From positions 5,890,001-5,954,000 of the forward strand of contig NZ_SHLD01000001.1 of NCBI RefSeq assembly GCF_004217615.1: a DNA stretch of 64,000 bases, in the 5' to 3' direction. Every line of letters begins with the position of its first letter. Within the stretch, counting starts at the first letter, position 1. Below are positions 1 through 64,000 of this stretch, in pieces. The notes below the pieces were generated by a model, which was given only the letters and a program-made list of their open reading frames with translations, was not told where the DNA came from and ran no database searches. Position numbers and translations under genes: made by a program. This stretch comes from Micromonospora kangleipakensis. Its GTDB lineage: Bacteria; Actinomycetota; Actinomycetes; Mycobacteriales; Micromonosporaceae.

Positions 1-116
1 CCCACGACGACGTTCAGGATCCGGGAGCCCGTGCCCTGCTCGCGGATTGCGAGACCGGTGACGATCATCGCGATGCCGCCGAGCATCAGCAGGATTTCGT
101 AGACAAGTTCAAACAT
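1..116 (-). CDS. Small membrane protein, N-terminal part only
   Basis: The ATG at 114-116 opens a frame that runs off the left edge after about 38 residues. The visible part begins MFELVYEILLMLGGIAMIVTG, a hydrophobic segment, followed by a short polar stretch (AIREQGTGSRILN) and the start of a second hydrophobic run. This fits a small integral membrane protein with two or more helices. It resembles short uncharacterised actinobacterial membrane proteins, but no function can be assigned. About 90 bases separate it from the stop of the transporter genes on the same strand. Confidence 0.6.
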   Translation of the reverse strand, partial: MFELVYEILLMLGGIAMIVTGLAIREQGTGSRILNVVV

Positions 117-206
117 GTGATCCCCGTCAATCCGGTTAATGTGCCGACCCACCATAGAGGAGCACCCGGAGACCCCGCTGCCCCGTTTCCTGTGGCGGGC
201 GACACC

Positions 207-1103
207 TCACTTGAGCTGGCCCGCGGTGAGCCCGGCCTGGATCTGCCGCTGGAACGTCACGTACACCACCAGCACCGGGAGCACGGCGATGGTCAGGCCG
301 GCGAAGAGCTGTGCGTAGTCGCCGGCGTAGCCCTGGTTGACGGCGAGCGCGTTCAACCCCTGGGCGAGCATCCACTTCGACTCGTCGCCCTGCATCAACA
401 CCTGCGGCAGCAGGAACTGATTCCAGTGGCTGAGGAAATTGAAGATGGCGACACTGATCAGTCCCGGTCGCGCCATCGGCAGCATCACCCGGAAAAAGAG
501 CCGGAAGTGACCGCAGCCGTCGATCAGCGCGGCCTCGGCCACCGAGGTCGGCAGGGTCCGGAAGAACGCGGTCAGGAAGAAGACGGTGAACGGCAGCGAG
601 TACGCCGCGTAGACCAGGATCAGGCCGGTCCAGGTGCCGAAGAGCCCGGCGTTGCGCACCACGAAGAAGAGCGGCACCAGGGCCAGGAAGACCGGGAACA
701 TCATCCCGCCCACGAACAGGTAGTAGACCACCTGGCGGCCGCGGAACTCGTACCGGGCGAAGACGTACGCGGCGGCCGCGCCGAGCAGCATGGTCAAGGT
801 CAGCGAGCCGGCCACCACCACCGCGCTGTTCAGGAAGTACTGGCCGATGTGCGCCTTCGTCCAGGCCCGGGCCCAGTTGTCCAGGCGCAGCTCGCCGGGC
901 AGCCCCCACGGGTCGGCCAGGATCTCGCTGTTGCTCTTGAGCGAGCTCAGGAACATCCAGGCCAGCGGCAGCACGGTCATCGCCGCCCAGAGCAGCAGGA
1001 AGGTGTGCGAGAAGGCGTTCGCCACGCCCAGTTCCCGCCGCAGCGGCCGGTCGGCCGACCGGGGCGGGGCCACCGCCGGCGTCGTCTCTTCCACTGTGGT
1101 CAC
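207..1103 (-). CDS. ngcG: Carbohydrate ABC transporter permease, NgcG-like
   Basis: Inner-membrane subunit of a binding-protein-dependent sugar importer (MalG type), 298 residues, with about six hydrophobic segments. Near the C-terminal third it has the EAA loop that contacts the ATPase (EAALIDGCGHFRLFFRVMLP). The GTG start at 1101-1103 overlaps the stop of the upstream permease in a GTGA junction, so the two are translationally coupled. It is the last gene of the ngcE-ngcF-ngcG set. No ATPase gene is present nearby; known Ngc systems use a shared multi-sugar ATPase encoded elsewhere. The sugar assignment rests on the binding protein. Confidence 0.8.
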   Translation of the reverse strand: MTTVEETTPAVAPPRSADRPLRRELGVANAFSHTFLLLWAAMTVLPLAWMFLSSLKSNSEILADPWGLPGELRLDNWARAWTKAHIGQYFLNSAVVVAGSLTLTMLLGAAAAYVFARYEFRGRQVVYYLFVGGMMFPVFLALVPLFFVVRNAGLFGTWTGLILVYAAYSLPFTVFFLTAFFRTLPTSVAEAALIDGCGHFRLFFRVMLPMARPGLISVAIFNFLSHWNQFLLPQVLMQGDESKWMLAQGLNALAVNQGYAGDYAQLFAGLTIAVLPVLVVYVTFQRQIQAGLTAGQLK

Positions 1104-2008
1104 GAGTGCTCGATCCGATCGCGCCGGGCGGCCCGCAGCGCCAGCACCGCCACCGAGAGGGTCAGGAAGAACATCACCACGCCGATCGCCGAGGCGTACC
1201 CGAACTTGGTCTCGCTGCCGAAGGCGGTGTCGTACATCCGGTTGCCGATCACGTCGGAGGAGAAGTTCGGGCCGCCGTTGGTCATCAACTGGACCAGGAT
1301 GAAGCCGTCCAGCGCGGCGATGGCCAGGTAGATCCAGGCCACCTGCACGGTGTCCCAGAGCAGCGGGATGGTGATCTTCCGCAGCATCACCGCCCGGGAC
1401 GCGCCGTCGAGCAGCACCGCCTCGTAGATGTCGCGCGGGATGGCCTGCATGGCCGCCCCGAAGAGCACCACGTAGAAGCCGACGTTGCTCCAGACCATCA
1501 CCGCGAGCACGCACCAGAAGGCGAACCGGGGGTCGCCCAGCCAGGTCGGGGCGGGCAGGCCCAGGGCCCGCAGCGCGCCGTTGAGCAGGCCGCTGTTGGG
1601 GTGGTAGATCTCCTTCCAGAGCAGCGCGATGATCACCACCGAGAGCACCTGCGGGAAGAAGTAGACCAGTCGGTAGACCGAGGTGCCGCGGACCCCGGAG
1701 ACCCCGGCCCGGCCCTTGCGGCCGCCCATGGTGAGCATGGTGGCGAAGAAGAGGCCGAGCGCGATGGTCAGCACCGGCACCAGGGCGAGCAGGATCGCGT
1801 TGTTCTTCAACGCGTTCCAGACGTAACCGTCGTGCAGCAGGGTGCGGAAGTTGGCCAGGCCGACCGGGTCGGCCTGCGCGGAGTACCCCAGCCAGTCGGT
1901 GGTCGAGATCTGAAAGGCCTGGAGGTACGGCGAGAGCACGAAGATGCCGTACAGCACCAGCGGCGGCAGCAGGAAGCTGACGATCAGCGGGTATCTGCCA
2001 TGTCGCAC
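1100..2008 (-). CDS. ngcF: Carbohydrate ABC transporter permease, NgcF-like
   Basis: MalF-type membrane subunit, 302 residues, with a short N-terminal tail, about six hydrophobic segments and an EAA-type loop (EAVLLDGASRAVMLRKITIP) that docks on the ATPase. It lies between the binding protein and the second permease and overlaps the latter by four bases. Inference: it forms the heterodimeric channel of an importer for N-acetylglucosamine or chitobiose, based on the similarity of the neighbouring lipoprotein to NgcE. Another oligosaccharide is possible. Confidence 0.8.
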   Translation of the reverse strand: MRHGRYPLIVSFLLPPLVLYGIFVLSPYLQAFQISTTDWLGYSAQADPVGLANFRTLLHDGYVWNALKNNAILLALVPVLTIALGLFFATMLTMGGRKGRAGVSGVRGTSVYRLVYFFPQVLSVVIIALLWKEIYHPNSGLLNGALRALGLPAPTWLGDPRFAFWCVLAVMVWSNVGFYVVLFGAAMQAIPRDIYEAVLLDGASRAVMLRKITIPLLWDTVQVAWIYLAIAALDGFILVQLMTNGGPNFSSDVIGNRMYDTAFGSETKFGYASAIGVVMFFLTLSVAVLALRAARRDRIEHS

Positions 2009-2033
2009 CGGGGCGACCCTCCCTGGTTTCGGT

Positions 2034-2063
2034 CGGTGGGGGCGGGACGGCCCGCCCCCACCG
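2034..2063 (-). terminator. Intercistronic hairpin between ngcE and ngcF
   Basis: Perfect inverted repeat: 2034-2046 pairs with 2051-2063 (13 base pairs, almost all G-C, four-base loop). It lies between the stop of the binding-protein gene and the start of the first permease. Such hairpins commonly stabilise the upstream message or cause partial termination, so that the binding protein is made in excess over the permeases. No T-run follows. Confidence 0.65.
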
Positions 2064-2069
2064 GGGACG

Positions 2070-3485
2070 TCACGCGGCCCGCTTGTACTTCTTGATCGAG
2101 CTGTCCTGGGCGATCGAGTCGGCGCCCTTCTGGCACTGGTCGAGGAACTCCGCCGGGGTGGACCGGCCGCTGAAGAACTCGCCGCAGGCGGCGTCGACGA
2201 GGTTGCGCTCCAGCTTGCGGTAGTAGTTGTTGTAGACCCAGTTGAAGCCGTTGGACCCGGACGCCTCCAGCGCCTTGACCACGCTGGTCAGCCCGAACGG
2301 CAACTCGACGCCCTCGGTGGTTCCAGCCACCACGGTGAGGCTGGCGACCTTCTTCGTGAAGTCCTGCGCGCCCTTCTTGGAGAGCATGGTCCGGAAGTAC
2401 TCCAGGCCGCCGGCCACGTTCTTCGCCTTGGCCGGCACGATGAACGGCTCGCCGGCGGTGCCGCGGATCGCCTCGAAGGGCAGCTTGTCGCCGCTGCCCA
2501 GGCTCGGCGTCGGGGCGACGGTCATGTTGAACCCGGCCGGGGTGACGTCCTTCTGCTCGCTCTCCAGCCAGGAGCCGCAGGAGATGAAGGCCGCCTTGCC
2601 CTGGCACCACGCGGTCTGCGACTGCTTGTGGTCCAGGCCGGGCGAGCCCTCCAGGATGTACTTGTCCTTGACGATCTGGTACCAGGCGTCGGCCGCGGTC
2701 TTCATCGCGTCGGACTTCCAGGCGTTCGGCTCCAGGTTGTCGATCGCCAGGGCGACCGAGGGGCCGCCGAGCTTGATCGCGGTGGAGATCAGCGGCCAGC
2801 TCATGTAGCGCGGGTGGATGCCCGCGTACGTCCAGGGGGCGATGCCGGCGGCCTTGATCTGCTTGCAGAGCGCGATGTGCTCGTCCCAGGTCTTCGCGTA
2901 CTGCCAGTTGCGCTCGGTGAAGAGCTTGGTGGAGTGCCAGATGCCGTACACGGTGTAGGTGTAGTTCATCACCAGGAACTTGCCGTCGTACGAGCCGACG
3001 TCGACGGCGCCGGGCAGCAGGGTGTCCTTGACGGTCTTGCCCGGGATGTCGAGGCTCGGGGCGGCGAGCAGCTCGCCCAGGTCGGCGAGGGCGTTCTGGG
3101 AGACCAGGCCGTTGGGGTCGATCTGGCCGGCGCCGGAGTTGTTCACCACGTCGGGTGGGGTGCCGTCGACGAAGCGCGGCTGGAGGGTCTTGTTGATCTC
3201 CTGCGTCGCGGAGTGCTTGATCTCGGCCTTGGGGTACTTCTCCTTGTACATGGCCTCATGGCTCTTGGCGTACTCCTCGCCGAAGCCGCCGTTGAAGATC
3301 ACCACCTCGAGCGGGGCGTCGTCCTTGACCCCGAGCGGGTTCTGCTCGCTCTTGGTCCCCTTGTAGGTGCCGGCATCGGACTTGTCGTCGCCGCCGGAGG
3401 TGGCGCAGCCGGCGAGCAGGCCGGCGGCGGGGGTGGCCAGCAGACCGGCGGCGGCGCTGCGCCGCAGGATGTCACGCCTGTTCAT
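2070..3485 (-). CDS. ngcE: N-acetylglucosamine/chitobiose-binding lipoprotein, NgcE-like
   Basis: Extracellular solute-binding lipoprotein of 471 residues. The N-terminus has an RRDILRRSAAAG twin-arginine-like n-region, a hydrophobic core and a lipobox ending LLAGC, so the mature protein is anchored through that cysteine. The body matches what I know of streptomycete NgcE: an NPLGV segment after a Lys-rich spacer, a VVIFxGGFG strand, PPDVVNNSGAGQ, YTVYGIWHS, GLDHKQSQTAW and a C-terminal SIKKYK. The ATG at 3483-3485 was chosen because it directly precedes the signal peptide; upstream codons in this frame are low-quality. It is the first gene of a three-gene operon and should capture chitin breakdown products. 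Confidence 0.75.
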   Translation of the reverse strand: MNRRDILRRSAAAGLLATPAAGLLAGCATSGGDDKSDAGTYKGTKSEQNPLGVKDDAPLEVVIFNGGFGEEYAKSHEAMYKEKYPKAEIKHSATQEINKTLQPRFVDGTPPDVVNNSGAGQIDPNGLVSQNALADLGELLAAPSLDIPGKTVKDTLLPGAVDVGSYDGKFLVMNYTYTVYGIWHSTKLFTERNWQYAKTWDEHIALCKQIKAAGIAPWTYAGIHPRYMSWPLISTAIKLGGPSVALAIDNLEPNAWKSDAMKTAADAWYQIVKDKYILEGSPGLDHKQSQTAWCQGKAAFISCGSWLESEQKDVTPAGFNMTVAPTPSLGSGDKLPFEAIRGTAGEPFIVPAKAKNVAGGLEYFRTMLSKKGAQDFTKKVASLTVVAGTTEGVELPFGLTSVVKALEASGSNGFNWVYNNYYRKLERNLVDAACGEFFSGRSTPAEFLDQCQKGADSIAQDSSIKKYKRAA

Positions 3486-3574
3486 CACATCTCCTCGGTT
3501 CGGGTACGGGCGGGCCGCCGGGCTGGGGGATGGCGGCCGCGACGTCGAGGCACGGGGGTGTCGTGTGTTGCTTG

Positions 3575-3602
3575 TCTTCATTTCGCATAATCTTGCTGAA
3601 GA
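3575..3602. promoter_or_regulatory. AT-rich inverted repeat upstream of ngcE, possible operator
   Basis: TCTTCA (3575-3580) and TGAAGA (3597-3602) form a dyad with a 16-base AT-rich spacer, in a region much less GC-rich than its surroundings and about 90 bases before ngcE. It could be a repressor site for the transporter operon. No regulator gene is adjacent. Confidence 0.3.
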
Positions 3603-3679
3603 ATTTCTACGACAGTGGGGCGCGGACCACAAGACCCGACGACCGAACCGTTATCACCACCGGCCAACGCCGGCTGGCA

Positions 3680-3685
3680 TAGCCT
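3680..3685 (+). promoter_or_regulatory. -10 box TAGCCT for a leaderless transcript
   Basis: TAGCCT ends six bases before the ATG at 3692, so transcription should start at or next to the start codon. No ribosome binding site is seen. Confidence 0.5.
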
Positions 3686-3691
3686 GGGCCC

Positions 3692-5071
3692 ATGCGCCGC
3701 CTGCGGCAGCTCGCCGAGCGCACGCCGGCGGGGCGGGAGCGCTACGTCGACCTGCTCCGGGGACTCGCCATCACCATGGTCGTCACCGGTCACTGGGGTG
3801 TGACCGTCATCGGGTACGACCGGGCCGGCCGGCCCACCGGCCACTCCGCCCTGGGCGACCTGCCCTGGGCCTGGCCGCTGACCTGGGTGGCCCAGGTGAT
3901 GCCGGTCTTCTTCCTGGTCGGCGGGTACGCCAACGCCGCCTCGCTGACCGCCCGCCGCGCCCGGGGCGGCGAGGCCACCGGCTGGCTGGTCGACCGCAGC
4001 GCCCGGCTGGTCCGCCCGACCACCGCCCTGCTGGTGGTGCTGGCGATCGGCGCGGCGGTCGCCCGGCTGCGCGGCGCCGACGCCACCGAGATCCGCACCG
4101 TGGTCTGGTTCGCCACCATCCCGCTCTGGTTCCTGGTCGCCTACCTGATCGTCGTCCCGCTGACCCCGCCGATGTACGCGCTGCACCGTCGCTTCGGGCT
4201 GGTCGTGCCGCTGGTGCTGGTCGGCCTCGTGGCGCTCGGCGACCTGGGCCGGCTGCTCGGCCCGGCCGGCCTGGCGACCGGGAACTACCTCTTCGGCTGG
4301 CTGGCCGTGCATCAGCTCGGCTTCGCCTGGTACGACGCCCGCTCCCCGGACACGCCGCGCCGCCGGCGGCTGCCCACCTCGCGCCGGGCCGGGGCGGTCC
4401 TGCTGGCCGGCGGGCTGGTCGCGCTGGTGCTGCTCACGATCGTCGGGCCGTATCCGGTGGTGATGCTCAACGTGCCCGGCGAGCGGCTGGACAACACCGC
4501 CCCGCCGAGCCTGGCGCTGCTCGCCGTGGCCACCGCCCAGCTCGGGCTGATCCTGCTGCTCCAGGCCCCGGCGCGCCGCTGGCTGCGCCGGAGCCGCCCG
4601 TGGCAGGTGGTGATCGCGGTGAACTCGGTGGTGCTGACCGTCTTCCTCTGGCACCTGACCGCCGCCGTGCTGCTGGTCGGACTGCTGGACGCCGTCGGCG
4701 TGCTGCCCACCCCCCGGGTCGGCTCGGCGGCCTGGTGGGCGTGGCGGGTGCCCTGGCTGCTCGCCCTGGCCGTGGTGCTGGCGGTGCTCGTCGCCGTCTT
4801 CGGCCCGATCGAGGCCCGCACCCGCCGACCCGCCCCGGCCCGGCCCGACACCCGCGCGCCCGGCACCGAGGGCACCCGTCGCACGCCGACTGTCCGGACC
4901 GTGCTCGTGGTGGCCGGGTACGCGGGCGTGGTCGCCGGGCTGCTGCTGAACAGCCTGACCCGCAAGGCCGCCCCGGAGCCGCTGGGGCTGCCCGCCCCGG
5001 CGCTGGTGGCGTACCTGGCCGGGGCGGGGGTGCTGCGGCTGCTCAGGTCTGGGTGGGGAAGCCGAGGTTGA
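3692..5071 (+). CDS. Acyltransferase family 3 membrane protein
   Basis: Multi-spanning membrane protein of 459 residues resembling the acyltransferase 3 family, which moves acyl groups onto exported sugars or lipids. The N-terminal region has the family hallmark: RYVDLLRGLAITMVVTGHWG, with the conserved Arg and a His at the end of the first helix. About ten hydrophobic segments follow, with an Arg/Pro-rich cytoplasmic stretch near residues 370-400. The start is fixed by the nearby -10 box. Its last 29 bases overlap the convergent mmsA gene. The acceptor substrate cannot be read from the sequence. Confidence 0.75.
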   Translation: MRRLRQLAERTPAGRERYVDLLRGLAITMVVTGHWGVTVIGYDRAGRPTGHSALGDLPWAWPLTWVAQVMPVFFLVGGYANAASLTARRARGGEATGWLVDRSARLVRPTTALLVVLAIGAAVARLRGADATEIRTVVWFATIPLWFLVAYLIVVPLTPPMYALHRRFGLVVPLVLVGLVALGDLGRLLGPAGLATGNYLFGWLAVHQLGFAWYDARSPDTPRRRRLPTSRRAGAVLLAGGLVALVLLTIVGPYPVVMLNVPGERLDNTAPPSLALLAVATAQLGLILLLQAPARRWLRRSRPWQVVIAVNSVVLTVFLWHLTAAVLLVGLLDAVGVLPTPRVGSAAWWAWRVPWLLALAVVLAVLVAVFGPIEARTRRPAPARPDTRAPGTEGTRRTPTVRTVLVVAGYAGVVAGLLLNSLTRKAAPEPLGLPAPALVAYLAGAGVLRLLRSGWGSRG

Positions 5072-6530
5072 CCCCGCCGTGACGCGGGTCGAGCCAGCGG
5101 CTGGTGACCACCTTGCCCCGGGTGAAGAAGGCGACCCCGTCGGCGCCGTGCGCGTGCAGGTCACCGAAGAGCGAGGCCTTCCAGCCGCCGAAGGAGTAGT
5201 ACGCCATCGGCACCGGGATCGGCACGTTGATCCCGACCATGCCGACCTCCACCTCGTGCTGGTAGCGCCGCGCGGCGCCGCCGTCGTTGGTGAAGATCGC
5301 CGTGCCGTTGCCGTACGGGTTGGCGTTGACCAGGTCGACCGCCTCGTCGTACGAGCCGACCCGGACGACGCTGAGCACCGGGCCGAAGATCTCCTCGGTG
5401 TAGATCGACATGTGTGGGGTGACGTGGTCGAAGAGGGTCGGTCCCAGCCAGAACCCGTCCGCCTCGCCGTCCGGGGTGACGTCCCGGCCGTCGACCACCG
5501 GCACCGCGCCGGCCGCGATCCCGGACTCCACGTAGGAGCGGACCTTCGCCGCGTGCGCGGCGGTGACCAGCGGGCCCATGTCGCAGCCGCGCCGGCCGTC
5601 CCCGGTGCGCAGGCCGGCCATCCGCTCGGCGATCTTCGCGACCAGCGCGTCGGCGACCGGCTCGACCGCGACCAGGGCGGAGATCGCCATGCACCGCTCC
5701 CCCGCCGAGCCGAAGCCGGCGTTGACCGCCGCGTCGGCGGCCAGGTCCAGGTCGGCGTCGGGGAGCACCACCATGTGGTTCTTCGCGCCGCCGAGCGCCT
5801 GCACCCGCTTGCCGGCCAGCGAACCGCGCTGGTGCACGTACCGGGCGACCGGGGTGGAGCCGACGAACGAGACCGCCTTCACGCCGGGGTGGTCGAGCAG
5901 CGCGTCGACCGCCTCCTTGTCACCGTTGACCACGTTCAGCACGCCGTCGGGCAGGCCCGCCTCGGCGAACCACTCGGCCAGCAACAGCGCCGCGCTCGGG
6001 TCCTTCTCGCTCGGCTTGAGCACCACCGCGTTGCCGCAGGCGACCGCCACCGGCACGAACCACAGCGGCACCATCACCGGGAAGTTGAACGGCGAGATCA
6101 CCGCGACCACCCCGAGCGGCTGGCGCAGGCTGTACGAGTCGATCTCGGTGGAGACGTTCTCGCTGAAGCCGCCGCGCAGCGCCGAGGGGATGCCGCAGGC
6201 GTACTCGATCACCTCCAGGCCGCGCTGCACCTCGCCGGCGGCGTCCGCGAGCACCTTGCCGTGCTCGGCGGTGACCACCTCGGCGAGCCGCTCGCGCCGG
6301 GCGTTGACCAGCTCGCGGAAGGCGAAGAGCACGGCCGTCCGCTTGGCCAGGGAGGCGTCCCGCCAGGCCCGCGCGGCCCGCTCGGCGGCCTCCATTGCGC
6401 GCGCGACGTCCGCGGCGCAGGCCAGCTCCACCTGACCGGTACGCCGGCCGGTGGCCGGGTCGAAGACGTCGGCCCGCCGCTCGGAGCTGCCGTTCACCCG
6501 CTTGCCGTCGATGAAGTGCCCGATGGTCAT
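5043..6530 (-). CDS. mmsA: CoA-acylating methylmalonate-semialdehyde dehydrogenase
   Basis: Converts methylmalonate or malonate semialdehyde with NAD and CoA to propionyl-CoA or acetyl-CoA. 495 residues, the usual family length. Visible motifs: ISPFNFPVMVPLW, the nucleotide-binding SFVGSTPVARYV, and the catalytic cysteine C280 in GSAGERCMA. The Arg after Glu in GER and the missing second catalytic Glu are typical of the CoA-acylating branch. The ATG at 6528-6530 has GGAAGG seven bases upstream. It follows a class III aminotransferase on the same strand; together they can degrade beta-alanine or aminoisobutyrate via the semialdehyde. The frame stays open upstream through a 60-base tandem repeat, which is not part of the gene. 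Confidence 0.9.
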   Translation of the reverse strand: MTIGHFIDGKRVNGSSERRADVFDPATGRRTGQVELACAADVARAMEAAERAARAWRDASLAKRTAVLFAFRELVNARRERLAEVVTAEHGKVLADAAGEVQRGLEVIEYACGIPSALRGGFSENVSTEIDSYSLRQPLGVVAVISPFNFPVMVPLWFVPVAVACGNAVVLKPSEKDPSAALLLAEWFAEAGLPDGVLNVVNGDKEAVDALLDHPGVKAVSFVGSTPVARYVHQRGSLAGKRVQALGGAKNHMVVLPDADLDLAADAAVNAGFGSAGERCMAISALVAVEPVADALVAKIAERMAGLRTGDGRRGCDMGPLVTAAHAAKVRSYVESGIAAGAVPVVDGRDVTPDGEADGFWLGPTLFDHVTPHMSIYTEEIFGPVLSVVRVGSYDEAVDLVNANPYGNGTAIFTNDGGAARRYQHEVEVGMVGINVPIPVPMAYYSFGGWKASLFGDLHAHGADGVAFFTRGKVVTSRWLDPRHGGVNLGFPTQT

Positions 6531-6650
6531 TGAGTCACCTTCCGTTCGCGACTGCGGGGCTCGCAGAACCGGCTCGCTCCTCGCGCTCACTGAGTCACCT
6601 TCCGTTCGCGACTGCGGGGCTCGCAGACCCGGCTCACTCCTCGCGCTCAC
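6531..6650. repeat. 60-base tandem duplication between aminotransferase and mmsA
   Basis: 6531-6590 and 6591-6650 are direct repeats with two mismatches in 60 positions. Each copy carries, on the minus strand, a GTGAGCGCGAGGAG start and a GGAAGGTGACTCA end, so the mmsA ribosome binding site is duplicated too. The unit is an in-frame multiple of three and has no stop. It looks like a copy of a short intergenic repeat type often seen in Micromonospora (from memory, not searched). Confidence 0.85.
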
Positions 6651-7948
6651 TAGGCCACCTCGGCCGAGGAGCGGATCGCGTCGACCAGGATGGCGAGGCC
6701 CTCGCGGGCCTCGTCCTCGGTCAGCGTCAGCGGCGGGCCCATCCGCAGCACGTTGCCGTAGAGGCCACCCTTGCCGGCGAGCAGCCCGCCGGCCCGGCAC
6801 GCCTCGAAGACCCGGACCGTCATCGCCGGGTCCGGCTCGATGGTGCCCGGGCGGACGAACTCGACGCCGAGCATCAGCCCCTTGCCGCGTACCTCGGCGA
6901 CGCAGTCGAGGCCGCCCACCGCGGACCGCAGGCCGTCGGCGAGGATCGCGCCGACGCGGGCCGCGTTGGCCTGGAGGTCGTGGTCGAGCAGGTAGTCGAG
7001 GACGGCGTTGCCGGCGGCGGTGGAGATCGGGTTGCCGCCGAAGGTGGAGAAGCTGATCGCCGGCACCGACTCCAGCACGTCGGCCCGGCCGACCACGCCG
7101 GCCAGGGCGAAGCCGTTGCCGATGCCCTTGGCGAAGGTGAGCAGGTCCGGGGTGACGCCGTGCGCCTGGTAGCCCCAGAAGTGCTCCCCGGTCCGGCCCC
7201 AGCCGGTCTGCACCTCGTCGGAGATGAACAGGATGCCGGACTCGTCGAGCACCTTCTTCCACGCGGCGAAGAGCCCGTCCGGGGCGTGCACGAAGCCGCC
7301 GACGCCCTGGATCGGCTCGGCGATCAGGCAGGCCACGTCACCGGCGGTCTGGGTGGCGAGCACCTCGCGCAGGTCCTCCACCGCCGCGTCGACCTGCTCG
7401 TCGGAGCCGAGCCGGGCGAGCAGGCCGCGGACCCGCTCGCCGGAGTGCAGCCAGGCCACCTGGAGCGGGTTGAGCGCGCTGGCCGACCAGCTCCGGTTGC
7501 CGGTGACGCCCATCGCCGCGTACGACCGGCCGTGGTAGCTGTTGCGCACGGCGAGGATCTGGTGCGAGCGGCGGTAGTTGGTGGCGACCAGCAGCGCCGC
7601 CTCGTTGGCCTCGGTGCCGGAGTTGGTGAAGAACACCCGGGCGTCGGGGATGCCGGAGACCCGGGCGACCTTCTCGGCCAGCTCGACCTGCTGCCGGATC
7701 AGGTAGAGCGTCGAGCTGTGCACGATGCCGGTGGCGAGCTGCCGCTGCACCGCCTCCCGGATCTCCGGGATGTCGTAACCGACCATGTTGGTCAGCACCC
7801 CGCCGAAGAAGTCCAGGTAGCTGCGCCCCTGCGCGTCGGTCACCCGGCGACCCGAGCCGGAGACCAGCTCGATCGGCTCGTCGTAGTAGAGCGGCATCCA
7901 GGACGGGAGCACGGCCCGGTGCCGGGCCAGCAGGTCGTCGGAGGTCAT
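6650..7948 (-). CDS. Class III (PLP) aminotransferase, beta-alanine/omega-amino acid type
   Basis: Pyridoxal-phosphate transaminase of 432 residues. The class III signature is complete: NSGTEANEAAL (phosphate binding), NSYHGRSYAA, ISDEVQTGWGRTG, and the Schiff-base lysine K274 in FAKGIGNG. The start at 7946-7948 is preceded by AAGGGTG; the frame upstream is not coding-like. It is placed just before mmsA, so the likely role is to convert beta-alanine or 3-aminoisobutyrate to the semialdehyde that MmsA consumes, as in reductive pyrimidine catabolism. The exact amino donor is inferred from context only; an alanine-glyoxylate-type activity is the main alternative. Confidence 0.85.
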   Translation of the reverse strand: MTSDDLLARHRAVLPSWMPLYYDEPIELVSGSGRRVTDAQGRSYLDFFGGVLTNMVGYDIPEIREAVQRQLATGIVHSSTLYLIRQQVELAEKVARVSGIPDARVFFTNSGTEANEAALLVATNYRRSHQILAVRNSYHGRSYAAMGVTGNRSWSASALNPLQVAWLHSGERVRGLLARLGSDEQVDAAVEDLREVLATQTAGDVACLIAEPIQGVGGFVHAPDGLFAAWKKVLDESGILFISDEVQTGWGRTGEHFWGYQAHGVTPDLLTFAKGIGNGFALAGVVGRADVLESVPAISFSTFGGNPISTAAGNAVLDYLLDHDLQANAARVGAILADGLRSAVGGLDCVAEVRGKGLMLGVEFVRPGTIEPDPAMTVRVFEACRAGGLLAGKGGLYGNVLRMGPPLTLTEDEAREGLAILVDAIRSSAEVA

Positions 7949-8180
7949 GGTGGCACCCTTCAGGCGGTTGGTGTCCTCGCACGCTTTCACCGGGCGGCGG
8001 CAGGGACAACTGTCACTGTGTAGCGCAGCGACGGTGCGCGCCTGACAGCGCGTCAACCTGCGTGCTGCGGTTTCCAGGGTGCGGCGTGATCGGCACTTAC
8101 CTTTCCGTCCGTCATCGCGCTGGTCGACCACTCATTCCGCAGCAGCGGGCCGGTGCACCGACGTGACCGCGCCGCGCCGG

Positions 8181-8186
8181 TAGCAT
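8181..8186 (+). promoter_or_regulatory. -10 box TAGCAT for a leaderless transcript
   Basis: TAGCAT ends seven bases before the GTG at 8194. Confidence 0.45.
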
Positions 8187-8193
8187 CCGGCCG

Positions 8194-9162
8194 GTGCGGA
8201 CAGTGGAGGTGGCGCTGCCGGCCGGGACCAGCGGCGCGGAGCTGGCGGCCGGCGTACGGACCTGGGTGGAGTCGCCCCCGCTGCGTGACCTGGTCGGGCG
8301 CTTCGGCGGCGACTGGCCGGCCGGGAACCTGACCGAGGTGCTGGCCGGGCTGGACGACTTCTCGGCCCGCCACTGGGACTTCCGCGACGGCCGGGAACGC
8401 CCCGACGCCCGCGAACCCGCCTTCGACCTCGGCACGGTGGGCCTGATCCTGGACTCGGCCGCCGCGCTCGGCCTGGTCCGGGCGCTGCCTCCACCCCTGC
8501 CCCGGTACGCCCACCTGCTGGTGCTCGGCGGCCTGGCCCACGCCTGCCTGCGGCGGGTCGGGTACGCCGCCCACCTGCTGCGCACCGGCCCGGCGGTGAC
8601 CGGTGAGGTGGCCGTGCTCGGCAGCTTCCGGCCGCTGACCGGGCCCGAGCGGCAGGTCCTGGCCGACGCCGGGGTGACCGGCTGCGCCACCGAGGTCGAC
8701 GCGCTCGACGCCGGGGTCCGGGCCGCGTTCGGGCTCGCCGCGCCCGCCGAGGAGGACGGCCACGACGCCGCCCACCCGCACCACTCCTGGTCCTCGCGGA
8801 CCTACCGCCCGGCCGGATCGCCGCCGGTGCGGGTGCTCGCCGCGCCGTCCAGCGAGCCGGAGCGGCGGCGGGCGCACACCGCCGACACCCAGCGGTTCTG
8901 GGCGGAGCACGTCCGGCTGCGCGCCGGCGACCCGGTGCTGATGGTGACGGCGCCGATCTACGTGCCGTTCCAGCACTGCGACGCGCTGCGCACCCTGACC
9001 GTGCCGTACGGCTGCCGGATCGACACGGTCGGCGTCGACCCGGCGCTGACCGGGCTGGCCCGGGTGCCGGAACCCACCCTCACCCCCGGGCGCTACCTCC
9101 AGGAGATCCGCTCGGCGATCCGGTCCCTGCGCGCCCTGCACGCCACGCTGACGCCGGCCTGA
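8194..9162 (+). CDS. Conserved hypothetical protein, possible DUF218-like fold
   Basis: Soluble protein of 322 residues without a signal peptide or membrane segment. I do not recognise it as a named enzyme. The second half has an order of elements like DUF218 proteins: a hydrophobic strand followed by Gly-Gly and a helix (LLVLGGLAHACLRRVGYAA), an acidic and His-rich patch, then RRAHTADTQRFW followed by a strand LMVTAPIYVPFQH. The distance between these elements is larger than usual for DUF218, so this is a weak fold guess. The start is fixed by a -10 box seven bases upstream. It is a single-gene unit. Confidence 0.6.
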   Translation: MRTVEVALPAGTSGAELAAGVRTWVESPPLRDLVGRFGGDWPAGNLTEVLAGLDDFSARHWDFRDGRERPDAREPAFDLGTVGLILDSAAALGLVRALPPPLPRYAHLLVLGGLAHACLRRVGYAAHLLRTGPAVTGEVAVLGSFRPLTGPERQVLADAGVTGCATEVDALDAGVRAAFGLAAPAEEDGHDAAHPHHSWSSRTYRPAGSPPVRVLAAPSSEPERRRAHTADTQRFWAEHVRLRAGDPVLMVTAPIYVPFQHCDALRTLTVPYGCRIDTVGVDPALTGLARVPEPTLTPGRYLQEIRSAIRSLRALHATLTPA

Positions 9163-9172
9163 CCCGTCCGGC

Positions 9173-9538
9173 TCAGCGGAACCGGGCGCGGGCGATCGCC
9201 CGCGACACCTCCGCCGGCTGGTCCACCTCGAGGATCAACCGGTCGTAGGCCGGTCCCTCCAGGTCGACCAGCAGCACCTCGTCGGCGCGGTGCACGCACC
9301 AGAAGGACCGACCGTGGGAACGGGAGACGTAGCTGCCGGCCATGATCAGGCCGGGCCAGAAGGTGCCGGGCAGTCGCCAGCCGGCGCCCCGGCGGTACGC
9401 CTCGGCGCGGCCCACCGTCCGCACGCCGGTGACCGAGGCGGTCGGCACGGCCACGCCCGCGGTGAGCGCCCAGAGCCGGTCCGCCCCGGTCAACCGGACG
9501 ACCAACTGCTCCGGGTCCACCTGCACCAGCACTGCCAT
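9173..9538 (-). CDS. Small conserved protein, PH-like fold suspected
   Basis: 121 residues, no signal peptide and no membrane helix. It is rich in short beta strands, with the conserved-looking core GWRLPGTFWPGLIMAGSY followed by SFWCVHRADEVLLVDLEG. That pattern is familiar from short actinobacterial proteins of unknown function and would suit a small PH-like beta barrel. On the minus strand TAGGCT (9551-9546) ends seven bases before the ATG, so it is probably transcribed without a leader. It converges with the preceding gene. Confidence 0.65.
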   Translation of the reverse strand: MAVLVQVDPEQLVVRLTGADRLWALTAGVAVPTASVTGVRTVGRAEAYRRGAGWRLPGTFWPGLIMAGSYVSRSHGRSFWCVHRADEVLLVDLEGPAYDRLILEVDQPAEVSRAIARARFR

Positions 9539-9616
9539 GATCCACAGCCTACTCGCCGGTGCGGGCGGCTCCCAGGGCCGAGGGACCGTCCGTGCGGGCA
9601 GCCGTCGGTCGCGGGC

Positions 9617-10963
9617 TCAGCGGGCGGTGTCGGCGACCGCCTGGGCGAAGACCTCGGAGCGGTGCTCGAAGTTGCGGAACCGGCCGTAGCTCGGGGCCGC
9701 CGGGGAGAGCAGCACCACCCCGCCGGCCGGGGTGAGCTTGCGGGACAGCCCCACCGCGGCGACCAGGTCGTCGGCGAGTTCGGTGCGCACCGCCGGCAGC
9801 CCGGCGAGCGCCGCCACGATCCGGGGACCGCTGTCCGGGATGCCGATCACGGTGATCTCCCGCTCGGCCAGGTGGTCCCGCAGCGGGGTGTAGTCCAGGC
9901 CCCGGTCGGTGCCGCCGACGATCACCGTGAGCGGCCGGCCCTCGTACGCGTCGATCGCGTGCATCGCCGCGTACGGGCTGGTGGCGAGGGTGTCGTCGAC
10001 GAAGGTGAGGCCGGACGGGTCCGGGATCTCGGTGAGCCGGTGGGCGAGCCCCTGGAACTCGGCGACCGCCAGCGCGAGGGAGTCCTTCCGGGCGACCACG
10101 TCGACGCCGAGCGCGTCGAGCACGGCGAGCGCCACGCACAGGTTGCCCTCGTTGTGCCGGCCGACCAGGGGCAGCACCGCCCGCGGGAAGAGCGGCTGGT
10201 CCCGCAGGTGGAACCAGGGCGTGCCGTCCGGGCCGTTGGCGACGGAGGTGGCGTCCGGCGAGCCGGCGCGGACGGCCGCGCGGTCGCCCAGCTCCAGGGC
10301 GAGCCGAGGGTCGGCGCCGTTGACCACGACCGTCCGCGGGCCGTGCGCGAGCAGGTTGAGCTTGTCCTGGTAGTACTCCCGCTCGCCGCCGTGCGCGTCC
10401 AGGTGCTCGGGGAAGAGGGCGGTGACCACGGCCACCCGGGGCGAGTCGGTCAGGTCGGCGCACTGGTAGCTGGAGAGCTCCAGCACGTACAGCTCGGCCT
10501 CGGGCAGGTCGAGCAGCGGCACACCGATGTTGCCGCCGAAGACGTTGGGCCGGTCCATCGCGGTCAGCAGGTGACTGATCAGGCTCGACGTGGTGCTCTT
10601 GCCCTTGCTCCCGGTCACCCCGACCGTGCGGTCGGCGTGGTCGGCCATCCACAGCGCGCTGCCCTGGGTGACGGGCACGCTACGGCGGCGCAGCTCGACC
10701 ATCCAGGGGTGGGTGTTCGGCACCCCCGGCGAGCGGACCACCACGTCGGCGGCGGCCAGCCGGTCGAAGCCCTCCTCGCCGGTGACCAGGGGCGCGGCCT
10801 CGGCGAGCGGCCCCTCCCAGGGCAGCGTGAGGAAGTTGGCGCTGTCGTCCACGACGACCAGGCCGGCGGGGCCGTGCGCGGCGATCGCGGTCACCGCCGC
10901 CCGGCCCTCCCGGCCGGCGCCCCAGACGGCGACGGTACGTCCGCGCAGGTCAGACAGGCGCAC
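9617..10963 (-). CDS. murD2: UDP-MurNAc-L-Ala--L-Glu ligase
   Basis: Mur ligase of 448 residues that adds glutamate to UDP-MurNAc-L-alanine in the cytoplasm. The P-loop is GVTGSKGKSTT near residue 115; the central domain has ELSSYQ and FPEHLDAHGG; the C-terminal domain has TFVDDTLATSP and GGTDRGLDYTPL. Plain MurD adds D-Glu. The partner gene next door, murL, encodes the epimerase known to act after MurD2 adds L-Glu, so this copy is called MurD2. The GTG at 10961-10963 has GAGGAG upstream. A canonical murD should exist elsewhere or be absent; the window cannot tell. Confidence 0.85.
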   Translation of the reverse strand: MRLSDLRGRTVAVWGAGREGRAAVTAIAAHGPAGLVVVDDSANFLTLPWEGPLAEAAPLVTGEEGFDRLAAADVVVRSPGVPNTHPWMVELRRRSVPVTQGSALWMADHADRTVGVTGSKGKSTTSSLISHLLTAMDRPNVFGGNIGVPLLDLPEAELYVLELSSYQCADLTDSPRVAVVTALFPEHLDAHGGEREYYQDKLNLLAHGPRTVVVNGADPRLALELGDRAAVRAGSPDATSVANGPDGTPWFHLRDQPLFPRAVLPLVGRHNEGNLCVALAVLDALGVDVVARKDSLALAVAEFQGLAHRLTEIPDPSGLTFVDDTLATSPYAAMHAIDAYEGRPLTVIVGGTDRGLDYTPLRDHLAEREITVIGIPDSGPRIVAALAGLPAVRTELADDLVAAVGLSRKLTPAGGVVLLSPAAPSYGRFRNFEHRSEVFAQAVADTAR

Positions 10964-11052
10964 GGGCTCTCCTCGGGGGTTTCGACGGCGATCGGCGGGC
11001 AGGGTCCGGCGCAGCCGGACACGGCCGGACGAACCAGGGCCTAGTATGGCGT
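10964..11052. promoter_or_regulatory. Divergent promoter region between murD2 and murL
   Basis: 89 bases between head-to-head genes. On the plus strand TAGTAT (11042-11047) sits five bases before the murL GTG, giving an almost leaderless transcript. The murD2 side carries a GAGGAG ribosome binding site. Confidence 0.5.
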
Positions 11053-12402
11053 GTGCCCAACGAGCAGCTCCGGCGGATGGACGCCTTCACCTTCCCGTCC
11101 TACTCGATCGACTTCGCCACCGGCGAGGCGTTGTTCGACTACGCCCTCACCGGCCCCCACGGCGAGCAGCGGTTCACCGAGGTGATCACACTCCCGCTGC
11201 CGGCCGAGCCGGTGTCGGACGCGACCGCGGCCACCCTCAACCGGGTCCTCGAGCTGCTGCACGTGGTCGCCGGGGTCAGCTACTACAAGGCCGCCGCGCC
11301 GCACCGGCTGGTGCTGCCGACGCCGCTGGGCGCGGCCGCCGCCGAGCTGGTCACCGCCGTCTACACCAAGGGCCTCGCCGAGTACGCGTACCGCAACCGG
11401 CTGCCGCACGTGCTCGAGCTGCGCCCCGAGGTGCCGGCCGGCGAGGTCGGCCCACCCCGGGTGTACGACGACTCGGACCGCCGGCCGCTCTCCGCGGTCG
11501 GCGGCGGCAAGGACTCCATCGTCAGTCTGGAGGCGCTGCGCCGCGCCGGTTTCGACCCGGTGCCCTTCTCGGTCAACCCGAACCACGTCATCATCGCGGT
11601 CAACCAGGCCTCCGATCTGCCTCCGCTGGCCGCCCGCCGCCGGATCGACCCGGTGCTGTTCGACCTCAACGCGGCCGGCGCGCTGAACGGGCACATCCCG
11701 GTCACCGCGATCAACTCGCTGATCGCGGTCGCCACCGCGGTGCTGCACGGGCTCGGCCCGGTGGTGATGTCCAACGAGCGCTCCGCCTCCGACCCGAACC
11801 TGGTCTGGAACGGTCACGAGATCAACCACCAGTGGTCCAAGGGCGTCGAGGCGGAAGGGCTGCTGCGGGCCGCGCTGGCCGAGCACGCCGGGCTCACCGA
11901 GCCGTACTTCTCCCTGCTGCGCTCGCTCTCCGAGCTGCACATCGCCCGGCTCTTCGCCGAGATCGAGCGGTACGACGACGTGGTGACCAGCTGCAACGCG
12001 GCGTTCAAGCTGCGCGACGCGAGCGAGCGCTGGTGCCGGAACTGCCCGAAGTGCCGGTTCGTCTTCCTGGCCATGGCGCCGTTCATGTCGCGCGAGCGGA
12101 TCACCCACATCTTCGGCGGCGACCTGCTGGCCGACGAGACCCAGGTCCCCGGCTACCGGGAGCTGCTCGGCGTGGACGGGCACAAGCCGTTCGAGTGCGT
12201 GGGCGAGGTCGAGGAGTCGGTGGTGGCGCTGAGCCTCCTCGCCCAGCAGGAGCAGTGGCGCGACGCCCCGGTGGTCCGCGCCCTGGTCGACGCGCTCCCC
12301 GACACCGCCTGGTCGGCCGCCGCCACGTCGGACGTCTTCACCCCGGGCGGCCCGAACTTCGTCCCCGCCGCCTACGCCAAGGCCCTCACCGCCCTCACCT
12401 GA
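11053..12402 (+). CDS. murL: UDP-MurNAc-L-Ala-L-Glu epimerase
   Basis: Inverts the terminal L-Glu of UDP-MurNAc-L-Ala-L-Glu to D-Glu, an ATP-dependent alternative to the racemase MurI; described in Xanthomonas, with relatives in Micromonospora-type actinomycetes. 449 residues. A PP-loop-like ATP site is visible near residue 150 (AVGGGKDSIVSLEAL), followed by PFSVNPNHVI, a NERSASDPN segment and a Cys cluster WCRNCPKCRF near residue 330. The GTG start is placed by the -10 box; an ATG at 11046 is out of frame. Divergence from murD2, its functional partner, supports the call. Confidence 0.85.
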   Translation: MPNEQLRRMDAFTFPSYSIDFATGEALFDYALTGPHGEQRFTEVITLPLPAEPVSDATAATLNRVLELLHVVAGVSYYKAAAPHRLVLPTPLGAAAAELVTAVYTKGLAEYAYRNRLPHVLELRPEVPAGEVGPPRVYDDSDRRPLSAVGGGKDSIVSLEALRRAGFDPVPFSVNPNHVIIAVNQASDLPPLAARRRIDPVLFDLNAAGALNGHIPVTAINSLIAVATAVLHGLGPVVMSNERSASDPNLVWNGHEINHQWSKGVEAEGLLRAALAEHAGLTEPYFSLLRSLSELHIARLFAEIERYDDVVTSCNAAFKLRDASERWCRNCPKCRFVFLAMAPFMSRERITHIFGGDLLADETQVPGYRELLGVDGHKPFECVGEVEESVVALSLLAQQEQWRDAPVVRALVDALPDTAWSAAATSDVFTPGGPNFVPAAYAKALTALT

Positions 12403-12494
12403 GGAGGACCGGCCGGAGCTGGCCGAACCGCCACCTCATCTGGTCGATCTCGACGACACTGGAGAGGTCCGTCCGCCGGCGTCCGGAAGGCACG

Positions 12495-13298
12495 GTGAGT
12501 CCGATGACCCAGTCCCTCGTCGTGGCCGCAGAGCAGCGGCAGGCTGACCGCGACCAGGCGGCGGCGGTCGGCGAGGCCGAGGGGCGGGCGACCCTGGCCC
12601 TGCTCCGGCAGCTTCGGGACGACGACTGGCAACGCCGTACCGACGCCACCGAATGGGACGTCCGCACGACGGTCTCCCACCTCGTCGCCCAGGCCGAGGA
12701 CGCGCTCCGACTGCGCACCATGCTGCGCCGGGAACTCGTGGGACGCCTCCACCGCCGCGGCAAGATCCCCGTCGACGCCCACACGGCCGTCGGGGTCGAC
12801 GAGCACCGGTCGGACCGGGGGCCGGAGCTGGTCGAGCGGTTCGCGGTGTTGTGGCCGCAGGCGGTACGGGCCCGTCGGCGCAGGCCCGCGCTCCTGCGCC
12901 GGGCCAGGATGAGCCTGGGGATGCCGGGGGTGCCGCGCGTCCGCGTCGCCTACCTGCTCGACGTCATCCTCAACCGGGACCTGTGGATGCACCGGGCGGA
13001 CCTGGCCCGGGCCACCGGCAAACTCTTCGTCATCGCCGAGCACGATCGGCACATCGTCGCGCAGGTCATGCGGGATCTCGCGCTCCAGTGGTCGGCGGCA
13101 CCGGTCGCGCTGGAACTCACCGGCCCGGCCGGGGGCACGTGGCTGATCGGCTCGGGCGAGCTCGTGGCCGTCGTCCGCGCCGACGCGGTCGCCTACCTGC
13201 GCGCCCTGGCAGGCCGCGACGACAACGTCGACCTGGAACTCGTCTCCGGCGACGCAGCCGTCCTGACCGCGCTCCGCCAGGCCCGCATCCCCTTCTGA
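12495..13298 (+). CDS. Mycothiol-dependent maleylpyruvate isomerase-family protein
   Basis: DinB/MDMPI-fold protein of 267 residues. The N-terminal four-helix part has the family pattern TDATEWDVRTTVSHLVAQAEDAL, where the His after Ser is the usual metal ligand. A second conserved patch DVILNRDLWMHRADLARATG supplies the other His ligands. The C-terminal part resembles the sterol-carrier-like domain of these enzymes. GTG at 12495 is preferred over ATG at 12504 because GGAAGG lies four bases upstream of the former and thirteen upstream of the latter. Members handle mycothiol conjugates; the substrate is unknown here. Confidence 0.75.
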   Translation: MSPMTQSLVVAAEQRQADRDQAAAVGEAEGRATLALLRQLRDDDWQRRTDATEWDVRTTVSHLVAQAEDALRLRTMLRRELVGRLHRRGKIPVDAHTAVGVDEHRSDRGPELVERFAVLWPQAVRARRRRPALLRRARMSLGMPGVPRVRVAYLLDVILNRDLWMHRADLARATGKLFVIAEHDRHIVAQVMRDLALQWSAAPVALELTGPAGGTWLIGSGELVAVVRADAVAYLRALAGRDDNVDLELVSGDAAVLTALRQARIPF

Positions 13299-13326
13299 CG
13301 CGCCCCCACCGGTCGGGCGGGACGAC

Positions 13327-15012
13327 TCAGGTGTCGCGCACCGCGTCCAGGGCGAGCAGGGCGACATGCAGGGACAGGCAGGCGTCGACGGAGTCCAGGT
13401 CGACGTCGAGGATCCGGCCGATCCGGGCCAGCCGCTCGTAGAACGCGGGCCGGGACAGGTGCGCCGCCGCGGCCGCCGCGGACTTGTTCCGGCCCTGCTC
13501 CAGGTACGCCCGCAGGGTGCCGAGGAGCTGCTCGCGGGGATGCTGGGCGTCGTAGGCCAGCAGGCCGCCGAGCTCCCGCTCGACGAAGGTCTGCAACCGC
13601 GGCTCGTCCCGCAGCAGGTGCAGCAGGCCGGCCAGGCCGACGTGCGGCAGCCTGAAGACGGGCAGCTCCCGGCGGTCCCGGCGGGCGGCGTCGGCGATCT
13701 GCCGCGCCTCCACCAGCGAGCGGCGCGCCTCGCGCAGGCTGGACACCCCGGAACCGGCGGCCACGATCACCGCAGCGGGGGTGCCCGGCGCCGGCCGGGG
13801 ATCGAGGCGTACCCGCCGCAGCGCGGCGGCGAACGCGGCGAGCGCCCGCTCCTCCGCCTCGGCCTCCGGCAGCGCGAGCAGCGCGCCGACGGCCTGATCG
13901 TCCATGGCGCTGGTCAGCGCCGTGAGCTTGGCCTCGCGCAGCGCCTGCCCGACCGCCTCGGCCAGGTCCCGCAGCCGGGCCGGGCCGGCCTGCGGTCCGC
14001 CGTCGGGGTCGTCGGACCGGTGCCGGACCACCACGCCGACCAGGTGCCGACGCTCCAGCACCACGCCGAGCGCGCGGGCCCGCAGCCCCACCTCGTCCAC
14101 CGGTCGGGAGTGGTCGAGCAGCGCGGTGAGCAGGGTGCGGTGGATCTGCCGTTCCAGCCCCTCGGCGTCGCGTCGGATCAGCCTGCCCAGCGCCAGCGTC
14201 GACGCGGCCCGCTCGACGAGGATGGTCAGCCGGGTCGGTGGCGAGCCGTCGCCGGCCGGCGTGCCGGCGGCGGCGAGGTCGCCGCTCGGCCAGCGCAGCA
14301 GCAGCCGCCCCCAGTCCTGACCCCGGGCGCCGACGGTGGTGACGAGCCAGCCGCTGTCCAGGTCGTACGCGGTGCGCCCGTCCGGCCGGATCCGCCGGGA
14401 GTGCTGCTCCCAGCCGTCCAGCAGCAGCTCGGCGCTCTCCCCCGCCGGGTCGTACGCCAGCACCTGCCGGGACAGGTTCTCCAGCACCACGGGGCTGCCG
14501 GCCAGCTCGGCCGCCTGCCGAACCACCTCGGCCGCGTCAGCGCCCTCGACGGAGAGCTCGGTGAACCGCTGGTGGATCTCCTCCGTCGCGCGCAGCTCGG
14601 TGAGCTGGGCGTCCACGATCAGCGCGTGCACCGCCTCGGTGATCCGGACGAACGGGGTGGCCCGCCGCAGCTCCACCAGCGGCAGCCCGCGCCGCTCGGC
14701 GGCCGCCGCCATCACCCGGGGCACCCCGCTGACGTAGCGGCGACCCAGCTCGACCACCAGCCCGGAGACGCCGACGTCGGCCAGGGCGCCGATGAAGGCG
14801 CGCAGCCCGGCGTCGTCGGCCGGAAGCCCGATCCCGGTGGTGAGCACCAACTCCCGCCCGTTGAGCAGGGTGGCGATGTCCGGCACCTCGGCCACGTGCA
14901 CCCAGCGGACCGGCCGGTCCAGCCCCGCTTCCCCGGCGACCAGGCGCGGGGCGCCGTGGCGGACCGGGTCGAGCGCGAGAACCTCACGGACGGTAGGGAA
15001 CACGGCCGACAC
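13327..15012 (-). CDS. PucR-family transcriptional regulator
   Basis: About 561 residues. The N-terminal PucR domain starts FPTVREVLALDPV and continues with WVHVAEVPDIATLLNGRELVL; a GGDEF-like middle region is degenerate; the C-terminal helix-turn-helix is NKSAAAAAAHLSRPAFYERLARI. The family activates purine, pyrimidine or amino-acid catabolism. In this window the plausible targets are the aminotransferase and mmsA genes about 5 kb away, which is inference. Three GTG starts are possible (15027, 15012, 15003); 15012 is favoured by an AGGG upstream. The protein converges on the mycothiol enzyme gene. Confidence 0.8.
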   Translation of the reverse strand: MSAVFPTVREVLALDPVRHGAPRLVAGEAGLDRPVRWVHVAEVPDIATLLNGRELVLTTGIGLPADDAGLRAFIGALADVGVSGLVVELGRRYVSGVPRVMAAAAERRGLPLVELRRATPFVRITEAVHALIVDAQLTELRATEEIHQRFTELSVEGADAAEVVRQAAELAGSPVVLENLSRQVLAYDPAGESAELLLDGWEQHSRRIRPDGRTAYDLDSGWLVTTVGARGQDWGRLLLRWPSGDLAAAGTPAGDGSPPTRLTILVERAASTLALGRLIRRDAEGLERQIHRTLLTALLDHSRPVDEVGLRARALGVVLERRHLVGVVVRHRSDDPDGGPQAGPARLRDLAEAVGQALREAKLTALTSAMDDQAVGALLALPEAEAEERALAAFAAALRRVRLDPRPAPGTPAAVIVAAGSGVSSLREARRSLVEARQIADAARRDRRELPVFRLPHVGLAGLLHLLRDEPRLQTFVERELGGLLAYDAQHPREQLLGTLRAYLEQGRNKSAAAAAAHLSRPAFYERLARIGRILDVDLDSVDACLSLHVALLALDAVRDT

Positions 15013-15058
15013 GCTACCCTGCGTCACCCCTGATCCCGAACAGCCGCTCGGCCGTGGT

Positions 15059-15637
15059 TCACCAGCTCGCCGTCCAGCGGTACCAGCCGCCGCCGAGCGG
15101 CCGGAAGACCGGGGACTCAAATGACCCGTTCCCGAGCGACGGGGTGGGACCGTCCGGCAGGTAGGCGAAGCCGGCGTCGTCGAAAAACGCGCCGTTCTCC
15201 TCGTAGAAGACGACTCCGCCGGACACCAGGTAGGCCCGGGTGATCCGGTAGCTGCCCACCGTGGTCGGCACCGGCACCGGGTCGAATCCGGTGGCTGGCG
15301 AGCGCTCGGGCAGCTCCGCCACGACGGCCTCGAACGCGTCCCGGCTCAGCGCCCAGCGGGCCCGCAGCGGCACGCCCGTGACCAGCAGGACGAGCATGAC
15401 GACCGCCATCGCCGGCGCGAGGGGCAGCCACCACGGCCAGGTCCGGCCGGCGCTGTGCGACAGCTGCGCCCCGACCGTCCACAGCACGACCGCGACGCCG
15501 AGAATGGCGACGGCGGCCATCGCGATCAGCACCGCGAACCCCGGAACGCTGAACGCCCACGACAGGCACCCGGCGCCTCCGACGCCGACCCCGTGGGCGC
15601 TCCACACCACGCCACGACGTGCCGCGACCGGGTTCAT
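15059..15637 (-). CDS. Membrane protein of unknown function
   Basis: 192 residues with two hydrophobic segments near residues 28-56 and 68-90, then a soluble C-terminal domain rich in aromatic residues (VSGGVVFYEENGAFFDDAGFAYLPDG) and ending in Trp-rich GGGWYRWTASW. The C-terminal part probably lies on one side of the membrane as a small beta-rich domain. On the minus strand TAGGGT (15650-15645) ends seven bases before the ATG, supporting this start and leaderless expression. No named family recognised. Confidence 0.65.
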   Translation of the reverse strand: MNPVAARRGVVWSAHGVGVGGAGCLSWAFSVPGFAVLIAMAAVAILGVAVVLWTVGAQLSHSAGRTWPWWLPLAPAMAVVMLVLLVTGVPLRARWALSRDAFEAVVAELPERSPATGFDPVPVPTTVGSYRITRAYLVSGGVVFYEENGAFFDDAGFAYLPDGPTPSLGNGSFESPVFRPLGGGWYRWTASW

Positions 15638-15676
15638 GCGCGGGACCCTACCGATCCGGACGCCGGCCGTGGGGGC

Positions 15677-16486
15677 TCAGAGCGGGTCGTCGCGGCCCAG
15701 CTCCCAGCAGGCCACGGCGGTGGCGGCGGCGACGTTGAGCGAGTCGACGCCGCGCCGCATCGGGATCACCACGCGGACGTCGCTGGCCTCCATGGCGGCC
15801 CGGGTCAGGCCGGCCCCCTCGGCCCCCATCAGCAGGGCCGCGCGGGCGCGCTGCGCCGCGTCCAGCCGCTGGATCGGCACCGCGTCCGGCGCGGGCGTCA
15901 TCGCCAGCACCGTGAAGCCGGCCGCCCGGACCTGCGCCAACGCGTCCGGCCAGGGCTCCAGCTTCGCGTACGGGACGGCGAAGACCTCGCCCATGCTGAC
16001 CCGGACGCTGCGCCGGTAGAGCGGGTCGGCGCAGGACGGGGAGAGCAGCACCGCGTCCACGCCGAGGGCGGCCACGGCCCGGAAGATCGCGCCGAGGTTG
16101 GTGTGGTTGTTGACGTCCTCCAGGATGACCGCCCGCCGGGCGCCGGCCAGCACCTCGGCCGCGCTCGGCAGCGGCTTGCGGTGGAACGAGGCGAGCACGC
16201 CCCGGTGCACGTGGAAGCCGGTGGCCCGCTGGAGCACCTCCTGGGTGGCCGCGTAGACCGGGGCGTCGCCGGTGTCGAGGTCGGCGAGCTGGTCGGCCCG
16301 CTTCGCGTCGACCAGGTACGACCGGGCCGGATAGCCGGCCCGCAGCGCCCGCCGCAGCACCAGCTCCCCCTCGGCGATGAACAGGCCGTGCGGGGGCTCC
16401 CAGCGGGTACGCAGCTCGACGTCGGTCAGCGCGCGGTAGTCGGCGATCCGGTCGTCGTCGGGGTCGGTGATCTCGTGGACGGGCAC
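15677..16486 (-). CDS. SpoU/TrmH-family RNA 2'-O-methyltransferase
   Basis: 269 residues. The N-terminal substrate-binding part has FIAEGELVLRRAL; the knotted SAM domain shows EDVNNHTNLGAIFRAVAALGVDAVLLSP, then LLMGAEGAGL and the C-terminal knot motif IPMRRGVDSLNVAAATAV. It methylates a ribose 2'-hydroxyl in tRNA or rRNA; the target base is not readable. The GTG at 16484-16486 starts VPVHEITDPDDDR; the longer upstream frame is not conserved in style. It is a single-gene unit next to a small membrane protein gene. Confidence 0.85.
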   Translation of the reverse strand: MPVHEITDPDDDRIADYRALTDVELRTRWEPPHGLFIAEGELVLRRALRAGYPARSYLVDAKRADQLADLDTGDAPVYAATQEVLQRATGFHVHRGVLASFHRKPLPSAAEVLAGARRAVILEDVNNHTNLGAIFRAVAALGVDAVLLSPSCADPLYRRSVRVSMGEVFAVPYAKLEPWPDALAQVRAAGFTVLAMTPAPDAVPIQRLDAAQRARAALLMGAEGAGLTRAAMEASDVRVVIPMRRGVDSLNVAAATAVACWELGRDDPL

Positions 16487-16567
16487 CCGACGATTCTGCC
16501 GGACGCCCCGCACCGCCCCGGCCACCGGCCGCGTCGCGGAGCGGATGAGCGCGGCGGGCGCCGCTGG

Positions 16568-17125
16568 TCAGCTGGCTCGTTCGTAGCGCAGCAGCACGCT
16601 CGCGCCGTCGAAGCTGCGGGATCCGACCAGGCGCAGGGCGAGCCGGTCCTTGGGCGGGAAGACCGGCTTGCCGCCGCCGAGGGCGACCGGGTGCACGATG
16701 ACCTGGTACTCGTCGATCAGACCGTGGTCGGTCAGCGCCGCGGCGGCACCCGAGCCGCCGGTGAGCAGGAGGTCCCCGCCCGGCTCCGCCTTGAGGGCGG
16801 CGACCTGCTCGACCAGGTCGGCGCCGATGACCCGGGCCCCGTGGTCGGCCGTTTCGAGGGTGCGGGACAGGACGATCTTCGGGGTACGCCGCCAGATCGG
16901 CGCGAACGCCCGACCGTGCGCGTCGGACATCGACTCGGCCCGCGGCCACCAGTACGACATCATTTCCCAGACCTTGCGCCCGTAGACGAACGCGCCGGCC
17001 CGTTCGCTCTGCTCCAGGGAGTACGCGGAGAGCTCCTTCCCCATCACGGGCCAGTCGAACTCGCCGTTCGGCCCCTCGATGCAGCCGTCGACGGACTGGT
17101 GCACCCAGTAGATGATCTTGCCCAT
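16568..17125 (-). CDS. Dihydrofolate reductase-family (RibD C-terminal) protein
   Basis: 185 residues of the RibD-C/DHFR-like fold. Visible features: an N-terminal strand GKIIYWVHQSVDGCIEGPNG, the YGRKVWEMM helix, PKIVLSRTL, and the NADPH-binding LLLTGGSGAAAALTDHGLIDEY followed by HPVALGGGKPVF. Such stand-alone proteins are NADPH-dependent reductases of unknown physiological substrate, not the folate enzyme. The ATG at 17123-17125 has GAGGAGAACACC upstream on the minus strand. Confidence 0.8.
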   Translation of the reverse strand: MGKIIYWVHQSVDGCIEGPNGEFDWPVMGKELSAYSLEQSERAGAFVYGRKVWEMMSYWWPRAESMSDAHGRAFAPIWRRTPKIVLSRTLETADHGARVIGADLVEQVAALKAEPGGDLLLTGGSGAAAALTDHGLIDEYQVIVHPVALGGGKPVFPPKDRLALRLVGSRSFDGASVLLRYERAS

Positions 17126-17302
17126 GGTGTTCTCCTCGATCGGCCGCGCCCCCGGCGGGCGCGGTCACCGGTGGGTCGGAGCCGCCCGGCCGGATCCGAC
17201 AGCCCGCGCGGATTTTTTCCGTCGGGTTCTCCGGGCGGCGGCGGCGCCGGCCGTCGGGGCGCGGGCCGCCGGGGTTGCGCCACCCCGGTACCGTCCGGAC
17301 CC

Positions 17303-17905
17303 GTGGCCGGTCCCCTGATGATCGCCCTGGTCGGCGTCGACGGCTCGGGCAAGAGCACCCAGGCGCGGGCGTTGACGCGCCGGCTCACCGCCGGCGGCAC
17401 CCCGGCGAGCTACTTCGAGAACGCCGGCGGGCGCCCGCTGTGGAACCGGCTCGCCCGGACCCTCGGCCGGCGTGACGGGGTGGCGCTCTTCGGCCGTACC
17501 CTCTATCCGGCCCTGGAGGCGACGGTTCGCGCGCTGGCGATGAGCCGGACGCTGCTGTGGTCCCGGCTGACCGGCCGCACGGCGGTGCTGGACCGCTGGA
17601 CCTGGTGCCAGTACGTGATCATGGCGGCCCGCGGCGACCGCGGCGGACGGGCGGTCCGGGCCGCGTACGCGCTCTTCCCCCGGCCGACCGTGGTCTGCTT
17701 CCTGGCCACCTCGCCGGCGGTGGCGCGGGACCGGGTAACGGCCCGGGGCATCGACACCGAAGAGTTGGCGCACCTGCGCGCGCTGGACGCCGCGTACCGG
17801 GCGCTGCCCGAGTTCGGGACGGTCGTGGTGGTCGACGGGGACGGCGACCCGGACGAGGTGGCGGCGGCGCTGGACCGGGTGGTGTCACCCCTGGTCCGGG
17901 GCTGA
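17303..17905 (+). CDS. Thymidylate kinase-like nucleotide kinase
   Basis: 200 residues with a Walker A motif near the N-terminus (LVGVDGSGKSTQARAL), a central DRWTWCQY that corresponds to the DR(Y/W) nucleotide-binding motif, and a LID-like region VARDRVTARGIDTEE. It is dTMP kinase-like but diverged, with no standard tmk neighbours, so the acceptor may be another nucleotide or sugar. GTG at 17303 was chosen over ATG at 17318; both are in frame and neither has a clear ribosome binding site. TACCGT (17289-17294) could be the -10 box. Confidence 0.7.
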   Translation: MAGPLMIALVGVDGSGKSTQARALTRRLTAGGTPASYFENAGGRPLWNRLARTLGRRDGVALFGRTLYPALEATVRALAMSRTLLWSRLTGRTAVLDRWTWCQYVIMAARGDRGGRAVRAAYALFPRPTVVCFLATSPAVARDRVTARGIDTEELAHLRALDAAYRALPEFGTVVVVDGDGDPDEVAAALDRVVSPLVRG

Positions 17906-17922
17906 CCGCGCGCCCGCCGGAC

Positions 17923-17928
17923 TAGATT
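17923..17928 (+). promoter_or_regulatory. -10 box TAGATT for a leaderless transcript
   Basis: TAGATT ends seven bases before the ATG at 17936, which selects that start over the in-frame TTG at 17927 inside the box. Confidence 0.5.
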
Positions 17929-17935
17929 GTCGATC

Positions 17936-18373
17936 ATGGAGTACCGCCTGGTGGACCGGCTGCCCACCGTCGAGGAGTTCGTCGCCGTCACCTCCGCCGT
18001 CGGCTGGACCGACGCGTACGACCCGGCGGCGATCCCGGCCTCGCTGGCCGCCTCGCTGCACGGAGTGGTCGCGGTCGAGGGCAACCGGGTGATCGGGATC
18101 GGGCGGCTGGTCGGCGACGGGGCGATCTACTACTACCTGCAGGACCTCGCGGTGCGGCCGGAGCGGCAGCGGCGCGGGGTCGGCGCGGCGATCCTGGGCC
18201 GGCTGGAGGAGTGGATCGCCGCCCGGGCCTCGCCCCGGACGTTCGTCGGGCTCTTCGCCGCCGGGGAGTCGGTCGGCCTCTACCGCCGCTTCGGGTACGC
18301 CGTGCACGACGACATGACCGGCATGTTCCGCGTCGGCCCGTACCGGCCCCCGCACGGCGGGCCGGGGCACTAG
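17936..18373 (+). CDS. GNAT-family N-acetyltransferase
   Basis: 145 residues. The acetyl-CoA-binding motif A is clear: YYLQDLAVRPERQRRGVGAA, with the R/Q-x-x-G-x-G/A loop. Motif B follows as SVGLYRRFGYAVHDDMTGM. This is the small single-domain type that acetylates an amino group of a small molecule or protein. It follows the kinase-like gene after 30 bases but has its own -10 box. Confidence 0.8.
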   Translation: MEYRLVDRLPTVEEFVAVTSAVGWTDAYDPAAIPASLAASLHGVVAVEGNRVIGIGRLVGDGAIYYYLQDLAVRPERQRRGVGAAILGRLEEWIAARASPRTFVGLFAAGESVGLYRRFGYAVHDDMTGMFRVGPYRPPHGGPGH

Positions 18374-18395
18374 GACCCGGCCCGGTGCCGTCGGC

Positions 18396-20600
18396 TCAGC
18401 CGCGGCGGTTCTGCAGCCAGCGCAGGAGGTCCGAGGGGATGCCCCGGTCCTGCTGCTGCCGCGGCTGCTCGGGCCGCGGGGTCGGCTGCGGCTTCGGCCG
18501 CTGCGGGTCGCCGGCCAGCTCGCGGCTCGGCGCGGTGAAGTCCTGCACCGGCTGGCCGCTGACCGTGGTCTTGATCACCCGGGCCACCGCGTCGATCACC
18601 TTCGCCTGCACCGGCGCGCCGACCAGGTCGGTCGAGTCGTCCGGGTTGGCGGCGATGCCGGCGACGGCCACCTGCGGGGTGAAGCCGACGAACGTCTCGG
18701 TGGCGTTCCGCTCCGAGCTGCCCGTCTTGCCGGCCACCGGCCGGCCGACGATCCGGTCGACCGAGGTCGCGGTGCCACCGTTGCACTGCCCGTACGCCGA
18801 CTGCTGGCCGACCGGGCAGCGGGCCGCGTCGGTGGCCGCCCGGGCCACGTCGGGCTCCAGCACCTTCTTGCAGGACGGCTGGCCGACGGCCACCTTCTCG
18901 CCGTTCGCGGCGGTCACCGAGACCACCGGCAGCGGGGTGCAGTACGTCCCCTCGGCGGCCACGGTGGCGTACGCGTTGGCCAGGTCGAGCGGGGTGGTGG
19001 CGGCCACGCCGAGGGTGAACGCACCCCAGTTCTCCGCGTCGTCCCTGGCGAATGCGGCGTCGGAGTCGGCCCGGAACTTGATCCCGAGCCGCTGCGCCAT
19101 CTCGACCGCCTTCGCCGGCCCGACCTGCTCGGCCAGCCAGACGAAGTAGGTGTTCACGGAGCGGCCGAAGCCGTCCCACATCATCCGGTACCCGTCCATC
19201 CACTCCGGGTTGGCGTTGGCCGGGCACCACTTGCCGTCGCAGGCGCCCTCGCCCTCGGCGGCGTACCGGGTGGGCAGCTTGCTGGGGGCGTCGAAGCCGG
19301 TCGAGAGGGTCTTGCCGGCCTCCAGCGCGGCGAGGATGGTGAAGAGTTTGAAGGTGGAGCCGGCCTGGTAGCCGTCGACGCTGGCGCCGCCGGAGATCAG
19401 CGGGTTGACGGTGTTCGGGCGGTTGGCCTGCCCGGCGGGGTTCTCGTCCAGGCTGTAGTGCCGGTTCACCGCCATGGCGAGCACCCGGCCGGTGCCCGGC
19501 TCGACCGCCGCGATCGGCAGGGCGCGCTTGTTGTCGTACCCGTAGACGCCGGTGGCCTGCTGCTGCGCGGTCTGCTGGACCTTGGGGTCCAGCGAGGTGA
19601 CCACGGTGTAGCCGCCGCGCCGCAGCGCCTGCTCGCGCTCCTTCACGGTGTTGCCGAAGGCGGGCTGGGTCAGCCACCACTGGCGGAGGTAGCCGCAGAA
19701 GAAGCCCCAGTCGTCGTGCCCCTGGGCGACCGCGGTGCAGCCGTTGGGCTGGGCGGTCGGGTGCAGCGTGAGCGGCTCCGCCTTGGCCGCGGCGGCCTGC
19801 GCCTCGCTGATCGCGCCGGTCTCGGCCATGGCGTCGAGCACGTACGCCCGGCGCTCCAGCGCCCGGGCCTTGTCGCCGTCGATCGGGCTGTACTCGTCCG
19901 GCGACTGCACCAGCCCGGCGAGCAGGGCCGCCTCGCCCAGGGTCAGATCGGCCGGCGCCTTGCCGAAGTAGCGCTGGCTGGCCGCCGCGACGCCGTACGC
20001 CCCGGAGCCGAAGTAGGCGATGTTCAGGTAGCGGTTGAGGATCTCGTCCTTGCTGAGGGACTTCTCCACCGCGGAGGCGTACCGGATCTCCTGGAGCTTG
20101 CGCCCGACGGTCTGCTCGGTGGCGGCCTGCCGCTCCTCGGCCGTGCGGGTGGGGTCGGTCTTGAGCACGTTGCGGACGTACTGCATGGTCAGCGTGGAGC
20201 CGCCCTGCTCGGTGCCGCCGCCGCGGACGTTGGCGACCAGCGCGCGGGCGATGCCGCGCAGGTCGGCGCCGCCGTGGGAGTAGAAGCGCCGGTCCTCGGC
20301 CGCGACGATCGCCTGCCGCATCACCGGGGCGATCTCGGCCAGCGGCACGTCGGTGCGGTTGACGTCGTAGAACGTGGTGATCAGGGTCTTGCCGTCGTTG
20401 GCGTAGAGGTAGGAGCGCTGGGGCTGCGCGGGGGTGCGCAGCGCGTCGGGCAGCTCCACGTACGCCCCGAGGGCCGCCTTGGCGACCTGCCCGCCGAGCA
20501 GGCCGCTGGGCAGCGCGGCGACCGCGAGGACGAGCCCGGCGAGGGCGCCGGCGAGGAGCACGGTGAAGAGCCGCGACAGCGGCGACCGGGGTGACGGCAT
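18396..20600 (-). CDS. Bifunctional penicillin-binding protein (transglycosylase/transpeptidase)
   Basis: Class A PBP of 734 residues that polymerises glycan strands and cross-links peptides outside the membrane. After a short cytoplasmic tail and one membrane helix (residues 9-33), the GT51 domain shows EDRRFYSHGGADLRGIARA and GGSTLTMQYVRN. The transpeptidase domain has S415 in AGSTFKLF, SVN in GRSVNTYF and K625 in AGKTGSSE. The C-terminus is Pro/Gln-rich (about 50 residues). Both active sites look intact. ATG at 20598-20600 precedes MPSPRSPLSRLF; the upstream in-frame codons are unlikely. It converges on the acetyltransferase gene. Confidence 0.9.
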   Translation of the reverse strand: MPSPRSPLSRLFTVLLAGALAGLVLAVAALPSGLLGGQVAKAALGAYVELPDALRTPAQPQRSYLYANDGKTLITTFYDVNRTDVPLAEIAPVMRQAIVAAEDRRFYSHGGADLRGIARALVANVRGGGTEQGGSTLTMQYVRNVLKTDPTRTAEERQAATEQTVGRKLQEIRYASAVEKSLSKDEILNRYLNIAYFGSGAYGVAAASQRYFGKAPADLTLGEAALLAGLVQSPDEYSPIDGDKARALERRAYVLDAMAETGAISEAQAAAAKAEPLTLHPTAQPNGCTAVAQGHDDWGFFCGYLRQWWLTQPAFGNTVKEREQALRRGGYTVVTSLDPKVQQTAQQQATGVYGYDNKRALPIAAVEPGTGRVLAMAVNRHYSLDENPAGQANRPNTVNPLISGGASVDGYQAGSTFKLFTILAALEAGKTLSTGFDAPSKLPTRYAAEGEGACDGKWCPANANPEWMDGYRMMWDGFGRSVNTYFVWLAEQVGPAKAVEMAQRLGIKFRADSDAAFARDDAENWGAFTLGVAATTPLDLANAYATVAAEGTYCTPLPVVSVTAANGEKVAVGQPSCKKVLEPDVARAATDAARCPVGQQSAYGQCNGGTATSVDRIVGRPVAGKTGSSERNATETFVGFTPQVAVAGIAANPDDSTDLVGAPVQAKVIDAVARVIKTTVSGQPVQDFTAPSRELAGDPQRPKPQPTPRPEQPRQQQDRGIPSDLLRWLQNRRG

Positions 20601-20693
20601 GCACCCCAGGATTACCGCGAAAGCCGCCAACCGGCCACCCCGCCAGGCAACTGTCAGTTACCTCACGGCGACTTCCCAGCTACGGGCGGGTCA

Positions 20694-21494
20694 TCAGGTG
20701 GCGAGGGGGCCGTTCGGGGAGGATCCGGGCGCCGTCGGGGTGGCGACGCTGGCGGTGGCGGCGTCCCGGGCGATGGCGGCGGGCACCAGCCGGCCCGAGC
20801 GGTAGCCGATGCCGATGCCGGCGACCAGCACGAAGAGCGCGCCGAAGGTCTGCAACGAGCCGATCAGCGCGCCGCCGAGGCCGAGCAGCGGGGCGGCGAT
20901 CATCAGCATGACCCCGTCGCCGTAGCTGAACATCCCGGACCGGGCGACCGACCACCCGGTGAGGAACCATCCCAGGCTGTAACAGGTGGCCCCGAAGAGG
21001 ACCAGGCTCCGCGCGGTGGTGCCGAAGACCGGCGTCTCCTCGGCCAGCCCGGCGAACGGCAGCAACAGCACGGTGCCGGCGATGCTGACCAGCAGGCCGG
21101 CCGCGGCGACCCGGCGGCAGCGGGTGGCGGCGAGCAGGCCGGTCAGGGCCAGCAGGGCGAGCAGGCCGAGCCAGACCGCGGCCACCCAGCCCACCAGGTA
21201 GAGCGCCCGGCCGTCGGCCGGGTAGGGGTCGTTGCCCACGCCGCCGTCGCTGGCCATCGCCACCGCGCCGTAGAGGATCGCGTACGCGGGCAGCAGCCAG
21301 ACCGCCGCGCGGGCGAACCGCCGTACCGACCAGGCCCAGCTCGCGTTGGTGGCCGGGGCGGCCGGCCCGGGGTCGGAGACGAACGGCAGCACCCCGAACC
21401 CGCCCCCGGTACGCCGGCTGCCCAGCGGACCGGCGGGATCGTGGTCGCCGGGGACCGGCTCCCTGGACCACAAGCTGTTCGCCGGATCCTTCAT
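20694..21494 (-). CDS. Multi-spanning membrane protein of unknown function
   Basis: 266 residues: about 55 polar residues, then five or six hydrophobic segments (for example WLLPAYAILYGAVAMA, LGLLALLALTGLLAA and GLLVSIAGTVLLLPFAG), and a short polar tail. The Gly/Ala-rich helices and lack of conserved charged residues fit a structural or sensory membrane protein; no family was recognised. It is transcribed alone, ahead of the penicillin-binding protein gene on the same strand. Confidence 0.65.
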   Translation of the reverse strand: MKDPANSLWSREPVPGDHDPAGPLGSRRTGGGFGVLPFVSDPGPAAPATNASWAWSVRRFARAAVWLLPAYAILYGAVAMASDGGVGNDPYPADGRALYLVGWVAAVWLGLLALLALTGLLAATRCRRVAAAGLLVSIAGTVLLLPFAGLAEETPVFGTTARSLVLFGATCYSLGWFLTGWSVARSGMFSYGDGVMLMIAAPLLGLGGALIGSLQTFGALFVLVAGIGIGYRSGRLVPAAIARDAATASVATPTAPGSSPNGPLAT

Positions 21495-21643
21495 GCGTCA
21501 CCTCGCTCCGCCTGCGGGCGGCGCGGGACGCGTACGGCGCCCCGGCTCCTGCTCACCACCCGTCCTCAGACCGATCGTGGCAGGCGCCGGGGCGCCGCAT
21601 GAGTGTTTCTCGCATTTGCCGCCCGGCTCGGACGGCGGCCGGA

Positions 21644-22750
21644 TCAGCCCCGCTCGCGCTGGTCCGACGGGTCGTTGAGCAGGCTGTCCGGGGAGACCGG
21701 CTCCGGCGCGGGCAGCCCCTGCGGCTTCGCACCGCCGGTGGCCTGCGCCTCGGCGACGCGTACCTCGTCGTGGATCCGCTGGGCCGCGGCGGCGGCGGCC
21801 TGCGCCGCCTCGGCGGCCTCGCGCTCGACCTGGCTCGCGTGGTCGGCCGCTTCCGGCGCCGGGAGGTCACCCACCATCTGGCTCAGACCGCCCAGCGCGC
21901 CGCCCATCCCCTCAAGAGCCTTGGTCAGCTCGGCCGGGATGATCCAGACCTTGTTGGCGGTGCCGTTGGCGATCTGCGGCAGCGCCTGGAGGTACTGGTA
22001 GGCGAGCACCTTCTGGCTCGGGTTGGCCTGGTGGATCGCGTCGAAGACCGTCCGGATCGCCTTCGCCTGGCCCTCCGCCTGGAGGATCCGGGCCTGCCGG
22101 TCACCGTCGGCGCGGAGCACGGCGGACTGCTTCTCACCCTCGGCGGTGAGGATCTGCGACTGCTTGTGCCCCTCGGCCGTGAGGATCGCCGCCCGCCGGT
22201 CCCGCTCGGCGCGCATCTGCTTCTCCATCGAGTCGCGGATGCTCGCCGGCGGCTCGATCGCCTTGATCTCGACCCGGGTGACCTTGATGCCCCACCGGCC
22301 GGTGGTCTCGTCCAGCACCCCGGAGAGGTGCCGGTTGATCTCGTCCCGGCTGGTCAGCGCGCGCTCCAGGTCCAGCGAACCGATCACGTTCCGCAGCGTG
22401 GTGACGGTGAGCTGCTCGATGGCCTGGAGGAAGCTCGAGATCTCGTAGGTCGCCCGGACCGCGTCGACCACCTTGAAGTAGAGCACCGTGTCGATCGAGA
22501 CGACCAGGTTGTCCGAGGTGATCACCGGCTGCGGCGGGAAGCTGACCACCTGCTCCCGCATGTCCACCTTGGTGCGGACCGCGTCGATGAAGGGGACCAG
22601 CAGATTGAGGCCCGGGTTCAGGGTGCGCTTGTACTTGCCGAGCCGTTCGACCACGTCCTGGCGCTGCTGCGGCACGATCCGCACCGCCTTGATCAGCGTC
22701 ACCACGACGATCAACGCCACGGCGGCCAACAGCACCAATGCAAAGTCCAT
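21644..22750 (-). CDS. SPFH/band-7 domain membrane protein
   Basis: 368 residues: one N-terminal membrane helix (FALVLLAAVALIVVVTLI), then the SPFH domain (VRIVPQQRQDVVERLGKYKRTLNPGLNLLVPF ... VVSIDTVLYFKVVDAVRATYEI), then a long Ala/Glu/Gln coiled-coil (RDRRAAILTAEGHKQSQILTAE) and a Pro-rich tail. Stomatin-like proteins scaffold membrane microdomains. It follows an NfeD-like gene by five bases, the standard partnership. ATG at 22750 is chosen over the GTG at 22759 because AAGG lies eight bases upstream of the ATG. Confidence 0.88.
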   Translation of the reverse strand: MDFALVLLAAVALIVVVTLIKAVRIVPQQRQDVVERLGKYKRTLNPGLNLLVPFIDAVRTKVDMREQVVSFPPQPVITSDNLVVSIDTVLYFKVVDAVRATYEISSFLQAIEQLTVTTLRNVIGSLDLERALTSRDEINRHLSGVLDETTGRWGIKVTRVEIKAIEPPASIRDSMEKQMRAERDRRAAILTAEGHKQSQILTAEGEKQSAVLRADGDRQARILQAEGQAKAIRTVFDAIHQANPSQKVLAYQYLQALPQIANGTANKVWIIPAELTKALEGMGGALGGLSQMVGDLPAPEAADHASQVEREAAEAAQAAAAAAQRIHDEVRVAEAQATGGAKPQGLPAPEPVSPDSLLNDPSDQRERG

Positions 22751-22755
22751 ACCGT

Positions 22756-23229
22756 TCACCTTTTCGCTTCGGGAAGCTCACCGGGGTGGGAAATGTCGTC
22801 CTGCCAGACCAGGGCGGTGGCGCCCCGGACCTTGATCACCTGCACCCGCTCACCGGGGGCGAAACTCTGCGTCACGTCGTACGAGCGGGCGCTCCACAAC
22901 TCGCCGTCGATCTTGACCATGCCGTGCTCGGCGTCCACCCGCTCCAGCACCAGCGCGGTGGAGCCCTCGATCGCCTCCACGCCGAACGGCTGGTCGCCGC
23001 TCTCCAGCGCCGACCGGGCGTGCCGCCAGATGACCGGCCGGACCACCGCCACCGAGAGCGCGGAGACCACCGCGAAGACCAACGCCTGCAGCGCCACGGG
23101 GGCACCGAGCGCGGCCGCCCCGGCGGCGGCGAACGCCCCGGCAGCGAACATGATCAGGAAGAGCGTCGTCGTGAAGATCTCGGCGACCGCCAGCACCACA
23201 CCCAACACGATCCACACCACGGCGTCCAC
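22756..23229 (-). CDS. NfeD-like membrane protein
   Basis: 157 residues: three or four membrane segments (VVWIVLGVVLAVAEIF, LFLIMFAAGAFAAAGAAALG, LQALVFAVVSALSVAVV) followed by an OB-fold C-terminal domain (GVEAIEGSTALVLERVDAEHGMVKIDGELWSARS, APGERVQVIKVRGATALV). This is the short NfeD form that partners SPFH proteins in membrane quality control. The GTG at 23227-23229 puts the start at the first membrane helix. The first gene of a two-gene operon. Confidence 0.87.
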   Translation of the reverse strand: MDAVVWIVLGVVLAVAEIFTTTLFLIMFAAGAFAAAGAAALGAPVALQALVFAVVSALSVAVVRPVIWRHARSALESGDQPFGVEAIEGSTALVLERVDAEHGMVKIDGELWSARSYDVTQSFAPGERVQVIKVRGATALVWQDDISHPGELPEAKR

Positions 23230-23324
23230 GTAGCAATCGTGACACGTCGAAGCACGCACCGGCGTCCCGTGATGATCAGTAAGCTCTGCGGCACCCGATG
23301 CCCCGCCGAGCGAGGAGAACCGCC

Positions 23325-24641
23325 GTGCCCCTGCTGCCCGACACCGCCCGACAGGTCGACGCCCTCGTCAGCCGGGCCCAGGCGGAGGGGCGGGCGCCCT
23401 CGCTCGCCGTCGGGGTGGTCCGGGACGGGGCCCTCGCGCACCTCGCGGTCGCCGGCGAGCACCCACGGCCGGACGCCGACCAGCAGTACCGGATCGGCTC
23501 GATCAGCAAGACGATGACCGCGGTGCTGGTGATGCAGCAGCAGGACGCCGGCCGACTCGCCCTGGACGACCCGCTGGAGCGGCACCTGCCCGGCACCCCG
23601 GTCGGCGCGCTCACCCTGCGCCAGCTGCTCGGGCACGCCAGCGGCCTGCAGCGGGAGCCGGAGGGCTCCTGGTGGGAGCGGACCGAGGGGATCGACCTGG
23701 CCACCCTCGTCGCCGGGCTGACCCCGGACAAGATCGCCTACCCGCCGCACCACGTCTACCACTACTCCAACCTGGCGTACGGGCTGCTCGGCGGGGTGCT
23801 GGAGCGGGTCACCGGCACGCCCTGGTACGACCTGCTCCGCGAGCGGATCCTCGAACCGCTCGGCATGCGCCGGACCACCTACCACGCCACCGAGCCGTAC
23901 GCCCGGGGCTACGTCGTGCACCCCTGGCACGACACCCTGCGGGAGGAGCCGCGTACCGACACCGGGGCGATGGCCCCCGCCGGTCAGCTCTGGTCCACCG
24001 TCGAGGACCTGGCCCGCTGGGCCGCGTTCCTGGCCGACCCGGCGCCGGAGGTGCTCGCCCCGGAGACGCTGGCCGCGATGTGCGCCCCGGTGGTGATCAG
24101 CGACCTGGACTCGTGGACCGGCGGGCACGGCCTCGGCGTGGAGCTCTACCGGGTCGGCGACCGGGTGTACCTGGGCCACGGCGGCTCGATGCCCGGGTAC
24201 ATCGCCGGGCTGGCGGTCCACCGGCCCAGCCGCACCGCCGTGGTCGACTTCGCCAACTCGTACGGCCTGCGCGGCGGGCACCACATCGTCGGGCTGGCCC
24301 GGCAGATCCTCACCCTCGTGCTGGACGCCGAGCCCGCCGCGGTGCCGCCGTGGCGCCCGGCCGCCGCGCCGCCCCCGGCCGACATCGCCGAGCTCACCGG
24401 CCGCTGGTGGTGGATGGGCACCGAGTACGAGGTCCGCCCCGACGGCACCGGCAACCTGCTGGCCGGCCCGGTCGGTCAGCCGGTGCTCCGGTTCACCCCG
24501 GAGGGCCCGGACCGCTGGCGGGGTCGCTCCGGCGGCCAGGACGGCGAGATCCTCACCGTCGTCCGGGACGAGGCAGGCCGGGCGGTCGCCCTCGACATCG
24601 CCACCTTCGTCTTCACCCGCACTCCCGACCAGGAACCCTGA
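23325..24641 (+). CDS. Serine hydrolase, class C beta-lactamase/D-Ala-D-Ala carboxypeptidase family
   Basis: 438 residues without a signal peptide, so probably cytoplasmic. The active site SxxK is in YRIGSISKTMTAV, the tyrosine motif is YHYSNLAYGLLGG, and the third motif is GHGGSMPGY, with His replacing Lys as in esterase-like members. A lipocalin-like C-terminal domain of about 90 residues follows (ELTGRWWWMGTEYEV). GTG at 23325 has GAGGAG seven bases upstream, which decides the start over the longer frame. Likely an esterase or peptidase rather than a true beta-lactamase. Confidence 0.83.
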   Translation: MPLLPDTARQVDALVSRAQAEGRAPSLAVGVVRDGALAHLAVAGEHPRPDADQQYRIGSISKTMTAVLVMQQQDAGRLALDDPLERHLPGTPVGALTLRQLLGHASGLQREPEGSWWERTEGIDLATLVAGLTPDKIAYPPHHVYHYSNLAYGLLGGVLERVTGTPWYDLLRERILEPLGMRRTTYHATEPYARGYVVHPWHDTLREEPRTDTGAMAPAGQLWSTVEDLARWAAFLADPAPEVLAPETLAAMCAPVVISDLDSWTGGHGLGVELYRVGDRVYLGHGGSMPGYIAGLAVHRPSRTAVVDFANSYGLRGGHHIVGLARQILTLVLDAEPAAVPPWRPAAAPPPADIAELTGRWWWMGTEYEVRPDGTGNLLAGPVGQPVLRFTPEGPDRWRGRSGGQDGEILTVVRDEAGRAVALDIATFVFTRTPDQEP

Positions 24642-24777
24642 CCCACCACGCCGCCCCGACCCGGCCGGGCTCGGACCGGGCCGGGCTCGGACCTGGCCGG
24701 CCGGCGGGCGGGGTCGGTGCGCCACCGCTACGAAGGACACCCCCTCCGCAACCGGACCGCGCAGCCCGCCCACGACG

Positions 24778-24851
24778 GGGCCCGGGGCCGCCGTGCCCGG
24801 CGGAGGGATCAAGCCTGACCGCGCGGAGCCGGGCACGGCGGCCCCCGGCCC
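24778..24851. terminator. Bidirectional terminator between convergent genes
   Basis: 24778-24801 pairs with 24828-24851 (24 bases, one mismatch, 26-base loop). It separates the serine hydrolase gene (+) from the DUF3097 gene (-). The stretch 24642-24777 before it is GC-rich with a short CGGGCTCGGACC direct repeat and no gene. Confidence 0.7.
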
Positions 24852-24893
24852 TGAACCGCGACAAGCGGCAAGCGGCAAGGAGCCGACCGACGA

Positions 24894-25706
24894 CTACAAA
24901 GGCTCGGTCACGAAGTCGATCAACCGCTCCATCGCGTTGATCAGCGGCGTCTCCACGTCCGCGAAGCTGTCGACCCGGGACAGGATGCGCCGCCACATCT
25001 CGGCCGGCTCGGCCACTCCGAGGGCCGCGCAGACGCCCTCCTTCCAGGGCCGTCCGGGCGGCACCACCGGCCAGGCCCGGATGCCGAGCGCCGCCGGCTT
25101 GACCGCCTGCCACACGTCGACGTACGGGTGGCCGGTGACCAGCACGTGCGGCGAGGTCACCGCCGCCACGATCCGGCTCTCCTTGGAGCCGGCCACCAGG
25201 TGGTCGACGAGCACGCCGAGCCGCCGGCCCGGGCCGGGGGCGAAGGCGCGGACCTCGGCGTCGAGGGCGTCGATGCCGTCCAGCGGCTCCACCACCACGC
25301 CCTCGATCCGCAGGTCGTCGCCCCAGATCCGCTCCACCAGCGCGGCGTCGTGCACGCCCTCGACCCAGATCCGGCTCGCCTTCGCGACCTGCGCGCGGAC
25401 GTTGTCGACCGCGATCGAGCCGGAGGCGGTACGCCGTCGGGCCGCCGGCACGGGGGCGCGGGTCGGCCGGCGCAGCGTCACCGGCCGGCCGTCGAGCAGG
25501 AAGGCCGCCGGCAGCAGCGGGAAGTTGCGCCGCCGGCCGTGCCGGTCCTCCAGCACCACCGCGCCGGCCTCGAAGCCGACCACCGCGCCGCAGAAACCGG
25601 AGTCGGCGTCCTCGACCACCAGGTCCGGCTCGGCGTCCACCTCGGGGGTGACCTTCCGCCGTCGCCAGTCCCCCGCCAGCACGTCCTCGCCGTATCGCCC
25701 CGCCAT
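24894..25706 (-). CDS. DUF3097 family protein
   Basis: 270 residues, conserved across actinobacteria, function unknown. Recognised from the overall sequence: YGEDVLAGDWRRRKVTPEVDAEPDLVVED at the N-terminus, a DRHGRRRNFPLLPAAFLLDGRPV strand region, IWVEGVHDAALVERIWGDDLR and VLVDHLVAGSKESRI. The last two resemble a TOPRIM-like acidic arrangement, so a nucleic-acid role is possible but unproven. On the minus strand TAGCGT (25719-25714) ends seven bases before the ATG, so the message is probably leaderless. Confidence 0.8.
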   Translation of the reverse strand: MAGRYGEDVLAGDWRRRKVTPEVDAEPDLVVEDADSGFCGAVVGFEAGAVVLEDRHGRRRNFPLLPAAFLLDGRPVTLRRPTRAPVPAARRRTASGSIAVDNVRAQVAKASRIWVEGVHDAALVERIWGDDLRIEGVVVEPLDGIDALDAEVRAFAPGPGRRLGVLVDHLVAGSKESRIVAAVTSPHVLVTGHPYVDVWQAVKPAALGIRAWPVVPPGRPWKEGVCAALGVAEPAEMWRRILSRVDSFADVETPLINAMERLIDFVTEPL

Positions 25707-25875
25707 GTGGATCACGCTAACCGGCGGTCCGGCGCGCCGCCCGCCGACGCGCCGCCGCGACGCCGGCCCGCCCGGACGGCGGACGCCGCGGGCCCGCAAA
25801 AAGGGGCGAAGAAGGCAGTTCGGGGCAGGCTACGCGGCCGGAGCGGCAGTCGAGACAGGGGCGGCGGCGAGCACG

Positions 25876-25881
25876 TACCCT
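25876..25881 (+). promoter_or_regulatory. -10 box TACCCT for a leaderless transcript
   Basis: TACCCT ends six bases before the ATG at 25888. Confidence 0.5.
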
Positions 25882-25887
25882 TTCCGC

Positions 25888-26682
25888 ATGTCCCTCCCCG
25901 CCACGGGCGCGGCCACCCTGGCTCCGCGCCGGTCCAGCCGGTTCGTTGCCTGGGTGCGCGCCTGGCGCGCCGGCCTGGTGCCCTTCGACGAGGTCGCCGA
26001 CTCCATCGCCGGCGACGAGGAGCACCTGGTCGCGGACGCCCCCGGCACCTGGACCGACGTCCCGCTGCGGGACGCGCTGCCCACCCTGGCCAAGCTCTCC
26101 CCCGACGAGATCAGGCTGGTGCTGCCCGCGCCCGGCGACCCACGCGGCCTGCCCGGCCCCGGTGACTTCGCCGGCGCGGCGCTGCTCGCCGCGGAGGCGG
26201 TGGTCGCCGGCGGGCTCGGGCTGATCCCGCAGGTGCGCAGCCACACCTCGGGCTCCGGGATGACCTGGGAGACGGTGCTCTGGCGGGTGTACCCGTTGCC
26301 CCCCAACGCGCCGGCGGCGTCGCTCACCGCGCCCGGCGCGGCCGAGGCGGAGGCGGAGCTGGCCGCCGCGCTCGCGGAGACCACGGCCGCGCTGACCCGC
26401 CTCGACGTCGCCCAGTGGCGGCCGGAGCTGGCCGGGGCGCTCGCCGCGCTGCGCCGCCCCGACGGCGCCACCGACCTGCCACCGGGCTTCGACCCGCGGG
26501 CCCGGCGACTCTTCGCCCGGGCCGCGGTCCTGGACCGGGTGCTCGCCCTCGCCGGGCACAGCGCGCCGGGCGGAGCGATCAACAACTACGAGGCCCAGCA
26601 GCGCGACGCCGCGCTGCGCCCGCTCACCACCGCCTGCCGGCAGGCCCTGGTCGCCGCCTGCAACGCCCCGCTGCGCCCCTGA
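25888..26682 (+). CDS. Conserved actinobacterial protein of unknown function
   Basis: 264 residues, soluble, Ala-rich. The N-terminal half has VAWVRAWRAGLVPFDEVADSI and a Pro-rich segment LVLPAPGDPRGLPGPGDFAGAAL; the middle contains GLIPQVRSHTSGSGMTWETVLWRVYPL; the C-terminal half is helical (EAEAELAAALAETTAALTRL, INNYEAQQRDAALRPL). I do not recognise a catalytic motif. It stands divergent to the DUF3097 gene with a small gap and has its own leaderless promoter. It converges on the HAD phosphatase gene. Confidence 0.7.
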   Translation: MSLPATGAATLAPRRSSRFVAWVRAWRAGLVPFDEVADSIAGDEEHLVADAPGTWTDVPLRDALPTLAKLSPDEIRLVLPAPGDPRGLPGPGDFAGAALLAAEAVVAGGLGLIPQVRSHTSGSGMTWETVLWRVYPLPPNAPAASLTAPGAAEAEAELAAALAETTAALTRLDVAQWRPELAGALAALRRPDGATDLPPGFDPRARRLFARAAVLDRVLALAGHSAPGGAINNYEAQQRDAALRPLTTACRQALVAACNAPLRP

Positions 26683-26706
26683 GGGCGCAGCCGCCGGGGC
26701 GCGGGC

Positions 26707-27486
26707 TCAGATCTCGTCGATCAGGTCGGCCACGGAGTCGACGATCCGGGACGGCCGGTACGGGTAACGCTCCGCCTCGGCGCGGCTGCTGATCCCGGTC
26801 AGCACCAGGATCGTCTCCAGCCCCGCCTCCAGCCCGCAGAGGATGTCGGTGTCCATCCGGTCGCCGATCATCGCGGTGCTCTCCGAGTGCGCCTCGATGG
26901 TGTTCAACGCCGAACGCATCATCATCGGGTTGGGCTTGCCCACGAAGTAGGGATCCACCCCGGTCGCCTTGGAGATCATCGCCGCCACCGAGCCGGCCGC
27001 CGGCAGGGCGCCCTCCACCGAGGGGCCGGTCGCGTCCGGGTTGGTGCAGATGAACCGGGCCCCGTCGTTGATCAGCCGGACCGCCTTGGTGATCGCCTCG
27101 AAGCTGTAGGTGCGGGTCTCCCCCAGCACCACGTAGTCGGGCGCGAAGTCGCTGAGCACGTACCCCACCGCGTGCAGCGCGGTGGTCAGCCCGGCCTCCC
27201 CGATCACGTACGCGGTGCCACCCGGCCGCTGGTCGGCCAGGAACTGGGCGGTGGCCAACGCCGACGACCAGATCGCCTCCTCCGGCACGTCCAGCCCCAT
27301 CCGGACCAGCCGGGCCTGGAGGTCGCGCGGGGTGTAGATCGAGTTGTTGGTGAGCACCAGGAACGGCTTGCCGGAGGCACGGAGCCGCTTGATGAACTCG
27401 GGTGCTCCGGGCACCGGCTGGCCCTCGTGCACCAGCACGCCGTCCATGTCGGTGAGCCAGCTCTGCACCGGCTTGCGGTCATGCAT
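26707..27486 (-). CDS. HAD-IIA family sugar or nucleotide phosphatase, NagD-like
   Basis: 259 residues. HAD motif I is TDMDGVLVHEG, with Asp nucleophile and Asp acid/base; motif II is LTNNS; the C2 cap lies between residues 80 and 190; motif III/IV is FVGKPNPMMM and IGDRMDTDILCGLEAGL. NagD-type enzymes dephosphorylate small sugar or nucleotide phosphates. The ATG at 27484-27486 begins MHDRKPVQSWL. It lies 38 bases after the ferrochelatase gene on the same strand and may be the last gene of the fab-hem operon. Confidence 0.87.
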   Translation of the reverse strand: MHDRKPVQSWLTDMDGVLVHEGQPVPGAPEFIKRLRASGKPFLVLTNNSIYTPRDLQARLVRMGLDVPEEAIWSSALATAQFLADQRPGGTAYVIGEAGLTTALHAVGYVLSDFAPDYVVLGETRTYSFEAITKAVRLINDGARFICTNPDATGPSVEGALPAAGSVAAMISKATGVDPYFVGKPNPMMMRSALNTIEAHSESTAMIGDRMDTDILCGLEAGLETILVLTGISSRAEAERYPYRPSRIVDSVADLIDEI

Positions 27487-27524
27487 CAGTCGTCGTCCCA
27501 AGGGGGTGTAGGGGTCGGTCGGGC

Positions 27525-28556
27525 TCACGGGCGCCGGGCGGCAGGGACGCAGCACGGCGTCGGGCAGGTGTCCCACATCGGCAGCTCGCCGAGGCGGCGG
27601 CGCAGCCGCTCCCCGTCCGGCGCCGTCCGCTCGGTGACCAGCTCGCGGACCATCGCCACGAAGCGCGGGTCGGTGCCCGGGGTGCCGGCCCGGACGAAGT
27701 CCAGGCCGAGCTGCTTGGCCGTCTCCAGCGCCTCGGTGTCGAGGTCCCAGACCACCTCGAGGTGGTCGGAGACGAAGCCGATCGGGCTGACCACCACGCC
27801 GGTGACGCCGAACGCGGCGAGGCTGGCCAGGTGGTCGTTGATGTCGGGCTCCAGCCACGGCACCTGCGGCGGGCCGGACCGGCTCTGCCAGACCAGGTCG
27901 TACGGCAGGTCCGGCGCGGCGGCCGCGTGCACCAGCCGGGCGGTCTCCGCCAGCTGCGCGGTGTACCGGCCGCCGTTCGGGCCGGCGGTGGCGGCCATCG
28001 ACGTCGGAACGGAGTGCGCGGTGAAGACCAGTCGGGTGGTGTCCCGCTGCGCCGGATCGAGCTGGGCCAGCGCGGTACGCACCGCGTCGGCGTGCGGCTC
28101 GACGAAGCCGGGGTGGTCCCAGAACTGCCGCAGCTTCTCGATCACCGGGGCGTCCGCGCCGACGGCGGCCCGGGCGGCGGCGATGTCCTCCTGGTACTGC
28201 CGGCAGGACGAGTAGCCGCCGTACGCGCTGGTGACGAAGGCCAGCGCCCGCTCGACCCCGTCGTCGCGCATCTGCGCCACGGTGTCGGCGAGCATCGGGT
28301 CCCAGTTCCGGTTGCCCCAGTAGACCGGCAGGTCGACGCCGTTCGCCGCGAAGTCCGCCCGGATCGCGGCGAGCAGCTCCCGGCACTGCTGGTTGATCGG
28401 GGAGACGCCGCCGAAGTGCAGGTAGTGCTCGGCGACCTCCGCCAGCCGCTCGGGCGGCACGCCCCGCCCCCGGGTGACGTTCTGGAGGAAGGGCACCACG
28501 TCCTCGGGCCGCTCCGGACCGCCGAAGGAGACCAGCACCAACGCGTCGTACGCCAT
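27525..28556 (-). CDS. hemH: Coproporphyrin ferrochelatase
   Basis: 343 residues; inserts Fe(II) into coproporphyrin III in the actinobacterial haem route (also called CpfC). Motifs: LVSFGGPERPEDVVPFL, the metal-site TAHSVPTSM, and PIGFVSDHLEVVWDLD with the catalytic His/Glu pair. The C-terminus carries CPTPCC, and together with an internal Cys in YSSCRQYQED this matches the [2Fe-2S] ligand set known for mycobacterial and related ferrochelatases. It follows fabI by about 70 bases in the same order as mycobacterial mabA-inhA-hemZ. Confidence 0.93.
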   Translation of the reverse strand: MAYDALVLVSFGGPERPEDVVPFLQNVTRGRGVPPERLAEVAEHYLHFGGVSPINQQCRELLAAIRADFAANGVDLPVYWGNRNWDPMLADTVAQMRDDGVERALAFVTSAYGGYSSCRQYQEDIAAARAAVGADAPVIEKLRQFWDHPGFVEPHADAVRTALAQLDPAQRDTTRLVFTAHSVPTSMAATAGPNGGRYTAQLAETARLVHAAAAPDLPYDLVWQSRSGPPQVPWLEPDINDHLASLAAFGVTGVVVSPIGFVSDHLEVVWDLDTEALETAKQLGLDFVRAGTPGTDPRFVAMVRELVTERTAPDGERLRRRLGELPMWDTCPTPCCVPAARRP

Positions 28557-28625
28557 GGCGCCATTCTCCCCCGACGGCCGTGACGACCCGACGACGACCC
28601 CGGACGGTCGGGTTTCGGAGCCGCC

Positions 28626-29393
28626 TCAGGCGCCGATCGCGTGGTAGCCGCCGTCGACGTGGACGATCTCACCGGTGGTGGCCGGGAACCAGTCCGACAG
28701 CAGCGCCAGGCAGGCCCGGGCGGCGGGCTCCTGGTCGGTGAGGCTCCAGCCGAGCGGTGCGCGCTCGGTCCAGGCGTCCTCGAACTGGTCGAAGCCCGGG
28801 ATGGACTTGGCGGCGATGGTCCGCAGCGGGCCGGCCGCGACCAGGTTGCTGCGGATGCCCTGCTTGCCCAGGTGCAGCGCCAGGTAGCGGGAGGCGGACT
28901 CCAGCCCGGCCTTGGCCACGCCCATCCAGTCGTAGACCGGCCAGGCCTTGGTGGCGTCGAAGGTGAGGCCGACCACCGCGCCGCCCGCGGACATCAGCGG
29001 CAGCGCCGCCATCGCCAGGGACTTGTAGGAGTACGTGGAGACCTGCAACGCGGTCGCCACGTCCTCCCAGGGGGCGTCGAGGAAGCCGCCGCCGAGGCAG
29101 CTCTGCGGGGCGAAGCCGATCGAGTGCACCACCCCGTCCAGGCCGTCCACGTGCTCCCGGACCTTGTCGGCGAGGCCGGCGAGGTGCTCCGCGTTGGTCA
29201 CGTCGAGCTCGATCACCGGGGCCGGCTCGGGCAGCCGCTTGGCGATCCGCTCGACCAGGGAGAGCCGGCCGAAGCCGGTGAGCACGACCTGAGCGCCGTT
29301 CTCCTGGGCGAGCTTCGCCACCGAGAAGGCGATCGAGGCGTCGGTGATGACGCCGGTGACGAGCAGCCGCTTACCGGCGAGCAGTCCAGACAT
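28626..29393 (-). CDS. fabI: NADH-dependent enoyl-ACP reductase, InhA-like
   Basis: 255 residues; last step of each fatty-acid elongation cycle. Short-chain reductase fold with VTGVITDASIAFSVA at the N-terminus, the FabI-type active site Y154 and K161 in PVYDWMGVAKAG, and the C-terminal GEIVHVDGGYHAIGA. The spacing and the SIGFAPQ segment match InhA, the isoniazid target in mycobacteria. It is the second gene of the fabG-fabI-hemH operon. Confidence 0.93.
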   Translation of the reverse strand: MSGLLAGKRLLVTGVITDASIAFSVAKLAQENGAQVVLTGFGRLSLVERIAKRLPEPAPVIELDVTNAEHLAGLADKVREHVDGLDGVVHSIGFAPQSCLGGGFLDAPWEDVATALQVSTYSYKSLAMAALPLMSAGGAVVGLTFDATKAWPVYDWMGVAKAGLESASRYLALHLGKQGIRSNLVAAGPLRTIAAKSIPGFDQFEDAWTERAPLGWSLTDQEPAARACLALLSDWFPATTGEIVHVDGGYHAIGA

Positions 29394-29432
29394 CGAGAGG
29401 TTCCTCCGTGCGTTCTTCTCGGGACGGGTGGC

Positions 29433-30185
<753 letters not shown>

Positions 30186-30279
30186 TTACCGGTAGGTAAG
30201 CGCTAACGCGACCAGGTCACACCGGGGTGTGACGGGCGGACTCGTCCCGTGGCGGGACGACGTCGCGGCGGCCGGTCCG

Positions 30280-30285
30280 TACGCT
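30280..30285 (+). promoter_or_regulatory. -10 box TACGCT for a leaderless transcript
   Basis: TACGCT ends seven bases before the ATG at 30293. Confidence 0.5.
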
Positions 30286-30292
30286 GCGGCTG

Positions 30293-31519
30293 ATGGAGAG
30301 AGCCCGGGTCGGGAGCTGGTGGGAGGCGCTGCGGCGGGCCGTCGCCGGGCCGGACGTCGCGCCCGTCCGGCCACCGCTGGACCGCTGGCCGCGGCTGGCC
30401 GCGTACGCGGGTCCGGTGGGCCTGCTCGCGGTGGTCGGTCTCTTCGCCGTCGCCCTGGCCACGGAGACCGGCCGGCATCTGCCGGGCGTCGTGCCATTCC
30501 TGTTCGCGGGGCTGACGGTCGCGCCGCTGCTCGTCCTGCCCCGGCGTCCCCTGCTGGCCTGGCGGCTCACCGTGCTGGGGCTGGCGACCTGCACCTTCAA
30601 CGCGCCGGCCGGCGCGGCCTGGCCGTGGAACCCGGTGCTGGCGCTCGGGTCGCTGCTGGTGCTGGCGGTGGTGGCGACCCGGGTGGACCGGCCGGTGCTG
30701 GTCTGGGTGGGTCTGCTCACCATGGTGCCGGTGGTCGCGCTGGTCGACCCGGACCACCGGATCGACGTCGTGGTGCCGGTCCTGATGCTGCTGGTCCTCG
30801 GCGACCTGGTGCGCGGCAACCGGCTCTCCCGGCGGGCGCTGGCCGCGCAGACCGCGCTCAGCGAGCGGGAACGGGAGCGGCGGGCGGTGCTGGAGGAGCG
30901 CACCCGGATCGCCCGCGAGCTGCACGACGTGGTGGCCCACCACATGTCGATGATCGCCGTGCAGGCGGAGACCGCGCCGTACCGCGTCACCGAGGTGGCG
31001 GACGGCGCCCGCGCCGAGTTCGCCGCCATCGCGGGCTCGGCCCGGGCGGCGCTGACCGACATGCGCCGCCTGCTGGGCGTGCTGCGCAGCGAGTCCACCG
31101 GTCCGGAGACCGCGCCGCAGCCCGGCCTGGCGGACCTCCCGGCGATGGTGGACGCCGCCCGCCGGGCCGGCCTGGCGGTCACCCTGGACGCCCCCGCGCC
31201 GGCCGGCGGGACGCCCGCGCCGGTCGGGCTGGCCGCCTACCGGATCGTCCAGGAGGGGCTGGCGAACGCGGCCCGGCACGCGGCGGGGGCGGCGGTGCGG
31301 GTCAGCGTCCGTCCGGGGCCGCACGCCCTGGCGGTACGGGTCGAGAACACCGCCGGCGACGATCCGTCGACGGTGGAGCGGTGCGCCGGGCACGGGCTGA
31401 CCGGGATGCGCGAACGGGCCCTCGCGCTGGGCGGTACGTTCGCCGCCGGGCCGGCCGACGGCGGAGGGTACGTCGTCGACGCGCTGCTGCCGTACGACGG
31501 GGAGGGCGGGGACGGATGA
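30293..31519 (+). CDS. Sensor histidine kinase, NarL-system type
   Basis: 408 residues. The N-terminal half has about four to five hydrophobic segments without a large extracellular domain, so it likely senses a membrane or intramembrane signal. The HisKA_3 dimerisation domain carries the phospho-acceptor H211 in RIARELHDVVAHHMSMIAVQ. The ATPase domain has IVQEGLANAARHA (N box) and GHGLTGMRERALALGG (G boxes). It overlaps the response regulator gene in an ATGA junction, so they are co-translated. The signal is unknown. Confidence 0.9.
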   Translation: MERARVGSWWEALRRAVAGPDVAPVRPPLDRWPRLAAYAGPVGLLAVVGLFAVALATETGRHLPGVVPFLFAGLTVAPLLVLPRRPLLAWRLTVLGLATCTFNAPAGAAWPWNPVLALGSLLVLAVVATRVDRPVLVWVGLLTMVPVVALVDPDHRIDVVVPVLMLLVLGDLVRGNRLSRRALAAQTALSERERERRAVLEERTRIARELHDVVAHHMSMIAVQAETAPYRVTEVADGARAEFAAIAGSARAALTDMRRLLGVLRSESTGPETAPQPGLADLPAMVDAARRAGLAVTLDAPAPAGGTPAPVGLAAYRIVQEGLANAARHAAGAAVRVSVRPGPHALAVRVENTAGDDPSTVERCAGHGLTGMRERALALGGTFAAGPADGGGYVVDALLPYDGEGGDG

Positions 31520-32178
31520 TCCGGGTGCTGATCGCCGACGACCAGGCGATGGTCCGGCAGGGCTTCGGCGCGCTGCTGGCCGCCCAGCCGGACCTGCTCG
31601 TGGTGGGCGACGCCGCCGACGGTGCGGCGGCGGTCGAGGCGACCCGCCGGCTCGACCCGGACGTGGTGCTGATGGACGTCCGGATGCCGGTGCTGGACGG
31701 GCTCGCGGCGACCCGCCAGCTGCTCGGTGACCGCCGGGCCGACCGGCCCCGGGTGCTCATCCTGACCACCTTCGACCTGGACGACTACGTCTACGAGGCG
31801 CTGCGCGCCGGGGCGAGCGGCTTCCTGCTCAAGGACGCCCCCGCCGCCGACCTGGTGCACGCGGTCCGGGTGGTGGCGGCCGGGGACGCGCTGCTCGCCC
31901 CGACCGTGACCCGCCGGCTGATCGCCGAGTTCGCCGCCCGTCCCGGGCACCGCCGGCCCCGCCCGACCGACCTGGCCGGGCTGACCCCCCGGGAGACCGA
32001 GGTGCTGCGCCTGATCGCCCGGGGCCGCTCCAACGCGGAGATCGCCGCCGACCTGGTGGTCGCCGAGCAGACCGTGAAGACCCACGTCGGGCGGATCCTG
32101 GCGAAGCTCCAGCTCCGCGACCGCGCCCAGGCGGTGGTCGTCGCGTACGAGACGGGTCTGGTGGCCGCCGGCGAGTAG
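31516..32178 (+). CDS. Response regulator, NarL/FixJ type
   Basis: 220 residues. The receiver domain has the acidic pocket ADD at residues 7-9, the phosphorylation site D54 (VVLMDVRMPVLDG), a conserved Thr in LTTFDLDDYV and Lys in LLKDAP. The C-terminal LuxR-type helix-turn-helix is LTPRETEVLRLIARGRSNAEIAADLVVAEQTVKTH. Partner of the overlapping kinase. Its targets are unknown; no efflux transporter lies downstream, though such genes often accompany this class. Confidence 0.92.
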   Translation: MIRVLIADDQAMVRQGFGALLAAQPDLLVVGDAADGAAAVEATRRLDPDVVLMDVRMPVLDGLAATRQLLGDRRADRPRVLILTTFDLDDYVYEALRAGASGFLLKDAPAADLVHAVRVVAAGDALLAPTVTRRLIAEFAARPGHRRPRPTDLAGLTPRETEVLRLIARGRSNAEIAADLVVAEQTVKTHVGRILAKLQLRDRAQAVVVAYETGLVAAGE

Positions 32179-32285
32179 CCCGCGGGGCGGCTGACCGGCG
32201 GCACGTCGGACCGGAGCCGGATGGACCCTCCGGTGGGGTGGGTGGGGGCCGGTCGGCCGAGTGCGGCGCGCCGGCGCGCCGGGTG

Positions 32286-32457
32286 TACGATGATCCACGT
32301 TTGCGGGCGGTCGATCGCCCGCCTTCCGGGCTCCGCCGACCGCAGGAGGTGATCGCTGTGCGAGATAGCGATCCTCCCAGTCGTGGCCGGGCCGAACGTC
32401 AGCCCCGCTGAGCCACGACTCAGTCAGGTGAGCTGACCCAGCTCCCGCTCCCCCCGC
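32286..32457 (+). promoter_or_regulatory. Structured leader with promoter and small open reading frame
   Basis: TACGAT (32286-32291) is a good -10 box. The hairpin GCGGGCG/CGCCCGC (about 32303-32322) follows. A full-length Shine-Dalgarno (AGGAGGTGATC, 32344-32354) precedes a 17-codon reading frame at 32358. AGTCGTGGC inside that frame (about 32379-32387) pairs perfectly with GCCACGACT just after its stop (32412-32420), and GAGCTG/CAGCTC (about 32430-32444) makes a further short hairpin. The layout is that of a leader-peptide attenuator. Confidence 0.5.
32358..32411 (+). CDS. 17-residue leader peptide candidate
   Basis: GTG start four bases after a perfect 11-base complement of the 16S rRNA 3' end, encoding MRDSDPPSRGRAERQPR and a TGA stop. 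The peptide is Arg/Pro-rich, and its last third is inside the stem of a nine-base-pair hairpin that extends past the stop codon. That makes ribosome position able to open or close the hairpin. The downstream gene it would control could be the small protein at 32480. Length and composition alone would not justify a call; the ribosome binding site does. Confidence 0.45.
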   Translation: MRDSDPPSRGRAERQPR

Positions 32458-32479
32458 GTGACCCTCGGCCCCGGCCGGG

Positions 32480-32695
32480 GTGAGCGTGCTGCGCCGCCCC
32501 GACCCGGGGCCGGCCGCGGAGGAGCCCCCCGGTCACGACTTCGTGTGCGCGTCCTGCCTGCCCCTGCGGTCCCGTCGCGGACCGTCCAGCCGCCACCGGA
32601 GCCTGTCCATGAGCCGTTACGTCGCCCCGCTGGGCTTCACCCTCGCCGCCGTCTGGGTGGCCGTCCTCTTCGTCCTGGCCGGCGGCGGTCACTGA
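32480..32695 (+). CDS. Small membrane protein candidate
   Basis: 71 residues: a polar N-terminal half with a Cys pair (HDFVCASCLPLRS) and a single C-terminal membrane helix (VAPLGFTLAAVWVAVLFVLAGGGH). Codons are strongly G/C at the third position, as in real genes of the window. The GTG at 32480 has CCGGGGTGA upstream, a weak ribosome binding site; an internal ATG at 32609 would give just the membrane helix. The leader at 32286-32457 may belong to it. Function unknown. Confidence 0.45.
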   Translation: MSVLRRPDPGPAAEEPPGHDFVCASCLPLRSRRGPSSRHRSLSMSRYVAPLGFTLAAVWVAVLFVLAGGGH

Positions 32696-32764
32696 CCACC
32701 GCCGGCCGGTCAGGGCGACCGACCACGGTCGTCCCGCCGCCGTGCCGCCGGCCGTCGCGCCCGC

Positions 32765-33715
32765 TCAGAGCAGGCGCGACGACCAGAGCAGGCTCAGCGC
32801 ACCCGCGCAGAGGGCCAGCAGCAGCGCGATCCCCGCGTACCACTGGGTGATCTCGCGCGGCTCGGTCCGGAACCCGATCGAGCTCCCCATGTCCTGGTAG
32901 ACCTGCTTGAGCTCGCTGACCGAGGCGGCCTCGTAGAAGTAGCCCTCGGTGGTCTCCGCGAGCTGCGCGAGGGCCATCCGGTCCACCGGCACCCGCTGCG
33001 GCTGGCCGCCGATCTCCACCTGCCCCGAGTCGGTGCCGAAGGCGATCGTGGAGACCGGGACGTTCGCCGCCTGGGCCGCCGCCGCGGCCTCCTCCACCGA
33101 CCGCCCCGACGTGCGGTACCCGTCGGAGAGCAGCACGATCCGGGCCGGCGGGATGCCCGCCGCGCCGTCGGACGGCACCGAACGGATGGCCTCCAGGCAG
33201 GTGAAGACCGCCTCCCCGGTGGCCGTCGACTCGGCCAGCACCAGCCCGTCGATGGCGGTGGTCACCGCCTCCCGGTCCTTGGTCGGCGAGACCAGCACGT
33301 TCGCCGACTTGGCGAAGGAGACCAGCCCGAGGTTGTAGTTCTCCGGCAGTTCGCCGACGAACTGCTTGGCCGCCTCCTGGGCCGCCTCCAGCCGGTTCGG
33401 CGCCACGTCGTCGGCCTGCATGGAGAGCGACACGTCGATGGCGAGCATCACGGTGGCCCGTTCCAGGGGCTCCTTGGTGTCCATCGCCGGCCGGGCCAGC
33501 GCGGTGGCGAGCACGAGCAGGCAGAGCAGGAACGCGGTGGCCGCCGCGTGCCGCCGCCAGCCCAGCCCCTTCGGCGCGAGGGTCCGCAGCAGGTCCACGT
33601 TGGTGAACCGCATCGCGTACGCCCGGCGGTGCAGCTGCCGCCAGACGTACGCGGCGGCCAGGGCGAGCACCGGCAGCACGGCCAGCAGCCACCACGGTTG
33701 CAGAAAACGGATCAT
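32765..33715 (-). CDS. VWA-domain membrane protein, BatA-like
   Basis: 316 residues: two N-terminal membrane helices with a Trp-rich start (MIRFLQPWWLLAVLPVLALAAAY), then a von Willebrand A domain with the MIDAS DVSLSMQADD and LLSDGYRTSG, and a C-terminal membrane helix (YAGIALLLALCAGALSLL). Member of the MoxR-DUF58-VWA gene set, thought to assist folding or maturation of other proteins. Its ATG overlaps the DUF58 stop (ATGA). The operon order is moxR, DUF58, VWA on the minus strand. Confidence 0.88.
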   Translation of the reverse strand: MIRFLQPWWLLAVLPVLALAAAYVWRQLHRRAYAMRFTNVDLLRTLAPKGLGWRRHAAATAFLLCLLVLATALARPAMDTKEPLERATVMLAIDVSLSMQADDVAPNRLEAAQEAAKQFVGELPENYNLGLVSFAKSANVLVSPTKDREAVTTAIDGLVLAESTATGEAVFTCLEAIRSVPSDGAAGIPPARIVLLSDGYRTSGRSVEEAAAAAQAANVPVSTIAFGTDSGQVEIGGQPQRVPVDRMALAQLAETTEGYFYEAASVSELKQVYQDMGSSIGFRTEPREITQWYAGIALLLALCAGALSLLWSSRLL

Positions 33716-34698
33716 CGTGTCGTCCCTCGGGTGCGGGCGTGCCGCTGCGCGGCCACGAAACGCACCATGTCCAGCAGCCAGTCTCGGTCCGTACGCAGCC
33801 GCAGGTGGGCCGCGCCCGCGGCGCGCAGCTCGGCGGCGATCGCCGCCCGCTGGGCGGCGGCCGCGTCGGCGTACCGGCGGCGCAGCCGCGGATCGGCGGT
33901 CTGCACCTCGTGCAGCTCCCCCGTCTCCGGGTCGACCACGGGCAGCACCCCCACGTCGGGCAGCTCCAGCTCGCGCGGGTCCACCACCTCGATCGCCAGC
34001 ACGTCGTGCCGGACCCGCAGCTTACGGATCGGCCGGCCCCACTGCTGCGGCGGTGCCAGGAAGTCGGAGATGACCACCGCCACACCGCGGCGGCGCGGCG
34101 GCCGGTTGAGCATGTCGACCAGCGCGCCGAGGTCGCTGCGCCCGGGCTGGATCTCGGCCCCGGCGATCGCCCGGAGCAGGCCCTGCGCCTCCTTGCGGCC
34201 GGCCCGGGCGGGCAGCCGGAGCAGGGTCCCCGGCCCGGTCGCCGGGGGCGCGCCCCGCCACCGGCCGGTCCGCGCGGGCACCGGGGCGCCGGTGCCGACC
34301 ACCGCCCCGATCCGGTTGCCGCCGCGCACCGTCAGGTGAGTCAGGGCGGCCGCCGCGGCGACCACCACGTCGCGCTTGAGCCATTGGCCGGTACCGAAGT
34401 CCAGGCTCGCCGAGAGGTCCACCGCCAGCCAGGTCTCCAGCTCCCGGTCGGCCACCGTACGCCGGACGTGCGGCATCGTGGTCCGCGCGGTGACCGGCCA
34501 GTCCATCCGGCGGACGTCGTCGCCGGGGCGGTACTCGCGGGACTCCCCCGCCTCGCTGCCCGGCCCGGGCAGCAGCCCGGCGTAGTCGCCCTGGAGCAGG
34601 CCGTCGAGCTTGCGGGTGACCAGCAGCTGCAGGCGGGACAGCACCGCGCCGCTGCGCTCCGCGCCGGCCCCGGCCGGCAGGTGGGTGGGTGGGGTCAC
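33712..34698 (-). CDS. DUF58 domain protein
   Basis: 328 residues, no membrane segment. The DUF58 signature is present: REYRPGDDVRRMDWPVTART, followed by LETWLAVDLSASLDFGTG, which is VWA-like. The C-terminal part has RRGVAVVISDFLAPPQQW and VEVVDPRELELPDVGVL. GTG start at 34696-34698 overlaps the moxR stop in a GTGA junction; the long open frame upstream lies inside moxR and is not coding. Works with the MoxR ATPase; its client protein is not known here. Confidence 0.88.
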   Translation of the reverse strand: MTPPTHLPAGAGAERSGAVLSRLQLLVTRKLDGLLQGDYAGLLPGPGSEAGESREYRPGDDVRRMDWPVTARTTMPHVRRTVADRELETWLAVDLSASLDFGTGQWLKRDVVVAAAAALTHLTVRGGNRIGAVVGTGAPVPARTGRWRGAPPATGPGTLLRLPARAGRKEAQGLLRAIAGAEIQPGRSDLGALVDMLNRPPRRRGVAVVISDFLAPPQQWGRPIRKLRVRHDVLAIEVVDPRELELPDVGVLPVVDPETGELHEVQTADPRLRRRYADAAAAQRAAIAAELRAAGAAHLRLRTDRDWLLDMVRFVAAQRHARTRGTTR

Positions 34699-35801
34699 GG
34701 CCGCTGCCCGGGCCAGCCCGCACCGGCCGGGGCGCCCGGTGGCGGCGGGGTGGCCTGCTGCCGGGGCGCGACGGCGGGCAGCGGGATGGTGGACATCACC
34801 CGGTGCACGACGTGGTCGGCGGGGACGTCGTCGGCGAGCGCGTCGTAGCTGAGCACCAGCCGGTGGCGCAGGATGTCCGGGGCGATGTCCTGCACGTCCT
34901 GCGGCAGGGCGTAGTCCCTGCCGCGCAGCAGCGCCAGCGCCCGGGTGGCCCGGACCAGCCCGAGCGAGGCGCGCGGGCTGGCGCCGTACTGGATGAGCTG
35001 CGCGACGTCCGGCATGCCGTGCTCGCCCGGGGCGCGGGTGGCCAGCACCAGCCGGACCGCGTAGTCGACCAGCGCGTTGTGCACGAAGACCTGGTCGGCC
35101 TTGCGCTGGAGGGCGATCAGGTCGGGGGTGCTGAAGATGGGCGTCGGCTCGGGCGGGGCGACGCCCATCCGGTAGACGATCTCCCGCTCCTCGGCGTCGG
35201 TCGGGTAGCCCACCACGATCTTCATCAGGAAGCGGTCGCGCTGCGCCTCCGGGAGGGGGTAGACGCCTTCCTGCTCGATCGGGTTCTGCGTCGCCATCAC
35301 CAGGAACGGGTCGGGCACCCGGTGGGTCTCGCCGCCGATCGACACCTGGCGCTCGCTCATCACCTCCAGCAGCGCCGACTGCACCTTGGCCGGCGCCCGG
35401 TTGATCTCGTCGGCGAGCAGGAAGTTCACGAAGACCGGGCCCAGCTCGACGTCGAACTTCTCGCTGGACTGGCGGTAGATCCGGGTGCCCATGATGTCGG
35501 CGGGGACCAGGTCGGGGGTGAACTGGACCCGGGCGAAGGAACCACCCACCACCTGGGCGAGGGTCTCCACGGCGAGGGTCTTCGCCACCCCGGGCACCCC
35601 CTCGAGCAGGCAGTGTCCCCGGGACAGCAGGGCGACGAACATCCGCTCGACCATCCGGTCCTGACCGACGATCACCCGCTTGATCTCGAACAGGGCGCGT
35701 TCCAGCAGGGTGGCGTCCTCGGCGGGGGTCGTGCCGACCGGCGGCCCGTCCGGCAGGGCCTCGGTCGGGGTCGGTGCGTCGGGCGTGGTCGGCTGGGCCA
35801 C
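34695..35801 (-). CDS. MoxR-family AAA ATPase
   Basis: 368 residues. Walker A is LLEGVPGVAKTLAVET, Walker B is FLLADEINRAPAKVQSALLE, sensor 1 is VMATQNPIEQEGVYPLPEAQRDRF, and the lid helix follows. The N-terminus is a 25-residue Pro/Thr-rich tail. The GTG start has GGAGGACC upstream. First gene of the MoxR-DUF58-VWA operon, a chaperone-like ATPase for the VWA protein or its partner. It faces the small zinc-ribbon-like gene at 36042. Confidence 0.92.
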   Translation of the reverse strand: MAQPTTPDAPTPTEALPDGPPVGTTPAEDATLLERALFEIKRVIVGQDRMVERMFVALLSRGHCLLEGVPGVAKTLAVETLAQVVGGSFARVQFTPDLVPADIMGTRIYRQSSEKFDVELGPVFVNFLLADEINRAPAKVQSALLEVMSERQVSIGGETHRVPDPFLVMATQNPIEQEGVYPLPEAQRDRFLMKIVVGYPTDAEEREIVYRMGVAPPEPTPIFSTPDLIALQRKADQVFVHNALVDYAVRLVLATRAPGEHGMPDVAQLIQYGASPRASLGLVRATRALALLRGRDYALPQDVQDIAPDILRHRLVLSYDALADDVPADHVVHRVMSTIPLPAVAPRQQATPPPPGAPAGAGWPGQRP

Positions 35802-35973
35802 CGGTCCTCCACAGCATGATCGGTCGTCGCGGCGTGGTGCGTATCAAGACTGTCATGCCCGGCTGAGAGCCGAGGGTGGGAGAGGACGATTTTCGCCGCG
35901 CCGTCCCGTGGCCCGGAAAACGCTGAACACGGGTGGACAGGAAGGGGTACGGCGTGTGTACGATTCACCCCGT

Positions 35974-36005
35974 CGCCGGGCGGCTCCCCCCGTGGCCGCC
36001 CGGCG
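35974..36005. repeat. GC-rich inverted repeat in the moxR upstream region
   Basis: 35974-35984 and 35995-36005 are an 11-base perfect inverted repeat with a ten-base loop. A TACGAT motif lies just before it (35959-35964), and the same GTGTACGAT string is found at 32283-32291, also ahead of a GC hairpin. Possibly a short transcript or a terminator; the rest of 35802-36041 shows no gene. Confidence 0.5.
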
Positions 36006-36028
36006 CTAAAACTTCCCGGTGCGCGGCC

Positions 36029-36034
36029 TAGACT
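36029..36034 (+). promoter_or_regulatory. -10 box TAGACT for a leaderless transcript
   Basis: TAGACT ends seven bases before the ATG at 36042. Confidence 0.5.
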
Positions 36035-36041
36035 GGCCCGG

Positions 36042-36272
36042 ATGACCACTCCCCGCCCTGCCGACGAGGCGCCGATCTGCTCGGCCCGCGGATGTCGCAA
36101 TCCCGCCGCCTGGGCGCTGCGCTGGAACAATCCCCGCCTGCACGACCCCGACCGGCGCAAGACCTGGCTCGCCTGTCCCGAGCACCGGGAATCGCTCGGC
36201 GCGTTTCTCGACGCGCGTGGCTTCCTGCGCGAGGTGGCGGCGGTGGCCGGATCGCCTACGCTCGAAGGGTGA
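36042..36272 (+). CDS. Small conserved protein with paired Cys
   Basis: 76 residues, widespread in actinobacteria to my knowledge but of unknown function. It contains CSARGCRNPAAWALRWNNPRLH and WLACPEHRESLGAFL; two Cys pairs plus His residues suggest a small zinc-binding unit. The start is fixed by a -10 box seven bases upstream. It ends 22 bases before two PH-domain genes on the same strand and may be cotranscribed with them. Confidence 0.75.
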   Translation: MTTPRPADEAPICSARGCRNPAAWALRWNNPRLHDPDRRKTWLACPEHRESLGAFLDARGFLREVAAVAGSPTLEG

Positions 36273-36294
36273 GTGAGCGCAGCGGATCACCCCG

Positions 36295-36822
36295 GTGAAC
36301 GGTGACGACCTCGCCGGGCCGCCGTCGGCCCCGGCCGGCCCGCTGGAGCCGTGGCCGGACACCGTCCGCTGGCAGCCGATCTCCCGCGACCTGATCTGGG
36401 TGGAGCTGATCCGGCTCGGCGTGCTGCTGGCCGTCCTGCTGATCGGGCTCGGCCTCGGCTGGGCGTTCAGCGGGCACTGGCTCTTCGGCGCCGCCCTCGG
36501 CGTGGTCGTCCTGCTGGCCGGTTGGCGGGTGGCCACCATCGTCCGCGCGGTGCAGGCCTGGGGGTACGCCGAGCGGGAGCACGACCTGCTGGTCCGGCAC
36601 GGGCTGCTGGTCCGGCGGCTCTCCATCGTCCCGTACTCGCGGATGCAGTTCGTCGACGTCAGCGCCGGCCCGCTGGAGCGGGCGTTCGACCTGGCCACCG
36701 TGCAGCTGCACACGGCCGCGGCGGCGAGCGACGCGCGGGTGCCCGGCCTGCGGCCGGCGGAGGCCTCCCGGCTGCGCGACCGGCTGACCGCGCTCGGCGA
36801 GGACCGGGCGGAGGGCCTGTGA
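36295..36822 (+). CDS. PH-domain (bPH2) membrane protein, YdbS-like
   Basis: 175 residues: polar N-terminus, two adjacent membrane helices (LIRLGVLLAVLLIGLGLGWAF and LFGAALGVVVLLAGWRVAT), then the bPH2 domain with VRHGLLVRRLSIVPYSRMQFVDVSAGPLER. The GTG at 36295 follows CACCCCG and is the best in-frame start. It overlaps the next gene in a GTGA junction; the two are a known pair (YdbS/YdbT type) of unknown membrane function. Confidence 0.82.
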   Translation: MNGDDLAGPPSAPAGPLEPWPDTVRWQPISRDLIWVELIRLGVLLAVLLIGLGLGWAFSGHWLFGAALGVVVLLAGWRVATIVRAVQAWGYAEREHDLLVRHGLLVRRLSIVPYSRMQFVDVSAGPLERAFDLATVQLHTAAAASDARVPGLRPAEASRLRDRLTALGEDRAEGL

Positions 36823-38519
36823 GCGACGGTTCGGCCGACCCGCGGCCCGACGCACCGCCACCCCACGGCCCCGAACCGGTCCCGCCACCCGCCGGCCCGG
36901 ACCGGCCCCCCTCGCCGCACGCGCCACGACCCGCCGCCCACGACCCCGCCCAGCCGCCCTGGCCGACGGCCCCGCGACCGGGCGCGGCCCAGCCGCCCGG
37001 ACCGCAGGTCGGCGCCCCCGGCCCGGCCCAGCCGTACTGGCCGACCGGGCCACACGCCGCCGCCCCCGGCCCGGCCCAGCCGTACTGGCCGACCGGGCCA
37101 CACGCCGTCCCGGCCCACTGGCCGGTCGCGCCGCACTCCGGGGCGCCAGCGCCCGGGACCGCCGGGCAGGGCTGGCCCGGGGTGCCCGGCGTCGCTCCCC
37201 CGCCCGGCGAGGAGCCCCGGCAGCGGCTGCACCCGTTGAGTCCCGCGCTGCACGGCGCCAAGTCGCTGGTGGTGGTGATCGCCGGCCTCTCCTGGTCCAC
37301 GCTCTCCCGGGTGGGCTTCGGCTGGTTCGCCGCGATGGCCGCGGTGCTCGCCCTCGGCGCCACCGTGCTGGCCGTGATCAGCTGGTACAACACCGGCTAC
37401 CACATCGTGGGCCGGGAGCTGCGGGTGCACGAGGGGCTGATCTGGCGGCGTACCCGGGCCATCCCGCTGGAACGGTTGCAGGCCGTCGAGGTGGTCCGGC
37501 CGCTGCTGGCCCAGCTCACCGGGCTGGCGGAGCTGCGCCTGGAGGTGGTCGGCGGGGGCAAGACCGAGGCGCCGCTGGCGTACCTGGGGGTGGCCGAGGC
37601 GGCCGCGCTGCGCCAGCGCCTGCTCGCCGTCGCCGGCCGCACGCCGGAGGCCGTCGCGCCCACCGCCGGCCCGGCCGCCGCGCCGGCGCCGGCCGGGCGC
37701 CGGCTGCACACGGTACGCAACACGGACCTGCTGGTCAGCCAGCTGCTCACCCCGCAGGCGTTCCTGCTCCCGTTCGGCGTGGCCTTCGTGGTGGCGCAGT
37801 TCCTCTCGGCGGGTTCCTGGTCCTTCATCGCGGTCGCCAGCACGCTGACCGCGATGGCGGGCGTGCTGCTGCAACCCGTCCGCCGGGTGCTCGACGACTG
37901 GGCCTTCCGGCTGGACCGGGACGGCGACACGCTGCGCATCCGCAACGGCCTGCTGGAGACCCGGGCGCAGACGGTGCCGCTGCACCGGGTGCAGACCGTC
38001 GGGGTGACCTGGCCGCTGCTCTGGCGGATGAAGGGCTGGCTGCGGCTGCGGCTGGAGGTGGCCGGCTACTCGGCCGCCGAACCGGACGACCGGAACCGCC
38101 CCGACCGGCTGCTCCCCGTCGGCGACCTGCGCACCGGCGAGCTGGTGGTGGCGGAGGTGCTGCCCGGCGTACGCCTCACCGCGCTGCCGCTGACCCGGCC
38201 GCCGCGGCGGGCCCGCTGGCTGCGCCCGCTGAGCCGGTCGGCGATCGGGGCGGGCCTCGACGAGCGCGTCTTCGCCGCCCGCTCCGGCCTGCTCACCCGG
38301 CGGTTGGCGATCGTCCCGTACGCCCGGATCCAGAGCGTGCGGGTGACGCAGGGGCCGGCGCAGCGGCGGCTGCGGTTGGCCACCGTGCACGCGGACACGG
38401 CCGGCGGGGCCGGTGCGGCCGCGCACGACCGGGACGTGGCCGAGGCCTGGCAGCTGGCGGCGGAGCTGACCGCGCGGGCGCACGCCGCCCGCCGCGCCGG
38501 CGGCGACCCACTCTCCTGA
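36819..38519 (+). CDS. PH-domain (bPH2) membrane protein, YdbT-like, with long Pro-rich N-terminus
   Basis: 566 residues. The first 130 residues are Pro/Gly/Ala-rich and disordered-looking. Three bPH2 domains follow, each after a pair of membrane helices: HEGLIWRRTRAIPLERLQAVEVV, RNGLLETRAQTVPLHRVQTVGV and RSGLLTRRLAIVPYARIQSVRV. This is the YdbT architecture. The Pro-rich part holds a 48-base near-tandem repeat (37014-37061 and 37062-37109) encoding APGPAQPYWPTGPHA twice. GTG start at 36819 overlaps the previous stop. Confidence 0.85.
   Translation: MSDGSADPRPDAPPPHGPEPVPPPAGPDRPPSPHAPRPAAHDPAQPPWPTAPRPGAAQPPGPQVGAPGPAQPYWPTGPHAAAPGPAQPYWPTGPHAVPAHWPVAPHSGAPAPGTAGQGWPGVPGVAPPPGEEPRQRLHPLSPALHGAKSLVVVIAGLSWSTLSRVGFGWFAAMAAVLALGATVLAVISWYNTGYHIVGRELRVHEGLIWRRTRAIPLERLQAVEVVRPLLAQLTGLAELRLEVVGGGKTEAPLAYLGVAEAAALRQRLLAVAGRTPEAVAPTAGPAAAPAPAGRRLHTVRNTDLLVSQLLTPQAFLLPFGVAFVVAQFLSAGSWSFIAVASTLTAMAGVLLQPVRRVLDDWAFRLDRDGDTLRIRNGLLETRAQTVPLHRVQTVGVTWPLLWRMKGWLRLRLEVAGYSAAEPDDRNRPDRLLPVGDLRTGELVVAEVLPGVRLTALPLTRPPRRARWLRPLSRSAIGAGLDERVFAARSGLLTRRLAIVPYARIQSVRVTQGPAQRRLRLATVHADTAGGAGAAAHDRDVAEAWQLAAELTARAHAARRAGGDPLS
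37014..37109. repeat. 48-base tandem repeat in coding sequence
   Basis: Two copies of a unit encoding APGPAQPYWPTGPHA plus one more residue, differing only at the last codon. It lies in the disordered N-terminal part of the PH-domain protein. Confidence 0.8.
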
Positions 38520-38538
38520 CCGGGCCGACGGCGACCCG

Positions 38539-39621
38539 TCAGCGGTCGGCCGGTACCGGCGCGGAGTCGGCGGCCGCGTCCCGTCCCACCTGCGGGCCGG
38601 CGGCGGGGGTCGCCCGATCCGCCGCGGGGCCGTCCGTGACCGCCGCCGGCTCCGCCGACGCGGGCACGCTCCGCGCGCGCCGGGTCGCCCACCAGCGTTC
38701 GGCCAGGCCGACGACGAGGAAGGTGATCCCGACGTACGCCCAGCCGACCAGCACGTCGATCATGTAGTGCTCGCCGCTGTAGACCAGGGTGAACGTCATC
38801 GCCAGCGGGTACGCCAGCAGCAGCGGCCACCAGCGCCGCCGGGTGGCGCCCAGGAAGAACAGCACCACGAAGAGGGCGAACGCGGTGTGCAGGGAGGGCA
38901 TCGCGGCCACCGGGTTGGCGGCGATCTGGCCGGCGTTGAGCAGGTTGCCCGCGCCGTGCATGCCGAACGCCTTCCAGCCCCGGGTGGAGATCCGGGCGAC
39001 CTCGGTGAGCAGGCCGTTCTGCGCGGCCCACCAGGGCGGCGCGGCCGGGTAGACGAAGTAGGTGACCAGCCCGGCGGCGCAGAGGAACCCCCACCGCCGC
39101 ATGTACGCCGCCCAGCGCGTCCGGTCCCGCAGCCAGAGCACCGCGGCGGCGGCCAGGGTCACCACGAAGTGAGAGAAGTAGACCCAGCTGACCAGCACGT
39201 CCCACCAGTGCACGTCGGGCCGGTAGAGGTGCTGCTGCAACCAGACGGTGGGGACCTCGCCACCGGTGGCCCAGCCGAGCAGGAACCGGTCGGCGACGAT
39301 CAACTCCATCGCGTGCGGCGTCGCCCCGTTGTCCGCGAACCCCCGGGAGAGGTTGTACGCGGCGAGCAGCAGCACCACCGGTACCCAGTCCCGGGCGAAC
39401 CGCAGGTGACTGCGCCACGGCCGGGAGGAGTTCCAGGCGACGGTGGCCGCCCAGATCCAGACGAACGCGTACGCCGGGTCGGTGGGCAGGCCGATGGCGA
39501 ACCAACCGGCCACGAACGCCACCGCCCAGACAGCCATGGCGACGACGCGGCGCCGCCCGCCGTCGGGCGACGCGGCCGGACCGGTCCGGGCGGGGGGCTG
39601 GGGATCTGTCACGACGGCCAT
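38539..39621 (-). CDS. PAP2-superfamily phosphatase/phosphotransferase
   Basis: 360 residues with about seven membrane segments. Active-site pattern of the AUR1/inositol-phosphate branch: YPAAPPWW, then MPSLHTAFALFV with the Ser-His pair, and SGEHYMIDVLVGW with the nucleophilic His. The C-terminal 45 residues are Ala/Pro-rich and charged. ATG at 39619-39621 is supported by TAACCT (39635-39630) eight bases upstream on the minus strand. The likely substrate is an isoprenoid or phospholipid phosphate. Confidence 0.85.
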   Translation of the reverse strand: MAVVTDPQPPARTGPAASPDGGRRRVVAMAVWAVAFVAGWFAIGLPTDPAYAFVWIWAATVAWNSSRPWRSHLRFARDWVPVVLLLAAYNLSRGFADNGATPHAMELIVADRFLLGWATGGEVPTVWLQQHLYRPDVHWWDVLVSWVYFSHFVVTLAAAAVLWLRDRTRWAAYMRRWGFLCAAGLVTYFVYPAAPPWWAAQNGLLTEVARISTRGWKAFGMHGAGNLLNAGQIAANPVAAMPSLHTAFALFVVLFFLGATRRRWWPLLLAYPLAMTFTLVYSGEHYMIDVLVGWAYVGITFLVVGLAERWWATRRARSVPASAEPAAVTDGPAADRATPAAGPQVGRDAAADSAPVPADR

Positions 39622-39920
39622 CGCGGTCAAGGTTAACGGCGGGCGGCGGGCGGACCGACGCCGACCACCGCCCGTCGCGCGGACCGGGCGGCGACCGGCC
39701 CCACCACCCGCGCCGGCAGCGCCCGCCCGCGGCGCCGGCACCGGCCCGACCGATCACGCCGGTGGTACCCGCCGACGGCGGTCGCCGGGACCGGCGCCGT
39801 CGACCGCGTCGGTGGTACCCGCCGGGACCGGCCCGGCCGGCCGCGACGACGGGCGCGCCGGGATCCACCGGTTGTCGCCCGGCGTGACGCGGGCGGTGGG
39901 CGAGCACCTACGCTGGGACC
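39622..39920. other. Intergenic region without a gene
   Basis: 299 bases between the divergent PAP2 and thioesterase genes, extremely GC-rich. It holds two copies of GGTGGTACCCGCCG (near 39761 and 39811) and the promoters of both flanking genes. No open frame here has supporting features. Confidence 0.6.
39909..39914 (+). promoter_or_regulatory. -10 box TACGCT for a leaderless transcript
   Basis: TACGCT ends six bases before the ATG at 39921. Confidence 0.5.
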
Positions 39921-40325
39921 ATGCACGAGCCGCCGGAGCCCTCCTTCGCGCCGGGCCTGACCGCCCGGGTCGAGCTGACCGTCACCGACGCCGACACCGC
40001 GCAGGCGGTGGGCTCCGGGGACGTGCCGGTGCTCGGCACCCCCCGGGTGCTGGCCCTGGCCGAGGCGGCGACCGTGGCCGCGACCGCCACCCGGATGCCG
40101 GCCGGGCAGACCACCGTCGGGCTGCGGGTCGAGCTGGACCACCGGGTTCCCACGCCGGTCGGCCGGACGGTGGTCGCGCAGGCCCGCCTCGCCACGGTCG
40201 ACGGTCGACGGCTGCTCTTCGAGGTGACGGTCGCCGACGGCGGGGAGACCGTCGCCGAGGCACGGGTCGAGCGGGTGCTGGTCGACCGGCAACGCTTCGT
40301 CGAGCGCGCCTCGCGGGCGTCATGA
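39921..40325 (+). CDS. Hotdog-fold thioesterase, FlK-like
   Basis: 134 residues. The hotdog fold is suggested by GSGDVPVLGTPRVLALAEAATVAA (central helix with a Glu) and the strand VGLRVELDHRVPTPVGRTVVAQARLATVDGRRLLFEVTVADGGETVAEARVERVLVD. This closely follows the layout of fluoroacetyl-CoA thioesterase-like proteins; the natural acyl-CoA is unknown. It overlaps the metallo-hydrolase gene in an ATGA junction, so the two probably work in one pathway. Confidence 0.8.
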   Translation: MHEPPEPSFAPGLTARVELTVTDADTAQAVGSGDVPVLGTPRVLALAEAATVAATATRMPAGQTTVGLRVELDHRVPTPVGRTVVAQARLATVDGRRLLFEVTVADGGETVAEARVERVLVDRQRFVERASRAS

Positions 40326-41152
40326 ACGGCCGCTTCGTCGAGGTCGCCGACGGCGTCCACGTGCTGCGGGAGCCGCTGCTCCAGGTCAACGTCACGCTGG
40401 TGGTGGGCGACGGCGCGGCGCTGCTGGTGGACACCCTCTCCACCGCGGGCCAGGCGCGCGACCTGGCCGCCGCGGCCCGGGCGGTCACCCCGCACCCGTG
40501 GATCGTGGTCAACACCCACCACCACTTCGACCACTGCTTCGGCAACGCCACGCTGGCCGCCGACCCGCCCCGGCCGGTGTACGCGCACGAGCTGGCCGCC
40601 GCGGCGCAGCGCGAGCGCCCCGACCAGCTGCGCCGGGCCGCGTACGAGGAGATCCGCGAGGAGCGGCCGGCGCTCGCCGCCGAGCTGGCCGACACGGTGC
40701 TGCTGGCCCCGACGCACACCGTGCACACCGAGACGGTGCTGGACGTCGGCGGGCGGCGCGTGGTGCTGCGCCACCCGGGGCACGGGCACACCGACGCCGA
40801 CCTGGTGGTCCACGTGCCCGACGCGGACGTGCTGGTCGCCGGCGACCTGGTCGAGCAGAGCGGGCCGCCGGCCTTCGAGGAGTCGTACCCGCTGCAGTGG
40901 CCGGACGCGGTCGCCGACCTGCTCCGGCTCACCACCCCCGCGACGGTGGTGGTGCCCGGGCACGGCGACCCGGTCGACGTCGAGTTCGTCCGCGCTCAGC
41001 ACGCCCAGCTCGTCGAGCAGGCCTGGATGATCCGCGCCGGCCACACCGGCAGCGCCCCGCCCGAGCGGGTGGCCGCGGAGTCCCCATTCGGCGCCCGCCC
41101 CGGCCTGATCGCCGCCCGCCGCGGCTACGCCGACCTGAACGGCACCCTCTAA
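40322..41152 (+). CDS. Metallo-beta-lactamase-fold hydrolase
   Basis: 276 residues. The metal-binding motif is VNTHHHFDHCFGN, with further ligands in HPGHGHTDADLV (His), VLVAGDLVEQ (Asp) and VVVPGHGDPVD (His). Zinc hydrolase of the glyoxalase II/lactonase type; substrate unknown. Translation is coupled to the thioesterase gene. It converges on the PfkB kinase; 41153-41341 between them has no clear terminator. Confidence 0.85.
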   Translation: MNGRFVEVADGVHVLREPLLQVNVTLVVGDGAALLVDTLSTAGQARDLAAAARAVTPHPWIVVNTHHHFDHCFGNATLAADPPRPVYAHELAAAAQRERPDQLRRAAYEEIREERPALAAELADTVLLAPTHTVHTETVLDVGGRRVVLRHPGHGHTDADLVVHVPDADVLVAGDLVEQSGPPAFEESYPLQWPDAVADLLRLTTPATVVVPGHGDPVDVEFVRAQHAQLVEQAWMIRAGHTGSAPPERVAAESPFGARPGLIAARRGYADLNGTL

Positions 41153-41341
41153 CCCCACCCCACCCCACCCGGCCCCGGCCCCGGCCCATCCGACGGGGGA
41201 CGCATCCGAAAGGAACAGAGCCGGTCGAGCTCGGCGACCGACGATCGGCACGCCGCCACCTCCTCGCCGGCGAGTCGGACGAGTTGCTGGGTGACCGCCA
41301 CGCGCCGGAATGTGCCAGAGCGAAGCGGCCGGCCACGAGCC

Positions 41342-42274
41342 TCAGTCGGTGAACCGCCGCGACACCTCGGCGCGGGTGGGCATGGCGACGGCCCCGCCGG
41401 AAGACTCGCAGACCAGCGCGGCCACCCGCAGGGCGAAGGCCACCCGCTGCTGCCAGCCGGCCGGGTCCGCGGGCTCGCCGTCGACGAGCAGGTCGGCGAT
41501 GAGCGCGCCCATCACCGAGTCGCCGGCGCCGGTGGCGTCCACCGCCCGGACCTTCGGCGCAGGAATCCGTACCACGTCGGGGCCGGCGGCGACCAGCGCC
41601 CCGGCCGCGCCGAGGGTGACCACGACGGTCCCCGCGCCCAACTCGCGCAGGTACGCGGCGACCCCCTCGACCGGCTCACCGGGGTAGAGCACCTCGGCGT
41701 CGGCGGTGCTGAGCTTGACCAGGTGCGCGCTGGCGGCGAACTCGGCCACCACCTCCCGCAGCCGCGCGAGGGCCCCCGGCCTGCCCAGCAGTCGGAGCCG
41801 GACGTTCGGGTCGAACACCCGCAGCGCGCCGGCGATCGACCAGGCCCGACGCGCCGCGGCGCGCACCGGCGGGTCGAGCAGCACGACCGATCCGCAGTAG
41901 AGCACGTCGGCGCCCTCGACCAGCGCCACGTCCAGGTGGTCGGCGGTGAGCAGCGCGTACGACCGCGGCTCGCCGTAGAAGCGGAAGTCCGGTTCGGGGC
42001 CGGCGAAGGTGGCCACGGCCAGGGCGGTCGGCGCCGGTACGGTCACCGTGCCGGCCAGCCCGACCCCGGCGGCGCGCAGGAAGGCGCGGATCCGGTCGGC
42101 GAGCGCGTCGTCGCCGAGCGACCCGACGAACTGGACGTCCCCGCCGAGCCGGGCCACCGCCACGGCCACGTTGAGCGGGCCGCCGCCGATCGCCTGTCGG
42201 TAGACGGGCTGCCCCTCGTATTCGGCGTCGAGCAGGTCGACCAGCGCCTCGCCGAGCACCACCGCGTAACCCAT
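41342..42274 (-). CDS. PfkB-family carbohydrate kinase
   Basis: 310 residues, ribokinase fold. PfkB signature 1 lies in the N-terminal region (GGGPLNVAVAVARLGGDVQFVGSLG); signature 2, with the catalytic Asp and anion hole, is VRAVDATGAGDSVMGALIADLL. ATP-dependent phosphorylation of a sugar such as fructose; the specificity is not readable. The ATG at 42272-42274 has GGAGGGG upstream. It stands alone, divergent from the SnoaL-like gene. Confidence 0.87.
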   Translation of the reverse strand: MGYAVVLGEALVDLLDAEYEGQPVYRQAIGGGPLNVAVAVARLGGDVQFVGSLGDDALADRIRAFLRAAGVGLAGTVTVPAPTALAVATFAGPEPDFRFYGEPRSYALLTADHLDVALVEGADVLYCGSVVLLDPPVRAAARRAWSIAGALRVFDPNVRLRLLGRPGALARLREVVAEFAASAHLVKLSTADAEVLYPGEPVEGVAAYLRELGAGTVVVTLGAAGALVAAGPDVVRIPAPKVRAVDATGAGDSVMGALIADLLVDGEPADPAGWQQRVAFALRVAALVCESSGGAVAMPTRAEVSRRFTD

Positions 42275-42324
42275 GTCCCCTCCACCGTCCGATCTTGTCG
42301 CACCAGGCTGGCACAGTGCCCGGC

Positions 42325-42699
42325 ATGATGAGCGCCGAAGCCACGGTATTGGCCTACTGGGCCGCGTGCGAAGCCCGGGACTGGGAACGGTTCGGCACGC
42401 TGCTTGCCGACGACATGGTCTACGACCTGCCGCAGACCCGGGAACGGATCCACGGTCGGGCCGCCTATCTGCGGTTCAATCAGGAGTATCCCGGTGACTG
42501 GCACGTTTCCGTGGTGCGTGCCGTGGGCGACGGGCGACGGGCGGCCACCTTGATCACCGTCACCGTCGACGGCACGCCCACCCCGGCGACGACGTTCTTC
42601 GACCTCGACGAGTCCGGCCTGATCCAGGCCATCACGGATTTCTGGCCGGAGCCCTACGATCCGCCCGCCGGTCGGGAGCATCTCGTGCAGCGATACTGA
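42325..42699 (+). CDS. SnoaL-like (NTF2-fold) protein
   Basis: 124 residues. Typical SnoaL-like pattern: N-terminal helix VLAYWAACEARDWERFGTLLADDMVYDLP, then RERIHGRAAYLRFNQEY, and a strand-rich C-terminal half with FFDLDESGLIQAITDFWPEPYDPP. These fold as cone-shaped isomerases, hydrolases or binding proteins; the activity is unknown. Either of two adjacent ATGs (42325, 42328) could start it. Confidence 0.75.
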   Translation: MMSAEATVLAYWAACEARDWERFGTLLADDMVYDLPQTRERIHGRAAYLRFNQEYPGDWHVSVVRAVGDGRRAATLITVTVDGTPTPATTFFDLDESGLIQAITDFWPEPYDPPAGREHLVQRY

Positions 42700-42899
42700 G
42701 ACATCGACGTTCGACTACTGCGTCGGGTGCCGGCGCGTGGTGGGATGGCGCTGCCGGACGGGTTGCGGGGGGCTGCCGCGCCACCGGCGCCGGGACTGAG
42801 CCGACGCGAGGGCAGACCGGTCCTTCACCGCGAGCCGGACGGGCACCAACACCCTCCCCACGGTCACCTGCTCCGGCCGCTGACCCCGTCCTGAAACGG

Positions 42900-42950
42900 T
42901 CAAGAGGTTTGCGTCCCCGGAGCGAACCCCGGCGGACGCCAACCTCTTGA
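42900..42950. repeat. 51-base palindrome between convergent genes
   Basis: 42900-42916 and 42934-42950 form 17-base inverted arms with one mismatch (TCAAGAGGTTTGCGTCC and its partner) around a 17-base loop that contains its own CCGG/CCGG symmetry. It lies between the SnoaL-like gene (+) and asnB (-), so a bidirectional terminator is plausible. The arm resembles a motif I recall in many Micromonospora intergenic regions. The rest of 42700-42981 shows no gene. Confidence 0.7.
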
Positions 42951-42981
42951 TCGACAGCGACGGCCCCGGCGGGGCCGGCGG

Positions 42982-44943
42982 TCAGCGGACCATGCTGCCC
43001 ACGACGGGCTTGGTGAGGAGGGCGGACTGGTTGCGCTGGATGCCCGGGTCGAGGGTCTTGGCGACGAAGATGGCGTGCCAGATGCAGAAGATCAGCACGG
43101 TCCACACCTTGCGGGAGTGGTCGGCCTCCTCCCGCTTGTGCTCCTCCAGCAGCCGCATCGCGTACGACAGGTCGACCAGGTCGCCGGCGCCGGAGGTGGC
43201 CAGCACGTGCCGGGCCCACTCGTACATCTCGCCGCGCAGCCAGACCCGGGTCGGGGTCGGGAAGCCCAGCTTCTTCCGGTTGACGATGGCCGGCGGCACC
43301 ACGCCCTGCAGCGCCTGGCGCATGGCGTACTTGGTGGCGTCGGAGCGGGGCGGGAGCTTCAGGTCCACCGGGATGCCGGCCGCGACGTTGAAGACCTCGC
43401 GGTCGAGGAAGGGCACCCGCACCTCCAGCGAGTGCGCCATGGAGATCCGGTCGGCCTTGACCAGGATGTCGCCGCGCAGCCAGGTGTAGAGGTCGACGTA
43501 CTGCATCTTGGTGACGTCGTCCAGCTCGGTGCACTCGGCGTAGATCGGCGCGGTGACGTCGGTGTAGCGGACCGAGGGGTCGTAGCGGCGCAGCAGGTGC
43601 TGCTTCTCCTCCTCGGTGAACATCCGGGCGTTGCCGTAGTAGCGCTGCTCGATCGGGGTGGTGCCGCGCTCCAGGAAGCTCTTGCCCTTGACCCCCTGCG
43701 GGATGGCCTTGGAGACCGCCCGCAGCCCCTTCTGCACGCCGCCGGGCAGGCCGTTGACCGTGCCGAGGGAGAGCGGCTCCCGGTAGATCGTGTAGCCGCC
43801 GAAGAACTCGTCCGCGCCCTCGCCGGAGAGGACCACGGTGACGTGCTCGGCGGCCTTCTTCGCCACGAAGTAGAGCGGGACCAGGGCCGGGTCGGCCACC
43901 GGGTCGTCCAGGTGCCAGACGATCTTCGGCAGCGCGTCGATCATGTCCTGCGGCCCGATCTTGGTCGGGATGGTGGTCACGTCGAGGTGCCGGGCCGACT
44001 CCTGGGCGACGTCGATCTCGGAGTAGCCCGGGACGTCGTAGCCGACGGTGAAGGTGAGGATGTTGGGGTTGAACTCGCGGGCCAGCGCGACCACCGCGGT
44101 GGAGTCGATGCCGCTGGAGAGGAACGAGCCGACCGGCACGTCCGAACGCATGTGCATCCGGACGCTCTCCCGCAGCGTCTCGCGGATCTCGTGGTAGAGC
44201 TTCTGCTCGTCGGAGACCGGTGCCGGCCGGAACACCGGCCGGTACCACCGGCGCACCTCGATCCGGCCGCCCGGCGTCCAGGTGAGGTACTCCCCCGACC
44301 CGATCCGGTTGATCCCCTTGTGCAGGGTGCCCGGCTCAGGGACGTACTGCAGGGTCAGGTAGTGGCTCAGGTTGGCCGCGTCGATCCCCGCGTCGCCGGC
44401 GTACGCCGACTGCGCGAACGGCAGCAGCGCCTTCTTCTCGGAGGCGAGGTAGAGGCCGTCGGCGGTCTCCAGGTAGTGCAGCGGCTTGATGCCGAAGTAG
44501 TCCCGGGCGCCGAACGCCCGCCGCTCCTGCCGGTCCCAGATGACGAAGGCGAACATGCCCCGCAGCCGGGTGAGCACCTGCTCGCCCCAGTAGTGGTAGC
44601 CGGCGACGATCACCTCGCCGTCGCCGTTGGTGGCGAACTGGGCCCCGAAGTCCCGGATCAGCTCGTCGCGCAGCTCGATGTAGTTGTAGATCTCGCCGTT
44701 GAAGGTGAGCAGGTAGCGCCCGTCCGCGTAGGGCAGCGGCTCGTGGCTGAGCGCCACGTCGATGATCGCCAGACGCTTGTGCGCGAACACCCCGTCCGCG
44801 TACCGGCCGGAGGCGTCGCCGACCACCTCGACCCCGGTCTCGTCCGGGCCGCGGTGGTGCAGGCACTCCAGTGCTCCGGCGATGTTGTCGCGGTGGGCGG
44901 CGGCGTCGCCGCGCGCGCTGAAGAAGGCCAGGAGTCCGCACAT
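42982..44943 (-). CDS. asnB: Asparagine synthetase, glutamine-hydrolysing
   Basis: 653 residues. The N-terminal Ntn glutaminase domain must begin with Cys after Met removal; the ATG at 44941-44943 gives MCGLLAFFSARG, and GGAAAG lies nine bases upstream. An ATG nine bases earlier would bury this Cys and is rejected. HHRGPDETG and LTFNGEIYN complete the glutaminase site. The synthetase domain has the PP-loop VGSFLSSGIDSTAVV, then VVLSGEGADEFFGGY and RVPFLDREVFNVA. The long frame upstream is a shadow of the aminopeptidase gene. Divergent from pepP. Confidence 0.92.
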   Translation of the reverse strand: MCGLLAFFSARGDAAAHRDNIAGALECLHHRGPDETGVEVVGDASGRYADGVFAHKRLAIIDVALSHEPLPYADGRYLLTFNGEIYNYIELRDELIRDFGAQFATNGDGEVIVAGYHYWGEQVLTRLRGMFAFVIWDRQERRAFGARDYFGIKPLHYLETADGLYLASEKKALLPFAQSAYAGDAGIDAANLSHYLTLQYVPEPGTLHKGINRIGSGEYLTWTPGGRIEVRRWYRPVFRPAPVSDEQKLYHEIRETLRESVRMHMRSDVPVGSFLSSGIDSTAVVALAREFNPNILTFTVGYDVPGYSEIDVAQESARHLDVTTIPTKIGPQDMIDALPKIVWHLDDPVADPALVPLYFVAKKAAEHVTVVLSGEGADEFFGGYTIYREPLSLGTVNGLPGGVQKGLRAVSKAIPQGVKGKSFLERGTTPIEQRYYGNARMFTEEEKQHLLRRYDPSVRYTDVTAPIYAECTELDDVTKMQYVDLYTWLRGDILVKADRISMAHSLEVRVPFLDREVFNVAAGIPVDLKLPPRSDATKYAMRQALQGVVPPAIVNRKKLGFPTPTRVWLRGEMYEWARHVLATSGAGDLVDLSYAMRLLEEHKREEADHSRKVWTVLIFCIWHAIFVAKTLDPGIQRNQSALLTKPVVGSMVR

Positions 44944-45054
44944 GGTGGTCATCTTTCCACGCGCCCGGAGCGGACGTCGCGGCACCGCAGGCTCTTCCCA
45001 CCCCGGTCCGCGCGGTACCGTCTGGACCAGCGACGAGGCGCAAGGAGGCGGATC

Positions 45055-46539
45055 ATGGCCGAGGAGCGGGCGCAGCAGGGCAAGCCGGCGGACGGTACGG
45101 AATCGCACGACCCGGACTTCCCCGAGGCGTTCCTGACGTTCATGCGGCAGGGCTGGCGGGACACTGAGCTGCCGATCGGCCCACGGCCGGAGGTGCCCAA
45201 CTACGCCAAGCGGCGGGCCGCGCTCTCCGCGGCCTTCCCCGGCGAGACCCTGGTCATCCCCACCGGCGGCGAGAAGGTACGCGCCAACGACACCGACCAC
45301 CCGTTCCGGCCGGGCAGCGACTTCGCGTACCTGACCGGCGACCACGACCCGGACAGCGTGCTGGTGCTGCGGCCGAACGGCTCCGGGCACGACGGCACGC
45401 TGTTCATGCGGCCCCGGTCGTCCCGGAAGACCGACGAGTTCTTCCGCAGCCGGCACGGCGAGCTCTGGGTGGGCCGGCGACACACCCTCGGTGAGAAGTC
45501 GACCGAGCTGGGGCTGCCGACCGCCGACCTGACCGAGCTGGACGCGGCGCTGGCCGACTGCGCGCCGGGGCGTACCCGGGCCTTGCGTGGTTTCGACGCC
45601 CGGGTGGACGCGGCCGTGCGCCCGTTCGACGGTGCCCGCGCGGAGGGCCAGCCGGCCCGCGACCGGGAGCTGGCCATCGCCATCTCCGAGCTGAAGCTGG
45701 TCAAGGACGAGTGGGAGATCGCCCAGCTCCAGGAGGCGTGCGACGCCACCGTCCGCGGCTTCGAGGACGTGGCCCGGGCGCTGCCGGCCGACCGCGGTGT
45801 CTCCGAGCGGCTGCTGGAGGGGATCTTCGCGCTGCGCGCCCGGCACGACGGCAACGACGTCGGCTACGGCTCGATCGTCGGCGCCGGCGAGCACGCCACG
45901 ATCCTGCACTGGGTGCACAACCACGGCGCCACCCGCCCGGGCGAGCTGCTGCTGATGGACATGGGCGTGGAGAACCGCAACCTCTACACCGCCGACGTCA
46001 CCCGGGTGCTGCCGGTCGACGGCCGGTTCACCCCGCTCCAGCGGCAGGTCTACGACGCCGTGTACGCCGCGCAGCAGGCCGGCATCGACGTGATCAAGCC
46101 CGGCGTGGCGTTCAAGGACGTCCACCTGACCGCGATGCGGGTCCTCGCCGAGGCGCTGTCCGGCCTCGGGCTGCTGCCGGTGAGCGTGGACGAGGCGATG
46201 GACCCGGCCTCGACGGTCTACCGCCGGTGGACGCTGCACGGCACCAGCCACATGCTCGGCATCGACGTGCACGACTGCTCGAACGCCCGCAAGGAGAACT
46301 ACCGGGACGGCGCCCTGGGCGAGGGCTATGTGCTCACCGTCGAGCCGGGGCTCTACTTCCAGCCGGAGGACGAGCTGATCCCGGAGGAGCTGCGCGGCAT
46401 CGGGATCCGGATCGAGGACGACATCCTGGTCACCGCGACCGGCGCGGTGAACCTCTCGGCCGGGCTGCCGCGCCGCTCCGACGAGGTGGAGACCTGGCTG
46501 GCCGAGCAGCGCGAGGCCGGGCCTCGCCTGCCGGGCTGA
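45055..46539 (+). CDS. pepP: Xaa-Pro aminopeptidase (M24B)
   Basis: 494 residues. N-terminal creatinase-like domain (VPNYAKRRAALSAAFPGETLVIPTGG), then the pita-bread metallopeptidase domain. The five metal ligands are visible: two Asp in LLLMDMGVENRNLYTADVTRV, His in HGTSHMLGIDVHD, Glu in TVEPGLYFQ and Glu in IGIRIEDDILV. It removes N-terminal residues before proline in the cytoplasm. ATG at 45055 has AAGGAGG seven bases upstream. A strong hairpin follows its stop. Confidence 0.92.
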   Translation: MAEERAQQGKPADGTESHDPDFPEAFLTFMRQGWRDTELPIGPRPEVPNYAKRRAALSAAFPGETLVIPTGGEKVRANDTDHPFRPGSDFAYLTGDHDPDSVLVLRPNGSGHDGTLFMRPRSSRKTDEFFRSRHGELWVGRRHTLGEKSTELGLPTADLTELDAALADCAPGRTRALRGFDARVDAAVRPFDGARAEGQPARDRELAIAISELKLVKDEWEIAQLQEACDATVRGFEDVARALPADRGVSERLLEGIFALRARHDGNDVGYGSIVGAGEHATILHWVHNHGATRPGELLLMDMGVENRNLYTADVTRVLPVDGRFTPLQRQVYDAVYAAQQAGIDVIKPGVAFKDVHLTAMRVLAEALSGLGLLPVSVDEAMDPASTVYRRWTLHGTSHMLGIDVHDCSNARKENYRDGALGEGYVLTVEPGLYFQPEDELIPEELRGIGIRIEDDILVTATGAVNLSAGLPRRSDEVETWLAEQREAGPRLPG

Positions 46540-46563
46540 CCCCGGCCGTACGACCACAGCGGC

Positions 46564-46622
46564 GGGCCCCGCCGCCGGCGTCTGCGACGTTTTCCGTCGT
46601 TTCGACACCGGTGGCGGGGCCC
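46564..46622 (+). terminator. Terminator of the aminopeptidase gene
   Basis: 46564-46581 pairs with 46605-46622 (18 bases, two mismatches, GGGCCCCGCC core). The loop contains a smaller GACG/CGTC hairpin around TTTT. It starts 25 bases after the stop. The remainder of 46540-46838 is AT-richer promoter DNA for the next gene. Confidence 0.7.
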
Positions 46623-46696
46623 GTCGGCGTTTGCGCGCTCAGCGCCCTTCCGAACCACCTGCGCGCCGGATAACCCTGTCGCCCGATCTGGGGGAA

Positions 46697-46779
46697 ATGC
46701 GGGGGTTTCTCGGATAAGTCCGCGTCGCGAGGATCCTTCTCATACGGTGATGATCAGAGGCTGCAAACCGATTTGTAGC
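46697..46779 (+). promoter_or_regulatory. Promoter module of the first Lys-Asp beta-helix gene
   Basis: Conserved in sequence and spacing with 49041-49122. Shared elements: ATGCGGGG...TCGGATA, then exactly 26 bases, TACGGT (46743-46748, likely -10 box), 11 bases, then the palindrome GCTGCAAA (46760-46767)/TTTGTAGC (46772-46779) around CCGA. The palindrome overlaps the expected transcription start and has the central CG of LacI-family operators. No good -35 box is seen. Confidence 0.6.
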
Positions 46780-46780
46780 T

Positions 46781-46807
46781 GGTCGCCCCGCCTTAAGCGG
46801 TACGACC
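46781..46807 (+). ncRNA. Leader hairpin, first Lys-Asp beta-helix gene
   Basis: GGTCG/CGACC (46781-46785 with 46803-46807) and CCGC/GCGG (46788-46791 with 46797-46800) with a CTTAA loop. The second gene has a hairpin at the same place with a different but also paired stem, which suggests the structure is kept in the RNA. Confidence 0.45.
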
Positions 46808-46838
46808 CGTCTGATACACGAAAGGGCGGAAGGCTCTG

Positions 46839-48740
46839 ATGTCCAACGACGTAACGACTTCCGACGGCGGGGCTCCGATGCCCCCGCCGACGAACAGGCG
46901 GCGGGCGCTCTGGGTCGCCACCGGCGTGGCCGGGCTGACCGGCGTCGTCGGGCTGGCGGCGCTGGGCGGCCTCGCCGCTCGTGACAACAAGTCCGACAAG
47001 ACGGACCGCGTGTCGGACAGGCAGGCCGCCACGGCCCAGCAGAAGGTCAGCGACGACCGCAGGGACCTGGACGACGAGGGCAAGGACCGGGACAAGGACA
47101 AGGACAAGGACGAGCGCGATGAGGTTCGGGAGGTGGACTGTGACGACGATGATCTGATCGAGGCCCTCGAGCTGGCCAACCGGGACGAGGGCGGCACGTT
47201 GAAGCTGGCCCGCGACTGCACCTACGAGCTGGACGAGTTCGACAAGAAGTCCGGGGCGGGCCTGCCCACGATCAAGGAAGAGATCAAGATCGAGGGTAAT
47301 GGCTCGACGATCAAGCGGGACTCCAGGGACGGCTTCCGGATCTTCCGGGTCGCCGACGGTGGTGACCTGACCCTGAAGGACGTCGCCGTCAAGAACGGCG
47401 CCGCCGCCGAGCGCGACCGCAAGGACCACAAGGACCACAAGGACGGCTGGGACGGCAAGGACCACGAGGACGGCAAGGACCCCAAGGACCACAAGGACAG
47501 CAAGGACCCCAAGGGCAGCAAGGAGCACGGCAAGGAGCACGACAAGCACGACAAGCACGACAAGCACGACAAGGATGGCAAGCACGACAAGGACGGCAGG
47601 GACCGCGAGGAGCACGAGGGCGACGGCGGTGGTCTGCTGGTCGAGCGAGGTGGCAAGGCCCACCTGGTGAACACCAAGTTCACCCTCAACAGCGCCGAGG
47701 ACAACGGCGGCGCGATCGCCAACTTCGGCCGGGTCGAGATCGAGAGCAGCACGCTCGACAACAACCACGCCGGCGACGACGGCGGCGCCATCTTCAACGC
47801 CGGTGTCCTCGAGGTCGAGGGGTCCCGCGACGGTAAGGGCGGCGAGTCCCGCATCACCAACAACACCGCCGGCGAGAACGGCGGCGGCATCGCCAACGGC
47901 CACGGCGAGAAGAAGAAGCACGACAAGGGAGACCGCGTCAACGGCAGCCGCCACGACGGCGACCACGACGACGACCGCGACGACCGCAAGGCCGGCACCG
48001 TGGAGATCGAAAAGACCCTCATCGAGGGCAACACCGCCGACAAGAACGGCGGCGGCCTGTTCAGCAACGACGGCTTCGTCGACATCAGCTGGACCATCAT
48101 CAAGAACAACAACGCCGGCAAGAACGGCGGCGGCATCGCCGCCATCGACACCGTCCTGACGGTCAAGAACAGCACCATCGAGAAGAACAAGGCCCACAAG
48201 GACGGCGGCGGCATCTACAACGTCAACAGCGAAGAGAAGGAACACGACGCCGTCCTCTACAACGGCAACGGCAACGGCAAGGACAAGGACAAGGACGAGG
48301 AAAAGCGCGGCTCGGCCACCGTCACCGACAGCGAGATCCTCGAGAACAGCGCGGGCCGCTTCGGCGGCGGCATCTTCAACGGCGAACCCGTCGAAGAGGA
48401 CCACAACGGCGACAACATGACCGCCCCGAACGCCTCGTCCAACCACAAGGACAACGACAACGACGACGAGGACTTCGAGGCCCGCCTGGCCCTGCGCGAC
48501 ACCAAGATCAAGGAGAACTTCGCCGGCAAGAACGGCGGCGGCATCTACAACAACGAAGGCAAGGTCACCCTGACCGACACCAAGGTCAAGGAGAACAAGG
48601 CCGACAACGGCGACAGGCGCAACAAGATCGCCGGCGGCATCTTCAACAACGACGGCAAGGTCAAACTCGACGACGACTCCACCATCACCGACAACGACCC
48701 CACCAACTGCGCCAAGACCGTCGAAGACTGCTTCAACTGA
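46839..48740 (+). CDS. Exported beta-helix protein with Lys-Asp-rich insertions, copy 1
   Basis: 633 residues, not recognised as a named family member. Domains in order: a signal sequence with a RRR n-region (residues 20-47); a charged Lys-Asp stretch (80-95); a cap with Cys at 101 and 127 ([16 protein letters not shown] ... ARDCTYEL), which resembles the start of other secreted beta-helix proteins; then about ten turns marked by GG(A/G)(I/L)xN motifs, as in right-handed beta-helices with Chlamydia-PMP-like repeats. A low-complexity xKD linker (about 192-258) is inserted after the second turn, and further Asp/Lys/His-rich loops interrupt later turns. The C-terminus has a Cys pair (624, 631). 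There is no sortase motif or C-terminal anchor. Surface or matrix role inferred; function unknown. Confidence 0.85.
47412..47610 (+). repeat. Nine-base xKD coding repeat, copy 1 linker
   Basis: Imperfect tandem units of AAGGACnnC (Lys-Asp-x), shifting to GACAAGCAC (Asp-Lys-His) units near the end. It is 45 bases shorter than the same linker in copy 2, and the two differ in unit order. Confidence 0.8.
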
Positions 48741-48762
48741 ACGACTGCACCACCACATAACG

Positions 48763-48804
48763 CCGGAGGTCCCTCTCCGCCGCACGGCGGAGAGGGACCT
48801 CCGG
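48763..48804 (+). terminator. Terminator after the first Lys-Asp beta-helix gene
   Basis: 48763-48782 and 48785-48804 are a perfect 20-base inverted repeat (CCGGAGGTCCCTCTCCGCCG) with almost no loop, 22 bases after the stop codon. Confidence 0.75.
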
Positions 48805-48870
48805 CCATCTACCGAGTGGTACGGGCGGGCCGTCCCCGACCATCACCGTTGACCCTCCCCGGCGGCCGCC

Positions 48871-48974
48871 GCGAGCTTCCCGCCACCAACCACGTCCTCC
48901 GCGCCCGTGCGAGCTTTCCGCCACCAGCCAGGTCCTGGCGGCATCCGCGAGCTTTCCGCCACTAGCCACGTTCT
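48871..48974. repeat. Three 28-base direct repeats at 38-base intervals
   Basis: Units at 48871-48898, 48909-48936 and 48947-48974 share GCGAGCTTTCCGCCACNAGC in consensus, with three or so differences each; spacers are ten bases. They lie between the two beta-helix genes, only upstream of copy 2. On the minus strand the unit reads GTGGCGGAAAGCTCGC, a string I recall from Micromonospora intergenic DNA. They may be protein-binding sites or a dispersed repeat. Confidence 0.75.
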
Positions 48975-49040
48975 GAGCACCGGTCATACCAAGCCCGGCC
49001 CGGGCGTCCGCACTCCTGCCGTCCGCGCCGGGCATACCTA

Positions 49041-49122
49041 ATGCGGGGTTTTTTCGGATACGCACGCATAGTGAGGAAGATTCCCATACGGTGTTCTTCA
49101 GCAGCTACAACCGATTTGTAGC
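49041..49122 (+). promoter_or_regulatory. Promoter module of the second Lys-Asp beta-helix gene
   Basis: Same layout as 46697-46779: ATGCGGGG...TCGGATA (ends 49060), 26 bases, TACGGT (49087-49092), 11 bases, palindrome GCTACAA (49104-49110)/TTGTAGC (49116-49122), here perfect. The DNA before it has no similarity to copy 1, so the module is conserved by itself. Confidence 0.6.
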
Positions 49123-49124
49123 GA

Positions 49125-49152
49125 AGGTCGCCTCGCAAGGGCGAAGCGACCT
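49125..49152 (+). ncRNA. Leader hairpin, second Lys-Asp beta-helix gene
   Basis: AGGTCGC (49125-49131) pairs with GCGACCT (49146-49152), and TCGC (49133-49136) with GCGA (49141-49144), around an AAGG loop and one C-A mismatch. Compared with copy 1 the stem is longer and differs in sequence, but pairing is preserved. Confidence 0.45.
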
Positions 49153-49184
49153 GGTCTGGTACGAGGAGAGGGCAGAGAGCTCAG

Positions 49185-51185
49185 ATGTCCAACTACCTTC
49201 GCGATAACGATGACGTCACCCGCGAGACGAAGTCCCCGTTCCGCCGCCGCGGACTCTGGCTGGTTACCGGCGTTGCGGGCCTCACGGGAGCAATCAGCCT
49301 CGCGGGCGTCGCCTACGCCACCACCGGCGTCACCGGCGCCCATCGGCTGACCGACGTGAAGTGGTCGACCGCCCAACTGGTCAGCGACGACGGCAAGGAC
49401 CGGGACAAGGACAAGGACCGGGACGACAAGGACCGGGACGACAAGGGCAAGGACCACGAGGGCAAGGACCGGGACAAGGACAAGGACCGGGACAAGGACA
49501 AGGACAAGGACGAACGCGATGAGGTTCGGGAGGTGGACTGTGACGACGATGATCTGATCGAGGCCCTCGAACTGGCCAACCGGGACGAGGGCGGCACGTT
49601 GAAGCTGGCCCGCGACTGCACCTACGAGCTGGACGAGTTCGACAAGAAGTCCGGGGCGGGCCTGCCCACGATCAAGGAAGAGATCAAGATCGAGGGTAAT
49701 GGCTCGACGATCAAGCGGGACTCCAGGGACGGCTTCCGGATCTTCCGGGTCGCCGAAGGTGGTGACCTGACGCTGAAGGACGTCGCCGTCAAGAACGGCG
49801 CCGCCGCCGAGCGCGACCGCAAGGACGGCAGGGACCACGAGGACGGCAAGGACCACGAGGACGGCAAGGACCACGAGGACAGCAAGGACAGCAAGGACGG
49901 CTGGGACAGCAAGGACAGCAAGGACCCGAAGGACAGCAAGGACCACAAGGACAGCAAGGAGCACGGCAAGCACGACAAGGACGGCAAGGACGGCAAGGAG
50001 CACGGCAAGCACGACAAGGATGGCAAGCACGACAAGGACGGCAGGGACCGCGAGGAGCACGAGGGCGACGGCGGTGGTCTGCTGGTCGAGCGAGGTGGCA
50101 AGGCCCACCTGGTGAACACCAAGTTCACCCTCAACAGCGCCGAGGACAACGGCGGCGCGATCGCCAACTTCGGCCGGGTCGAGATCGAGAGCAGCACGCT
50201 CGACAACAACCACGCCGGCGACGACGGCGGCGCCATCTTCAACGCCGGTGTCCTCGAGGTCGAGGGGTCCCGCGACGGTAAGGGCGGCGAGTCCCGCATC
50301 ACCAACAACACCGCCGGCGAGAACGGCGGCGGCATCGCCAACGGCCACGGCGAGAAGAAGAAGCACGACAAGGGAGACCGCGTCAACGGCAGCCGCCACG
50401 ACGGCGACCACGACGACGACCGCGACGACCGCAAGGCCGGCACCGTGGAGATCGAAAAGACCCTCATCGAGGGCAACACCGCCGACAAGAACGGCGGCGG
50501 CCTGTTCAGCAACGACGGCTTCGTCGACATCAGCTGGACCATCATCAAGAACAACAACGCCGGCAAGAACGGCGGCGGCATCGCCGCCATCGACACCGTC
50601 CTGACGGTCAAGAACAGCACCATCGAGAAGAACAAGGCCCACAAGGACGGCGGCGGCATCTACAACGTCAACAGCGAAGAGAAGGAACACGACGCCGTCC
50701 TCTACAACGGCAACGGCAACGGCAAGGACAAGGACAAGGACGAGGAAAAGCGCGGCTCGGCCACCGTCACCGACAGCGAGATCCTCGAGAACAGCGCGGG
50801 CCGCTTCGGCGGCGGCATCTTCAACGGCGAACCCGTCGAAGAGGACCACAACGGCGACAACATGACCGCCCCGAACGCCTCGTCCAACCACAAGGACAAC
50901 GACAACGACGACGAGGACTTCGAGGCCCGCCTGGCCCTGCGCGACACCAAGATCAAGGAGAACTTCGCCGGCAAGAACGGCGGCGGCATCTACAACAACG
51001 AAGGCAAGGTCACCCTGACCGACACCAAGGTCAAGGAGAACAAGGCCGACAACGGCGACAGGCGCAACAAGATCGCCGGCGGCATCTTCAACAACGACGG
51101 CAAGGTCAAACTCGACGACGACTCCACCATCACCGACAACGACCCCACCAACTGCGCCAAGACCGTCGAAGACTGCTTCAACTGA
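49185..51185 (+). CDS. Exported beta-helix protein with Lys-Asp-rich insertions, copy 2
   Basis: 666 residues, paralogue of the preceding gene. The signal region differs ([17 protein letters not shown], ending AYA), and the N-terminal Lys-Asp segment is longer (about residues 67-110, [10 protein letters not shown] units). The Cys-capped start (C119, C145) and the first turns are almost identical to copy 1 (four differences in 342 bases). The xKD linker (about 210-290) is 45 bases longer. From 50006 to the stop, 1180 bases look identical to copy 1 by eye. The flanks diverge immediately after TGA. Twin-arginine export is possible for both. The ribosome binding site is GAGGAGAGGG, some distance upstream. 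Confidence 0.85.
49812..50055 (+). repeat. Nine-base xKD coding repeat, copy 2 linker
   Basis: Lys-Asp-x units (AAGGACnnC) including EDGKDH triplicates and DSKDSKD runs; longer than and differently ordered from the copy 1 linker. Confidence 0.8.
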
Positions 51186-51209
51186 GCGCTTCAGCGGACA
51201 CAGGAAGAA

Positions 51210-51245
51210 GTCGGCCCCCTGCCACCTCGGTGGCAGGGGGCCGAC
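51210..51245. terminator. Bidirectional terminator between copy 2 and the amylase-pullulanase gene
   Basis: 51210-51226 and 51229-51245 are a perfect 17-base inverted repeat (GTCGGCCCCCTGCCACC) with a two-base loop, ten bases from the stop of the convergent gene. Confidence 0.8.
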
Positions 51246-51254
51246 CCGCGCGAA

Positions 51255-54200
51255 CTACTCCTGGACGAAGACCGCCACGCTGCGGGCCGGCACGGTGAAC
51301 GTGCCGCTCGCCCTGTCGAACGAGGCCGTCCGGAGCACCGGGTCAGCCGAGTTCGCCAACACCGGGTGCAGCGCCACGTTCGCCCCGCGCAGGCCGGTCA
51401 CCGTCTGCTCCGCCGCCTCCGGGGTGGCGTTGAAGACCACGGTCACCGACCTCCATTTCCCGCCCAGCCCGCGGGCGTCCAGCGTCATGGTGAGCACGCC
51501 CGGGGTCTCCTTGCCGCCGGAGAGCGGGAAGGCCACCCGCTTCTGCACCTGGTCGGCGGTGGCCAGTCCGAACACCGGCGAGGACGCCCGGATCCTCAGC
51601 AGCTCCGCGTACCGGGCGTCGGCCAGGTTGATCGCCGCGCAGTCCGGCACCAGCTTGGGATCGGCCAGCAGCGGCTTCGCGTACGGCCACTTGTCCTGGT
51701 TGTCCTGCGCCGGCGGGAGACCGGCGCCGAAGCCGTTGCCCTGGGCGCAGTCCCAACGGATCTGGTTGAACCAGTCACCGGAGTTGAACGAGTTGCGGTC
51801 CAGCGACTTGGAGCGCAGCCGCTCCGAGCCGGCCGTCACGAAGCCCGTCCCCTGCCCGAGGGCGGTGGTCGCCAGGGCGAGCACCTGCATCCGGGCCCGG
51901 TCCTGCGCCGAGGTGCCCTGCGGCAGCTTGTACGCCAGCGCGTCGTACAGGATCTCGTTGTCGTGCGCGTCGACGTAGGTGACCGCCTCGCCCGGCGCGG
52001 CGGTGTAGCCGGCCGGCGAACCGTTGTAGTCCACCTGCGCCCCGGTGACCTGGCGACCGGACGAGTCGGTGAACCGGTAGCCGGCGAGGTTGCCGGTCAG
52101 CCCGACCTTGATCTGGTCCTGGGAGTGCAACAGTCGGGCCTTCTGCTCGGCCGCGGACCCGTTGACGTCGTCGCCGTTCGGGTCGGTGTACAGGCCGGAG
52201 GCGAAGCCCTGGATCCGCGGATTGCCGTCGAACGGGCCGCCGCCGCGCACCGCGTCGCGGAGCCGGTCGTTGAAGGTGCCGATCCCGGTGCCGGCCATGT
52301 TGGCCTGGGTGGCCTGCACGAACCGGGCGTCGTTGGCGACCTCGCCGAAGTTCCAGCCCTCGCCGTAGAGCAGGATCTTCTTCCCGTCCACGCCGTCGCG
52401 CGCCACGGTGAGCTTGTCCAGCGCGGCCCGCACGGCCACGATGTTCGCCTTCGGGTGGTGACCCATCAGGTCGAACCGGAAGCCGTCCACCTTGTACTGC
52501 TTGGCCCAGGTGACCAGGGAGTCCACCACCAGCTTGCCCATCATGGCGTGCTCGGGGGCGGTGTTGGCGCAGCAGGTCGAGTTGGCGACGCTGCCGTCCT
52601 CCAGCAGCCGGTGGTAGTAGCCCGGCACCACCTGGTCGAGCACCGACTTCGGGTCGGTGCCGGCGGCCGAGGTGTGGTTGTAGACGACGTCCATCACCAC
52701 GCGCAGGCCGGCCTGGTTGATCCCCGCGACCATCTGCCGGAACTCGGTGGTCCGCTTCGCCCCGGCCGGGTCGACGGCGTAGCCGCCCTCCGGCACGGTG
52801 TAGTGCAGCGGGTCGTACCCCCAGTTGAAGCCGTCCTTCTCCGCCACCGCGGCGACGCACTTCTGCTGCTGGTCGGAGTCCGGCGGCAGCGCGGCCAGGT
52901 CGCAGGCCGGCTGCTGCTGGTCGGCCCGCTTCTCGGGGATGGTGGCGAAGTCGAACGCCGGCAGCAGGTGCAGGTAGTTGACCCCCGCGTCGCCGAGCGC
53001 CCTGAGGTGCTTCATGCCGGTCGTGTTCGGGTCCGTGAAGGCGAGGTAGGTGCCCCGCCGCTCGGCCGGCACGCTGGCGTCGGCGATGGAGAAGTCGCGG
53101 ACCGACAGCTCCTGGATCTGCGCCTTCGACGACGGCACCGCCGCCGGCTTGCGCAGCGCCGCCCAGCCGGCCGGGGCCAGCGCCGGGTCGGTCAGGTCGA
53201 CGATCTGGCTGTGCGTCGAGTCCGGCGCCAGGGCCACCGAGTACGGGTCGGTCACCGCGGCGGTGACCACCTTCTGCGCCGCCGGCTGCCAGGCCTCGAC
53301 CTGGTAGCGGTAGTACTTCCCGGTCCAGCCCTTCGTGCCGCGCACCGACCAGACGCCGGTGCGGTCGTTGCGGCTCATCGACACGGTCTTCGGCTCGGCC
53401 GTCGGCGAGTCGAAGAGCTGCAACGCGACCTTCCGGGCGGTGGGCGCCCAGACGGCGAGGGTGGGGACCTTGCCGGCGAAGGTCGGGCCGAGCTTCGCGG
53501 TGGTGGCGGCCCGGTAGACGTCGTCGAGCACGCCCGGGACCTGCACGCCGGTCGCGCCGAGCAGCTTGCCCTCGGCGTCCCGCTCGGTCACCACGAGCTG
53601 CCCACGCAGCGCCGCCGGCACCTTGGCCAGGTCATCGGTGTCGAGGCTGAAGGCGTGGTAGGCCCACAGCTGGGGGTAGGCCTGCCGCTGGGCCTCGGTG
53701 AGCCCGTTGCGCTGCGCCCGCAGCGGCAGCGTGGTGTACGTCCCGGCCAGCTCGCCGTCGGCGATGCTCAGCCCACCGGTCGGGGCGGCCACCAGGGCGT
53801 ACCGCTTGCCGTCGGTCGGCCCGGTCTGCCAGGCCACGGTGGACCGGTCGATCCACTGCGCCTTCTGCTTGGTGATGTCGACGTCCTTGGCGACGCCGGA
53901 GGAGGTGGACGGCAGCAGCCGGCCCTTGACGCCGGCGAGCAGCCAGACCTCGTGCCCGGCGGCGGCGAAGTCGAGCCGCTGGTCGTCGGGCTGATCCTTG
54001 GTGTCGCCGTTGTGGACGATGTAGCTCAGCCCGGTGGCCCCGGACGCGAGCGGCACCCGGAAGACCGCGCCGAACGAGTCGATCTTCTCCGGCTTGAGCG
54101 GGCTGCCCCAGTCGGTGGGGTTGGCCGCGCCGTCCCAGAGGTGCAGGCCCCAGCCGTCGTAGTTGTTGTCCGCCTTGCGCCAGTGGATGACCGCGGTGCT

Positions 54201-56753
54201 CTGGTCGACGGCCGGGTCGGGCTCGCCGGTGGCCGCCTGCCGGGTCGGGTAGAGCGCGGTGTCGCCCTGCTTGACCCAGACCTCGCCGGTCTGCGTCACG
54301 TCGATGGTGCGGTCGTTGCCGACGTCCTTGTTGCCGTTCTTGTCGACCACGAGGAAGCCGACAGACCTGGCGCCCGGCTTCAGCTTGACCCAGGCGAACC
54401 GGCCGAACGAGTCCTCACCCGCGAACGGCTGCCCTTTGGGCCACTCGGTGGCGTACGCCGGGTCGATGTCGCCCCAGGTGTAGAGGCCCCAGTCGTCGTA
54501 CCCGCCGGCCGGGCGCTGGTAGTGCACCACCGCCCAGTCCCGCGACGCGCTCTGCGCCGGGGTGCCGACGACACCGGTGGAGCGGGCGCTCGCGACCCGG
54601 CCCTTGCCGTCGCGGACCACGGCCTTGTACTCGACCTTCGTGCCGCCGGCCAGCCCGGTCAGGTCATGGTGGACGGTGTACGGGGCCTTGTGCGCGCTGC
54701 CCAGCAGGGTCCACTTGCCGCCGGGGACCCGGGCGGCGAAGGTGACCGTGGCGAGCGGGTCGCCGGTGACCTGGGCGGTGACGGCGGCCTTGGTGGCGAC
54801 CGGAGCGTCGCCCGGCTCGGTGATGGTGATGCCCGGGGCGGCGTCGGCCTGCGGGATCGGCGTGCCGGCCCGGTAGACCACCGTCGACATCGGCGGCACG
54901 GTGACGGACAGCTTGCCGTCGGCGCCGGCGGTCGGGGTGGCGGTGTCGCCGTAGATGCCGGTGAAGGTGGCGCCGGCCGACCAGGTGTCCACGGAGACAG
55001 TCCGCGCGGTGGCGGCGTTGTTGACCGCGACGACGTACTCGGTGCGGTCCTTCGGCAGGATCCGGGAGAAGGCGAAGACGCCGGGGCCGTCGGCCGCGTA
55101 CCGGGTGACCTGGATGCCGTCGCGCAGGGCCGGGTGGGCCTGCCGCAGCTTGCCCAGCTCGGCGATGGTGCGGTACAGCGGGTGGCTCTTGTCGTACTGG
55201 TCGCTGGCGTGGGTGCGGGTGGTGCCGATCAGGTCGTCGTCGAGGTAGTCCGCCGTGCTGCTGGCGAACATGTCCTGCCGGGCGTCCTTGTCCCCGCCCG
55301 GGCCGGTGAAGCCCTGCTCGTCGCCGGAGTAGACGACGGGCTGCCCGCGGGTGAGGAACATCAGCTGGTGGGCGAGCCGGTCGCGGCGGAGCTGGCTGGC
55401 GTCGTCGCCGCCGGTCGCGGCGATGAACGAGCCGATCCGGCCCATGTCGTGGTTGCCGAGGAAGGTGGTCAGCCGGTTGGCGTCGGTGTCCCGGGCGGCG
55501 TAGAGGTCGTCCCGGGCGTAGAGGTCGGCGAGCGCCTTGGCGGAGCCGTCGGCGGCGGTGTAGCCCCGGGCGGCCTCCTGGAAGGAGAAGTCGAGCGTGG
55601 CGGGCAGGCCGCCCTGCCGGACGTACGTCGACTCGATCTCCTGGTCAGCGCTGTAGACCTCGCCGAACATGAAGAAGTCCTTCTTGCCGGCCTTCTCGGC
55701 GGCCCGCTTGATGCCCTGGCTGAACTGCGGCCAGAAGTCGAGGTTGGTGTGCTTGACGGTGTCCAGCCGGAAACCGTCGACGCCGGTGCTGCCGATCCAG
55801 TCGCCGTAGACCTTGGTCAGCCCGCGCACCACCTCGGGGCGCTCGGTCCACAGGTCGTCCAGGCCGAAGAAGTCGCCGTACTCGCTGTTCTCGCCGGCGA
55901 AGGTCGAGTCACCGCGGTTGTGGTACATGGTCGGGTCGTTCAGCCACGCCGGGACCTTCGCCTTCGCGTCGGCGGCGGTGGCGAAGGTCGGGGTGTACGG
56001 GAACGACTTCAGGTTCACCTGCGGGAAGTCCCGGGTGCCGTCGGCGTAGTTGCGGTCCTCGAAGGCCCGCCCCTGGGAGTCCTGGTACGGCGCGGTCTTC
56101 TTGTCGACGTAGGCGTACTTGTCCTCGGCGTACTTGATGACGTCGGCGGTGTGGTTGACGATGACGTCGAGGTAGACCTTGATGCCGCGCTGGTGCGCGA
56201 GCGTGACCAGCTTCTTCAGCTCCTCGTTCGTGCCGAAGTGCGGGTCGACCTGGGTGAAGTCGGTGATCCAGTAGCCGTGGTAGCCGGCGGAGACGTCCGC
56301 GCCGGTGCCCTGCACGGGCCGGTTCTTGAAGATCGGGGCGAGCCAGATGGCCGTCGTGCCGAGCCCCTGGATGTAGTCGAGCTTGTTGATGACGCCCTTG
56401 AGGTCACCGCCGTGGTAGAAGCCCTTGTCCTTCGGGTCGAGCCCGGTGCTCAGCCGGTCACCGCTGAGGCCGCCGGTGTCGTTGCGCTTGTCGCCGTTGG
56501 CGAAGCGGTCCGGCAGGACGAAGTAGAACTGGTCGTTCTTCGCGGTGTTGGTGCTGGCCTTGAGGAGGGCCTCGGCGGACGGCTCCTGGCGCCACTGTGC
56601 GGCGCCGGCGGCAGCGAGGAGGTCCGTGCCGGCGGACCGGTCGGTGGCGTCGGCGCCCAGCTGGTGAACGGCGACCGGCGTGCCGACGAGGGCGAGGGTG
56701 AGGGTGGAGACCAAGGCGAGCAGTGCCTTGCGGGACATCGGCGGGGGTTTCAT
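51255..56753 (-). CDS. Secreted alpha-amylase/pullulanase fusion (amylopullulanase)
   Basis: 1832 residues. Signal peptide (residues 1-30). First GH13 domain (about 70-620), alpha-amylase type: nucleophile D331 in [10 protein letters not shown], acid/base E365 in FMFGEVYS, D436 in FLGNHDMGR. An Ig-like linker (640-730) is followed by two CBM41-type starch-binding modules (about 740-840 and 855-955, [18 protein letters not shown] and [18 protein letters not shown]). Then a CBM48-like part and a pullulanase GH13 domain: D1428 in [12 protein letters not shown]1465 in [11 protein letters not shown]1598 in DAHDN. All six catalytic residues are present, so it should cut alpha-1,4 and alpha-1,6 bonds of starch and glycogen outside the cell. 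ATG at 56751-56753 has GAAGG six bases upstream. Confidence 0.92.
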
Positions 56754-57186
56754 CGACGGCCTTCCTCTGGTCGCTGATTCGCCCGCACGCTAGCTCTTGC
56801 CGAAACATTCTGCAATAGCTTGCAAACCGCGTCGCAACAAAGCAGCCATCTTGCGAAACACGGCGTAGCCGTGGCGCAGCGCGACCGTCGCCCATGGTGA
56901 CCGCCGGGCCGCCGACACGCCGCCCGCAGAGGGCTCATCGACCGGCGCAGCCGGCGCCGTCGACGGTGCAACTCGCCGGGCGCGTCGTACCGGTGCCGCC
57001 CCGTCCACCCAGGACGTGACGAGCCGTTTCCGCCGATGAAGCCGCCCTCGAAGGTGTCCACCACCCCGTACCGGCCGGGCACCACCGTGCGGCGGCGGAG
57101 GTGGTGGTGGGCGGCAGGCCCGGCGGCGGGATCGTCGCGGCGGGCGGGCCGTGGGCTCGGCGTCGTGGTACGGCCGCCGCGTGCGG
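56754..57186. other. Upstream region of the amylopullulanase gene
   Basis: 433 bases without a confident gene. The first 100 bases are AT-richer. On the plus strand TGCAA/TTGCA half-sites (56811-56824) form a dyad, with related TTGC/GCAA strings up to about 56860. 56990-57100 read on the minus strand gives a short gene-like frame (VVPGRYGVVDTFEGGFIGGNG) with good codon use but no start or neighbours, possibly a decayed gene. Confidence 0.5.
56811..56824. promoter_or_regulatory. LacI/MalR-like operator candidate for the amylopullulanase gene
   Basis: TGCAA-TAGC-TTGCA dyad, about 60 bases before the start codon; the continuation GCTTGCAAACCG nearly matches GCTGCAAACCG in the operator of the first beta-helix gene. 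TGCAA/TTGCA dyads are typical of LacI-family regulators of maltodextrin genes in actinomycetes. A TAGCGT box closer to the gene may be its -10. Confidence 0.45.
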
Positions 57187-57861
57187 TCAGCCGATGACGC
57201 AGGCCGTGCCGTTGACGGTGCACACACCCGGCCGGTCACCGCTGCCCGTACGGCTGAACCGCATCTGCACGACGGCGCTCTGCCCGGCGCCGAGCGGGCC
57301 GGTGCCGCGCAGCACGAACGCACCGTTGCCCTGGGAGGTCACCGAGAGCCCCGAGCCGGAGGACGCCTGGAGGCTCTTCACGTTGCCGGTGAAGAGGAGC
57401 TCCACCCGCCACTCCTGACTCCGGGCGGAGCCGTTGCTGACCGTCAGCTGGGCCTCGAAGTAGTCCCGCTCACTCGCCGTGGCCTGATAACGCGCGGACA
57501 GCGTGCCGCTCCGCGGCGCGGCGCCCCCGGCGGACGCCAACGCGGACGGCCGGGCCGAGCTGGCCCGGGGCGACGGGGTGCCACTGGCGGAGGCGCTCGG
57601 CGAGGGGGTGGCGTCGACGGCGACCAGCGGAGCGTCGGATGGCGCGGCGGACGTCGTCATCGCACCCATGGTGGGCAGGTAGATCGGCGGGGCCGGCCGC
57701 GGCACCGCCGACTGCTGCTCCGGCCCGCGCAGGGTGAACAGGGCCACGAGCAGCAGGACGGTCAGCAGGCTGACGCCCAGCAGCACCACGACCCAGGGCA
57801 CCGACGTCAGCACCCTCTGCGCGGACGACGACCCCGCCTGCTCGCCCTGTTCGATGCTCAT
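57187..57861 (-). CDS. Membrane-anchored protein with CBM2-like domain
   Basis: 224 residues: a short cytoplasmic tail (MSIEQGEQAGSSSAQ), one membrane helix (VPWVVVLLGVSLLTVLLLVALF), a Ser/Pro/Ala-rich linker of about 60 residues, and a C-terminal beta-sandwich (ARYQATASERDYFEAQLTVSNGS, WRVELLFTGNVKSL, VLRGTGPLGAGQSAVVQMRF) that resembles cellulose-binding module family 2, ending with two Cys. It may bind polysaccharide at the cell surface. The carbohydrate-contacting Trp residues of CBM2 are mostly missing, so binding is uncertain. Confidence 0.65.
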   Translation of the reverse strand: MSIEQGEQAGSSSAQRVLTSVPWVVVLLGVSLLTVLLLVALFTLRGPEQQSAVPRPAPPIYLPTMGAMTTSAAPSDAPLVAVDATPSPSASASGTPSPRASSARPSALASAGGAAPRSGTLSARYQATASERDYFEAQLTVSNGSARSQEWRVELLFTGNVKSLQASSGSGLSVTSQGNGAFVLRGTGPLGAGQSAVVQMRFSRTGSGDRPGVCTVNGTACVIG

Positions 57862-58006
57862 CAGGTCCCCCCTTGTCGGAGCCGACGCGCCAGCGTAGCC
57901 AGCCGGACCCGGCTGGCGCGTCCCGCCTACCCCGATCCGACCGTCCGGTCGGCGGGACTCGGAAAACGGGTGGCCGGCGACCGGCGGTTCGGGTCTACTC
58001 ACGACC

Positions 58007-58552
58007 ATGCCCGCGTTGATCCCGCCCACCGAACGGCTGCGCGCCAGCTTCCTCGCCGCGATGGCCGAATTCCGCGCCGAGGGCCGCGGCGACCGGCAGG
58101 ACCACACCATGGTCGGCAGCGAGATCCGGCAGCACGGCGGCACGTGGCACACCGCGCCGGGGTTCGCCCGGTACGTCGCCGAGCTGCGCGCGCAGGAGCT
58201 GGAGGAGACGCCCCGCGCAGCGGGTTGGGTGCCCGCCACGACGCTCTGGTGGGCCGACGGCGACGAGTACCTCGGCCGGATCGCCGTCCGGCACCGGCTC
58301 ACCCCGTTCCTGCTCGAGGCGGGCGGCCACATCGGCTACGACGTACGCGCCAGCGCCCGTCGGCGGGGCCACGCGACCGCCATGCTGCGCGCGGCGCTGC
58401 CGGTGACCCACGCGCTCGGCATCGACCCGGCGCTGGTCACCTGCGACGTGGAGAACGCGGCCTCGCGGCTGGTCATCGAGCGCAACGGCGGCGTGCTGGA
58501 GGACGAGCGGGCCGGCAGGCTCCGGTTCTGGGTGCCAACCGCCCGGTCCTGA
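58007..58552 (+). CDS. GNAT-family N-acetyltransferase
   Basis: 181 residues. Motif A is HIGYDVRASARRRGHATAMLRAAL, with the typical R-x-x-G-x-A/G loop; motif B is VENAASRLVIERNGGVLEDE. The N-terminal part (VPATTLWWADGDEYLGRIAVRHRLTPFLLEAGGHIGY) forms the usual first strands. It resembles the predicted acetyltransferases that act on small amines. Short upstream region, start at ATG 58007. Confidence 0.82.
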   Translation: MPALIPPTERLRASFLAAMAEFRAEGRGDRQDHTMVGSEIRQHGGTWHTAPGFARYVAELRAQELEETPRAAGWVPATTLWWADGDEYLGRIAVRHRLTPFLLEAGGHIGYDVRASARRRGHATAMLRAALPVTHALGIDPALVTCDVENAASRLVIERNGGVLEDERAGRLRFWVPTARS

Positions 58553-58573
58553 CCGCATCTGGTCATCCACGCG

Positions 58574-58963
58574 TCAGGCCGTGCGGATGACGGTGCAGAT
58601 GGCCGGGCCGCCCTCGGTGGCCCGCAGCAGGTAGCGGTACCGCTCGCCCGGCACCGCCCGGCCCTGACTGTCCAGGAACTCCCACCGCACCGCCACCTCG
58701 GTGAGCAGCGCGGAGATCTGCTGCACGTCCTCGAACTGCGCGTTCGCCGCGACGAGTTCGCGCTCCTGGTAGTCCGGCGCCGCGCCGACGAAGGAGAGCG
58801 CCACCGCGGCCGGCGAGGTGAACGAGAAGCTGTAGGTGTCCGCCACCACCATCCCGGGCAGGGCGTAGCAACCGGCGATGGCGGACACGTCGCCGGCGGT
58901 CAGCGCCACGCCGTACCGGTCGAAGAAGTCGGTGAGCGTGTCGAGATCCGTCGAGGCCTTCAC
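58574..58963 (-). CDS. NTF2/SnoaL-like protein
   Basis: 129 residues. Helix-rich start LDTLTDFFDRYGVALTAGDVSAIAGCYALPGMVVADTYSFSF, then strands ALLTEVAVRWEFLDSQGRAVPGERYRYLLRATEGGPAICTV; this is the NTF2-like cone fold. No catalytic residue can be named. The start is GTG at 58961-58963. It converges on the acetyltransferase gene. Confidence 0.7.
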   Translation of the reverse strand: MKASTDLDTLTDFFDRYGVALTAGDVSAIAGCYALPGMVVADTYSFSFTSPAAVALSFVGAAPDYQERELVAANAQFEDVQQISALLTEVAVRWEFLDSQGRAVPGERYRYLLRATEGGPAICTVIRTA

Positions 58964-59003
58964 GCCGGTCTCAATTGCCGCGCACGCGGCGCGTCAAACC
59001 TGC

Positions 59004-59666
59004 TCAGCGCGGCGGGATGCGTACCTCGATCTCGGCGCCGAGCTGGGCGCCGCCGGTGAGGTCGAGGTCGTCGCCGCTCCAGAACCGCCCCGGGTCGTAC
59101 CAGTTCGGACGGCGGCCGGCGGGCAGCAGCCCCATCGCCTCGTACGTCACGGCCACCACCTCGGCGCAGTACGCCGTCTCCAGCGCCCGGTCGCGTACCG
59201 GCACACCCCCACCGTCGGTGATGGAGGGCGTCCGGCGGCGCACGTTGGGCACCCGCCCCCGCGCCCAGCGCCAGGCGAGCTGCGCGGTGGACGGGAAGGG
59301 GGTGCCGTCGAGGCGGGCGACGGTCCGCAGCACCGCCTCCTCCATCGCGGCGTCGGCCGGCGGTTCGAGCTGGCGCAGCCAGCCGCGCTGCCCGTACCGG
59401 TTCGCCCATACGCAGACCGCGTCCCGCAGGTCGTGCAGCTGCACGCCGCGCTGGTGGGTGCCGGTCCACATGTCGGGCAGGGAACGGCCCAGCTCGGCGT
59501 GCCACATCAGCGGCGGCATGTCGTCGAGCACCACCGCCATGCCGACGTGGTTCACCGGGCTGTTGGTGGTGAACTGGATCGCGCGATCGGGAACGCTGCG
59601 GCCCCGGAACACCCACACGTCACCGGTCCGCGTCAGCTCCACGGCCTCGTCCAGGCTGATGCTCAT
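59004..59666 (-). CDS. Permuted papain-fold hydrolase-like protein (YiiX/NlpC-P60-like)
   Basis: 220 residues. The order His then Cys fits the circularly permuted NlpC/P60 fold: the N-terminal NHVGMAVVLDD supplies the His, and the later ETAYCAEVVAVTYEAMG the Cys on a helix. RTGDVWVFRG at the N-terminus is also typical. Members cleave amide or lipid ester bonds; no signal peptide is present, so it should be cytoplasmic or membrane-associated. TAGGGT (59680-59675) lies eight bases before the ATG on the minus strand and overlaps the -10 box of the divergent gene. Confidence 0.7.
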   Translation of the reverse strand: MSISLDEAVELTRTGDVWVFRGRSVPDRAIQFTTNSPVNHVGMAVVLDDMPPLMWHAELGRSLPDMWTGTHQRGVQLHDLRDAVCVWANRYGQRGWLRQLEPPADAAMEEAVLRTVARLDGTPFPSTAQLAWRWARGRVPNVRRRTPSITDGGGVPVRDRALETAYCAEVVAVTYEAMGLLPAGRRPNWYDPGRFWSGDDLDLTGGAQLGAEIEVRIPPR

Positions 59667-59673
59667 GGACGAC

Positions 59674-59680
59674 TACCCTA
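59674..59680. promoter_or_regulatory. Shared -10 region of two divergent leaderless genes
   Basis: TACCCTA reads as TACCCT on the plus strand (six bases before the ATG at 59686) and TAGGGT on the minus strand (eight bases before the ATG at 59666). The two transcripts would therefore start from overlapping boxes. Confidence 0.5.
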
Positions 59681-59685
59681 AGCGG

Positions 59686-59877
59686 ATGCGGCAACGAATG
59701 CGGTGGTGGAAGGTGCTCGGACTGGCCGGCCTCGCCGGCGTCGCGGCGTCCGGGGTGGTCATCGCCCGGGCGGAGCGGCGGCGGCGGGCGTACACCCCGG
59801 AGGAGATCCGGGACCGGCTGCGCGAGCGGCACGCGAAGGCCGCGGGGGCCGCGACGCCGGCCGACGACCGGCCCTGA
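59686..59877 (+). CDS. Small single-helix membrane protein
   Basis: 63 residues: a basic start MRQRMRWWKV, one membrane helix (LGLAGLAGVAASGVVIA), then RAERRRRAYTPEEIRDRLRERHAKAAG and an acidic tail. Similar tiny proteins are common in actinomycetes near unrelated genes; the function is unknown. The ATG at 59665 is in frame but lies upstream of the -10 box and overlaps the divergent gene, so 59686 is chosen. Confidence 0.65.
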   Translation: MRQRMRWWKVLGLAGLAGVAASGVVIARAERRRRAYTPEEIRDRLRERHAKAAGAATPADDRP

Positions 59878-59894
59878 CCCGGCACCCGCGCCGC

Positions 59895-60281
59895 TCACCC
59901 GCCGTCGCGGGCCGTCCGGCGCGCCGCCAGGTCGAGCGCCTCGGCGGTACGACCAACGAGCGCGCCGCCGTCGTCCAGCAGCAGGATCGGGCGCTGGATC
60001 AGCTCCGGATGAGCGACCATCGCCGCGATCCAGCGGGGCTCCTCGGCGTCGTCGCGCGGCCAGTCGGCAATGCCCTGGGCGACCGCGGCCGGCTCACCGG
60101 TCCGACAGATGTCCCACGCGCGGGCACCGAGCCGGCGCAGCACCTCGGTCAGCTCGGCCGCGCTCGGCGGCTGTTCCAGGTACGCCCGCAGCCGGTACGG
60201 CACCCGCGCCTCGTCGAGGGTCGCCCGCGCGGTGGCGCACTTCGAGCAGGCCGGGTTGTGCCAGATCTCCATGACCGACAT
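59895..60281 (-). CDS. ArsC/Spx-like glutaredoxin-fold protein
   Basis: 128 residues. The thioredoxin-like start is MEIWHNPACSKCATARATLDEARV, with a CSKC pair of the ArsC family, and the cis-Pro region is LIQRPILLLDDGGALVGR. Arsenate reductase-like members reduce oxyanions or serve as thiol regulators; without ars neighbours arsenate reduction is only a possibility. Start at ATG 60281, though ATG 60272 is also in frame. Confidence 0.8.
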   Translation of the reverse strand: MSVMEIWHNPACSKCATARATLDEARVPYRLRAYLEQPPSAAELTEVLRRLGARAWDICRTGEPAAVAQGIADWPRDDAEEPRWIAAMVAHPELIQRPILLLDDGGALVGRTAEALDLAARRTARDGG

Positions 60282-60913
60282 GGTGGCAGATACCGAATCC
60301 TGTCCACACGGTTGGTCGTGCGGGCAGTTGGACCCGCCTGACCGCCCCCTGACCAGCCCCCGCGCCCCGCGCACGCCCCCAAGATCCGCACAAACCTGTG
60401 AGAAGTGCGGCCAGCGCCGGGAGGCAGCCGTTTCCCGCAAGGTGCGCGGATCCTGGCCCGTCGAGACCCGACGCGCGCGGGGGGTCGGTGGGCGCTCGTG
60501 GGCGCCATGGGCGGGGTGTCGGGTTTCGCTGGGGACGGCCTGCGCCGGCTGTCCGGTTTGTGGCGGGCCGTCCAGTGGGCCGGGCCACCCCGGCGGTGGA
60601 ATGGCGGCCGGGGCCGGGTCGTTGAACATGGCATACCACCGCGGGACCCGCGGGTGGTAGAGCCCGGAGCCGCGGCCGTGGGAACACCCGGCCGGCCGGG
60701 ACGGTTACATCCCCCTGGAACCCCGGCCCCCGCGGCCCGGGAAGCCCGTGAGCCTGGTGGAATGCGTCGCCGGCCCGGGTGGTTACATCCCCGGGACACC
60801 CGAGCAGGCCCAGCCGCCGGGCAGATCCCCCAAGACTTTCCCCCCCTTTCACGCGACACCACCGCACCCCCCTGCGGTGTGTCGTGTACCCCCGAGCAGA
60901 GGAGCACGCCATC
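60282..60913. other. Long region upstream of the secreted peptidase gene
   Basis: 632 bases with no supportable gene; overlapping frames are shadows. It contains: a TACCACCGCGGG/CCCGCGGGTGGTA hairpin (about 60634-60659); two copies of GGTTACATCCCC (60703-60714 and 60781-60792) in similar GC-rich surroundings; a CGACACCACCGCA/TGCGGTGTGTCG hairpin (60854-60884); and AGAGGAG (60898-60904), the ribosome binding site. The length and structure suggest a long regulated leader. Confidence 0.6.
60854..60884 (+). promoter_or_regulatory. Leader hairpin before the secreted peptidase gene
   Basis: 60854-60866 pairs with 60873-60884 with one bulged base and a C-rich loop, 14 bases ahead of the AGAGGAG ribosome binding site, so folding could influence translation. 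Confidence 0.45.
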
Positions 60914-61567
60914 ATGCGTACCGATCTGATCCGTAAGACCGCGCTGACCGCTGCCGGCCTCGCCGCCACCGCCGGTGGCATCGCCGGCCCCGCGATCGCC
61001 GCCCACGCCGCCGAGGCCAAGCCCGCCGCGCAGGTGCAGACCGACCGTAAGCACGGCGGTGAGCGGGAACTCAACGTCCGCTACGAGGCGCAGCCGAACT
61101 TCTACTACTGCGGCCCCGCCGCGACCCGCAACGCCCTGTCCGTGCAGGGCAAGGCCATCGACGTCGACGCCATGGCCAAGGAGATGGGCACCACCGAGGC
61201 CGGCACCAACAGCGTCAACGACATCACCCCGGTCCTGAACAAGGAAACCGGTAAGGACGTCTACCACAGCGTCGAAATCCGCGACGCCAAGGCCGACGAC
61301 AAGCAGACCGACACCCTGCGCGCCGACATCGTCCACACCGTGGACAACGGCCGGGCCGTGGTCGCCAACATCGCCGGCACCGCCGTCGACACCGACGGCA
61401 ACACCCACTCCTTCGAGGGCGGCCACTACATCAGCGTCGTGGGCTACCGCGACGGCGGCCACACCGTGACGATCGCCGACTCGGCCGACCCGAACATGGC
61501 CTCCTACCGGATGAGCGTCGACAACCTCGCCGACTGGATCGCCACCCGCGGCTACACCGCCTCCTGA
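60914..61567 (+). CDS. Secreted C39-like cysteine peptidase
   Basis: 217 residues. Signal peptide of about 35 residues (RKTALTAAGLAATAGGIAGPAIAAHA) with cleavage expected after AHA. The mature part has the papain-like C39 family 2 order: C66 in PNFYYCGPAATRNAL, H171 in GGHYISVVGYRDGG, and Asp in IADSADPNM. The Gln before Cys is QPN, which is the oxyanion residue. No autoprocessing domain or transporter is nearby, so this is a free extracellular peptidase or amidase, not a bacteriocin exporter. ATG at 60914 has AGAGGAG nine bases upstream. A strong hairpin follows the gene. Confidence 0.82.
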   Translation: MRTDLIRKTALTAAGLAATAGGIAGPAIAAHAAEAKPAAQVQTDRKHGGERELNVRYEAQPNFYYCGPAATRNALSVQGKAIDVDAMAKEMGTTEAGTNSVNDITPVLNKETGKDVYHSVEIRDAKADDKQTDTLRADIVHTVDNGRAVVANIAGTAVDTDGNTHSFEGGHYISVVGYRDGGHTVTIADSADPNMASYRMSVDNLADWIATRGYTAS

Positions 61568-61585
61568 CCCACCAGCACCACACGC

Positions 61586-61620
61586 GAAAGGGCCGACCCC
61601 CGATGGGGGCCGGCCCTTTC
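61586..61620. terminator. Bidirectional terminator after the secreted peptidase gene
   Basis: 61586-61601 pairs with 61605-61620 (16 bases, one mismatch), with GAAAGGG/CCCTTTC ends, giving A-rich and T-rich flanks on both strands. It serves the peptidase gene (+) and the DedA gene (-). Confidence 0.8.
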
Positions 61621-61654
61621 GTCGTGTCCGGGTATGCGCGCGCCGGGGAGCGGG

Positions 61655-62317
61655 TCAGCGCTCGCTGCCGGCGCGGACCGGCTCGGCCTCGTCGGCCGCC
61701 TCCGCCGGGTCGAGCCGGTGGGCCCGGCGGCGCAGCCACCAGGTGCTGCCGAGCCCGGCGAGGATCGCGATGACCAGCCCCGCCCAGGAGATGTCCTTGA
61801 GCCAGTGCTCGGCCGCCCGGCCCACGGTGAAGAGCAGGTAGGTGGTGCCGAAGGCCCAGACCAGGCCGCCGGCCGCGTTCGCCACCAGGAACCGGCGGTA
61901 CGGCACGTGCAGCGCGCCCGCCAGCGGGCCGGCGAGGATCCGCAGCAGCGCCACGAAGCGGCCGAAGAAGACCGCCCAGACGCCGTGCCGGGCGAAGCTC
62001 TGCTCGGCGCGGGCGAGCTGCGCGGGGCCGAGATGTCGGGGGAAGCGCCGGCCCAGCCGGGCCAGCAGCGGACGACCGCCCCGGCGGCCCACCGCGTACC
62101 CGACTGAGTCGCCGATGATGGCGCCGGCCGCCGCGGCGGTAGCCACCCACTCCGGCTCGACCACGCCGGCCGCGGCGAGCAGAGCGGAGCTGACCAGGAC
62201 GATCTCGCCGGGCAGCGGCACGCCCATGCTCTCGACGCCGATCACCGCGGCGACGATCAGGTAGACCACGCCCGGCGGCAGCGCGGTGAGCCAGTGCTGT
62301 ACGTCTACCACCGCCAC
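61655..62317 (-). CDS. DedA-family membrane protein
   Basis: 220 residues with four to five membrane segments. The family motifs are visible: ESMGVPLPGEIVLVSSALLA, GDSVGYAVGRRGGR, and FARHGVWAVFFGRFVALLRILAGPLAGALHVPYRRFL with the conserved F-x-R-F/G-R. DedA proteins move lipid carriers such as undecaprenyl phosphate or phospholipids across the membrane. GTG start at 62315-62317. Confidence 0.87.
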   Translation of the reverse strand: MAVVDVQHWLTALPPGVVYLIVAAVIGVESMGVPLPGEIVLVSSALLAAAGVVEPEWVATAAAAGAIIGDSVGYAVGRRGGRPLLARLGRRFPRHLGPAQLARAEQSFARHGVWAVFFGRFVALLRILAGPLAGALHVPYRRFLVANAAGGLVWAFGTTYLLFTVGRAAEHWLKDISWAGLVIAILAGLGSTWWLRRRAHRLDPAEAADEAEPVRAGSER

Positions 62318-62427
62318 CCCTTCCGGTCCGGCCTCGAACCCTACCTCCGGTCCGGCGGGCCGGCCGTCCGCTCACCCCCGGCACCACCCGGCCGGGTGCC
62401 AGCCGACGGCCCGGCCGGGGCGGTTGG

Positions 62428-62622
62428 TCAGGAGATCGGGGCGAGGAGTTCGAGCCGGTTGCCGTGCGGGTCGTGGGTGTGGAAGCGGCGCATGCCGAAG
62501 CCACCGCGGGCGGCGAGGGCCGGCGGCTTGGGCTTCTCGGTCATGCCGAGCAGGCCGGCGTAGAACGCCCGGGACGCGGCCTCGGAGCCGGGTGGGCAGG
62601 CGAGCAGGACGTGATGGATCAT
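62428..62622 (-). pseudogene. VOC-fold protein gene with a large internal deletion
   Basis: 64 residues: MIHHVLLACPPGSEAASRAF, YAGLLGMTEKPKPPALAARGG and then directly RRFHTHDPHGNRLELLAPIS. The first 43 and last 20 residues match the beginning and end of actinobacterial VOC (glyoxalase-like) proteins of about 120 residues as I know them, but roughly 55-60 middle residues are missing. The frame is intact across the junction near 62490, so either an in-frame deletion or a genuine mini-protein. Metal-binding residues of the middle are absent, so activity is doubtful. ATG at 62620-62622 has GGGAGG upstream. Confidence 0.65.
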
Positions 62623-62655
62623 GGTGGCACCTCCCTGTCCCGAACCCTGGCATGA

Positions 62656-62797
62656 GGTTGCATCAATAGCAAGACGGACGTACGGTTTTGTTGAAAGCGA
62701 GAATCGGCGGTAAGTGTCACCTAACTGGGGCGTCACCCCGGTCGGTGCGACAGACTGCTCAGGACTATTCACGGTCGCTGGTGTGAAGGAGTACGAC
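62656..62797 (+). promoter_or_regulatory. Upstream region of the aconitase gene
   Basis: 142 bases, much more AT-rich than average, between divergent genes. It should hold the acnA promoter; no single -10 box stands out, and GGGGCGTCACCCCG (about 62728-62742) forms a short dyad. Confidence 0.4.

Positions 62798-64000
<1,203 letters not shown>

Follow-up and report, generated by a model that had tools for sequence, protein, structure and literature searches.

Two paired genes for a predicted beta-helix rod in Micromonosporaceae, with a probable structured leader RNA and helix-only gene conversion

The repeat families PF02415 and TIGR01376 mark the chlamydial Pmp proteins, in which GG(A/G)(I/L) turns recur along a beta-helix, the loops are variable and unstructured, and FxxN motifs occur in pairs. 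Right-handed beta-helices are also found in the A-modules of AlgE4 and AlgE6 and in the adhesins pertactin and Vag8. Bacterial cis-regulatory leader RNAs, such as riboswitches and protein-binding leaders, are structured 5′ leaders that end at a start codon, display compensatory base changes and keep a fixed association with one gene family. Tuf gene pairs are the textbook case of paralogues that evolve in concert through gene conversion, so that the copies within a genome are closer than orthologues.

A 64,000-nucleotide stretch of the genome of the soil bacterium Micromonospora kangleipakensis, here called the window, holds two genes, A and B, that can be compared with each of these systems (Table 1). 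A preliminary description had placed two adjacent genes of 633 and 666 codons at this site, and open reading frames lie on the forward strand at exactly 46839–48740 and 49185–51185. Its account of the protein architecture also holds. Judged from sequence, both proteins begin with a basic and hydrophobic N-terminal signal of export type. The start of the helix carries Cys101/Cys127 (A numbering) and the C-terminus Cys624/Cys631. Ten GG turns were counted in each, nine GG(A/G)(I/L) and one GGIF, and the Lys-Asp-rich inserts (residues 191–262 in A, 209–295 in B) are accompanied by smaller charged loops after later turns. In their alignable part after the cap the two proteins are 99.8% identical, against about 50% before it, a disparity that the preliminary description had missed.

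Table 1. Features of the A/B locus (positions within the window).
Feature	Position	Strand	Basis or remark
-10-like box TACGGT (TANNNT), gene A	46743..46748	+	TANNNT conservation
Structured leader RNA of gene A, through ATG	46744..46841	+	model R1, E 7.1e-14 in whole genome
Leader A 5′ AUCAGAG	46753..46759	+	can pair with CUCUGAU 46834-46840 across start codon in predicted closed form
Leader A hairpin P1, GCTGCAA..TTGTAGC	46760..46779	+	
Leader A hairpin P2	46781..46807	+	covarying
Leader A hairpin P3	46824..46836	+	Shine-Dalgarno-like GGAAG in loop
Gene A, predicted exported beta-helix protein, 633 aa	46839..48740	+	ORF, family match, type-A front end MSNDVTT..GGLAARD
Gene A core (homogenised)	47139..48740	+	first cap Cys to stop
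Lys-Asp-rich insert of A, residues 191-262	47409..47624	+	disordered in the predicted model
21-bp perfect hairpin 3′ of gene A	48762..48805	+	terminator-like, sets A apart from B
-10-like box TACGGT, gene B	49087..49092	+	TANNNT conservation
Structured leader RNA of gene B, through ATG	49088..49187	+	
Leader B hairpin P1, GCTACAACCGATTTGTAGC	49104..49122	+	
Leader B hairpin P2	49124..49153	+	covarying
Leader B hairpin P3	49170..49182	+	adjoins start codon
Gene B, predicted exported beta-helix protein, 666 aa	49185..51185	+	ORF, family match, type-B front end
Gene B core (homogenised)	49539..51185	+	first cap Cys to stop
Lys-Asp-rich insert of B, residues 209-295	49809..50069	+	probably disordered, by analogy with A
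17-bp perfect hairpin	51210..51245	+	between gene B and convergent pullulanase gene

The A/B locus is fixed in Micromonospora. The genes for asnB and aminopeptidase P adjoin it in 60 of 60 loci, and the order A then B is constant in Micromonospora pairs; a single gene, not a pair, was found in 11 of 41 loci. An assembly artefact or a very recent duplication was ruled out, because the genome is a single contig and 29 other pairs share this gene order and these front ends.

As first proposed, the fold is a right-handed parallel beta-helix: AlphaFold predicts it confidently over residues ~95–633 of A, with the Lys-Asp insert disordered. Both proteins match PF02415 (E 9e-10 and 1.1e-10; 38.2 and 41.1 bits against a gathering cut-off of 20.6) and TIGR01376 (E 3.9e-9 and 7.5e-9), above chance. 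Of 7994 scored candidates, 748 are homologues at E≤1e-3. A and B depart from Pmp proteins in several respects: each has one FxxN (in A, one in 633 residues) where Pmp proteins have paired FxxN, with mostly (I/V/L)xxN at the equivalent place; most of the ten turns are GGG(I/L), not GGA; and both are actinobacterial, with Cys caps at both ends. The helix and its cap extend to the last residues of the protein, leaving no C-terminal autotransporter beta-barrel, and Pfam and NCBIfam scans of A and B returned no autotransporter family. No solved structure was matched by sequence at E≤1; the fold matches to AlgE4/AlgE6, pertactin and Vag8 have identities of 9–18% among the matches listed.

That AlgE mannuronan epimerases and lyases are the best matches to the predicted fold would suit an epimerase, lyase or hydrolase that acts on polysaccharides, a reading we consider very improbable. 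Residue conservation in the family is mainly structural in pattern. We propose instead that the rod has no enzymatic role and coats the outer wall of hyphae or spores, as a layer that serves structure or adhesion.

The preliminary description had read the proteins as beta-helix rods whose charged loops could bind ions or glucans. The rod with charged loops stands; a conserved binding function of that charge is not supported. The idea that the Lys-Asp/His loops are the working part, binding divalent cations, polyanions or glucans, draws on a D/E/K/R/H content of 41–44% of residues, on the 11 and 10 His residues of the inserts, on a charged tract shared by two homologues and on a pullulanase gene as the usual neighbour of the locus. 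However, insert chemistry is not conserved: in a table of 62 inserts, drawn from 71 genes, a charged fraction above 0.41 is reached by the two window genes alone, and the same helix loop is Pro/Ala- or Gly-rich in other species. Furthermore, the inserts differ in length between A and B despite identical flanks, and neither protein contains an RTX GGxGxD repeat. This disordered loop is hypervariable, and Lys-Asp richness is just one of its states, so that conserved ion or glucan binding by its charge is unsupported, and we regard charged loops as the working part as highly unlikely. Between species, this one loop varies freely in composition.

Apart from the insert, the core DNA of A and B is 98.7% identical over 533 aligned codons, with 2 differences at 214 fourfold-degenerate sites, and the final 300 nt of the two genes are identical. 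Purifying selection as the source of core identity was ruled out, because zero differences were found at up to 305 fourfold sites. Across 30 A/B pairs, front ends group by type and helices tend to group by genome, which points to gene conversion of the helix alone. On these sequence comparisons, such helix-only conversion is frequent in part of Micromonospora, where the helix has been copied repeatedly between A and B. By the same comparisons it is not universal: the two cores are non-sister in the core tree in 13 of 30 pairs, and in divergent clades they are only 47–70% identical in 10 of 15 measurable pairs. Paralogues in one genome are closer than orthologues despite an old duplication, but not in all clades. 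In contrast to tuf-type concerted evolution, homogenisation in A and B is confined to the mature rod; in the pairs examined, each type keeps a leader and a front end of its own.

Conversion might instead serve surface variation, as an escape from phages or grazers. Core dN/dS is high (22 close comparisons gave 0.25–1.08, and the window against L034 about 1.0) and the loops vary, as such a role would favour. Yet conversion makes the copies alike and yields no repertoire, and within this genome protein A matches nothing but A and B; this reading seems quite unlikely.

In front of each gene lie a separate -10-like box and a separate copy of a leader of ~95 nt with three hairpins. TANNNT is an actinobacterial -10 pattern, and it stands at the box position in 116 of 116 leaders, with NNN variable. 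As in riboswitches, a conserved structured leader lies beside the start codon. Its structure is backed by compensatory changes at up to 17 of 23 pairs. P3 hardly varies and is therefore less well supported than P2. An upstream ORF or attenuator peptide was ruled out by mixed leader lengths modulo 3 (remainders 0/1/2: A 12/21/17; B 10/12/34) and by in-frame stops, present in the one frame tested in 19 of 50 A leaders and 12 of 56 B leaders.

In B leaders P1 is a near-invariant perfect palindrome with a 5-base spacer, GCTACAA-N5-TTGTAGC, just 3′ of the -10-like box, as would befit a DNA operator for a dimeric repressor. Against an operator, 45 of 46 P1 variant cells are G-U wobbles, which preserve pairing in RNA but not in DNA; entire base pairs are exchanged in divergent copies; and each of the 12 pairs of P2 has compensatory changes. 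An operator in place of an RNA is hardly probable. The leader RNA may control translation, since a Shine-Dalgarno-like stretch lies within P3, next to the start codon, and the 5′ end of leader A can pair across that codon. Of 50 type A leaders, 29 are predicted to form this pairing at all 7 positions, 12 at 6 of 7 and 9 at fewer; when the window's A leader is folded as a single sequence, the minimum-energy structure pairs AUCAGAG with a nearer UCUGAU instead. Start-codon pairing was not seen in type B, in which the start codon is predicted to be equally open with the native and with shuffled upstream sequence.

Model R1 was built from B leaders only and nonetheless finds leader A; in this genome it is significant at two sites only, leaders A and B. 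Elsewhere, well-scoring matches stand 5′ of genes of this beta-helix family across several genera, with confident matches only in Micromonosporaceae. Weaker R1 matches are mostly false (1 true of 10 loci examined at E 2e-5 to 0.009), and two matches outside the family have E 4.8e-4 and 8.7e-4. Outside Micromonospora 16 genomes match R1, and 15 loci were examined, leaving out G230, which matches model positions 37–66 only. Seven of the 15 (L108–L113, L118) precede a family gene. The other eight (L114–L117, L119–L122) were rejected as true leaders, as was L123 inside Micromonospora, for having no family gene downstream. Model R2 matches 73 genomes, none of them among the eight off-family R1 genomes; its alignment includes L108–L113, which leaves just five further matches outside Micromonospora that are independent of its making. 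Unlike known cis-regulatory leader RNAs, neither window leader is matched by an Rfam 15 family at E≤10. Across the leader loci, seven weak matches at E≤5 fall in five loci, all off the leader positions and far below cut-offs (miRNA, C/D-box, CRISPR-repeat and scr4677 families).

The fold is already known. The leader and the A/B pairing appear undescribed in a literature covered mainly outside subscription papers, and term counts in the main text of PMC11109978, PMC8632094 and PMC2864571 gave zero mentions of Micromonospora or Salinispora. A and B probably encode a predicted surface rod that is exported in two versions and has a leader RNA dedicated to it. The rod, a Cys-capped right-handed beta-helix, belongs to a Micromonosporaceae family and would be made from two transcription units. 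These form an old pair of fixed order and locus with two conserved front ends (signal plus mature N-tail), which may direct or retain a single kind of rod by two modes or at two different times. Each has its own -10-like box and a leader conserved by structure and tied to the gene family across genera.

More tentatively, the leader may be a new class of regulatory RNA for one beta-helix rod family, sensing a cue (the state of the envelope, a metabolite or an RNA-binding protein) and gating translation as the start site closes or opens, with two export versions of one rod kept identical through rod-only gene conversion. Its switch could be a protein, a metabolite or a physical cue. An unlikely alternative is a set of 5′ hairpins that is constitutive, merely stabilises an abundantly expressed mRNA and senses no signal: it would agree with a leader that precedes only A and B in this genome and with P1 located where the 5′ end is expected, but a P1 that hardly changes, a leader coupled strictly to the start codon and its conservation across genera seem to exceed the needs of a generic stabiliser.

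An uncatalogued-looking leader tied to one family offers a direct handle on the role of a widespread, uncharacterised protein, whose hosts are antibiotic-producing actinobacteria and whose location is probably the cell surface. The cue sensed by the leader should reveal the circumstances that call for the rod. In addition, the A/B pair amounts to a natural experiment that separates mode of export from protein identity, because gene conversion holds the rod constant while the front end stays different. The folding z-score is -2.8 for leader A and a modest -1.8 for leader B.

Genes A and B, which encode exported β-helix proteins with GG turns, specify one rod with two front ends (the signal and N-terminal tail that precede the first cap cysteine). 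Before the cap, sequence comparison gave ~50% identity between A and B, and after it the proteins are the same except for the insert, the Lys-Asp-rich loop that follows the second turn. For an ORF search, the highest-ranking hits to protein B among 151 genomes of the genus supplied 40 loci, all from genomes other than that of the window; together with the window they yielded 30 A–B pairs, three A-only loci and eight B-only loci. The A front end came first and the B front end second in 30/30 pairs. Searches with the front-end peptides hit 148 of the 151 genomes for B and 150 for A, both upper bounds because the peptides cross-match. With 20 loci from divergent genomes added to the same 40, asnB and aminopeptidase P adjoin family genes without exception (60/60), and pullulanase does so at 55/60. 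The B-only locus L042 retains a type-A leader and then a short type-A front-end remnant, the remainder of the gene being lost, which raises the possibility that certain 'single' loci are pairs that have decayed. At L073, in one genome, a third, divergent family gene adjoins the A–B pair, with a leader match at E 3.7e-5. In gene B of many genomes, a W-S/N-T-A motif lies in the short tail that follows the type-B signal, which suggests for this tail a role other than export.

Coordinates of the paired genes and associated features
Feature	Location	Strand	Coordinates
Gene A (633 aa)	window	+	46839..48740
Gene B (666 aa)	window	+	49185..51185
T-rich block before A	window		46705-46716
T-rich block before B	window		49049-49060
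Type-A leader and front-end remnant	L042		7646-8198
Third, divergent family gene	L073		12431 onward
Leader match of third gene	L073		13023-13121

Front ends sort by type and cores, which run from the first cap cysteine to the stop, tend to sort by genome. In a core tree of the 30 pairs, 17 pairs were sisters and 13 were not. Identity between paired cores extends to silent positions, both at fourfold sites and in the last 300 nt. The 80 nt 3′ of the stops are dissimilar (identity 0.21–0.50 in 29 pairs; the value of 1.00 for L067 comes from a locus with few bases before the contig end). These patterns show gene conversion confined to the homologous core. Among the 20 divergent loci, each of which has two leaders, both genes carry a recognisable cap in 15; core identity is 87–100% in five of these pairs versus 47–70% in ten. 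Conversion is thus common across part of the genus, whereas in the rest it is either absent or old. The core evolves fast, with dN/dS of 0.25–1.08 in 22 comparisons (~1.0 for the window versus L034), figures that loop alignment errors raise.

Conserved blocks upstream of A and of B correspond to a predicted leader RNA. In B leaders, the first hairpin, P1, is near-invariant (GCTACAA-CCGAT-TTGTAGC), the second is variable in sequence, and a short hairpin just before the ATG holds a Shine-Dalgarno-like stretch in its loop. A leaders have this plan in common with B leaders and differ in sequence. Pairing reached 91.6% of cells across the 51 B leaders that are distinct, compared with 35–41% in slid controls. 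Joint alignment of 116 leaders (109 distinct) gave 93.1% pairing, compensatory changes at 13/23 pairs, and 150 compensated cells versus 50 in shuffles. When divergent copies were brought in through a selected set of 49 sources (83 matches, 80 distinct), pairing was 91.0%, with compensatory changes at 17/23 pairs; leader alignments were fitted to the model and are thus biased towards it (slid controls, 37–44%). In this set, P1 shows whole-pair swaps, such as GCGACAA..TTGTCGC, and the CCGAT loop occurs in 51/83.

A −10-like TANNNT box lies at a constant position in 116/116 leaders. Both genes also have, approximately 27–38 bases upstream of this box, a T-rich block (TTTTTTCGGATA-like) that is conserved. 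No recognisable −35 was found upstream of A and B, where the T-rich block occupies its place; the block is possibly an activator site. Perfect hairpins follow A and B, and of the 70 family genes with enough sequence, 50 carry a perfect stem of 10 bp or more within 120 nt past the stop; the genes thus appear to be transcribed separately.

The leader is associated with the gene family. R1, a model built from B leaders only, recovered the A leader at E 7e-14; nothing else in the window's genome was significant, and the next matches stood at E 5.7 and 7.0. At E ≤ 0.01, R1 matched 32 of 150 genomes of the taxonomic family, and 16 of these 32 belong to other genera. The best six matches outside the genus (E 1.6e-7 or better) precede a family gene, as does one weak match (G170); eight other weak ones, when fetched, had no family gene behind them. 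Across 200 genomes of the order, R1 matched 25 at E ≤ 1e-3; 23 of these belong to the genus, and the other two are weak matches outside the taxonomic family. R2, trained on the 116 leaders, including those six matches, found 73 of 250 genomes at E ≤ 0.01: 63 in the genus and ten outside it, the latter with 11 matches. All 11 directly precede a gene of the family type, with an RRR/RW signal, Cys cap and GG turns; ten of these genes have an NRP(T/D)NC..C end, and five of the 11 matches (G170, G196 twice, G238 and G263) were absent from the making of the model. Five Micromonospora genomes (L129–L132, L137) contain a third, weaker match elsewhere, three on the same contig 0.6–5.3 Mb away and two on other contigs. 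Each precedes a family gene, although for one of these genes the contig stops after 95 residues, and in their P1 a U-A pair is swapped to G-C with the CCGAT loop retained. An exact 21-base hairpin pattern occurs at five places in a collection of 84,980 species (three Plantactinospora, two Micromonospora), always before family genes. Rfam gave no match over the A or B leaders.

The fold and repeat are already known, and the presence of PF02415 in many species other than chlamydiae is noted in PMC10715098. No description of the Micromonospora family, of its pairing or of its leader turned up in the literature searched, which covered few subscription papers.

All findings rest on sequence and prediction. 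The leader has a conserved structure, ends at the start codon, follows a separate −10-like box at each gene and accompanies the family; it would gate translation. In type A, the stretch before P1 is predicted to pair with a seven-base run whose last two bases are the AU of the start codon (7/7 in 29/50, 6/7 in 12/50), and the predicted openness of the start codon is 0.42, lower than the 0.78 obtained when the upstream sequence is shuffled. The best fold of the window's A leader instead pairs that stretch with a nearer UCUGAU, in which case two exclusive forms would remain, one with start-codon pairing and one with UCUGAU pairing. In B, no start-codon closure is predicted (openness 0.85 versus 0.82 with shuffled upstream sequence). 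Given closure in A and none in B, the two genes may respond differently to one common cue.

As no conserved catalytic set is evident in the protein and its loops are exchangeable, the simplest reading would be a rod with a structural or adhesive role outside the wall. Among 71 genes, 62 allowed the boundaries of the loop after the second turn to be set. Charged residues make up a fraction of 0.72 and 0.76 of this loop in the two window genes and no more than 0.41 in the remaining 60, in which Pro/Ala, Gly/Pro, Gly/Gln and Ala/Thr compositions are common and length as delimited, with some flanking helix counted in, is 35–254 residues. This pattern of composition and length among the 62 inserts says that the insert is probably a spacer and not a ligand site. 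Two other homologues, P0005 and P0006, also carry a charged tract at the insert position, and the pre-cap linker is charged in most copies. Long Lys/Asp-rich linkers occur in another genus (L108–L112, L135 and L136), with the same leader as here.
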